In this document: positions 1 to 34,824 of the stretch, in pieces | Position numbering within the stretch: position 1 is the stretch's first letter | Layout of the letters: every line of letters starts with the position of its first letter | Source: a virus | Length of the DNA: 34,824 bases | Virus record (IMG/VR): IMGVR_UViG_3300010300_000046 | Location: 1 to 34,824 of that record | Reading direction: 5' to 3' (one strand) | The notes under the pieces: generated by a model | The model's input: only the letters and a program-made list of their open reading frames with translations | What the model was told of the DNA's origin: nothing | The model's database searches: none | Made by a program: the position numbers and the translations under genes

Positions 1-21
1 TCGTGTGCTTAGGGTTTTTTT

Positions 22-141
22 ATGGACTCAGACAAAAAACACCTGCAACAACAAGCAGACGCTTATTGTTTTGGTGCAAGTAACGCTCAATGGATTATAA
101 ATCCCTTTCGCAGTGCAGTAAAGCTATCATTCGTGCCATAA
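22..141 (+). CDS. possible 39-aa ORF on the opposite strand (doubtful)
   Basis: An ATG at 22 opens 39 codons ending in TAA at 139-141. AGGG lies seven bases before the ATG, a plausible ribosome site. The peptide (MDSDKKHLQQQ..., ending SFVP) has ordinary composition but matches no family I know. It would be the only plus-strand gene in the window, and it sits in a segment rich in hairpins and short repeats that looks like non-coding genome-end DNA. It may be chance. Confidence 0.15.
   Translation: MDSDKKHLQQQADAYCFGASNAQWIINPFRSAVKLSFVP
47..70. repeat. imperfect inverted repeat (hairpin) near the left edge
   Basis: AACAACAAGC (47-56) and GCTTATTGTT (61-70) form a ten-pair stem with one mismatch around a four-base loop. 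In minus-strand RNA the mismatch is a U-G wobble. CACC (40-43) and GGTG (73-76) could extend it after a bulge. Minus-strand RNA then reads into a run of six T residues about seven bases further on, so it might be a weak second terminator. Its role is unknown. Confidence 0.35.
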
Positions 142-167
142 AGTGCCTAAAAAGTGCCATAAAAAAA
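133..167. repeat. three short tandem repeats, possible genome-end array
   Basis: GTGCCATAAA (133-142), GTGCCTAAAAA (143-153) and GTGCCATAAA (154-163, running into more A) stand in tandem. T7 carries arrays of CCTAAAG-type repeats just inside its terminal repeats. The position here, past the terminase at the end of the late genes, is the same. That this marks a genome end is inference, since no terminal redundancy can be tested within the window. Confidence 0.45.
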
Positions 168-201
168 GACCTATGGGGGAAACGACAGTAATCCTATACG
201 T

Positions 202-250
202 AAAAAGGGTCTCACATTTTTGCACTAAAATAGCTCCAATGTGAGACCCT
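202..250 (-). terminator. rho-independent terminator at the end of the late genes
   Basis: AGGGTCTCACATT (206-218) and AATGTGAGACCCT (238-250) are a perfect 13-bp inverted repeat with a 19-base loop. Read on the minus strand, the stem is followed directly by a run of T (A202-A206 on the plus strand). It lies 70 bases past the stop of the 82-aa gene and would end late transcription, in the position of a terminator after the last T7-like gene. Confidence 0.8.
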
Positions 251-319
251 ACTGATTAACACATATTACACACGAAAAGTTAAAAAGTATCGCCATAGTA
301 GGTGGCTCTAGGTGGTTTG

Positions 320-568
320 TCAAGAGTCATCGTCGACTTCGTCCTCTTCTTCGTCCTCCCATACAATTTCTAGGTCATTTGAGGGATCAGCTAGTAGATG
401 TTTATCAACTAACGTTGTTGCTGTCCTTAACATACCAAGAGCAGTTAAACTATTGTCATATTCGATACGCACTGAGTGTGGTTCATCGTTTACACATATA
501 ACATAGTGTTCAAAATGCTCTCCAAGTATTGCAGACGCTCTATCGAGAGGTGTCATTGGGTCTTCCAT
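320..568 (-). CDS. acidic 82-aa protein of unknown function downstream of terminase
   Basis: The product is 82 aa and ends in a very acidic tail (residues 68-82 are nearly all Asp/Glu). The first half (MEDPMTPLDRASAILGEHF) looks like a small globular protein of a type found in marine podophages, but I know no function. It is the last gene of the late unit, 225 bp after the large terminase, where T7 has gene 19.5, to which it shows no similarity. Unlike most genes here it has its own sigma70-like promoter (582-610), which would give a nearly leaderless mRNA. There is no Shine-Dalgarno. It could therefore be expressed early by host polymerase. The start ATG at 568 is the only sensible one. Confidence 0.75.
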   Translation of the reverse strand: MEDPMTPLDRASAILGEHFEHYVICVNDEPHSVRIEYDNSLTALGMLRTATTLVDKHLLADPSNDLEIVWEDEEEDEVDDDS

Positions 569-793
569 AGTTCACTTATAGTGTATAAAGAGGTGTGACC
601 TTGGTGTCAACACTAATATGACGACTACTACTATTATATTATATAAAACTTAGAGTACTCTTAGTGTATCACTTAGTGATCACCCATATTAGTCCCTAAT
701 TTTTTGTTATTACTTACTGTGCCTTATTCTTACACTTGGCGTTATATTGACGTATACGACGTCGTAGTGGTCAAATGGGGTATAGGTATCAGA
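569..793. other. 225-bp intergenic region with short repeats after terL
   Basis: No gene is seen. It contains the palindrome AGAGTACTCT (652-661), two direct repeats CTTAGTGTATCAC (660-672) and CTTAGTGATCAC (672-683), a related CACTTATAGTGTA (573-585), and a 12-bp palindrome TACGACGTCGTA. A copy of CATATTAGTCCCTAA (685-699) also occurs before the 3TM holin; on the minus strand it gives an AGGG site and an ATG that stops after four codons. The repeats could be operators for the adjacent promoter. Confidence 0.5.
582..610 (-). promoter_or_regulatory. sigma70-like promoter for the 82-aa gene
   Basis: On the minus strand TTGACA (610-605, all six consensus bases) and TATACA (587-582, four of six) are separated by exactly 17 bases. 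The -10 box ends 13 bases before the ATG at 568, leaving a leader of only about six bases. This is the only well-formed host-type promoter I found, and it is unusual next to the terminase rather than in the early region. Confidence 0.45.
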
Positions 794-2461
794 TTACCAC
801 GTAAAGACGTTTCTAGACCCCTTTTTGTTACGATAATAGCTATCCTCGAACTTTTGTAGTTCTTCTCTGAGTACGTCCTCTTTTCTATCGCTTATACGCC
901 TGTCAGCATCTTGTGCCATTTGTTGTGTCCAATAGTTGACAGCAATAGCTAGAGCATCTAGCCTGTCATCATGACTAATAGACCCCCTAGTGGAAGTGAG
1001 ACGGCTCATTTGGTAAAACAGTTGATATCTGAGTTGAGACTCTTGGGGGTAACCTTGGGCAGATTCGAAGTCACTCTTGATCACCTTAGGATCTATAATA
1101 AGGCGATGAGCGTTCATCACGGGTTCAAGGGTGTCGATAATTCGTTTTTCCTTTTGGGTGTTGTGACGCACCTCACTAATAGTTATTGGATGGATCTTTG
1201 TCAGCACCGGCTTAAATATCTCAGAGAACATCCCATCGCCAAAGTTGGATTCTACGACGATCTCGTTAACATTGAACTTGTGGGCTTTTATCGCCAAAGC
1301 CTTTAGGACTTCTTCTGAGTAACCTCCTTGCATTCCTCCGGCATCGACGACGTAAAGGTAACCGTTGAGCATCTTTATTATAGCCCAAGCTGTTTCATCC
1401 TTACCTCGTCCCGATGGGTCAATCGACATAACACACCCTGTGTACGGAATGTGCTCTCCTACTAGCTTTAGAGGTTGGTGGTATCTATCTGTAGAGAAAC
1501 CCACATTGGGCACGCTACCATCCCACGCTAAATCCTTACTGTGAGCCCACACGACTTTCTCGGGGGCTAACTCGGGGTCTATATCCATTACTACAAGGTC
1601 TGTTAGTTTCAACGGATAGCGATCTAAATCAGAACGCTTGGTGTTCAACATAAACTGCATAGCGAACCCCGAGCGACCATAGGAGATCTCACGTTCGTCG
1701 AGGTCGATGTCACTAAACCTAACAGGCTCAGTAGACCTCCCGTGTTTATCCAAGTCCACACAAAGGGCACTCACAGCCCCGTTATACTGTGTTTCATTGT
1801 CTGTTTGACTAATGTACCTTGCAGGCCATATCCTAGCGATATAGTCCCGTTGTTGTAATATGTTATATATGCTATCCTCTGTCTGAGGTGTTCCCAAGAA
1901 GATAATCTTAGAGTCATCTAGTGGTTTTAGAATAGCGTCAAATTCTTTTACTTGTTCACCTAGCTTCCATCTCATACCGTGAGTAGCCGAGTTACTTGGT
2001 ACTTCGATGTCATCGGCAACGATAATATCAGCACGTGACCCTGTAAGTTGGCTAGTGACCCCTAGTGACTTAACAGAAGGGGCGTGAGATGCCGGGGCAG
2101 GCCCGACGTCGAACGATATCTTAGAAAATCGTTGTTGCTGAGATGGTATTAGGTGTTGTAATATGGGCATCTCGTGTATCAGACGCAATGTAAAGGTACT
2201 AAAGTCGTCTGAACGTGTTTTTGAGGCTGATACAACAAGTATATTCTTACTTGGATCAAGAAATAGTTGGTGTACGACGTACGAAGAACAAATCCAAGAC
2301 TTACCAACACCACGAAACCCTTCGATAATAGATCTCTTAGGGCCATTCTGCATAAAATCAGCGATCTCATACTGAATGTCAGTTGGTTTCGGAAGGTTTA
2401 GGTGCTTCCACGTTGCAAAAAGGAAGTTCCTAAAGTCCCGGAGCTGTTCCGGTATTTTCAT
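794..2461 (-). CDS. terL: large terminase, T7 gp19-like
   Basis: ATP-driven DNA packaging motor and nuclease that cuts concatemers and fills proheads through the portal. It is 555 aa (T7 gp19 is 586) and clearly collinear with gp19. The N-terminal ATPase has Walker A FRGVGKS (49-55), a Walker B region IIVADD (146-151) and the gp19-like stretch QLTGSRADII near 138-147. The C-terminal RNase H-like nuclease has D348 in SIDPSGRGKDET, E404 in ESNFGDGMF, and HDDRLDA (497-503). The C-terminus ends FTW, as T7 ends in a Trp. The start is fixed by the preceding HNH stop: TAA is followed directly by ATG. It would act with the small terminase just upstream. Confidence 0.97.
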   Translation of the reverse strand: MKIPEQLRDFRNFLFATWKHLNLPKPTDIQYEIADFMQNGPKRSIIEGFRGVGKSWICSSYVVHQLFLDPSKNILVVSASKTRSDDFSTFTLRLIHEMPILQHLIPSQQQRFSKISFDVGPAPASHAPSVKSLGVTSQLTGSRADIIVADDIEVPSNSATHGMRWKLGEQVKEFDAILKPLDDSKIIFLGTPQTEDSIYNILQQRDYIARIWPARYISQTDNETQYNGAVSALCVDLDKHGRSTEPVRFSDIDLDEREISYGRSGFAMQFMLNTKRSDLDRYPLKLTDLVVMDIDPELAPEKVVWAHSKDLAWDGSVPNVGFSTDRYHQPLKLVGEHIPYTGCVMSIDPSGRGKDETAWAIIKMLNGYLYVVDAGGMQGGYSEEVLKALAIKAHKFNVNEIVVESNFGDGMFSEIFKPVLTKIHPITISEVRHNTQKEKRIIDTLEPVMNAHRLIIDPKVIKSDFESAQGYPQESQLRYQLFYQMSRLTSTRGSISHDDRLDALAIAVNYWTQQMAQDADRRISDRKEDVLREELQKFEDSYYRNKKGSRNVFTW

Positions 2462-2686
2462 TTATGTGTTTCTTGAGCGATTAGCTTTTTTAGATGATAT
2501 TCTAAGATTTTCACGCCTATTGTTATAGGGGTTTCTGTCCTTATGGTCAATATCTTTTCCTGCGAGGGCACTTTTGCCCTTCTCACGGGTCATCATACGA
2601 CGTGCTTTGTTTCTTTGAGCACGACGTTTCTTTTGTTTTTCAGTCCCGTGGTAATCTCTGTATTCTTTTTTGTAGTTACGATCCAC
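2462..2686 (-). CDS. small HNH endonuclease-like protein
   Basis: A 74-aa basic protein with an HNH signature DIDHKDRNPYNNRRENLR (positions about 45-62): the DH pair, the central Asn and the final N-R-x-x-N-L-R match the beta-beta-alpha metal nuclease fold. The first 40 residues are Lys/Arg-rich. It probably starts at GTG (2686), overlapping the small terminase by 11 bases, and its TAA touches the terminase ATG. HNH proteins next to terminases can be packaging cofactors in other phages; that role here is inference. A free homing nuclease is the alternative. Confidence 0.75.
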   Translation of the reverse strand: MDRNYKKEYRDYHGTEKQKKRRAQRNKARRMMTREKGKSALAGKDIDHKDRNPYNNRRENLRISSKKANRSRNT

Positions 2687-2906
2687 TTATTCGGATGGGT
2701 TCTGAGTCGTCGTCAAATGGTAAAGAGCTTACTAACTCTTTCATAGGCGAGTCGTCGGTTACTGTTGCTTGAACTCCGTTGTCCTTTAAGAGTTGTCGTG
2801 CTACGCTAAGTTCAGAAGCTGTTGCTTCACCACTTTTAATCTTTTCGACGAGTACATCGATAAGGTTATCTTGTAGCAAATGGAGTTTTAATGATGGGTC
2901 AGCCAT
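2676..2906 (-). CDS. terS: small terminase subunit, T7 gp18 position
   Basis: A 76-aa, mostly helical, acidic-tailed protein (N-terminal helices to about residue 45, tail DDDSEPIRISGS). The small terminase recognises phage DNA and loads it on the large subunit. The assignment rests on size (T7 gp18 is 89 aa), composition and position between the holin candidate and terL, exactly as in T7 (17.5-18-19). No direct gp18 motif can be claimed by eye. Its start follows the holin stop by two bases (TAATTATG). Confidence 0.75.
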   Translation of the reverse strand: MADPSLKLHLLQDNLIDVLVEKIKSGEATASELSVARQLLKDNGVQATVTDDSPMKELVSSLPFDDDSEPIRISGS

Positions 2907-2908
2907 AA

Positions 2909-3088
2909 TTATTTCTTTCTAGGACAATCCTTGGCGTCACATTGTAACTCTTTGTATATCTTGATTCCAAGATAACCTAGAGTGGCAAGTCCAACAAGGA
3001 TCGCTACTAATGTATTTAAGTTGCCTAGTGTTATTGCACCGATAAAACCGGATACACCAATAGCAGATGGTAGATGTTGAGAGTTCAT
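2909..3088 (-). CDS. small membrane protein, candidate class II-like holin (T7 gp17.5 position)
   Basis: A 59-codon gene filling the gap between internal virion protein D and the small terminase. The peptide begins MNSQHLPSAIGVSGFIGAIT and has hydrophobic stretches at about 8-22 and 27-42 separated by a short polar turn, then a basic, Cys-containing tail (KELQCDAKDCPRKK). The size, hydrophobicity and charged tail are holin-like, and T7 places its holin gene 17.5 at this point. It starts at the TAATATG heptamer with the upstream stop and ends two bases before terS. The role is inferred from position and topology. Confidence 0.7.
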   Translation of the reverse strand: MNSQHLPSAIGVSGFIGAITLGNLNTLVAILVGLATLGYLGIKIYKELQCDAKDCPRKK

Positions 3089-3089
3089 A

Positions 3090-6000
3090 TTATATTATTT
3101 GGTTACGACGAGTTAATAATTCGTCTATTTCTTTAGCTAATTCGGGAAACTCTTTCAATAGTTCAGACTTAGCAAATTTACGGTAACGATTAATTACCTT
3201 TTGCATACGTTTAACTCTTGGAGGTTGTATTCCTAAATTTAACTCTTGGTCATTACCTGCTTCCATACTTCTATAGTCACGGGATTTGACCACGCGTTCA
3301 AGTTCTTGACGTAGTGTACGTCCGTCCATTTTTACAGAACCGGTTAGCTCTTGAAGTCTATCGTAAGCTGTTTGTTCCTTTTCATTTCTGTACTGACGTA
3401 AGTCAAAAGTATTCATAAGTTTTGATTTAGGTAAACTGAACCCTTTGTTCAATCTACCAATCTCTTGGTCTAACACGTTGTCAGAGGCTGTTCTTGTGTA
3501 TGAAGGAAATACTAGACTACCACCCATTGGTAAGTTTTCTAATAATACCTTTTCACCTAAGACATTACGTTTAGGCATCAAAGAGTCAGTACCGGGGATA
3601 CGTTTAAGAATACGATCCATTACAGTACGAGCATCTTTGATTTCTCTAAATTGATTTATGTTACCTAACTGTGGTACATATCCGGGAATAAAGCCTGCAC
3701 CAATGTCACCTACAAGTTTAGTTGTACCGGTCATAGGATTCTCTAAGAGAGCCATAACGTTATCCACACCTTGTAAGAATGACTTATTCGCAACGTTATT
3801 CACAAATGATAAAGCGACAATACCCATACCATATTCAAAGTCTTGGTCGTCGATGTCTGAGTAATATTGAGCTTCAGCCATATCAACATACAAACCTAAG
3901 ACTGTAGAAAACGGATCAAGTTTGTTATAACTATAATACTTGTCTCCTACTTTAATTGAGTATGGTTGCCAACCTGCTTGTTGTAATGCTCGTTTACGAT
4001 CAGTATCTCTTGGCCCTGCTCCTGTAATAACACCCATAGTGGTCGCTTGGCTTGCGTACCAAATACCTGTACCAACAAGACCAACAGAGGTTGTTAGTTT
4101 ACCATAGGCATTGGCTCTAGCTACAGGATCAATATTCTTAGCTGTTAGAGCAGACTTCATATCTGATTGAATGCCCATAAATCTACCAATAAGTCGAGCT
4201 CCATCCATACCGGCACTTCTAATATCACGAGATATAACAGTACGATCCAAAGCAAACTTCAAGATGTTTGTAGGTGTACGAACGAACGGTATAATAAATC
4301 CAAGAGGTTTAGTAACAGGGTCAGCTTTTAGTTGATTGATACTTTGAGACAAACGTCCTAAGACACTTGTTTCATCTAAATCAGATGTAAATGTATTCTG
4401 TTTAGCAAACTCAAGAGCTTCTTCAGCTAACTTAGAACGATCACTATCGGGGTCAACTTTATAGCTGTCGTAATCATCAGCAACTCGACCACTCTTAGCT
4501 CCACCACGATTACTGATGTATGTTTGGTATTCTCTTTCAGCTTCAAGAGGTGTCATTTCTCCACTTTCAACTTTAGGTGCAATCTCGGTGTTGTAGTAGT
4601 TCATATCTACGTTCTCTTGATTGTAAGCTCTTCCTTTATCTAAGATACCATCTAAGCCTTCTTTAACGTGACGTCCTAATGCTTCACCACTTTTACCTGC
4701 TTGAATACCTTCCATAGCTAATTTCATCTTAGCGTAGTAACGATAATTAAGTTGTTTAAATAATTCGTCACCTGCACCAAGAGCTTTACCCGGAAGTCTA
4801 GCATACTTACCAAAGCCGTTAATTATAGACGACGTCAACGTACCTGCTTCAGCTATATGTATTGGTGTCTTCTCTAACATTGCATTAACATTAGATGCAC
4901 TGATTTTAGGTACTTCTAAATAGTTGTCATCAAAAGCTCTACTACCTTGTGTCAGCTGAGCTCCTTCTTTAAATGTACGAGAAGCAACCTTAAGTGCATC
5001 TCTGTACATATCAAATGATAAGATTGCTCCAACACTAGCTCTTAACATAGGCATATTACCTGTAAGTGCTGAGCCTGCAACCATCTCACTTGCTCGTACA
5101 GCAAAGGTAAGACTGTTACCTAGTAAGTTGACTATCTGTGTTGTAGGGCCAAACAATAAAGAGTTTGTCCAATACTCAAGAGTCATATCTAACATACGTG
5201 ACCCGTGAATACCTTTTGCAAGTTTAGACATTGCACCTACTTTGATTTGTTCTTTAATCTTACCATCAGCAAGGTGGTCAACATTAGTAGCATCAGCTAC
5301 CTCTTGAACAAGGTCTATGTATTTCTTTTGAGATGACTTCTGATTAAGATAACGAGCTTGTCCTTCTTCAGACTTATTACGTGTACCTACGTCACGATTA
5401 TTAGAGTTACCATCAATGATCTTCTTGTGTACTTCTCTTAGTTGTCCTTTACCTTGTAGCAGACCACGACGTTGTACTAACGACAAAGCTACTTCACGAC
5501 CATACAACTGCCACATCTTACCAACTTCATACAATCTATCTAAGTCTTCCAAGAAAGCTACTCTGTCGCCATCTGTAACCTTAGACATATTCTGTGATTG
5601 GTATATCGCTGTTTTCTGTAAGCGAATAGCAAGTGTATCCATAGTCATCTTAATAGCTGTTTGTTCAGCTCTAAAGTTTTCCATAGCATCTGCGTTGCCT
5701 TTAAGTTGAGTCATTAAAGTTTCGTACTGACCACGATCACCACCAAAGGCATCAATAAGCTCTTCATTTGTACTACTTAACTCTTCAAGTGTCGTAGGCT
5801 TAGGTGGTGTAGTATCTTTAATATGATCAACAAGCTGACGCATAACAATAGCCATACCGGATGATGATGAAACATATCCAAGCATTTTGTTTAGTGTTTC
5901 GTTAGTTGCTCTAACATTATCACCACCAAACTTTTCTTTTGCTACTTTATTTGCTTGTTCAGTAAATGTACCTCCTTCACCAAAGATGTTGTCGTACTCA

Positions 6001-8594
6001 CCGTCATTCAAACCAAGGTGTTCCCTATGATACGCTTTGCTTTCTGCATCCATTGTAGATCTTGCATATTTAAACTCTGCGTCACCAATGTTAATACCTT
6101 GTGCTTGAGCTATATCGTAAATCTGAAACCCGTCTTCAACACTACCGAAATCTTCGATTAGTTGTCGTTCAAATTGTGCTTCTCTTGCAAGTCTTTCACT
6201 TGTAGATGCTCCACGGTATGGATCTAAACCACTTGTATCTTCAAACACACGAGTGTCTAAAGATGTATCTCTTTGTAAATCTACTTCTTCAACGTCAACA
6301 CCTATCTCTTTACCTAACTTACGTCTATTCTTTGACGAAGTTGGGTCTCGTTGCATTGATAACTTATCGTCTATTAACTTGTTTAGTTTAATATTAAATT
6401 CTGTATCAAGTATTAACATCTGTTGTTTTAGTTGCTTAGGATGTCTACGACCATACTCAAGTAGTACTCGACGCATATAAGGAGCAGGCAAATCAGAGTC
6501 AAGAATTTTCTTTATCTCCTCAAACCGTTTAGGTGCTTCTTTCTTTAATGACCTAATTGAAGTTTTTACTTTTGCAACTGACTGTTTACTTAAAGTGGCA
6601 ATACCTTTCTTAGCTTTTTCAACAAACTGTTCAGCAACAGGTTCTAAATTACGTTCAGTAACAGCCGTACGTTTTACTTGAGCTACAGGTTGCTTTGGTG
6701 CTTCTAACTTACCCTCGAGATAATCTTGGTACTGCTCCGGAGTCATTTTAGGCAGGTTTTCTTCTTCTTTACGTGCTAATTCATCAATATCATCGTCTTC
6801 AAAACGTTGAGGTAATGTATCTGTGCGTACAGCCTCTTCATCAATACCTTTTACAGCTCTTTCGATTTCAGTATCTTTTGTAATTTGTTCTCTAACATCT
6901 ACAAGTTTCTGCATATCTTCAGCCTTGAGTGTTTGAAACCCTTCTCCAAAGTATTCGTCGACGTTGTCACCCCCACGTAAGATACTATTAAGTTCGCTGT
7001 TAACACGTTGAGAGCTTCTTGAATAAGTTGTCATTTCGACATCTTGATCTTTCATTGTAGCGTGGATGTCACTAAGAATACTCTTAAAGTCTGTATTGTA
7101 GTTCTGTGGAATACCTAAAAGCTGTTGTATGTATCCAACAATCTTTTGGTATACACTACGAGATTGCTGTCTACTACCGTATAGTTTCCTTAAAAATCCT
7201 GTATTTGACCAAGACTCAGCCACAAACTCGTGTAAACTAGAAAGACCATAAGTGTCTTGACCTGCTAGACGACGCATTTTAATGCTTTCAATTAACTGAT
7301 CGGGTGAGTCTAAGAATTTACGACTACGACCTTCTAATACAGCATCAAGATAAGAGTTAGCTAAGCCTTTAAGTGGGTTAGAATCCTCTAAACCATCAGC
7401 TATTTTACTAAGACTTTTTAAATACTGTGCATAGTTAACGCCTTTCTCTTTTAAATCTTTAGTAGTAACAATATCTACAGTATTTAAACCAAATGTATCA
7501 TCAATCTTCTTAGCTGTTACTGCGTGCATTGCTTCGTGTAAGAAGTACTTTTCAGTTTGAGTATCTTCAACAAGTTTCTCTGCACCTCTACGCTCTGCAA
7601 CTGTAACACTTCTAGTGTCGGGAAAGAAGGTAGCTCCTGCTTTACCTTTTAAGTCTCTAAAGCCATTAAACTGAGTTGTCTTCAACGACATCTCTGCATT
7701 CTCATACAGATGTCGGAACATAGGAGCGTATAAACTACTTTTACCTTCTTCAGAGTTTAGATAACGTCCTATTATAGAATGTAAATCGATTTGATTCTCT
7801 TCAATACCCTTATCAATTTGAGTTTGAAAGTCATTACGTAACCATTTATTGAAAGCAACTCCGGTTTGGATGTCCTTGTCAATCATTGAAAACTTATCAC
7901 TTTCAGCTAAAAATTCATCAAATATCTTAGCAAGGCCCTCAGCGTCATTATTTTCTTTAGCTTCTTTACCTTTCTTAATGTACTTAACACCGGTCATAAA
8001 CGAACCTGCAAGTCCTCGTACACCACCTTCAATTAGTAAACCTTCAAGAACATTCTTTAAACGTCCTTCGATTTGTCCGTCTTCGTCTTTATTAGAAAGA
8101 AACTCATTAACAGGGTTAGCTAAAGGTGTACCTTGAACTAAGTCAGATAAACGATCTTCTTGACCATCAAATACTGTAAAGTCAGTAATCATACCCGAAG
8201 TTATGTCACTTGCTATCTTACGTTGTTTACCTGCTAAAGCGATTTTAGGGTTTTTCATACCTGCTTTAGCGTAACGAGATACTTGACCTATTTTGCCTAT
8301 TTGTCCGGCAATAGGAATAAATCCTGTAGCAAAGTTAACAATACCCTCAGCTAAACCACCTACAGCAGTTTGTGAACGTCCTAAGACACGCTTATCATAA
8401 TCCGGTAAAGCATCAAAAGCTACGGTATCAGCAAGATTATAAACACCTTGAACTGCACCTTCTACACCTCTTGGTACAGACATTGCTAAATCAGCGAGTA
8501 AATTTGGTTTCTTTTCCTTTTTCTCAATGTCGGCTCTTGCCCCACCACGTGTTGCAGATGTAATTGTTGTTGATAACTGTGAGTAACTAGACAT
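3090..8594 (-). CDS. internal virion protein D, T7 gp16-like, with a zincin motif
   Basis: A very large ejection protein (1834 aa; T7 gp16 is 1318) that should form part of the inner core and be injected to make the periplasmic DNA channel. The assignment follows length and position as the last of the internal virion genes. Unlike T7 gp16, no lytic transglycosylase motif is evident near the N-terminus. Instead residues 350-357 read YFLHEAMH, a zinc protease HExxH motif, followed about 100 residues later by SLHEFVAE (453-460), a likely third ligand region. This pattern is seen in phage large polyvalent proteins. Near 1425-1445 the segment PLGFIIPFVRTPTNILKF is also typical of such proteins. 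Residues 500-760 are charged and probably coiled. The start shares TAATATG with the upstream stop. Confidence 0.88.
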   Translation of the reverse strand: MSSYSQLSTTITSATRGGARADIEKKEKKPNLLADLAMSVPRGVEGAVQGVYNLADTVAFDALPDYDKRVLGRSQTAVGGLAEGIVNFATGFIPIAGQIGKIGQVSRYAKAGMKNPKIALAGKQRKIASDITSGMITDFTVFDGQEDRLSDLVQGTPLANPVNEFLSNKDEDGQIEGRLKNVLEGLLIEGGVRGLAGSFMTGVKYIKKGKEAKENNDAEGLAKIFDEFLAESDKFSMIDKDIQTGVAFNKWLRNDFQTQIDKGIEENQIDLHSIIGRYLNSEEGKSSLYAPMFRHLYENAEMSLKTTQFNGFRDLKGKAGATFFPDTRSVTVAERRGAEKLVEDTQTEKYFLHEAMHAVTAKKIDDTFGLNTVDIVTTKDLKEKGVNYAQYLKSLSKIADGLEDSNPLKGLANSYLDAVLEGRSRKFLDSPDQLIESIKMRRLAGQDTYGLSSLHEFVAESWSNTGFLRKLYGSRQQSRSVYQKIVGYIQQLLGIPQNYNTDFKSILSDIHATMKDQDVEMTTYSRSSQRVNSELNSILRGGDNVDEYFGEGFQTLKAEDMQKLVDVREQITKDTEIERAVKGIDEEAVRTDTLPQRFEDDDIDELARKEEENLPKMTPEQYQDYLEGKLEAPKQPVAQVKRTAVTERNLEPVAEQFVEKAKKGIATLSKQSVAKVKTSIRSLKKEAPKRFEEIKKILDSDLPAPYMRRVLLEYGRRHPKQLKQQMLILDTEFNIKLNKLIDDKLSMQRDPTSSKNRRKLGKEIGVDVEEVDLQRDTSLDTRVFEDTSGLDPYRGASTSERLAREAQFERQLIEDFGSVEDGFQIYDIAQAQGINIGDAEFKYARSTMDAESKAYHREHLGLNDGEYDNIFGEGGTFTEQANKVAKEKFGGDNVRATNETLNKMLGYVSSSSGMAIVMRQLVDHIKDTTPPKPTTLEELSSTNEELIDAFGGDRGQYETLMTQLKGNADAMENFRAEQTAIKMTMDTLAIRLQKTAIYQSQNMSKVTDGDRVAFLEDLDRLYEVGKMWQLYGREVALSLVQRRGLLQGKGQLREVHKKIIDGNSNNRDVGTRNKSEEGQARYLNQKSSQKKYIDLVQEVADATNVDHLADGKIKEQIKVGAMSKLAKGIHGSRMLDMTLEYWTNSLLFGPTTQIVNLLGNSLTFAVRASEMVAGSALTGNMPMLRASVGAILSFDMYRDALKVASRTFKEGAQLTQGSRAFDDNYLEVPKISASNVNAMLEKTPIHIAEAGTLTSSIINGFGKYARLPGKALGAGDELFKQLNYRYYAKMKLAMEGIQAGKSGEALGRHVKEGLDGILDKGRAYNQENVDMNYYNTEIAPKVESGEMTPLEAEREYQTYISNRGGAKSGRVADDYDSYKVDPDSDRSKLAEEALEFAKQNTFTSDLDETSVLGRLSQSINQLKADPVTKPLGFIIPFVRTPTNILKFALDRTVISRDIRSAGMDGARLIGRFMGIQSDMKSALTAKNIDPVARANAYGKLTTSVGLVGTGIWYASQATTMGVITGAGPRDTDRKRALQQAGWQPYSIKVGDKYYSYNKLDPFSTVLGLYVDMAEAQYYSDIDDQDFEYGMGIVALSFVNNVANKSFLQGVDNVMALLENPMTGTTKLVGDIGAGFIPGYVPQLGNINQFREIKDARTVMDRILKRIPGTDSLMPKRNVLGEKVLLENLPMGGSLVFPSYTRTASDNVLDQEIGRLNKGFSLPKSKLMNTFDLRQYRNEKEQTAYDRLQELTGSVKMDGRTLRQELERVVKSRDYRSMEAGNDQELNLGIQPPRVKRMQKVINRYRKFAKSELLKEFPELAKEIDELLTRRNQII

Positions 8595-8595
8595 A

Positions 8596-11500
8596 TTATG
8601 TTATTTGTTTATTTGGGTTTTGAGTGCTTTCGTTTTGTACTAATGTACCGATAGACTCTAAAATTAATTCTAAGTTAGGGTTTTTTCGTAATTCTTGTCG
8701 AACCTTTTCTTCCCATTCTTCACCGACCTTATCCCTTTCCATAGGAATTCTACTTTCGTCGCTATAGCCTCTTCCTAACCACAAAGCTCTTTCTTTGTTA
8801 GGTAGGTCTTTTACTTTGTTGAATGGTATTATGTACCTATCGGGAAAGCCTAACATCCTAAATAGTTGAACTCTAGTACCATCAAATTCATCATCGCCTC
8901 TGTGAGCTAGAAAGTCTACTAAAGCGTCTTCAGCTACTTCAGTTCCTTTTCTAGGATCTATAAATTCATTACCTTTTAGTACCCATCTTCGAGCTACCTC
9001 AGCAAGTCTTGCATCGGTTTCTGAAGGTGAGTTTAAGTAGTCCATGTATGACTTATCGGGAGAAGTATAATCTCCTTTATTAATTCGTTCGTTTGTCATA
9101 AGGTTTGTCATTGTACCTTTTCTGTTCTTTTGAGAAGCATGAACTAACTCGTGCATTATAGTTGACTCAAGAGCTTCTATAGATTTATAACGGTCACTGA
9201 CTTCAATTAAATCTCTGTTACGATAAGAGAATCCTCCAATATTATCTCCAAGATCTTTAAATACTATTCGAACTTCATTGTTTTTAGTGTTTAGAAGCTC
9301 GGGACTACGTTGTTCTAATAGCTTAAACTTAGCATCAACAATTCTATCAATAGCTTCGGGATTGGCATTTGGGAGTCTACTTGTGTAGAACTGTTTTGCA
9401 AAGTCCTTATAGTCAATAAAGATTTTTCCTCTTTGTGTTCTTAGATTGTATTTATCTAGAACTTGTTCGTGGATATTAGTTGGTTCATCGGCTAATCCAT
9501 ACTTTCCGAAATTCTCAGTAATATCTGAATCGATAGCTTCCACTTCGTTATCCTCTAGAGTTTTTTTTTCGGGATCGGGATCAAGGTCATTGTCCTCGTC
9601 GTCACCCATTTCTACATCACTAATAAATTTGTGATCGATAAAATATTTCTTTTGTAGATTAAATAACTCTTGAGCGTTCATACCATATTTTTCGGCTATT
9701 TGAGCATAAGCCTCGACGTCGTCGTTTCTTAATGCTTCAACCGTAGCTCTCATACCACCTTTTAAGGTAATTGGTATTTCTGCAAGTGTAGCTTTTCTAG
9801 GGTCACCGGCTACATCTCTATCTTGAATTAAAATACTTTCAACAGTAATTTTACGTTGTCTATCAAGTGGATCAGCATCGGGATTCATTGTGCCTCTTGA
9901 CAGACGTCGTTGAGCAATTGTATCAGTATTAACATCAACGATACCACTTATTAATTCTTCTTCAGTAAAACCGGTAACTTCCTTACGTGACCAAATAAAC
10001 TCTAAAGCCTCTTGGCGTTTACCTTTTTTAATTAACTGAGGTATTTTACTATTTTCAGTTGCCGAAAAGTGACCACCCCCTGTTAATGCAAACCAATTAT
10101 CTAAAAAGTTTTGGTCATCTTTAAACGCTTGGTCTTGAGTTGTTAAAGACTCTTTCCAATTTTTGGTAAGTTTCTTTTTATTATAACCTCCTTTAATCTT
10201 CAATGCACCTTCTTCTCTTTCAAAGGTATCAGTTGATATTTCATTTAGCTCTGTAATTTCTTTGATGTACTCAGCTTTATCGTCTTCGTCTTCTATAAGT
10301 TCAAACTCAGCGATTTGAGAAGGTGTCCATCCTTGGTTTAACCATTTAGCTTGTTCTTTATCAGATAAACCGATAACTTCTTGTTGAACGTCGGCTTTTT
10401 GTTTAATTAAATTAACTAACTGTTTGTCAGCTTTTTGTTTAGCTATAATTTGAGCTTCTTTTACTCTAGCTTCTCTTTCATCAACATTTAAAGTTTTGTC
10501 GTCGAAGATTTCTCTAGCTAAACGTCGATACTCACTATCATACATTGTATATAACTCTGAGCTTAAACTATAAGCTAAAGGAGTTAAAGCATACTTGTCA
10601 TCAGCGTTACGCTTGTAAAACAGTTCTATTTGCTCTTGCTCCAACCCAAGTTCGCCAATATTTGATATTACAAAGTCATTACTAAAATCAAGCTCGGGGT
10701 TGTTAGGTATACTTTTGTAAAACTTAGTAAATGCTTCTTCTCTAAATAAAGCAGGATTTACTTTTAGTTGCTCTCTACCTTCGTTCAATAAGCGTAATCT
10801 CATTGCTTCTTCTTGTGGTATTTCAGCAAGTAATTCATCAAACTCTTCGTCAACCTCTTGTAACTTCTTTGAGTCACCTTCAGCTTGGAAGTATTTAAAG
10901 TAGTATTCGTCTAAAGTCTTTTGAGCACGTTGTTGAATAAGAATAGGTAAATTAGTTCTACTGTTATTTAAACTAGCTCTAAGTTCACCTTCGATCTTTG
11001 CCCCTTCTTGTGTATCAAATATCGGCTTACCACCAACGTTAAATTCATCTTGGTCATATACAGCTTCTATGATGTCTTCAGCATTCGCTAAACCTTGCTC
11101 AGTCTGTGAGTTAAGTTGATTGATAACGTGTTGTTGAGTAGATTTAAGAAATAAAGCATTAGTTGCTGATTTATCTCCATCAAGTCTTGTAAGTGCTGAA
11201 TTGTAAGAATCTGTGAATAACGTTTGAAAATCCGTAGTGTCATCAGAGCCTTGTAAAGCACTATTTAAATCATCTTGAATTTTAGTTGAAATGTATTCTC
11301 TAGCTTTTTGCTCATATTTATCGTGTAAAGTCAACTTAAGTTTAGCTGATTTACCACTTGCTAACACATTGTGAGCTTCTTGTGCAAACACGTTTTGATT
11401 AAAGCGTTCACCTAGTTCATTCATATAAGAATCAATTCTAGTTGAAACAGCTTCATCATACTCTGCAATACTGTCAAAGTCTTGAATACTCTTTTCAAAA

Positions 11501-11901
11501 TCGTTTTCTATGTCTTGAAGCTCTGTTGGTACAATCTCTTTATAAGTACGTTCTACAATCGCTTGTTGAAACGCTTTGTTATACCCAAAGACACTACGAG
11601 TGCTTTTATCCCCTTGGATTAGCTCATTGTAGTGTTTATCAAACTCTTCGTCAGACATTGTTTGAATATCTCTGACTGCTTGTTGTTGATTAGCGTCGAC
11701 GACGTTTCCGTAAACCTCAGCACCTCCTTTCAAAGCATTAGCAAACTTAGCTAATGAGTTAGTTTTAGGTGTTTGTTGAACAACTACTCTATAATTACCT
11801 CCTGTTTGAATACGAGGTGACAGAGCTTCTTGTCTAGGATCGTAGTAGACTTGCTCTCTTCCGTCGGATTTTAGTAATTCTTTAAGTGGATTCTTAGACA
11901 T
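8596..11901 (-). CDS. internal virion protein C, T7 gp15-like, with a C-terminal zincin domain
   Basis: 1101 aa (T7 gp15 is 747). The first 770 residues are highly charged, helical and repetitive in character, as in gp15, which builds the hexameric periplasmic tunnel with gp16. An acidic linker (765-795) leads to an extra domain of about 300 aa containing STIMHELVHASQ (HELVH at 917-921) and, about 40 residues later, SPSETDARLAEVARRW (958-973), the usual layout of a zincin metallopeptidase (two His plus a distal Glu). The extra domain accounts for the added length. The gene overlaps IVP-B by eight bases and abuts IVP-D at TAATATG. The peptidase substrate (peptidoglycan peptides or protein) is unknown. 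Confidence 0.85.
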   Translation of the reverse strand: MSKNPLKELLKSDGREQVYYDPRQEALSPRIQTGGNYRVVVQQTPKTNSLAKFANALKGGAEVYGNVVDANQQQAVRDIQTMSDEEFDKHYNELIQGDKSTRSVFGYNKAFQQAIVERTYKEIVPTELQDIENDFEKSIQDFDSIAEYDEAVSTRIDSYMNELGERFNQNVFAQEAHNVLASGKSAKLKLTLHDKYEQKAREYISTKIQDDLNSALQGSDDTTDFQTLFTDSYNSALTRLDGDKSATNALFLKSTQQHVINQLNSQTEQGLANAEDIIEAVYDQDEFNVGGKPIFDTQEGAKIEGELRASLNNSRTNLPILIQQRAQKTLDEYYFKYFQAEGDSKKLQEVDEEFDELLAEIPQEEAMRLRLLNEGREQLKVNPALFREEAFTKFYKSIPNNPELDFSNDFVISNIGELGLEQEQIELFYKRNADDKYALTPLAYSLSSELYTMYDSEYRRLAREIFDDKTLNVDEREARVKEAQIIAKQKADKQLVNLIKQKADVQQEVIGLSDKEQAKWLNQGWTPSQIAEFELIEDEDDKAEYIKEITELNEISTDTFEREEGALKIKGGYNKKKLTKNWKESLTTQDQAFKDDQNFLDNWFALTGGGHFSATENSKIPQLIKKGKRQEALEFIWSRKEVTGFTEEELISGIVDVNTDTIAQRRLSRGTMNPDADPLDRQRKITVESILIQDRDVAGDPRKATLAEIPITLKGGMRATVEALRNDDVEAYAQIAEKYGMNAQELFNLQKKYFIDHKFISDVEMGDDEDNDLDPDPEKKTLEDNEVEAIDSDITENFGKYGLADEPTNIHEQVLDKYNLRTQRGKIFIDYKDFAKQFYTSRLPNANPEAIDRIVDAKFKLLEQRSPELLNTKNNEVRIVFKDLGDNIGGFSYRNRDLIEVSDRYKSIEALESTIMHELVHASQKNRKGTMTNLMTNERINKGDYTSPDKSYMDYLNSPSETDARLAEVARRWVLKGNEFIDPRKGTEVAEDALVDFLAHRGDDEFDGTRVQLFRMLGFPDRYIIPFNKVKDLPNKERALWLGRGYSDESRIPMERDKVGEEWEEKVRQELRKNPNLELILESIGTLVQNESTQNPNKQIT

Positions 11902-12529
11902 AAGTATTAAAAGGGTCTCTACCGGGAAGGTCTAACATTCCCATATTAGAAGATTTTTGTGATGCTTTAGAAAGTGTGCTTACAGAGTTTTTGTTACCAA
12001 ACCCTGTAAAGCCTGCTTGATTCATTGTGTTATACATACCGAAACCTGTTGATACACCACTAAGAATATTACCAAGGTAGTCGGGTTCTTCAATAGGTTG
12101 ATTAATCTGTAATAGATTTGCTCTTGAGTTACCAATAGCATTTTCCAAATTAATGTTGGCGTTGATTTCATTGATTTCATCTTGTTGTAGTACACTAAAG
12201 TTATATTGAGCTTCTTTACGTGAAAAGTCATTCATTAAATCACTTACTGATCTACCTTTAACACCTGCTTCTATTGCAGATAATCCTGCTTGAGCTTTAG
12301 CACTTTCAGCTTGTAATTGATTAGCTTGAAGTTTTTTAGCCAAAGCTATCTTTTGCATTCTCTGCTCAGTTCTTTGTGCTGATACTTGTCTTAAATAACG
12401 TTTTCGTTCTTCCTCTGAAGCTCTGCGTTGCATTTCTGCTTGCACTTTAGCTTGCTGTTTTTGAGCCATTGTTTGAGCACCGGCTTGAGCTACACCCAAA
12501 CCGATTGACATTGAGACCGGTTCACACAT
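11894..12529 (-). CDS. internal virion protein B, T7 gp14-like
   Basis: 211 aa, close to T7 gp14 (196). The N-terminus MCEPVSMSIGLGVAQAGAQT is a small-residue-rich hydrophobic segment followed by a long Gln/Ala/Lys/Arg helix (25-90) and a Gly/Asn-rich C-terminus, the typical gp14 layout. gp14 is ejected and forms the outer membrane part of the trans-envelope channel. It overlaps IVP-A by eight bases upstream and IVP-C by eight bases downstream. Confidence 0.85.
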   Translation of the reverse strand: MCEPVSMSIGLGVAQAGAQTMAQKQQAKVQAEMQRRASEEERKRYLRQVSAQRTEQRMQKIALAKKLQANQLQAESAKAQAGLSAIEAGVKGRSVSDLMNDFSRKEAQYNFSVLQQDEINEINANINLENAIGNSRANLLQINQPIEEPDYLGNILSGVSTGFGMYNTMNQAGFTGFGNKNSVSTLSKASQKSSNMGMLDLPGRDPFNTYV

Positions 12530-13064
12530 TATCTGATATTATTATAAATTCGTAAAAAGGTTCATCTTTAAAATAAACTGTACGTAAAAAACGAGCTTTA
12601 CAAAATGTAAGCCATTTAATCGCTAGTTCATTGTCTTTATGAACAAAGTTAAAAGTTGTTGTGTATGGACGTGTTAATATTTGTGTGTATTTGCGAGAAG
12701 CCTTAATAAAGGCATATCTATTCTCATATAAGTCCTTAGTTCCAAGTAGCCAAATAAAACCGTAATCTTGCATACGTCCTGCCCCAAACATAGCTACAGG
12801 TGTACCATTTGGTGCAACGGCTGTAAAACAAGCGTCACTATCCCTCAGACCTCTTTGTAGGGCTTCGTGAGGGGTATGACCCATACAAGCTACCTCAAGG
12901 GCGTCTATGTCCCTTATATTGCTTGCTATGACGTCTACGTCGTCGTTGACCGATAAACGAACATAACCACCACCTATATGGTGTGAAACAATCTTAGACT
13001 CTTTGTGATCGTCCGTGGACGAAAGATTCAAATTCAACTGATTGGATGTTTGATGGGTAGGCAC
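12522..13064 (-). CDS. internal virion protein A, T7 gp13-like, GNAT fold
   Basis: 180 aa (T7 gp13 is 138). It has acetyltransferase-like architecture: an N-terminal strand-helix with DIDALEVACMGHTPHEAL, a central FTAVAPNGTPVAMFGAG strand pair and a C-terminal VHKDNELAIKWLTFCKARFL helix like the GNAT acceptor region. T7 gp13 has the same fold and assists core assembly without known catalysis. The ATG at 13064 gives a 71-bp overlap with tail tubular B; the first 40 residues are poorly conserved-looking and a later TTG start is possible. Confidence 0.8.
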   Translation of the reverse strand: MPTHQTSNQLNLNLSSTDDHKESKIVSHHIGGGYVRLSVNDDVDVIASNIRDIDALEVACMGHTPHEALQRGLRDSDACFTAVAPNGTPVAMFGAGRMQDYGFIWLLGTKDLYENRYAFIKASRKYTQILTRPYTTTFNFVHKDNELAIKWLTFCKARFLRTVYFKDEPFYEFIIISDNV

Positions 13065-15741
13065 TATCGTTTTCTAGATCAATGTTAACGTTTTTAGGAC
13101 TTGAATAAATAGGAAAGCGATGATCATCTTCTAAAAGAGATCTAGAAGATTTACTACCCAAAGTAGTTGTTTGTGTAGCTCTATCTTCCTGTGATACTTT
13201 TACTGCTAAATACCCTGTGTTGTCAACGAATAAACTTAAGTTTCTAAGTTTAGCACTAACACTACTACTTGGTGTTTTAACCTTATCTGAGGGTAATTTA
13301 AATAGTTGATCCGAGAAACGATACTTCATTGTATAAGCACAACCTGCAGTTATCGATTGACCTGCACCGGGAGTACCACTACCGGATTGGAATATTTTAC
13401 TACTACCTATAAATGTATTAGTAAATAAACGTGCACCTGTGTTTGTATAATAAGTTTCAATAGGTTCGGGAAATATAGAATCAACTGCTAATTGACCGTT
13501 ACTATCTGTTGTTCCTGCTTGTTGAAAATCAAGATAAAGCTCGGTGGTCGCAGGGTTAGCTTCAAAGTTTATTTTACCTATACTTAAGTAATCATTACCA
13601 CCAAAGTAACTACGGTAAAATAAATAAAGAACTGACCCCATAAACTGACAGCCAATGATTTCAACATCTTGAGGGTTTTCACTTAAATCACCAAACGTAA
13701 ACTTTGACCACGAACTCAATAATTTTTGATTACCACTAAAGAAATATTTATAAACATAAAGACAGTTAGATGTGCTACTACTTAAAGCTACAAGAACATC
13801 TTCAGTTGGTGTACCTGTTAATGCTTTAATATTTCTTGGAATGTATCTAGGTATTTGCTCAGTTATTTCAACGGAGTCGTAGACGTCGGTCGTACTGTTT
13901 AATTGAAACTCTCTAAAAGCTGTATGATTGTCACGTTCAGTTGCAAAGTAAATATAAGAACCTACAGACACAGGCTCAACTTCTTCATCAACATCATACT
14001 TAGTAACATTAGTGATTGATATAGTTCGGTTTGAAAGTAAGTCTCCACCTTTTAAAACAAATTGTCCTGTCTTTGAAAATAAGATTAAATTTTCTTGGAA
14101 ACTAGCTGTACTCGTTAAATCAGTTACTTCATCGGTAGAAACAGTAACATCAATAGGATCACTATCGAGTAATTGACTCATAGTAGTCCTAAAAAAGTTA
14201 AACACATCGCCTGCTTGACTCATAGTTACACCTTCTTTTGATAAGAAACCTAATCTGTCTTTAAAGAAGAACACATTACGAATTGGTTTACCTATAAAAC
14301 TCGGAGGAGGAACTAAAAGTCCATCACCACAAGATAATCTAGTGTAACTAGCTTCACCAATTGTAAATGTATCCGGTGCTGTACTTATTATATTATGAGG
14401 AAGTGTAGAGTCTTTTAAAGCTGTATATGTATTTGGCCCAACGGTTTCTTCCCAAGCACCCATTCCATATTGTCCTCCGTCTTCAGTCGCAAATTTTACA
14501 TACATATCATCTGTACCAATGGATACATCGCCTGCAATTTTAATTATAAAACCATTTTCACACGTATTTGGTAAATCAACTATAGAACCTGTTTTCTTGT
14601 AAAGAGCAGTTAAGCCTTGATTACCAAGACCGTCTGATGCCGAGACAATAAAGTCATTAGTTGCATTAGCTACAGATGATTTTTGAGTTAAAACAGTTAA
14701 ATTTCCGTCTTGAAATATATCAAAATTAGTACCAAAAGCTGAATTCATATCAGACCTAAGGGAAGTCATTATCGTTGTAGTATCAGCATTATTACCACTA
14801 GTGTTAGCATCTCCGGATCTAAATGAAGCAGTTCCATAATTAAATATAGTACTACTTGATTGAGCCTGTGAAGACGTAGCATTAATAGTAAAAATAAGAG
14901 GCTGATTTGTTGAATTTGGGTAAGGCCCTTCGATTGTATGATATGTACTAAATCCCGAATAGGTACTACTACTTGAGCTTAATTGGTATGCCCACTCTAT
15001 AATTTCACCATTAGAATTTGTTTTAAATTTAATATTTTTATTATAACCACTAGTTCCCCAAGCAATATTTCCGGTTATACTTGTTGAACTTGCAGTAAAG
15101 CCAACTGCGTTATTTTTAAGAGCAATACCGTAAGCAGGTGAAATTGTGTTCATAATAGGTATTAGCATAAATTGAACATTAAAACGAGGGACAACGTCAT
15201 TTCCTATTTTTAGTTCATAATCTTTTTCATAATCACCTTGCTTAATAAAAGTAACAATTTTACGCTCATAATCGGGAGTTTCGTAAGTAGATGTCGTGTC
15301 TTGCTCAGTTGTAACTGTACTATTACACACAAAAGTTGTATCACCTATTGTAGTGAATTTTAAATCGTCAATAGCACTAGGGTGTAAATAAGGTGTATTG
15401 GATGAGTTAGCTGTATATGTCCCTGTAACTCCATTAATTGAACATTGAGCACCTGTGAGTAGATTATATATTCGATAAGTTGTAGACGACGACCCTGTCC
15501 TATTAATTATAACAACATATTTTTCATTTTCATCACGATCAATAAAATGTGTTGTGTAAGTACCGGTTAATGAATTAAAAAGTTTCTTTATGTGTTTTAA
15601 AGGTGGGCGTTTAGTTAAACCATCAACAACACTACTCAAAGCGTTTTCCTGTATCTCGCATTGTCCGGCAAATCTAGTTGAATCGGGTTGTTGGGAAACA
15701 CCTCCGATTATGCTTGATATAGAAGTATTTACTAATGGCAT
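12994..15741 (-). CDS. tail tubular protein B (nozzle), T7 gp12-like
   Basis: 915 aa (T7 gp12 is 794). The N-terminus MPLVNTSISSIIGGVSQQPD...GLTKRPPLKHI matches the conserved gp12 start (GGISQQPD ... GLQKRPPL). The rest is beta-rich and Ser/Thr/Asn-rich, with a conserved-looking core near FKDRLGFLSKEGVTMSQAGD. gp12 forms the hexameric nozzle below the gp11 adaptor and gates DNA. It directly follows the gp11-like gene at TAATATG. Confidence is high from the N-terminal motif and synteny. Confidence 0.94.
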   Translation of the reverse strand: MPLVNTSISSIIGGVSQQPDSTRFAGQCEIQENALSSVVDGLTKRPPLKHIKKLFNSLTGTYTTHFIDRDENEKYVVIINRTGSSSTTYRIYNLLTGAQCSINGVTGTYTANSSNTPYLHPSAIDDLKFTTIGDTTFVCNSTVTTEQDTTSTYETPDYERKIVTFIKQGDYEKDYELKIGNDVVPRFNVQFMLIPIMNTISPAYGIALKNNAVGFTASSTSITGNIAWGTSGYNKNIKFKTNSNGEIIEWAYQLSSSSSTYSGFSTYHTIEGPYPNSTNQPLIFTINATSSQAQSSSTIFNYGTASFRSGDANTSGNNADTTTIMTSLRSDMNSAFGTNFDIFQDGNLTVLTQKSSVANATNDFIVSASDGLGNQGLTALYKKTGSIVDLPNTCENGFIIKIAGDVSIGTDDMYVKFATEDGGQYGMGAWEETVGPNTYTALKDSTLPHNIISTAPDTFTIGEASYTRLSCGDGLLVPPPSFIGKPIRNVFFFKDRLGFLSKEGVTMSQAGDVFNFFRTTMSQLLDSDPIDVTVSTDEVTDLTSTASFQENLILFSKTGQFVLKGGDLLSNRTISITNVTKYDVDEEVEPVSVGSYIYFATERDNHTAFREFQLNSTTDVYDSVEITEQIPRYIPRNIKALTGTPTEDVLVALSSSTSNCLYVYKYFFSGNQKLLSSWSKFTFGDLSENPQDVEIIGCQFMGSVLYLFYRSYFGGNDYLSIGKINFEANPATTELYLDFQQAGTTDSNGQLAVDSIFPEPIETYYTNTGARLFTNTFIGSSKIFQSGSGTPGAGQSITAGCAYTMKYRFSDQLFKLPSDKVKTPSSSVSAKLRNLSLFVDNTGYLAVKVSQEDRATQTTTLGSKSSRSLLEDDHRFPIYSSPKNVNIDLENDSAYPSNIQSVEFESFVHGRSQRV

Positions 15742-15742
15742 A

Positions 15743-17746
15743 TTAAACTAAGTCGTAGTTTCTGTTAACACCTACTCTAGTAGCTGTGTCGTAATTATTG
15801 AATATATTATAATTACCTTGATCGTTTTGGCGATCCTTAAAGTAAGTTTCAAGCTCTTGTTCTAACTTTGGTAGACGTTGAATATCAATACCACTTTGTG
15901 GGTATAGCTCTGTTAGTAATCTAGCAGTTCTTACTTCGACATACTCTTGGAACTTCTGTGGTGTTTCGTCAAGATCACGGCTGTAAATAATAGTGGCTTT
16001 TTGTGTGCCTTCCCACTCATTGTACTTTTTAGTATCTAAATTTCTAAGATAAAACGCATTTCCTACCTTTTGTTTTGTTGTTGGTACATCATTTAGTTCT
16101 ATACTTAACCAATCAGATAGGTAACTAATAAGTGAGTTATTTGGAACGACGTCTACGTCTGTCTCTGTATTGAACCACCAACCACGAGATTGTAATTCTG
16201 TGTTAGTTTTTAACATTAACTCATACGCTTCAGAAGCTAGCGATGATTCATTTGTATTAGTAACTTGTTCTTCACCGATGTATCTTAAAATATTATTTAC
16301 ATATTCTATAAGAGAAGTGCTATTTATTGTTCTTGCTGAACGCATAGTATTTGCATCTTCTAATAACTCTTTCTTTTTGTAAGCAGGTAAAGCATTAAAT
16401 GTAGTTTCTTGAAAACCCATTATACGCATTTCCGGTCTAAAATTTTTGTAAGTAAAGAAACCCGATTGACCTAATAGACCTACACCTCGATTAGCATTAT
16501 AATTCTTTTCTTCAGTTACTATGTAAGCTGTTTCGTTATCTAATTTAGTTTTCTGAGATGTAAGTAAATTCTTCTCAGCTTGTATCTTATTTGTGTTCTC
16601 TTCTTCAGTTAATTTCTGTTTCTCTAAAAGCTCTTTTTGGCTAATAGTGAGCATTGTCTCTTCATTAATTTTAAGACGTTGACCTTCTACTAACTCTGCT
16701 TCTTTTTGACGCTTGTCACTTTCAGCGATTTCAGTGATAAACTGTTGTTGTAAAAGATCTGTTTCTTCGTGAACACGTAGTCTTGTTGCTTCTTTGATAC
16801 CTACGTCAGCACTAATATCTGATTGTCTGACTTTCTCAGTATTTACCTGTTCATCGATAAGACTACCCTGCTTACCTTTAATAGTAGTGTCAGCTTCGAC
16901 ATCTAACTTCTTCGAACCTTCTGTGGCTGTCTGTGCGTCTACGAGTGACCCTTGTTTACCTTTGATACTTATGTCAGCACTAATGTCAGCCTGTCTTGCT
17001 TTTTCGGTGTCAGCTTGTGTGTCTATAAGTGAGCCCTGCTTACCTTTTAAATCAGTATCTGCCTCAACGTCTAGTTTCTTTGAACCTTCGGTAGCTGTCT
17101 GTGCATCTACAAGTGAACCTTGCTTACCTTTGATGCTTATATCAGCACTTATATCAGATTGCTGTACCTTCTTAAGTTTTGTGTCTTCGTCGACGGCTAA
17201 TTTTTGAGCATCAGTTAATAATTTCTCTGAAGCTAATTTTTCGCCTTGCTTAAGTTCGGTATTAAGACGAATAGTTAAAAGTTTTTCTTCAGCACTTGAT
17301 TGAAGGAATAACACTTCCTCAATACCCATATCTTTAACTGTGTCGGGTATAGCTGTAAACGACGTCGTCGTACCACTCTCTTTTGCTTGTCTAGCTGACA
17401 GGATAGCAAAAGCTACCTGCTCTTCATTAAAGCTGAATTTGTGTAACTCCTCAGAACTAAGGAAACGACTCTGCATAACTCTAGCAGAACGAATAGTAAT
17501 GTATCTTACTGCTTCCTCGGGAATATTAGTGTTAAAATCATTAGAAGCGTTTGTATAAATACTTATACTGCCACCACTTGTATTAAACCACCAACCCTTA
17601 GATTGAGTTTCTCTACTTACTTCTTCAATAATTTGACGAGCAATGACTGCATTAGGATTAGTACTTGTATTTGCTGTAGTAAGAGCAGATTCTCCTATTA
17701 CACTAAGACAAGTGTTGACAGCGTCGTGTAGAGTTGTAGTGGACAT
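15743..17746 (-). CDS. tail tubular protein A with duplicated gp11-like domain and repeat spacer
   Basis: 667 aa, over three times T7 gp11 (196). Residues 475-655 form a complete gp11-like adaptor: TSLIEYVNNILRYIGEEQV, LQSRGWWFNTET (519-530), SRDLDETPQKFQEYVEVRTA and a GNYNIFNNYD end. Residues 5-115 repeat the same pattern in shorter form: TTLHDAVNTCLSVIGESAL, TQSKGWWFNTSG (47-58) and EEAVRYITIRSARV, with the middle lost. Between them, residues 150-420 are a charged coiled-coil-like spacer with KGKQGSL at 206, 234, 262 and 290, exactly 28 residues apart. The adaptor ring joins portal to nozzle; what the additional copy and spacer do is unknown. The gene begins three bases after the upstream stop and ends with TAATATG into tail tubular B. 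Confidence 0.9.
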   Translation of the reverse strand: MSTTTLHDAVNTCLSVIGESALTTANTSTNPNAVIARQIIEEVSRETQSKGWWFNTSGGSISIYTNASNDFNTNIPEEAVRYITIRSARVMQSRFLSSEELHKFSFNEEQVAFAILSARQAKESGTTTSFTAIPDTVKDMGIEEVLFLQSSAEEKLLTIRLNTELKQGEKLASEKLLTDAQKLAVDEDTKLKKVQQSDISADISIKGKQGSLVDAQTATEGSKKLDVEADTDLKGKQGSLIDTQADTEKARQADISADISIKGKQGSLVDAQTATEGSKKLDVEADTTIKGKQGSLIDEQVNTEKVRQSDISADVGIKEATRLRVHEETDLLQQQFITEIAESDKRQKEAELVEGQRLKINEETMLTISQKELLEKQKLTEEENTNKIQAEKNLLTSQKTKLDNETAYIVTEEKNYNANRGVGLLGQSGFFTYKNFRPEMRIMGFQETTFNALPAYKKKELLEDANTMRSARTINSTSLIEYVNNILRYIGEEQVTNTNESSLASEAYELMLKTNTELQSRGWWFNTETDVDVVPNNSLISYLSDWLSIELNDVPTTKQKVGNAFYLRNLDTKKYNEWEGTQKATIIYSRDLDETPQKFQEYVEVRTARLLTELYPQSGIDIQRLPKLEQELETYFKDRQNDQGNYNIFNNYDTATRVGVNRNYDLV
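16820..17155. repeat. two 168-bp tandem repeats inside tail tubular A
   Basis: Residues 198-253 and 254-309 of tail tubular A are near-identical 56-aa units (DISADISIKGKQGSLVDAQ...), with a partial third unit starting at residue 310. Each unit is itself two diverged 28-aa halves. The DNA copies differ at many third positions, so the duplication is not very recent or is kept at protein level. Confidence 0.9.
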
Positions 17747-17749
17747 AAA

Positions 17750-18178
17750 TTATAATTGTGTTTCGGGGGTTAAGAAACGACTACCAACTGTGTCTGTAAC
17801 AGATGATTCGTTTTCAACAAAAGTAACTGTGTATGTTGTGTGTCGTTTATTATTGTCTCTATCTCTTACTTGACTTCTAGTCATTTTGAAAGCTCTAGGC
17901 ATAACGTGAGTACTAGAGTTCTTTTTGTCCATATACTTATCGAACAAGTAACGCATCATAACAAAGTAAACATAACGAACATCACCTGTAGTTTCATTTA
18001 AATGTAATGCAAGACTACTAGCTGATTGACCATCAACTGTACCACTAGGGCCTCCAACAGCATCTTCGTAGAACATATTCATATCGAGTTGGAATATACC
18101 CATTGATGATGTAAAGTCGTAGTCGATACCAAACCAATCTACGGGATTATTGTCGTTGTGAACGTAAGTATGAGACAT
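17750..18178 (-). CDS. 142-aa protein of unknown function, probable head-tail component
   Basis: Not in T7, where gene 11 follows gene 10. The N-terminus MSHTYVHNDNNPVDWFGIDY is followed by a central helix ALHLNETTGDVRYVYFVMMR and a basic C-terminal beta segment (RDNNKRHTTYTVTFVENESS). It is the first gene after the capsid terminator and sits directly before the tail tubular A gene, which suggests a structural or connector role. No signal peptide or TM segment. I recognise no family. The ATG at 18178 has no Shine-Dalgarno (TTTTATTATTATG). Confidence 0.75.
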   Translation of the reverse strand: MSHTYVHNDNNPVDWFGIDYDFTSSMGIFQLDMNMFYEDAVGGPSGTVDGQSASSLALHLNETTGDVRYVYFVMMRYLFDKYMDKKNSSTHVMPRAFKMTRSQVRDRDNNKRHTTYTVTFVENESSVTDTVGSRFLTPETQL

Positions 18179-18191
18179 AATAATAAAATTT

Positions 18192-18235
18192 TATAAAAAG
18201 GGAAACCCCCATAGGAATAGACCTATGAGGGTTTC
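18192..18235 (-). terminator. rho-independent terminator after capsid (like T7 T-phi)
   Basis: On the minus strand GAAACCCTCATAGG (18235-18222) pairs with CCTATGGGGGTTTC (18215-18202) over 14 bp, with one U-G wobble and a six-base loop, followed by CTTTTTATAA. It lies 16 bases past the capsid stop, the place of the main T7 RNA polymerase terminator, and would keep capsid mRNA in excess over the tail genes. Confidence 0.9.
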
Positions 18236-18250
18236 GAGTTGAATTAAGAA

Positions 18251-19384
18251 TTAGTTGTCTGAGACTGCGTCATCTCCACTACTTCCTTCTTCCGGAACGA
18301 TAGAGATAGCACACTCGGGACGTAGTACACCGTGTCCCATTGCATATTTAGCAACGAACAATGTACCTTGTCTTTCGATTTGATACTCAGATTCAGTAGC
18401 TAAGTCTAATAACTTAACTGTACCGATAGCTTCTTTTGTACCACCGATGATACCATAAACGTGTGGATCAGCAGTTGTACCTGCACCGTGACGTAAAGCA
18501 CGGAAGTCACCATCATAACCGGTTGTACCGGATAATGTAGGCTGAACAGCACCACTTGTAGAATCAATTGAGTTCTTAGTGTTAAGAGCTCCTGCGACGT
18601 CTACGATGTGGTTAGACTTGAATAAGCTGATACCTGCAACCATAGGTATAGTACCTGTTGCAAGGCTACCTGCTCCACCAACGTCTGTATTTACTGCTGA
18701 GTTAACTACATTACCATTGTCGGCTGTAATTAATTGGTAGTAAGTTGAAGGGTGAAGGATAGCGAAACGACCTTCTTGAGGTGCGTTCTTCTCATCAAGT
18801 GTTTGAGCCATTGTGAACAAGGCATCAATGATACCTGCAGTTGTCTTCAATGTAGCTGAAGGAATGTGGACTGATGAGCCACCGTCAGTTACACCTGTAA
18901 TGTTAGCAGATGCTTTAGAAGCAAGGTAAAGAGTCTTCATTGTAGCAATGTCGAATCTCTTAGCTAGTGCTTTACCAAGTTCTTGGGCGTATACTGAACG
19001 AATATCGAAGTGAGTTTTAAGCTCATCAATGTTCGCTAGGAATGTTGATGAAGTTAACATCTCGTCGATAAGGATAACTTTCTCTGATTTTTGAATGTCA
19101 GATAAGTAACCACTACCTTCGATCAATGAATTACCCGGAGTGTGGTATTTCGCAGAAGCGATACCTGTAACAGGGAACTGAGCTGATTTACCATTAGAGA
19201 TGGTACGGATAGTGTGAAGACCTTTCATTATGTTAGCGTCTTCGAAAGCAGTGAGAATCTCACCACTGAATACCTTGAGGAACAAGGCGTTCTCCAATGC
19301 GTTCGACGTAGTCGTGTTATCGGTATTGAAATTATAACCAACACGTGAAGCAGGGAGAGATGCTGATAAGGCTGGATTTGCCAT
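18251..19384 (-). CDS. major capsid protein, T7 gp10A-like
   Basis: 377 aa (T7 gp10A is 345). HK97-fold shell protein. Matches to gp10 are clear: FLKVFSGEILTAFEDANIM (35-53), ISNGKSAQFPVTG (62-74), YHTPGN, EKVILIDEMLTSSTFL and FDIRSVYAQELGKALAKRFD. It has the best Shine-Dalgarno in the window, AAGGAGA eleven bases before the ATG, while most neighbours have none, and is followed at once by a strong terminator, so it should be highly expressed. I see no slippery site or second frame for a gp10B-like extension. Confidence 0.96.
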   Translation of the reverse strand: MANPALSASLPASRVGYNFNTDNTTTSNALENALFLKVFSGEILTAFEDANIMKGLHTIRTISNGKSAQFPVTGIASAKYHTPGNSLIEGSGYLSDIQKSEKVILIDEMLTSSTFLANIDELKTHFDIRSVYAQELGKALAKRFDIATMKTLYLASKASANITGVTDGGSSVHIPSATLKTTAGIIDALFTMAQTLDEKNAPQEGRFAILHPSTYYQLITADNGNVVNSAVNTDVGGAGSLATGTIPMVAGISLFKSNHIVDVAGALNTKNSIDSTSGAVQPTLSGTTGYDGDFRALRHGAGTTADPHVYGIIGGTKEAIGTVKLLDLATESEYQIERQGTLFVAKYAMGHGVLRPECAISIVPEEGSSGDDAVSDN

Positions 19385-19395
19385 AGTTTTTTATT

Positions 19396-19402
19396 TCTCC
19401 TT
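19396..19402 (-). promoter_or_regulatory. strong Shine-Dalgarno of the capsid gene
   Basis: AAGGAGA on the minus strand, eleven bases before the capsid ATG. It is notable because nearly all other starts here lack such a site. It sits in a 116-bp gap (19385-19500) that may also hold a phage promoter, though I could not identify a consensus. Confidence 0.8.
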
Positions 19403-19500
19403 TTGGATTGTTATTGTTTTAGTTAGGTGTCGGTTGACGTCGTCATTCATACAGTTATCCGTCGCAACGGGCTGTGTGTCTAAGTCGGTCGACAAAATTC

Positions 19501-19752
19501 TTATCTACGCATTTTGAGCTTTACTCGTGCTCTCTTGGTGTTGCGTACAAATTGTTTTCCTTTGCTTCCTTCTCGTTTCTTTTTACGAGCTGTTGAAGCA
19601 CGTTCGGATTTTGATAGGCTTCTAGCCTTAGCCATCGGAAGGCATCTGTCCGGGTTCTTTTTGTTTTTAGACGTGCCACAAGGGCCTTTAATATTTCCAT
19701 CCGATCCAATTCTTACCCATTTTTGTGCACGCCATTTTGCTAATTCACCCAT
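19501..19752 (-). CDS. 83-aa basic Cys-containing phage protein (WVRIG...CGTSK type)
   Basis: 83 aa, extremely Lys/Arg-rich. The motif WVRIGSDGNIKGPCGTSK (12-29) followed by NPDRCLPMAKARSLSKSER is a pattern I recall in small proteins of marine phages, with two conserved Cys residues. No function is known to me; nucleic acid binding is plausible from charge. Its ATG overlaps the upstream stop (TAATG). It ends 116 bp before capsid. An opposite-strand reading of the same length exists but has no family features. Confidence 0.8.
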   Translation of the reverse strand: MGELAKWRAQKWVRIGSDGNIKGPCGTSKNKKNPDRCLPMAKARSLSKSERASTARKKKREGSKGKQFVRNTKRARVKLKMRR

Positions 19753-19889
19753 TACTTCTTGACCTTTAGTTTCTTTCTTCTGCCTCTTGTCTTACAATAC
19801 TTCGATGCTCCCATTGAAGCGTAAGCAGATGGCCATTTGTCGTATTTACGTTTAGCCCACGCAATACCTTCCGGACATATTTTACCCAT
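19752..19889 (-). CDS. 45-aa basic microprotein with CPEG...YPSAYAS-type motif
   Basis: The reading begins MGKICPEGIAWAKRKYDKWP and continues SAYASMGASKYCK, then a Lys/Arg tail. The C-P-E-G start, A-K-R-K-[YF] and W/Y-P-S-A-Y-A pattern with a second Cys is one I recall from many small phage proteins of unknown function. It overlaps the upstream gene by eight bases and the downstream gene by TAATG, so it is embedded in a coupled chain. Confidence rests on the motif and the tight spacing. Confidence 0.7.
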   Translation of the reverse strand: MGKICPEGIAWAKRKYDKWPSAYASMGASKYCKTRGRRKKLKVKK

Positions 19890-19986
19890 TGTATTTAATT
19901 TTTAGACCTTTGCGTTTAGCATCGTCTTTAGCTTTTTTCTTTCCCTCTTTTGTGTAGGGATATTTCTTTCCATTAACTTTTGGCAT
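19882..19986 (-). CDS. 34-aa lysine-rich microprotein
   Basis: Sequence begins MPKVNGKKYPYTKEGKKKAK and ends in KYNG; about 40% of residues are Lys or Arg. The MPKVNGKKYPYT start is a pattern I recall from small phage proteins located beside capsid or terminase genes. It overlaps its upstream neighbour by 14 bases and its downstream neighbour by eight. Function unknown. Confidence 0.65.
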   Translation of the reverse strand: MPKVNGKKYPYTKEGKKKAKDDAKRKGLKIKYNG

Positions 19987-20047
19987 TTTTCTTCTTTCGT
20001 TTAATAGTTAAAGAATGACGTCGACATTTTTCACAACCACAACTCAT
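19973..20047 (-). CDS. 24-aa Cys-rich basic microprotein
   Basis: The reading MSCGCEKCRRHSLTIKRKKK plus four residues has a Cys-x-Cys-x-x-Cys cluster and a following His that could hold a metal ion, then a Lys/Arg tail. Its ATG overlaps the upstream stop (TAATG), and its end overlaps the next start, the same coupling as its neighbours, which supports it being real despite its size. Function unknown. Confidence 0.5.
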   Translation of the reverse strand: MSCGCEKCRRHSLTIKRKKKNAKS

Positions 20048-20292
20048 TAGCATTTCCATCTACGAAGGGCTAGTGCCTTTCTAGTAGGTCTACCCTTAGA
20101 GTCCTTCATAGGGCCTTTAACACCACTCATACGGGCACAGAAGGACTTCTTGCGACTTCCCCCACCCGGTTGTGGTCTTTTAAGGTTAGAGCCTGTTTTA
20201 GCGTTGTAGTATTTTCTTCCCTTCTCTGTAAGACCACCTTTTTTAGATTTGTGTTCTTTACGAAGAGATACGCCTTTACGTCTTCTACTCAT
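20047..20292 (-). CDS. 81-aa basic protein of the SLRKEHKSKKGGLTEKG family (DUF6321-like)
   Basis: Residues 9-40 (SLRKEHKSKKGGLTEKGRKY and following YNAKTGSNLKRPQPGG) and 47-62 (RKKSFCARMSGVKGPM) match a small protein widely conserved in phages that I recall as a domain of unknown function (DUF6321, recalled not searched). Arg/Lys-rich with two Cys. It is the first of five consecutive tiny basic genes. The start lies after TAATT; the stop overlaps the next ATG. Confidence 0.85.
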   Translation of the reverse strand: MSRRRKGVSLRKEHKSKKGGLTEKGRKYYNAKTGSNLKRPQPGGGSRKKSFCARMSGVKGPMKDSKGRPTRKALALRRWKC

Positions 20293-20294
20293 AA

Positions 20295-20585
20295 TTAAAA
20301 TCCTAGTTTTTCAAGTTTCCATTCAAGATGCTCTATTCGCATATTCTGCTCAACATCTAATGGTAAAATTCCATCTGACTCCCATTCATCAATCCAAGTA
20401 GCGTTGACGTTGACGTCGTCAGATAATCGAGCCTGTTCGTGCTCAAGCATCATTATACGCTCGTCTACACCAAAGTAACCGATAACGGCTACAGCTACGC
20501 CTGCGATGATCGCTAATAGATTCCTAAGTGGAATTGTTATTCCTGTGTCCTCTCCAAGTTCTAACGGAGAGGGTTTATTAGGCAT
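20295..20585 (-). CDS. 96-aa membrane-anchored coiled-coil protein
   Basis: Residues 18-39 (IPLRNLLAIIAGVAVAVIGY) form a single transmembrane helix after a short N-terminal segment; the rest is acidic and helical (ERIMMLEHEQARLSDDVNV, ...MRIEHLEWKLEKLGF). The layout (TM then periplasmic or cytoplasmic coiled coil) resembles inner-membrane spanins and some holin-like phage proteins of marine phages. It sits next to a 3TM holin-like gene, so a lysis role is likely but unproven. It overlaps the upstream gene by eight bases. Confidence 0.75.
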   Translation of the reverse strand: MPNKPSPLELGEDTGITIPLRNLLAIIAGVAVAVIGYFGVDERIMMLEHEQARLSDDVNVNATWIDEWESDGILPLDVEQNMRIEHLEWKLEKLGF

Positions 20586-21075
20586 CGTTAAAATATATAG
20601 CTACTTTGATCTCTATAGTTTGAGGTATTGGTGTAGTAGCTGTATTAGTTGTTAAACTCCATCTAATCTCTCCGATGTCGTCAGAAGACATTTGACCACT
20701 ACCACTACCGTATGTAGGTTGGATACTATATTGTTTTCCTAGTTCAACAGTACCACCTAAAGCAGTTAGTAAATCATACCTTACAGTTCCACCTACAGCA
20801 GTTAACTGAAGCATATCAAATGTACCTGTACCGGTACTTTCAAATGTAATCATTTTGATACGATTCGTAGCATTATCTACACTAACGACTTCGAAATAAG
20901 TACTTGCAGAATTTAGTATTTCTCTATCTGCTTGGACAACATTAGCGTTATCTACTGTAATAGCACTTGAAGTAACTGTAGGAGCTGTGACTGTTTCGAC
21001 GAATGAGCCGTGGGGAGACGATATAGATTTAATTGTCCCACCCGTAATATTTGTTGTTCTAACTTGTATTGACAT
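20578..21075 (-). CDS. 165-aa beta-rich protein of unknown function
   Basis: I take ATG 21075 (MSIQVRTTNITGG) rather than the longer reading from 21114, because 21075 falls in the TAATATG junction used by neighbours and the extra 13 residues would overlap the holin. The protein is Thr/Ser/Val-rich, Cys-free and beta-strand-like (ITFESTGTGTFDMLQL, ...GEIRWSLTTNTATTPIPQTI). Size and composition would suit a head decoration or fibre protein; this is a guess from character and its place near capsid. Confidence 0.75.
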   Translation of the reverse strand: MSIQVRTTNITGGTIKSISSPHGSFVETVTAPTVTSSAITVDNANVVQADREILNSASTYFEVVSVDNATNRIKMITFESTGTGTFDMLQLTAVGGTVRYDLLTALGGTVELGKQYSIQPTYGSGSGQMSSDDIGEIRWSLTTNTATTPIPQTIEIKVAIYFNDA

Positions 21076-21076
21076 A

Positions 21077-21481
21077 TTATTTTTTAATTGAGGATGAGCC
21101 AAAGTAATAACCAACGATGGCTATTAGTGTGGTACGGATTTCGGGTAAGATTACAAAACCTTCTAAGGTCTTCCAAGTTTCCCACGTAAAGAATAAAAGT
21201 GATTTCTGTTCACTCACGGTGACTCCTTGTGTCATAAACGCCATAAGGAATGGAGCGACGACGACGCCAAACAAACATACCATTACAATTAGACGACGTA
21301 CCCACTCTCCTCCACGCTTAGAAGCCTTATCGTGGCTTTCGTCTGCAAGTTGTTGAGTAGCTACATTGGCTTCTACTTTTTGTTTGTTGAGTTCAATACT
21401 ACTTGAAACAAAAAGTCCAATTACTTTTGTAATAGCACCTACGCCTGTGCCTAAGAATAATGATATAAGTTCGCTTGTCAT
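21077..21481 (-). CDS. 3TM holin-like membrane protein
   Basis: 134 aa with hydrophobic helices at about 5-27, 63-85 and 112-128 and a conserved basic stretch GGEWVRRLIVMVCLFGVVVA (57-76), then FVILPEIRTTLIAIVGYYFG near the C-terminus and SSSIKK. This arrangement resembles the three-TM holins of gene transfer agents and marine phages (GTA_holin_3TM-like, from memory). It would make the inner membrane hole at lysis. The start at 21479-21481 overlaps a two-codon mini-ORF (ATG AAA TGA at 21486-21478) that is better spaced from the AGGG site, which may hold down expression. Confidence 0.8.
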   Translation of the reverse strand: MTSELISLFLGTGVGAITKVIGLFVSSSIELNKQKVEANVATQQLADESHDKASKRGGEWVRRLIVMVCLFGVVVAPFLMAFMTQGVTVSEQKSLLFFTWETWKTLEGFVILPEIRTTLIAIVGYYFGSSSIKK

Positions 21482-21494
21482 TTCATATTAGTCC

Positions 21495-22244
21495 CTAAAA
21501 TGCTGTAGTAACCGATAAACGCTTCTCTACGTTTGCTCGGAATGCAGGATCAGTTGTATAACGTTTGTCTCGCATAGCCTCAGTTACTTGAGCTGATGAG
21601 TTAAAAGGTTTAATTGCTTCGCCACTCGTGCTTCCTTGAACAAGGTTAGGTGCTTTACCTCCTCCTGCTAGGAAACGAGCATACATCCCTTGAACAGCCA
21701 TTTGTGCTTCTTCAAGTGATCCATTACTGACGACAGCGTCGTATGCGTCGATGTCTCCATCTGTTAGATTTTCTTGTGCCCATTGAACCATTGCTTCATA
21801 GTTTTGAGCACCACCAATAGAATCTCGTACTGCATTAGTTTCAGAGTCAATAATAGCTTCTTGACCTGCAATGTAAGCATCAACCATTTCTCTTGGTAAT
21901 CCATTTTTCTCAAGTTCCCTATACATCTTATCAGATAACTCACCTTTCTCCCCATACATTTCTTGGGCTTGACCGATGACAGAATTAGGATCGAAACCTG
22001 TTTCTTCTTGGTCTTCAGTTGTATTATCTTCTTGTGTATCTTCATTATTAGAACCTTGTTTTTGTTGTAGTTCAGCATACGCTTTCGCTAGATCTTCGGG
22101 AGAGGTAAACTTTTCGTCTAACCACTCGGGACGCTCAGATTCCACTTCTTTTTTAGCTTTATCTTGAGCCTCTGCTTGTTGTTCCAAAGTGACCTTTTCA
22201 GATTCAGTTTGGTCGTTTATTTGTACTTTACTTAATTCAGCCAT
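21495..22244 (-). CDS. scaffolding protein, T7 gp9-like
   Basis: 249 aa (T7 gp9 is 307), acidic and helical. It has RPEWLDEKFTSPEDLAKAYA (39-58), typical of podophage scaffolds, a low-complexity acidic linker, and a C-terminal NSSAQVTEAMRDKRYTTDPA segment with the basic helix that contacts capsid. It directs prohead assembly and leaves. GAGGA nine bases before the ATG, inside the portal's last codons, is a fair ribosome site, one of few in this genome. Unlike T7, capsid does not follow directly. Confidence 0.93.
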   Translation of the reverse strand: MAELSKVQINDQTESEKVTLEQQAEAQDKAKKEVESERPEWLDEKFTSPEDLAKAYAELQQKQGSNNEDTQEDNTTEDQEETGFDPNSVIGQAQEMYGEKGELSDKMYRELEKNGLPREMVDAYIAGQEAIIDSETNAVRDSIGGAQNYEAMVQWAQENLTDGDIDAYDAVVSNGSLEEAQMAVQGMYARFLAGGGKAPNLVQGSTSGEAIKPFNSSAQVTEAMRDKRYTTDPAFRANVEKRLSVTTAF

Positions 22245-22249
22245 TGTTT

Positions 22250-23773
22250 TTATTCCTCGCTCTGTTGTTTAATTAAATCTGTTCCACTTTTCATTGCTTG
22301 AGGGCCAAGCTTCTCAGCCATCTGCATTTGTTGTGCTTGTTGCATTTCTTCTTGTATCTGTTCTTGAGACTTCACAAGTCCTGCTGTTTTGATACCAAGG
22401 CTTGTAGCTCTACGTTTAAGGTATTCTTCGGGGTTAATATACTGAGACATAACCTCCGGCCCTAATGTTTGTACTACACCTTGTAAGAACATATCTAGCT
22501 TCTGTAAATCGTTCCCTCTACCAAGAGCCTCAACACCTGTAATGATGACGGGGTTGACGACGTCCTTCGGTAACTTAGGTAACTTACGTTTACGGTTCAT
22601 TACATCCATAATACGATTTACCATCGGCAAAGACAGTTCGGTTGAAAATAAAGAGTAGACACCACCTAGAGCATTCTCAAGCTCCATAGATAGCATTCTG
22701 ATTTCTTCAGCAGTTACACGCTCAGCATTTCTAACTGTACCACTTGTGAGTAAGAAAGCGTGACCTAAGCGTTCTTTGATTGTCTCTATAGTTTCAGAGG
22801 CAACTCTAAGGTCATTATGTTTCTGTACTTGTAATACTTGAACATCACTTGCATTACCTTGGACAATAGCTCCGTTAGGTGATTCTGCAAGTGTACGAGC
22901 TCTTGTAGTACCATTAGGATTAACCATAAACAGTACTTTAGCTGACGCTGAAGATCCTTCAACGATTGCTCTTGTAAGTCCTTCAAGTGATTGTACATCT
23001 CCAAGATACTCTTCAACATAACCACGTCCGTAACTCTCGCCATCAATACGTGTGAACCTAAGTGCAATGTAAGGATTCTTATCAAGTTTGTATGAACCTT
23101 CAGAACCCGGAATACGCACTCCGTTAATATCTTGGAATACTTCCCACTTATTACCTATGCGACACACAGCAGTATATAGTTCGTAGTCGTCGTCGATCGC
23201 ACCATCCACACCAACAGCTTCTTGCATCTCGGGACTCAAGGCTGTACGTGCAATAGTTTCTTTAGTTACAATGTGTAAGATATTACCCATTGGGTCTCTG
23301 TCGACGACATACCTATCAAGATGAAATACTCTCATTCCACCTGTGTCGGGTAAGTATATCAAAGCATTACCTGTGATTATTAAATGCTTAAGGGCTTCGT
23401 GTAAGCCGGTTCTGTAAGACTCACGAGATACTTCATCCATTACAGCTTCTTCTACTTGCTGTAACTGAGTCTCGATAGAGCTTATGAACTCGGGTGGAGC
23501 ACCTTCTGCTTGTAAACCGAACGTGTCTATGTTTAATCTGAAAAATGGAGCATTGGGTGGTAGGAGTGCTAACAATAGTTTGGAGGCGAGGTTATTTACT
23601 CCTCGAGCCCCAATGCTCGAAAATGGTGTATCTAGCCGAGAGTGAGCTCCAAAGCCCGAATCCGGCATAATGTAAGGTAATGTTAATCTCGAGCAAGTTC
23701 TAGCACGATCAACGTATTGGTATCTCTTACCTTCTAAAGTATTATATAATGATTGTGCTGTGACGTTGTGCAT
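22250..23773 (-). CDS. portal (head-tail connector), T7 gp8-like
   Basis: 507 aa (T7 gp8 is 536). The N-terminal YVDRARTCSRLTLPYIMP (20-37) and TPFSSIGARGVNNLASKLLL (49-68) match the gp8 core (RARTC..., VGARGLNNLASKLMLALFP). The Gln/Met-rich C-terminus (QEEMQQAQQMQMAEK) is also usual. It forms the dodecameric DNA entry ring that docks terminase and tail tubular A. It starts at TAATATG shared with the upstream gene. Confidence 0.96.
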   Translation of the reverse strand: MHNVTAQSLYNTLEGKRYQYVDRARTCSRLTLPYIMPDSGFGAHSRLDTPFSSIGARGVNNLASKLLLALLPPNAPFFRLNIDTFGLQAEGAPPEFISSIETQLQQVEEAVMDEVSRESYRTGLHEALKHLIITGNALIYLPDTGGMRVFHLDRYVVDRDPMGNILHIVTKETIARTALSPEMQEAVGVDGAIDDDYELYTAVCRIGNKWEVFQDINGVRIPGSEGSYKLDKNPYIALRFTRIDGESYGRGYVEEYLGDVQSLEGLTRAIVEGSSASAKVLFMVNPNGTTRARTLAESPNGAIVQGNASDVQVLQVQKHNDLRVASETIETIKERLGHAFLLTSGTVRNAERVTAEEIRMLSMELENALGGVYSLFSTELSLPMVNRIMDVMNRKRKLPKLPKDVVNPVIITGVEALGRGNDLQKLDMFLQGVVQTLGPEVMSQYINPEEYLKRRATSLGIKTAGLVKSQEQIQEEMQQAQQMQMAEKLGPQAMKSGTDLIKQQSEE

Positions 23774-23774
23774 A

Positions 23775-24038
23775 TTATTCTGACGGGTCTTCTACAGGAA
23801 TAGTCAATAAAGTGACTTCGCTAACAGTAGACTCTGATTCATTAAGAGTTTTATAAAAAGTTACATCAAGTGCCCAAGTTCCATCTTCACAAGGAACAGG
23901 AGTTGAATGGTAACGTGTGCCCACACCGTGTCGATGGTATGAGTAATTGCGTGCTTGACCCTCGACGTCTGCTCTTGCAAGACCATCGTCTTCTGTATCA
24001 AACACAAGATATTTATTGGTAATTGTTTCTTCAGACAT
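23775..24038 (-). CDS. 87-aa protein of unknown function before the portal
   Basis: Acidic at both ends (MSEETITNKYLVFDTEDDGL and ...IPVEDPSE). The middle HRHGVGTRYHSTPVPCEDGT and DVTFYKTLNESE looks like a small beta domain. No family recognised. TAATATG is used at both its start and its end (to portal), so it is translated with the adhesin and portal and may be a small virion or adhesin-assembly protein. Confidence 0.7.
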   Translation of the reverse strand: MSEETITNKYLVFDTEDDGLARADVEGQARNYSYHRHGVGTRYHSTPVPCEDGTWALDVTFYKTLNESESTVSEVTLLTIPVEDPSE

Positions 24039-24039
24039 A

Positions 24040-26838
24040 TTAAGAATAAAGTTCGTATTGATTGTTTAAGTTTTCCTTTAGTGCAGGAAGGTTGATCGTT
24101 TGATCGTTAGTAAATAAAATTGCTTCATTCATTGTTCCCGTTAGAGCATAGATAGGCTGATTAGAACTGTTTAACGCTCTTGTTGAATGATGGTTTTCAC
24201 CAATAATGTCAAAACCTTGTGATAAGCCTCCTGCAAATGTAGTAGTATGTGTTTGAGAATTATCATTTAAATGTACAGTAGGAACGTCGTCGTTTTTGAC
24301 CATATAAATGTACATAACTTGTGTACCCTTAGTGGTCGTTAATTGATTAGCAGTAAATTGGTTCGAACTACTACGTCTTAAAATTGGTTGCTGAGATGAG
24401 TTTAAGGCAAGGTCTAATGTTGTACCTGCAAATGTATTTCTAGCAACAGTATCAAGCGTTCTACTAACCACAAACACAGCAGTACATTGATTTCCTAAAG
24501 GAACACCTACGGGTGTACCTCCAAAGCCTCCTTGTGATGTAGCTAAACGCATCAAGTTATTATTGGTAAATACCATACCACGTTTATCATAACCACCATT
24601 ACGGATAATGTATGGTTGTCTAGTTTGGTCTATTTGTTGGTAGTCGTTATTACCTTCTGATTGGTCATACCAAATAGAAACACGACCTTCTCGATTATGT
24701 CTTGAAATCTTAATATTCTTAAGACTTACTGTACCACCACCATTTGGGTTTGTACTTATAATAACTAAATTATTTAAATCAGCAGTAGTACTATTTCTTG
24801 AGAAACTGAAAGCTACTTGACCACTATTTGAGTGAAACGAAGCAGAATTAGTTAAAGTACCACCCGATAAATTATTACGAAACTCAGCAACAAAACTCAT
24901 ACCCGGTGTAGTTTCCTTTGGATCAACAAAGAAAGATACTCTAATTACATCAAACTGTTCTTCTGTTTTATATACTTTATTTCTAGTATTTAGTAGAATC
25001 CGAAGGAAACGAGATGATGTAACTGAGTCGTTTATTGTATATTTTAAATCTCTTTTAAATCCAATATCAGTTTCAACTCCCGATGGTAAAGTTACTCCAT
25101 TAGCTGTACCACTAAAGTGAGAACGTACTGCTCCATCCCATTCGTATTCGTCGTCGTATAAACCGTAATAATTATTAGTACTAGATTCAATCAACCATCT
25201 ATTGTCCTGTTGGTCACCTGCGTAGAATATAAATTCTGAACAATCACCTTGGAAATTATTGTTATTAGTTACATTTGGGTCTTCTGCAAGTTGTTGTTCA
25301 TTGAATATAACACGAGCAACTAAGTGTCTAGTTGATCCTTTTGAATTATTCTGCATATGTAGATCAGCTCCATTACTGTAACCCTCATATGTATGTAGGG
25401 TTGTGCTTCCATCTACAAGTCCATCAGTTCCTTGACTAAATACACCATCACGTGCCCAATCGTTATAACCACCACCAAAATTTAAATCTCCTTCATAAGG
25501 AAACCCGTGATAATTTGTAAGTCTAGTAGGCTGTACCAAAATACCTCGTGTACCTCCTCCTCCGTGAGTATTACCGGTGACGTGATCTGAAACAAGATAA
25601 TAGTTACCACTTGTTTGGTCTCGTTTACCTAGTTTAGTATACATCATATACTCAGTATCAGTAGTAGCATAGACGTATTCATCAGCGATCATCCATTTAC
25701 CATTACCAAAATCAGCAATTGTTGGGTGACCATTTTCATCAAGTTTAAGTAAACCATACTCTGCAACTGTTGCTTGTTTACTTTGGTCTGTTTGTCTAAA
25801 GTGATTACCACGAGTTGTTTGATCATACCAAACACTTAAAGTCGCTGTGTGTGCAGTACCTTGAATCTTAATATCCTCTACGTCAAATAACTCACCGTCA
25901 TTAACTAATAGGTCATTACAAGTAAATCTAAATATTGCTCCCGTAGTGGCATTAGTAAAGGCATAATCAAATTCAAAGTTACCTGTTCTTCCTGCCGGTA
26001 TACTGCCTACAGTTTTGTATCCTTGTCCATCGACGAGTTGCCACAACTGAACGTTTATGTTAGCACTTAGTGTATTACGAGTGACACGACAAGTAACCTT
26101 TATATTTCCTTTTTTGATGTCAGCATAGTTTTGACCACCGGATCTGATATCAAAGTCTTGATTTCCACTTTTAGAAACAATAGAATTGAATGACGAATTG
26201 GTAGCATTAGTTACAAGAGCTTGTCCGATTCGAGCCCCGTTACCATCAACTTGAGATATAAACGTATTACCCAAAGGTATGTCTACAGTCTCATTTAAAA
26301 ATTCTTTATAGGTTTGACCCGACTCTGTGCGTGATCTGTCAACAATACCTGTACGTGAGTCAACGTAGACGTCGACCTCTTTCGTATCTGTAGAACGACG
26401 CACACGAATGACTTTGTCGTTGTAACCACGTTTCATCTGACGAAGACCATAAACACCTTTACAGTTAGTCGGGTCTACATCAGCAGGTAAAACAGTTGAC
26501 CATTTGTTGGCAACCCAATCCTCTAAGTGTTTAATATTCTTAGCTTGAAAGTCTGCTTCATTATATACTGAACCATCGTTAGTTCGTCTTACACGAGCAA
26601 CTGTACTACTACCATCACTATTTACTAAGTCCCTAAATGAACAAGCAACACTCGCACCACCTACTACTTTTGATAAAAGAGGTTTTGATTCACCCTTTCT
26701 CGAGTTTTCGGGGATTGCTCGTCGGTCAACTTTAAGTGTTGAGCCTTCGGGTCTGATACCTGTTGGGTTGTCTCGGTTCACCGAAATGGAAGAGGTGCTT
26801 CCATCCCCGTGAGTTACGGTGTAGTTTCTTGATGACAT
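24040..26838 (-). CDS. tail adhesin/fibre with two AbfB/LamG-like modules
   Basis: 932 aa. The N-terminal 120 residues are unlike T7 gp17. From residue 128 (GVYGLRQMKRGYNDKVIRVR) comes a motif typical of arabinofuranosidase-B-like regions in marine phage tail proteins. Two concanavalin-like modules follow: the first about 330-560 (VSVWYDQ-type WYDQ at 337-340, closing RWLIESSTNNYYGLYD), the second about 715-932 (WYDQ at 723-726, closing KENLNNQYELYS). Related carbohydrate-binding-like segments lie before each (245-330, 600-712). It likely binds surface glycans of the host. It sits between the exonuclease region and the portal, not after IVP-D as in T7. Confidence 0.85.
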   Translation of the reverse strand: MSSRNYTVTHGDGSTSSISVNRDNPTGIRPEGSTLKVDRRAIPENSRKGESKPLLSKVVGGASVACSFRDLVNSDGSSTVARVRRTNDGSVYNEADFQAKNIKHLEDWVANKWSTVLPADVDPTNCKGVYGLRQMKRGYNDKVIRVRRSTDTKEVDVYVDSRTGIVDRSRTESGQTYKEFLNETVDIPLGNTFISQVDGNGARIGQALVTNATNSSFNSIVSKSGNQDFDIRSGGQNYADIKKGNIKVTCRVTRNTLSANINVQLWQLVDGQGYKTVGSIPAGRTGNFEFDYAFTNATTGAIFRFTCNDLLVNDGELFDVEDIKIQGTAHTATLSVWYDQTTRGNHFRQTDQSKQATVAEYGLLKLDENGHPTIADFGNGKWMIADEYVYATTDTEYMMYTKLGKRDQTSGNYYLVSDHVTGNTHGGGGTRGILVQPTRLTNYHGFPYEGDLNFGGGYNDWARDGVFSQGTDGLVDGSTTLHTYEGYSNGADLHMQNNSKGSTRHLVARVIFNEQQLAEDPNVTNNNNFQGDCSEFIFYAGDQQDNRWLIESSTNNYYGLYDDEYEWDGAVRSHFSGTANGVTLPSGVETDIGFKRDLKYTINDSVTSSRFLRILLNTRNKVYKTEEQFDVIRVSFFVDPKETTPGMSFVAEFRNNLSGGTLTNSASFHSNSGQVAFSFSRNSTTADLNNLVIISTNPNGGGTVSLKNIKISRHNREGRVSIWYDQSEGNNDYQQIDQTRQPYIIRNGGYDKRGMVFTNNNLMRLATSQGGFGGTPVGVPLGNQCTAVFVVSRTLDTVARNTFAGTTLDLALNSSQQPILRRSSSNQFTANQLTTTKGTQVMYIYMVKNDDVPTVHLNDNSQTHTTTFAGGLSQGFDIIGENHHSTRALNSSNQPIYALTGTMNEAILFTNDQTINLPALKENLNNQYELYS

Positions 26839-26847
26839 ACAAATTTA

Positions 26848-27042
26848 CTAGAAATTCAATCCACGCATTGCTCTAAACATAAGAGTAGGGCGACGACGTA
26901 TTAATGAAGCGATTCCTCTGCTACGATTACCTCCGGCACTTACTGCAGGTTTTTTAACAGCAACTTTTTTAGCTGTTTCAGTTGGTGCAGGTGGTGGTGC
27001 AGGTGGTGGTGGTGGATCGGGTATTTTAGGTGTTGAACACAT
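26848..27042 (-). CDS. 64-aa proline-rich protein
   Basis: MCSTPKIPDPPPPPAPPPAP is followed by a basic region (KKVAVKKPAVS) and RRRPTLMFRAMRGLNF. The proline track, Arg-rich middle and small hydrophobic C-terminus recall small virion-associated proteins in the T7 6.7/7.3 position between exonuclease and portal. No function is demonstrated. It is nine bases upstream of the adhesin start, so it may act with it in tail assembly. Confidence 0.75.
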   Translation of the reverse strand: MCSTPKIPDPPPPPAPPPAPTETAKKVAVKKPAVSAGGNRSRGIASLIRRRPTLMFRAMRGLNF

Positions 27043-27045
27043 AAG

Positions 27046-27234
27046 TTATTCCAATGGTTTATTTAATATATTTTCGTTTTGTTCGTAATACTTTTGTTTT
27101 ACGAAGCGAACAACAGAACGTTGTCCATTATGAAAGTCCATATCCCTATGATCCGTAGAGGTATCAAAATCCCTCGGAGGAAACATTTCTTCCATATATA
27201 ATACTATAGATTCGGGTATTGTAGGTTCTTTCAT
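27046..27234 (-). CDS. 62-aa hypothetical protein
   Basis: Begins MKEPTIPESIVLYMEEMFPP and is mixed-charge, soluble, with a likely C-terminal helix (SVVRFVKQKYYEQNENILNK). I recognise no family. It starts at the TAATATG junction after the MazG-like gene with GGGA just upstream, and ends three bases before the next gene. Confidence 0.65.
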   Translation of the reverse strand: MKEPTIPESIVLYMEEMFPPRDFDTSTDHRDMDFHNGQRSVVRFVKQKYYEQNENILNKPLE

Positions 27235-27235
27235 A

Positions 27236-27601
27236 TTAGTCCCATTTTAAGTCATTTAACTCTTGAGGTAGACGACCTTCATCTATCCATTTCTTAGTCT
27301 GTATAAGGCACATAGCGTTCCATATAACAGCTCCTCCGTGGTCTTCAGCTTGGTCATCTTCCATAAACTGCCATAGGTGTCTATAAAGGCTATCTACATA
27401 GCGAGATAATGGTATACCTTTTCTCCAATTATCACGACCATACTTAGTAGCACCGTCCTCGAACCGTTTAGCAACTGAACGTAACGCATCAATTGGAATA
27501 AGACTTGGTGTACCTTTTCCTTCCATTGCATCTCTTACTGCCCCTGTGTTAAACTCAGAACGAGACCCTGTATCCGGTAGATTCGACTTCTGTTGGTTCA
27601 T
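27236..27601 (-). CDS. MazG-like / DUF5664 predicted nucleotide pyrophosphohydrolase
   Basis: 121 aa. The stretch TGAVRDAMEGKGTPSLIPID (18-37), EDGATKYGRDNWRKGIPLSR (48-67) and YRHLWQFMEDDQAEDHGGAV (73-92) matches the family I know as DUF5664 or dATP/dGTP diphosphohydrolase N-terminal (PF18909, from memory). All-helical MazG-type enzymes hydrolyse (d)NTPs to monophosphates. The E/D pairs at 81-89 could bind metal. No partner genes for a modified-base (2-aminoadenine) genome are seen here. It overlaps the exonuclease end by 47 bases; no later ATG keeps the motifs. Confidence 0.78.
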   Translation of the reverse strand: MNQQKSNLPDTGSRSEFNTGAVRDAMEGKGTPSLIPIDALRSVAKRFEDGATKYGRDNWRKGIPLSRYVDSLYRHLWQFMEDDQAEDHGGAVIWNAMCLIQTKKWIDEGRLPQELNDLKWD

Positions 27602-28328
27602 AGTTTTTTGGTTTCCATAACGTTATATTACCTGTTTCTTCGTCGTAGTCGTCACACCTAAGTATATAAGCAAGACGAGCATTCAACAAAGCATCGTACT
27701 CAGTTAAGTCTTTTGACTTGTAAATGTCAACAACTGTTTCCCAAGTAGCACCTTTTTGTTTTAGTAGTTTATCGGCTGTCTTTACACCGACACCTTTAAC
27801 TCCCATATAGTTATCCGTAGGATCACCTGCTAGAGCTTGTATCAAATGATTATAGTCAGCTTCTTCGTGAGTACGTTCAGAGTACTCATCTCTAATAAAG
27901 TTATACCAACGACAAGGTAATGTAGCAAAGTCTTTATCCCCACTACAAGCAACGTAGCGATCATTACCGGTACACATAATACCAATCAAATCATCAGCTT
28001 CGATGTTATCGACTCGTTTACCATTGTGTTGTTCAAAGACCTTATCTACTAAGTCTCTAAGACCAAGGGGCTTACGTTTGTCTTTACGATTAGCTTTGTA
28101 ATCGGGAAATAAATTGTGTCTAAAAGTAACCGAAGGACTGAACGCTAAGATGTAATCAGTAGTGTCTAATCGTTTACATATAGAATCAATAATGTCAGTA
28201 CATTTATCAAATGCTTCTCGCATATTTAAATGTAAAGTGTAGACGTCATCGTCCCACTTGATTTCGTGCTCTGCTCCAAAAGCTGAGCGATATACTATCA
28301 TATCTCCGTCTATAATTGCTTTGTCCAT
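27555..28328 (-). CDS. 5'-3' exonuclease, T7 gp6-like (FEN family)
   Basis: 257 aa (T7 gp6 is 300). Acid residues of the FEN fold are in order: DGD (7-9), FRHNLFPDYKANR (69-81), EADD (110-113), SGDKDF (129-134) and GDPTDN (168-173) followed by the helix-three-turn-helix VKGVGVKTADKLL. It removes RNA primers, degrades host DNA and supports recombination. It follows the hidden 48-aa gene at TAATATG. Confidence 0.94.
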   Translation of the reverse strand: MDKAIIDGDMIVYRSAFGAEHEIKWDDDVYTLHLNMREAFDKCTDIIDSICKRLDTTDYILAFSPSVTFRHNLFPDYKANRKDKRKPLGLRDLVDKVFEQHNGKRVDNIEADDLIGIMCTGNDRYVACSGDKDFATLPCRWYNFIRDEYSERTHEEADYNHLIQALAGDPTDNYMGVKGVGVKTADKLLKQKGATWETVVDIYKSKDLTEYDALLNARLAYILRCDDYDEETGNITLWKPKNYEPTEVESTGYRVSF

Positions 28329-28329
28329 A

Positions 28330-28476
28330 TTAGTGTGCAGGTTCTACTTTGATTTTAGTTTTAGAGAAGTCGACATCGACCTCAGAGAAATCATCGTCAG
28401 CGACTGCTTCGTGAGCTTTCTGTATTGTTGAGGCTGTGACATAGAATGTTTGTGTTACTTCGAATTTTGTGTGCAT
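28330..28476 (-). CDS. 48-aa acidic protein between DNA polymerase and exonuclease
   Basis: Short gene filling a 154-bp gap. The peptide begins MHTKFEVTQTFYVTASTIQK and ends DVDFSKTKIKVEPAH, with an acidic middle (ADDDFSEVDVD). Strand-helix-strand pattern. It begins seven bases after the polymerase stop and its own TAA is part of the TAATATG junction with the exonuclease, which supports translation. Function unknown. Confidence 0.65.
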   Translation of the reverse strand: MHTKFEVTQTFYVTASTIQKAHEAVADDDFSEVDVDFSKTKIKVEPAH

Positions 28477-28482
28477 AATATA

Positions 28483-30282
28483 TTAATGTGTTTCTTTCCA
28501 ATTCTGCCCTATCTTGTACTCTCCGTCAAGAGGACAGTTGAACTTTAATGTTTTACCTGCGTCTTTGATTGCTTGTACAAATTGTGAACCCAAGGTGTCA
28601 GCATCTTTGGCATCACAACTAAACTGTACTTCATCGTGTACGTTGGCGTGCATTTGGTATGTAGAATGGTTGGCGACTTTTGTAAACTCAACAAGTGCTT
28701 GTTTCATAATTACAGCACCTGCTGATTGTAGGAGTAGATTAGGTGCACTATGTGCAGACCTAGCAGGTAGTTTGCGACCATCAAGACCTGTGAGTGAACC
28801 CTTGGTTTCGACAGCGACACCAACAGCATCAAGGAACTTTTTAATCGCAGGTGTACGAGCAAAGAATTGTTTCTTTAAACGTTTACCATCAGTTGATGAT
28901 CCGTTAACAATAGAACCAATTTTAGCATCACCTGCCCCATATAAGAAAGCATAGATAAATGTTTTAGCTTGGTCTCTTGTTTCAAGTCCTGCTGACTTTT
29001 GGTTAGCAGAATGAATATCACCTTCAAGTATTTCTTTTGCATATGCACCTCTATCCCAAGGATACATATAATGAGCAAGACAACGTAGTTCTAAACCACT
29101 AGCATCACAGCCTACAAGGACTTTACCCTTAGGGGCTGTAAATAGTTCTCTACATTCTGAACCGTATGGGGCTCGTACAGCAGGCACTTGTGCTACGTTA
29201 GGTTTACGATGACTACAACGACCCGATACAGTACCGTTGGTAATTATTGAACCGTGTATTCTATAGTGGTCGTCGTCTAAACGAGCAAGGTCTTGCCACG
29301 CTTGCTTGCCTTCTGATAATTGACCAAGACGTTTTGATACCATCAAGTACTCAAGTAACAAATCAGCTTCGGGTGTATTAATAGATTTAAGAACACCTTC
29401 ATTTATCTGAGGTCTTTTACCCTCGTAGGCATCGGGCTTCCACCCTCTGTCTAATAAACGTTGAGCAATCTGATCACGACTACCCGGATTGAAAGGAATT
29501 GTTTTCGTTTTGAAATCTCCCTCTCTAATATCTTCGGGCTTGTAACCACTTTCCAACATAGCTTTTTTAGTTGGAAACTTATCGCCATTAGAATTTTCGT
29601 ACCATCTGCTTTTCATTGTAATTACATTTGGTTCGAATGTTGCTTCTAATTTTTCTTTGAGCTCTGCTCTACGCATTCCTAATTCTTGGTCTAGCTTCTT
29701 AGCCTTCTCCATATCAAAAGGAAAACCATTACGCTCTTGTAGTTTCATTTGTTTAGCAAAATTATGCTCCAAGTCTAACATTTGTTGACTAGGTTTTTTA
29801 CTCATTAGATACTCGTATAGTTTCTTAGTTAATCTTACGTCTTGTACACAGTAGTCCTCCATTTCTTGTGACCATTGTGACCAATCAGTTGACTGACCGA
29901 AGTCTCCTTTGTGATCTCCTAAACGCATACCCCAAGCCTTCAATGAGTGTGAGCCCATAACAGAACGATCACGTCCTGCTTGTGCATCATTGGTTGCTAT
30001 ATCGGGGTAGATACAGCGAGATATAATCATTGTGTCAATGACTCTAGGATGTACGAAATCATAAAGCTTGTACAAAGCCATATAATCAAAGTTAATACTA
30101 TTGTGTCCAACGATTTCATCTGCGTTTTTAAGTTGTTCTAAGCCTTTATTCATTGTATCGTTTTGGTATCTGTAGACGTTGTCGTCTTCATCTATTACTA
30201 CCATACAATGAACAGTTTCAAGATCGGTATGTTTAGTCCAATCTGTCAACCCATTTGTTTCTATATCAAAATACACTCTCAT
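28483..30282 (-). CDS. family A DNA polymerase with 3'-5' exonuclease, T7 gp5-like
   Basis: 599 aa from ATG 30282 (MRVYFDIETNG), chosen over the upstream ATG at 30300 because it puts exonuclease D6/E8 where T7 has D5/E7 and falls at TAATATG after the primase stop. Exo II NSINFDY (D66), Exo III QDVRLTKKL (D148). Polymerase motif A GCDASGLELRCLAH (D393), motif B RDQAKTFIYAFLYG (436-449), motif C VHDEVQF (H549 D550). About 105 residues shorter than T7 gp5; part of the loss is in the region matching the thioredoxin-binding loop (about 215-265). Confidence 0.96.
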   Translation of the reverse strand: MRVYFDIETNGLTDWTKHTDLETVHCMVVIDEDDNVYRYQNDTMNKGLEQLKNADEIVGHNSINFDYMALYKLYDFVHPRVIDTMIISRCIYPDIATNDAQAGRDRSVMGSHSLKAWGMRLGDHKGDFGQSTDWSQWSQEMEDYCVQDVRLTKKLYEYLMSKKPSQQMLDLEHNFAKQMKLQERNGFPFDMEKAKKLDQELGMRRAELKEKLEATFEPNVITMKSRWYENSNGDKFPTKKAMLESGYKPEDIREGDFKTKTIPFNPGSRDQIAQRLLDRGWKPDAYEGKRPQINEGVLKSINTPEADLLLEYLMVSKRLGQLSEGKQAWQDLARLDDDHYRIHGSIITNGTVSGRCSHRKPNVAQVPAVRAPYGSECRELFTAPKGKVLVGCDASGLELRCLAHYMYPWDRGAYAKEILEGDIHSANQKSAGLETRDQAKTFIYAFLYGAGDAKIGSIVNGSSTDGKRLKKQFFARTPAIKKFLDAVGVAVETKGSLTGLDGRKLPARSAHSAPNLLLQSAGAVIMKQALVEFTKVANHSTYQMHANVHDEVQFSCDAKDADTLGSQFVQAIKDAGKTLKFNCPLDGEYKIGQNWKETH

Positions 30283-30283
30283 A

Positions 30284-31846
30284 TTAAAATGGGTTTTCAA
30301 TATTAAGTTGCATTTCGTTCAAAGCACCTGTGTCTTGATTGTAATGTAAAGCAGTTGCAATGCCTGTTTCACCACTAAATCTATTTTTAAGTACACGAAC
30401 AATTGTTTGGTTCTTATTGTCGGGGTCTTGTTGATTACGTTCAAGACCAATTACCATATCAGATAATTGTGCAATCGATGCAGAACCACGTAACTGAGCA
30501 AGTGATGTGATTGCTCCTTCTTCGTGTCCTTTACCATCGGGGCGTTTTAAATGTGATACAAGAATCATTCCGATCTTTGTTTCTTCAACTAAACTACGTA
30601 GCATTGTCATAGTGTTGTCAATCATACGACGTTCGTCTCCATCTCCAATACCCGATACAACGATACTAAGGTGGTCGAGGACGACGTACTCAACGTCTAA
30701 GACCTTTGCCATATATCGTATACGACCTAGTAGGTTATCTCCTTGTATTGAACCCCAATGGTCATACATAAAGAATCGCCCCGAGCCCACAGTTTCTGCA
30801 AATGCCTCCTCGTTGAAACTGTGTGGCTCTAAGTGAAGGAGTTGATTGGTATGTATCCCCATAATACCTTGTGCTGTTCTTTCAAGCGACTCCTCCAAGG
30901 CGATGTACCCCACGTACTTCTCTGTTGTCGTTAGTATATGATGTGCTATGACACGACAAATTTGACTCTTACCAATTCCCGAACCGGCACAGAATGTAAC
31001 GATTTCACCTTTACGAATACCACGTGTCATTGTATTCAAAGATGGGAATGGATAAGGTATTGATAAATGTTCTTTTGGATTTTTAAGTAAGTCGTATATC
31101 TCAACTCCGTCGACAATGTCATCGGGTCTCCAAACTTTAGAGTTATATACAGAGTAACAAATATCTTTTGCTTTCCCTGCCATCAACATTTCATTTGGAT
31201 CTTTGAGTGTTAGCTTGGCTATCTTACACTTACCTGCAGGAAGTATATTACATACATCCTCCATTGCTTGTTGACCTTGTGTGTCATTATCAAACATAAG
31301 CACAACTTCATCCCAAGAGGATAACCATTCAAAGTGTTTCTTGAATGCACTCTTAGCTGACTGTGCTCCACTTGGTAATGAAACCACGGGCCATTTGTTA
31401 TCAAATGCTTGGCTAACTGTAAGGGCATCTATCTCACCCTCAGTTATAACTAATCGCTTACCACCATTAGGGGCAAGGTTCTGACCAAAGAAGTACGTTG
31501 GTGTACCCTCGGTGCGAAATGATTTATCTTTAAATCTATATTTTTGTGCAACAACTGCTCCGTCCATATTTCGGTAGGAAGCAATGTGGCAAGGTTCTCC
31601 GTTAAGAGTACCCACGGTGTAACCAAAGTGTCTACAAGTGTCCTTGTTTATCTTTCGGCTAGGGATGTCGACGTAGTCGCCTTGAATAAAATTACTACTC
31701 ATTGTGTGTGTGTTAAGTTGTCGTGAACCTGTAAACTCACCACAGCTAAAGCACTTTGTTGAACCATCTGTATTAATAGTTAACGCATCGCTTGAGCCAC
31801 AGCTTGCACAGGGTTGGTGTGTTTGTGCAGAGATTAAATCAGCCAT
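30284..31846 (-). CDS. primase-helicase, T7 gp4-like
   Basis: 520 aa (T7 gp4 is 566). N-terminal zinc finger C13/C16/C32/C35; TOPRIM primase with EGEID (136-140) and MFDNDTQG (184-191); RecA-like helicase with Walker A GSGIGKS (288-294), VVLDHLS (388-394) and SHLKRP (431-436). The C-terminus ends in ENPF, a terminal Phe like the T7 gp4 tail that contacts the polymerase. Met49 just after the zinc finger could give a helicase-only form as gp4B does in T7. It overlaps endonuclease I by 13 bases. Confidence 0.96.
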   Translation of the reverse strand: MADLISAQTHQPCASCGSSDALTINTDGSTKCFSCGEFTGSRQLNTHTMSSNFIQGDYVDIPSRKINKDTCRHFGYTVGTLNGEPCHIASYRNMDGAVVAQKYRFKDKSFRTEGTPTYFFGQNLAPNGGKRLVITEGEIDALTVSQAFDNKWPVVSLPSGAQSAKSAFKKHFEWLSSWDEVVLMFDNDTQGQQAMEDVCNILPAGKCKIAKLTLKDPNEMLMAGKAKDICYSVYNSKVWRPDDIVDGVEIYDLLKNPKEHLSIPYPFPSLNTMTRGIRKGEIVTFCAGSGIGKSQICRVIAHHILTTTEKYVGYIALEESLERTAQGIMGIHTNQLLHLEPHSFNEEAFAETVGSGRFFMYDHWGSIQGDNLLGRIRYMAKVLDVEYVVLDHLSIVVSGIGDGDERRMIDNTMTMLRSLVEETKIGMILVSHLKRPDGKGHEEGAITSLAQLRGSASIAQLSDMVIGLERNQQDPDNKNQTIVRVLKNRFSGETGIATALHYNQDTGALNEMQLNIENPF

Positions 31847-32211
31847 TCTTTCGGTATCGTTTTATGACACCATTCAAAGCTATGTTTATCACACCAAGAC
31901 GCATAGGTCGTTTTAGACTTTTTTGACAGCCTATTGTAAGCGTTTTGGAAGCAAAAGCGTATGTCATAGCTCGGATTATACTTACGAACAAGCAGATGCT
32001 TCGTCCGATCAGCACTTTTCCAATAACCTTTAACCTCAATAATAACTCCGTTTGGAAGTATGAAGTCCGGTTTGTACGTGTGTGGTTTGTCATATTTAAG
32101 TGTTAGGGTTTCGTAAGAGAAAGACGTGCCCTCACCCTCAAGGTAAAGGGCAACGTCAAGTTCAAATTTAGAACGATAATTAGAATGGTGCTGACTCTGT
32201 GATCGGCTCAT
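31834..32211 (-). CDS. endonuclease I / Holliday junction resolvase, T7 gp3-like
   Basis: I choose ATG 32211 (MSRSQSQHHSNYRSKFELD), which puts the first catalytic Glu at position 17, as in T7 (E20); the longer reading from 32316 would run over 137 bases of the SSB gene. Conserved parts: SKFELDV, FSYETLTL (E), TYKPDFILPNG (D), IIEVKGYWKSADR (E and K, matching T7 E65-K67). Length 125 aa (T7 149). It resolves branched DNA and degrades host DNA. Confidence 0.92.
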   Translation of the reverse strand: MSRSQSQHHSNYRSKFELDVALYLEGEGTSFSYETLTLKYDKPHTYKPDFILPNGVIIEVKGYWKSADRTKHLLVRKYNPSYDIRFCFQNAYNRLSKKSKTTYASWCDKHSFEWCHKTIPKEWLI

Positions 32212-32785
32212 TCTTATCGAACGTGTCGTTAAACGATTCTCCATTACCGGTATAACCTTCTTCTTCAGCTGTGAATCCGAAAGATGAAGCTGTACCCGAT
32301 GAAGCGTACTCGACAAGATCTAAGATTTGTACGGCTCTCAACCGAAGTGAATATCCAAAACCATTTAGATCGGTGTAGTAAGGGAATATCTCCACACCCA
32401 TTTTAAGTTTAGAGCCACTACCAACTCTTGGAACTTCCTCGAGTTTGTTTCCTTTTGAATCAAATACAGTAATACTGAACTCAATCAAACCTTTACGTGT
32501 ATCTTTCTTTGCTACTTGTTTAGCATAGATTTCATATTGCCCATCTGCTGTTTCACGGACGGGATTAGTAGAAGCTACTTTTAGTTTTGAGACACCACGT
32601 TTCTGACATTCCTCTTGGTATGCCTTGTTTACAGTATCTTTGATCTGTGCATTGAATGCGTTGTAGTCGTCCTCACTTACGTGAAGCTTACAAGAATAGA
32701 CGCCATCGGGATTGAATTTAGTATCCGGTGTGTCTATGCGTGGGTAGTAGGCTAATCCTACAGGTGTACTTAGTGTTTTACTCAT
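32180..32785 (-). CDS. ssDNA-binding protein, T7 gp2.5-like
   Basis: 201 aa (T7 gp2.5 is 232). OB-fold type beta-rich core (GVYSCKLHVSEDDYNAF, IEFSITVFDSKGNKLEEVP, GYSLRLRAVQILDLV). The acidic C-terminal tail ends TESAPF, with the terminal Phe needed in gp2.5 for contact with polymerase and helicase. It is placed directly after RNA polymerase, 23 bases away, without Shine-Dalgarno (CAACAATATG). Confidence 0.92.
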   Translation of the reverse strand: MSKTLSTPVGLAYYPRIDTPDTKFNPDGVYSCKLHVSEDDYNAFNAQIKDTVNKAYQEECQKRGVSKLKVASTNPVRETADGQYEIYAKQVAKKDTRKGLIEFSITVFDSKGNKLEEVPRVGSGSKLKMGVEIFPYYTDLNGFGYSLRLRAVQILDLVEYASSGTASSFGFTAEEEGYTGNGESFNDTFDKNEPITESAPF

Positions 32786-32808
32786 ATTGTTGTATTATTA
32801 TTATGTTG

Positions 32809-34824
32809 TTAACAGAAAAAATAAGTGCTGTTGCAGACCTTACTTATGTCTGCGTTTCCGTAGCGTGGTGGTTCTGAAATATCTATAGTTGGATGTTGTT
32901 GTTCTATTTGGTATTTTAAATTTTGTAATAAGTCAACTGTAAAAATATCTGCAAATTCTTCTCGTAGTACTTCTCCGAACAAATCGCAGTTGTTTGCGTG
33001 TGTTCCGTAGCTATCGTGAATCATTGAGAAATCATATATACCTCTTTCATTAGCAGAGATTACAGATTTTGTCAAGGCTGTAGCATCTAAAGAATGCACA
33101 AAGTTAGGACTTATACCTTGTTTTTGACGTCGTCCACTCAATTGATCAGTATCAGCGTGCCACTTAACGTGAGTAGCTTCGCCATTTATAAAAGATTGTA
33201 CGTGCTGTGTAGATGTCTTTTTATAATCTTGCAACACAGGAAAGCCCGATGGTGTAACCCATTTAATTGGTAACTTTTTACTAGCTAGTAGTTTGGCTAT
33301 GTTTTGTAACCATTGCATACACTCTTTAGGTTTAATCAAAACTTCATTGATTGAATCCCAAGTGTGTCGAGCTAAGTAACCCGTAGCTTTGTAACGTAAG
33401 TCTTCACTAAACGGATTATTACATTTAGTTTTTCGTAAAGTATCAGCATACCATTCATCAACGTAAGCTCTACAGCTATAGAATGTACCCCCGTAAGGCC
33501 ATACCATTGTAGGTCTCTTGGCTAACTTACGATTGATACCAAACTTCAACCAATCAAAAGCAATAGGATTGTTGTCTTCGACGTCTTTCTTTAAACGTTC
33601 AATGACTTTATCGGCTACGACACCATAGATGTCAGCAGGTGTATCAGTAGGTAGTACATTGGTAGCTAAACATCCATACTCATCTCGCATCAACATAGAC
33701 AGAATCTGTAATCCATTGTTGGACGCATCCATATTAACCGGTAAGTAACTATTCAAACTACCTTTAGCACAATACTCTGCCCACTCAAAACACCAAGCAA
33801 GAAACTGCCAAGGATCATCAGCTTGCATCCACTCTGTGTTCCTTGTAGGGTCACAAGCAATGGCATCTGCTGTGTTAGCGTAACCCCTTGCCCACTCTAC
33901 ACGTTCTTCAAGTGTAACTTTATCATTACCAAAAGTGTTTGCCCCTTGTATGGCTAACCACTTGTCATCTTTTAAACGTTCGGGGCGAGAGAACTGTAGT
34001 AATCCTCGAGACATATCCGGCCCTTGGATACCCAAGAACGCAGGGACATTGTAAATACGACCACGAAAATCTACTTGGCTAGGATAAAAGAATCTATTAC
34101 CAAGTAACTTGTCAGCTACATATAAAACTTTAGCTACAAGTAAACGTCGACTCGTAGTGCTCACTCGGTGTGCATAGATACGAGCTGACTGTTGTCTCCA
34201 TCGTTTGTTTGATTCGGGGTTAGTTTTAAAGTCAGTAGGTATTGGTGGTAGAGGCTCGTCCTCACGACAAGGTAAGTCACCTACCTCGACGTTGTTTTCC
34301 CAACAATGTTTCATTACATCAAGCACCTTACCATTAACTGCCCAAGGTGTTTGTTGTATTAAATTTGTAGCCTTCATAGGCTCAACAAGCTCACCTTCAA
34401 TACTACGTAAGTATTCCATATTAGGTGTCTTGATAAAAGGTAACTTAGGTAATGCTGTACCTGCTGTATCATATCCTCCATCCCATACATTCTCCCAAGG
34501 TCTTGGAAGTTCTATTGTGGGTAACCAAAAAGGTTCTAGTAGTTCTCTATGGTTGTTGAAGTTCTCAATCCACTCAAGTGTTTCCTTGGTGGCTGTAACA
34601 TATCTTGAAGGACGTTTGGATCTCTTGTCCCCTACGATGTAGACGTACTCAATCAACGACGTCGATACACGTAACAACTCAACAAAGTGTAAGCCACAGT
34701 TTAACTTATCTCGGTGTGCCCAAGAATCCCAATAGTCCATTAGACCCTTTTCAGCTTCACCTTTCATTGAGCTACGTAGGTGTCTTTGTTTAGCAGATTT
34801 ACCTTTCTTACGTTTAGCTCCTAA
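32809..34824 (-). CDS. T7-like single-subunit RNA polymerase (N-terminus outside the window)
   Basis: The reading frame is open through the window edge, so about 180 N-terminal residues are missing; the first ATG in the window (34767) is internal (aligns near T7 residue 197). Counting from that Met: VDFRGRIYNV (232-241), motif A MDASNNGLQILS with D347 (T7 D537), motif B KRPTMVWPYGG with K417 and Y425 (T7 K631, Y639), motif C MIHDSYG with D585 (T7 D812), and the aromatic C-terminus STYFFC like T7 FAFA. It transcribes the middle and late genes from phage promoters. TAA at 32809. Confidence 0.97.
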   Translation of the reverse strand, partial: LGAKRKKGKSAKQRHLRSSMKGEAEKGLMDYWDSWAHRDKLNCGLHFVELLRVSTSLIEYVYIVGDKRSKRPSRYVTATKETLEWIENFNNHRELLEPFWLPTIELPRPWENVWDGGYDTAGTALPKLPFIKTPNMEYLRSIEGELVEPMKATNLIQQTPWAVNGKVLDVMKHCWENNVEVGDLPCREDEPLPPIPTDFKTNPESNKRWRQQSARIYAHRVSTTSRRLLVAKVLYVADKLLGNRFFYPSQVDFRGRIYNVPAFLGIQGPDMSRGLLQFSRPERLKDDKWLAIQGANTFGNDKVTLEERVEWARGYANTADAIACDPTRNTEWMQADDPWQFLAWCFEWAEYCAKGSLNSYLPVNMDASNNGLQILSMLMRDEYGCLATNVLPTDTPADIYGVVADKVIERLKKDVEDNNPIAFDWLKFGINRKLAKRPTMVWPYGGTFYSCRAYVDEWYADTLRKTKCNNPFSEDLRYKATGYLARHTWDSINEVLIKPKECMQWLQNIAKLLASKKLPIKWVTPSGFPVLQDYKKTSTQHVQSFINGEATHVKWHADTDQLSGRRQKQGISPNFVHSLDATALTKSVISANERGIYDFSMIHDSYGTHANNCDLFGEVLREEFADIFTVDLLQNLKYQIEQQHPTIDISEPPRYGNADISKVCNSTYFFC

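Follow-up and report, generated by a model that had tools for sequence, protein, structure and literature searches.

Short T7-like tails are regarded as fixed machines, made of portal, adaptor and nozzle. The solved adaptors of T7 (gp11) and P-SCSP1u (gp22) combine a bundle of four helices with a beta fiber dock and an embracing helix at the terminus (PMC6702177, PMC10575957). T7 gp11 contacts the portal clip through residues E173, E175 and D177 and the nozzle through the loop that links helices 1 and 2 (PMC6702177); the docking site of the T7 fibers lies between the adaptor and the nozzle (PMC10575957), and the fiberless tail measures 293 Å overall (PMC6702177). In the N4-like phages (Schitoviridae) the tail tube is a separate protein after a separate adaptor, ending in a plug; the solved examples are N4 gp54 and DEV gp75 (9lc0, 9bgm; phrog_2050). 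DEV gp75 is a dodecamer about 330 Å long with a bore of 36 Å, and its N-terminal end lies at the adaptor, facing the head (PMC10925440).

The locus and its relatives

The stretch of viral DNA analysed here, which we call the window, comprises 34,824 bases; its record is linear and may be missing genes. A 667-aa gene occupies the position of T7 gene 11 in it, between the major capsid gene and the nozzle gene (Table 1). Its protein has a gp11-type copy at either end (the N copy and the C copy) and a long heptad spacer bounded by two junctions, X1 and X2. Between the genes for capsid and adaptor lies a 142-aa ORF (17750-18178, minus strand) that has no PHROG match; it is present in about 20 examined clade loci and absent from others. 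Upstream of the portal gene, a 932-aa protein (24040-26838, minus strand) matches the virion structural family phrog_10356 weakly and shows little conservation inside the clade, and a 178-aa ORF between the scaffold and capsid genes (20578-21114, minus strand) was seen in one examined locus only, the near-identical L001. No fiber N-terminal domain was found in the 34,824-base window.

Table 1. Positions of the adaptor-spacer-adaptor gene, its parts and neighbouring genes in the window (aa, residues of the 667-aa protein).
Feature	Residues (aa)	Position in window	Strand	Remarks
Whole gene, 667 aa		15743..17746	minus	ORF: N copy, X1, heptad spacer, X2, C copy
N copy	1-123	17378..17746	minus	gp11 four-helix bundle without fiber dock
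Fiber dock gap in N copy	57-76	17519..17578	minus	PF17212 positions 52-111 absent; model without strands
Junction X1	124-165	17252..17377	minus	..GIEEVLFLQ..EEK..; near-invariant residues in A1 and A3
Heptad spacer, proposed tube helix	142-419	16490..17323	minus	predicted helix; length 3 modulo 7
Four 28-aa units (KGKQGSL repeat)	197-308	16823..17158	minus	
Junction X2	420-475	16322..16489	minus	..EMRIMGFQE..F..PAYKKKELL..; many invariant residues in A1
C copy	476-667	15746..16321	minus	complete gp11 adaptor
Fiber dock of C copy	527-588	15983..16168	minus	five strands in AlphaFold2 secondary structure
Counterparts of portal-contact acids	638-642	15821..15835	minus	T7 gp11 E173/E175/D177
C-terminal tail	643-667	15746..15820	minus	counterpart of embracing helix
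Nozzle gene, T7 gp12 type		12994..15741	minus	PF25675 (Phage_nozzle), E 1.4e-173
Major capsid gene		18251-19384		next to it a 142-aa ORF, then the 667-aa gene
Portal gene		22250..23773	minus	clip near-identical to that of S45-C18

Judged by its terminase (69.5% identical), Ayaqvirus S45-C18 (AP013544) is the closest named relative; it comes from Mediterranean plankton, and the named relatives suggest a marine origin for the window's virus as well. S45-C18 has a similar gene order, an almost identical portal clip and a like C-terminal tail on its adaptor; that adaptor, however, is a single ordinary protein of 198 aa, with neither duplication nor tube. The adaptor-spacer-adaptor architecture itself occurs in at least about 75 IMG/VR loci or contigs, and each of two IMG/VR scans returned at least 80 loci, nearly all of them relatives of the 667-aa gene. 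Eleven larger clade records give adaptor matches in several pieces, and S45-C18 gives one whole adaptor. Among annotated phage records none has the double adaptor (0 of the 583 matching records cover 80% of the protein), a scan of prokaryote genomes with the N domain yielded zero confirmed relatives, and no description of a double adaptor was found in the papers searched. In Pasteurella phage PHB01 a 'tail tubular protein A'' seemed a possible second adaptor gene and was rejected, the region listing one adaptor.

A tree of 38 domains places every N copy in one group and every C copy in another, which indicates that the architecture is old and that its halves have been evolving separately since. 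Two relatives from sample 3300046167 (L069, 5983-7661, and L026, 5983-7615) have a frameshift in the N copy at nearly the same place, just past the missing fiber dock and in different directions; these may be assembly errors or real. That either locus holds two separate genes was rejected, since the reading frames show frameshifts within the N copy.

Two adaptor copies in one chain

A preliminary description of the locus had proposed two gp11-like domains, the C-terminal one complete and the N-terminal one without its middle, on the basis of landmarks that we locate at residues 49-56 (SKGWWFNT) and 520-527 (SRGWWFNT) of the 667-aa protein. It had staked the proposal on two comparisons, self-alignment against shuffled sequence and the folds of the two ends, and the duplication stands in both. 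The likeness of the N and C copies goes far beyond shuffles: blastp gives E 5e-10, and the Smith-Waterman score is 101, with 2000 shuffles at 31.8 ± 5.3 and a maximum of 60. In the C copy, the Pfam profile PF17212 (Tube) is matched at its positions 2-136. The N copy matches it twice, at 2-51 and at 112-165, and all of these matches lie above the cut-off; because both pieces of the N copy pass the cut-off, its middle is genuinely absent.

Structure prediction agrees, within the moderate confidence of the AlphaFold2 models, which are monomers with mean pLDDT values of 69 (full chain) and 65 (N domain). In the full-chain model the N end has four helices and zero strands, and the C end has the bundle, five strands and the terminal helix; the C domain matches T7 gp11 chains with Z 17.2 over 170 residues. 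For the N domain folded alone, the best PDB match is P-SCSP1u gp22 (8i4m_G; Z 12.4, rmsd 2.2, 97 residues), and the first 24 PDB entries are phage adaptor or tail-complex chains, with unrelated rows starting near Z 5. Both ends thus match gp11-type adaptor structures, with no differing folds, and each is, as modelled, a carrier of the gp11 fold. Since a profile piece is missing from the N copy and the N-end model has no strands, yet retains the adaptor fold, the gap corresponds to the fiber dock.

The C copy has the full set of features seen in the T7 gp11 family, i.e. PF17212, a fold with bundle, dock and terminal helix, the portal acids and the tail. The N copy has PF17212 and the four-helix bundle; the fiber dock (by profile and model) and the portal-contact acids of the family are both absent from it. 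Relative to the T7 gp11 adaptors (tail tubular protein A, PF17212; T7 6r21, P-SCSP1u gp22 8i4m), the fold is shared by both ends, the position between capsid and nozzle genes by the gene, and the portal acids and C-terminal tail by the C copy, whereas here there are two copies per chain, the N copy being without dock or portal acids, and 150-900 extra residues between and around the copies. The dock of the C copy is itself missing in about ten relatives. The C copies of five others (L068, L045, L020, L031 and L038) have extra insertions in the dock, so that the stretch after GWWFN comes to 232-319 aa against the usual length of about 145 aa; in L068 the dock includes a long threonine-rich stretch.

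The two copies keep different contact faces. At the portal-contact positions, nearly all of the 34 C copies are acidic, and the N copies mostly have Q, H or R; the family has D, E, D there and the window's C copy D, Q, D. The tail of the C copy, IFNNYDTATRVGVNRN, resembles the tail of the single adaptor of S45-C18, IFDNYDTATRIGINRR, and the window's portal clip is nearly unchanged from that of S45-C18, a phage with an ordinary single adaptor. On the nozzle side, the loops of the N copy are about as close to single adaptors as single adaptors are to each other; for the helix 3-4 loop the similarity to single adaptors is 2.07 for N copies, 1.95 among the single adaptors and -1.02 for C copies. 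The T7 nozzle contact D39 is not retained in the N copies. With acids and tail on the C copy, an unchanged clip, and adaptor-like loops on the N copy, the best-fitting arrangement has the C ring at the portal and the N ring at the nozzle.

The junctions X1 and X2 are alike (profile E 4.5e-5; 72% of pairs exceed the 99th percentile of shuffles), even though X1 stands after its adaptor copy and X2 before its own.

The heptad spacer and N4-type tail tubes

The spacer holds the motif KGKQGSL four times, exactly 28 residues apart (at 206, 234, 262 and 290), as had been noted before. The best repeat is one of 56 aa, made of two alternating 28s on an underlying 7-residue period. Between residues 197-224 and 253-280 the identity is 96% at the protein level and 85% in DNA, 12 of the 27 identical residues having a different codon, and Tandem Repeats Finder detected zero DNA-level tandem repeats. 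Protein repeats that are alike, with codons that differ and no repeat in the DNA, mean that selection maintains the pattern and that it is no fresh DNA repeat. AlphaFold2 places helices at residues 142-220, 225-365 and 380-419, so that the spacer is predicted to be a nearly continuous helix.

Measured between the FLQ and [AE]EK motifs, spacer length is 3 modulo 7 in all 29 of the 29 measurable relatives, which have 23 distinct lengths between 73 and 598 aa; gains and losses therefore come in whole heptads only. The proteins of the window and of the relative L003 are about 90% identical where aligned, yet differ by 203 aa, that is 29 heptads. Odd and even heptad counts are equally common among the distinct lengths (12 and 11), which is what one straight helix would give and does not fit an equal-armed hairpin.

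Searches with the spacer lead to tail tubes. Among 50,697 phage records the window's spacer has seven matches, all in the gp54-type gene of Vibrio phages of 73-77 kb, with a similarity to these tube members of E 2e-14. The spacer of another relative (L024), which has a different sequence, matches N4-like phages only in the same records, including two Schitoviridae, Acinetobacter Ab2712 and Alteromonas PT15-A5; in the latter the matched gene is the second past the capsid genes. In every case checked, the matched gene is annotated as, or placed at, the N4 gp54 tail-tube gene, and the BUCT194 protein is clearly related in sequence to the solved tubes DEV gp75 and N4 gp54 (PDB 9bgm, 9lc0). Plasmids gave zero matches to the spacer. 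Against the PDB, the family profile returns twelve adaptor sequences below E 1e-5 and then DEV gp75 at E 0.0026, which is its sole non-adaptor match below E 0.3; no other coiled coil appears. Profile-profile comparison of the family with the tubes gives a probability of 96.5 and E 8.5e-10.

The likeness extends to the heptads themselves. The residue code of the spacers correlates with that of six non-Vibrio tubes at r = 0.72 in one register, the next best register being at about 0; shuffles reach at most 0.43, 63 control segments at most 0.29, and tropomyosin 0.27. In spacers and tubes alike, more than half of the heptads have glutamine at one given position, which follows an alanine-rich one. 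Among the known tubes, too, lengths tend to differ by multiples of seven: 7 of 12 share one length residue modulo 7. The gp54-type tube of the Acinetobacter phage Presley (L099, 465-2177) has 570 aa against 213-400 in the other sampled tubes; judged by it, N4-like tubes may vary greatly in length, mostly by whole heptads.

Other comparisons bound this likeness. The spacer alone, as a single sequence, has zero matches among PDB sequences, and PHROG and Pfam scans of the spacers gave weak scattered matches only; PHROG 2050, the gp54 family, is not matched by the spacers, whereas known tubes match it at E 1e-58 to 1e-80. Profile comparison did not significantly detect, in X1 or X2, the conserved caps that gp54 tubes carry at their N- and C-termini; a profile alignment running into X2 had hinted that the spacer ends are homologous to these caps, an idea rejected because the alignment is not significant without the repeats. 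As the caps go undetected and PHROG 2050 is unmatched, what we claim is the same kind of shaft and not gp54 membership; judged on sequence, the likeness could stem from common descent or from convergence, both being possible. The spacer and the N4-like tubes share a helical shaft, a 7/14/28-residue pattern, the heptad code with its glutamine position and a variable length (213-570 aa in the tubes sampled), but here the shaft would be fused between two adaptors, with the nozzle beyond.

Proposed assembly of the tail

We consider it probable that the protein forms a covalent adaptor-tube-adaptor, with a C ring on the portal, a tube of twelve helices and an N ring on the nozzle. Twelve chains would come together, their C-terminal gp11 domains as a 12-fold ring of the usual kind, seated on the portal clip, and their heptad helices side by side as a 12-helix tube in the fashion of N4-like phages; the N-terminal domains would make a second ring at the far end, its nozzle-binding face toward the hexameric gp12-type nozzle. 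The N ring could form without a portal because the tube would keep the twelve N domains together. DNA would pass from the portal through the C ring, tube and N ring to the nozzle, and the number of heptads would set the length of the tail, with whole-heptad changes leaving both rings undisturbed. At 1.5 Å per residue, 278 residues correspond to about 42 nm, and at the ratio of DEV gp75 (330 Å for 321 aa) to about 29 nm, so that a T7-type tail might be lengthened by roughly 30-40 nm. We infer the twelve-fold assembly, the tube in place of separate rods, and the orientation. Counting against this adaptor-tube-adaptor are the unmatched caps and PHROG 2050, the absence of PDB sequence matches to the spacer as a single sequence, the opposite orientation of the DEV tube, the loss of D39 and the moderate pLDDT.

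The outer collar or extended anchor suggested in the preliminary description is not borne out, given that the spacer matches N4-type tubes in code and sequence and that the two copies keep opposite faces. The C copy might alone form a ring, with the spacers as outward whiskers or a collar, i.e. coiled-coil rods or hairpins with the N domain folded back or carried at the tip. Since T7 gp11 stays a monomer when no portal is present (PMC6702177), a ring is not required of a free N domain, and a heptad-quantised length is expected of any coiled coil. We nevertheless hold such whiskers to be unlikely: the code is specific to tail tubes and not to coiled coils generally, the equal frequency of odd and even heptad numbers is contrary to equal-armed hairpins, and adaptor-like nozzle-side loops on the N copies are unexpected at a whisker tip.

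Also unlikely, and next in order, is the same tube reversed, in which the portal carries the N ring, the tube runs N to C away from the head, and the complete C copy with its dock lies at the nozzle together with the fibers. We retain this orientation because the N-terminal end of the DEV tube, which adjoins the adaptor, faces the head (PMC10925440), and the position of T7 fibers between adaptor and nozzle (PMC10575957) would suit a fiber dock on the C copy. The portal acids and embracing tail are, however, on the C copies and not on the N copies, while the portal clip is unchanged, and two relatives whose C copies are dockless (L013 and L018) still have a T7-type fiber gene in their records. 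The retention of fiber genes in dockless relatives argues that the dock does not determine fiber position, and suggests that the fibers hold mainly to the nozzle and the helix bundle, a fiber site that we infer.

Six copies could instead make a pseudo-12-fold ring, N and C domains alternating on the portal and the spacers looped out. Such a ring would ease the step from 12-fold to 6-fold symmetry, and on the nozzle the T7 gp11 loops do adopt two states in alternation (PMC6702177); it is nonetheless very improbable, as the N copies are without portal acids and tail although the clip is unchanged, and there would be no need for a loop of up to about 600 aa in strict heptad phase. Least credible of all is that duplication and spacer are a near-neutral accident with the C copy doing all the work, for, against the swing of 203 aa in spacer length between relatives about 90% identical, there are many invariant residues in the N copy and the junctions, the repeats keep their protein sequence while codons differ, and the heptad phase is never broken.

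On the adaptor-tube-adaptor reading, we lean, on balance, toward a marine-type T7-like clade whose tails would range from about 10 nm to more than 80 nm, their length encoded in the number of heptads, by means of a duplicated adaptor and an N4-type shaft. If this is true, a T7-type tail has been lengthened within one chain by adaptor rings and an N4-type shaft, its length would follow from the count of heptads, with no tape-measure protein, and the oversized 'tail tubular protein A' genes of viral metagenomes would be explained. It would also predict a virion shape that can be searched for in micrographs, and would link two tail types that have been held separate.
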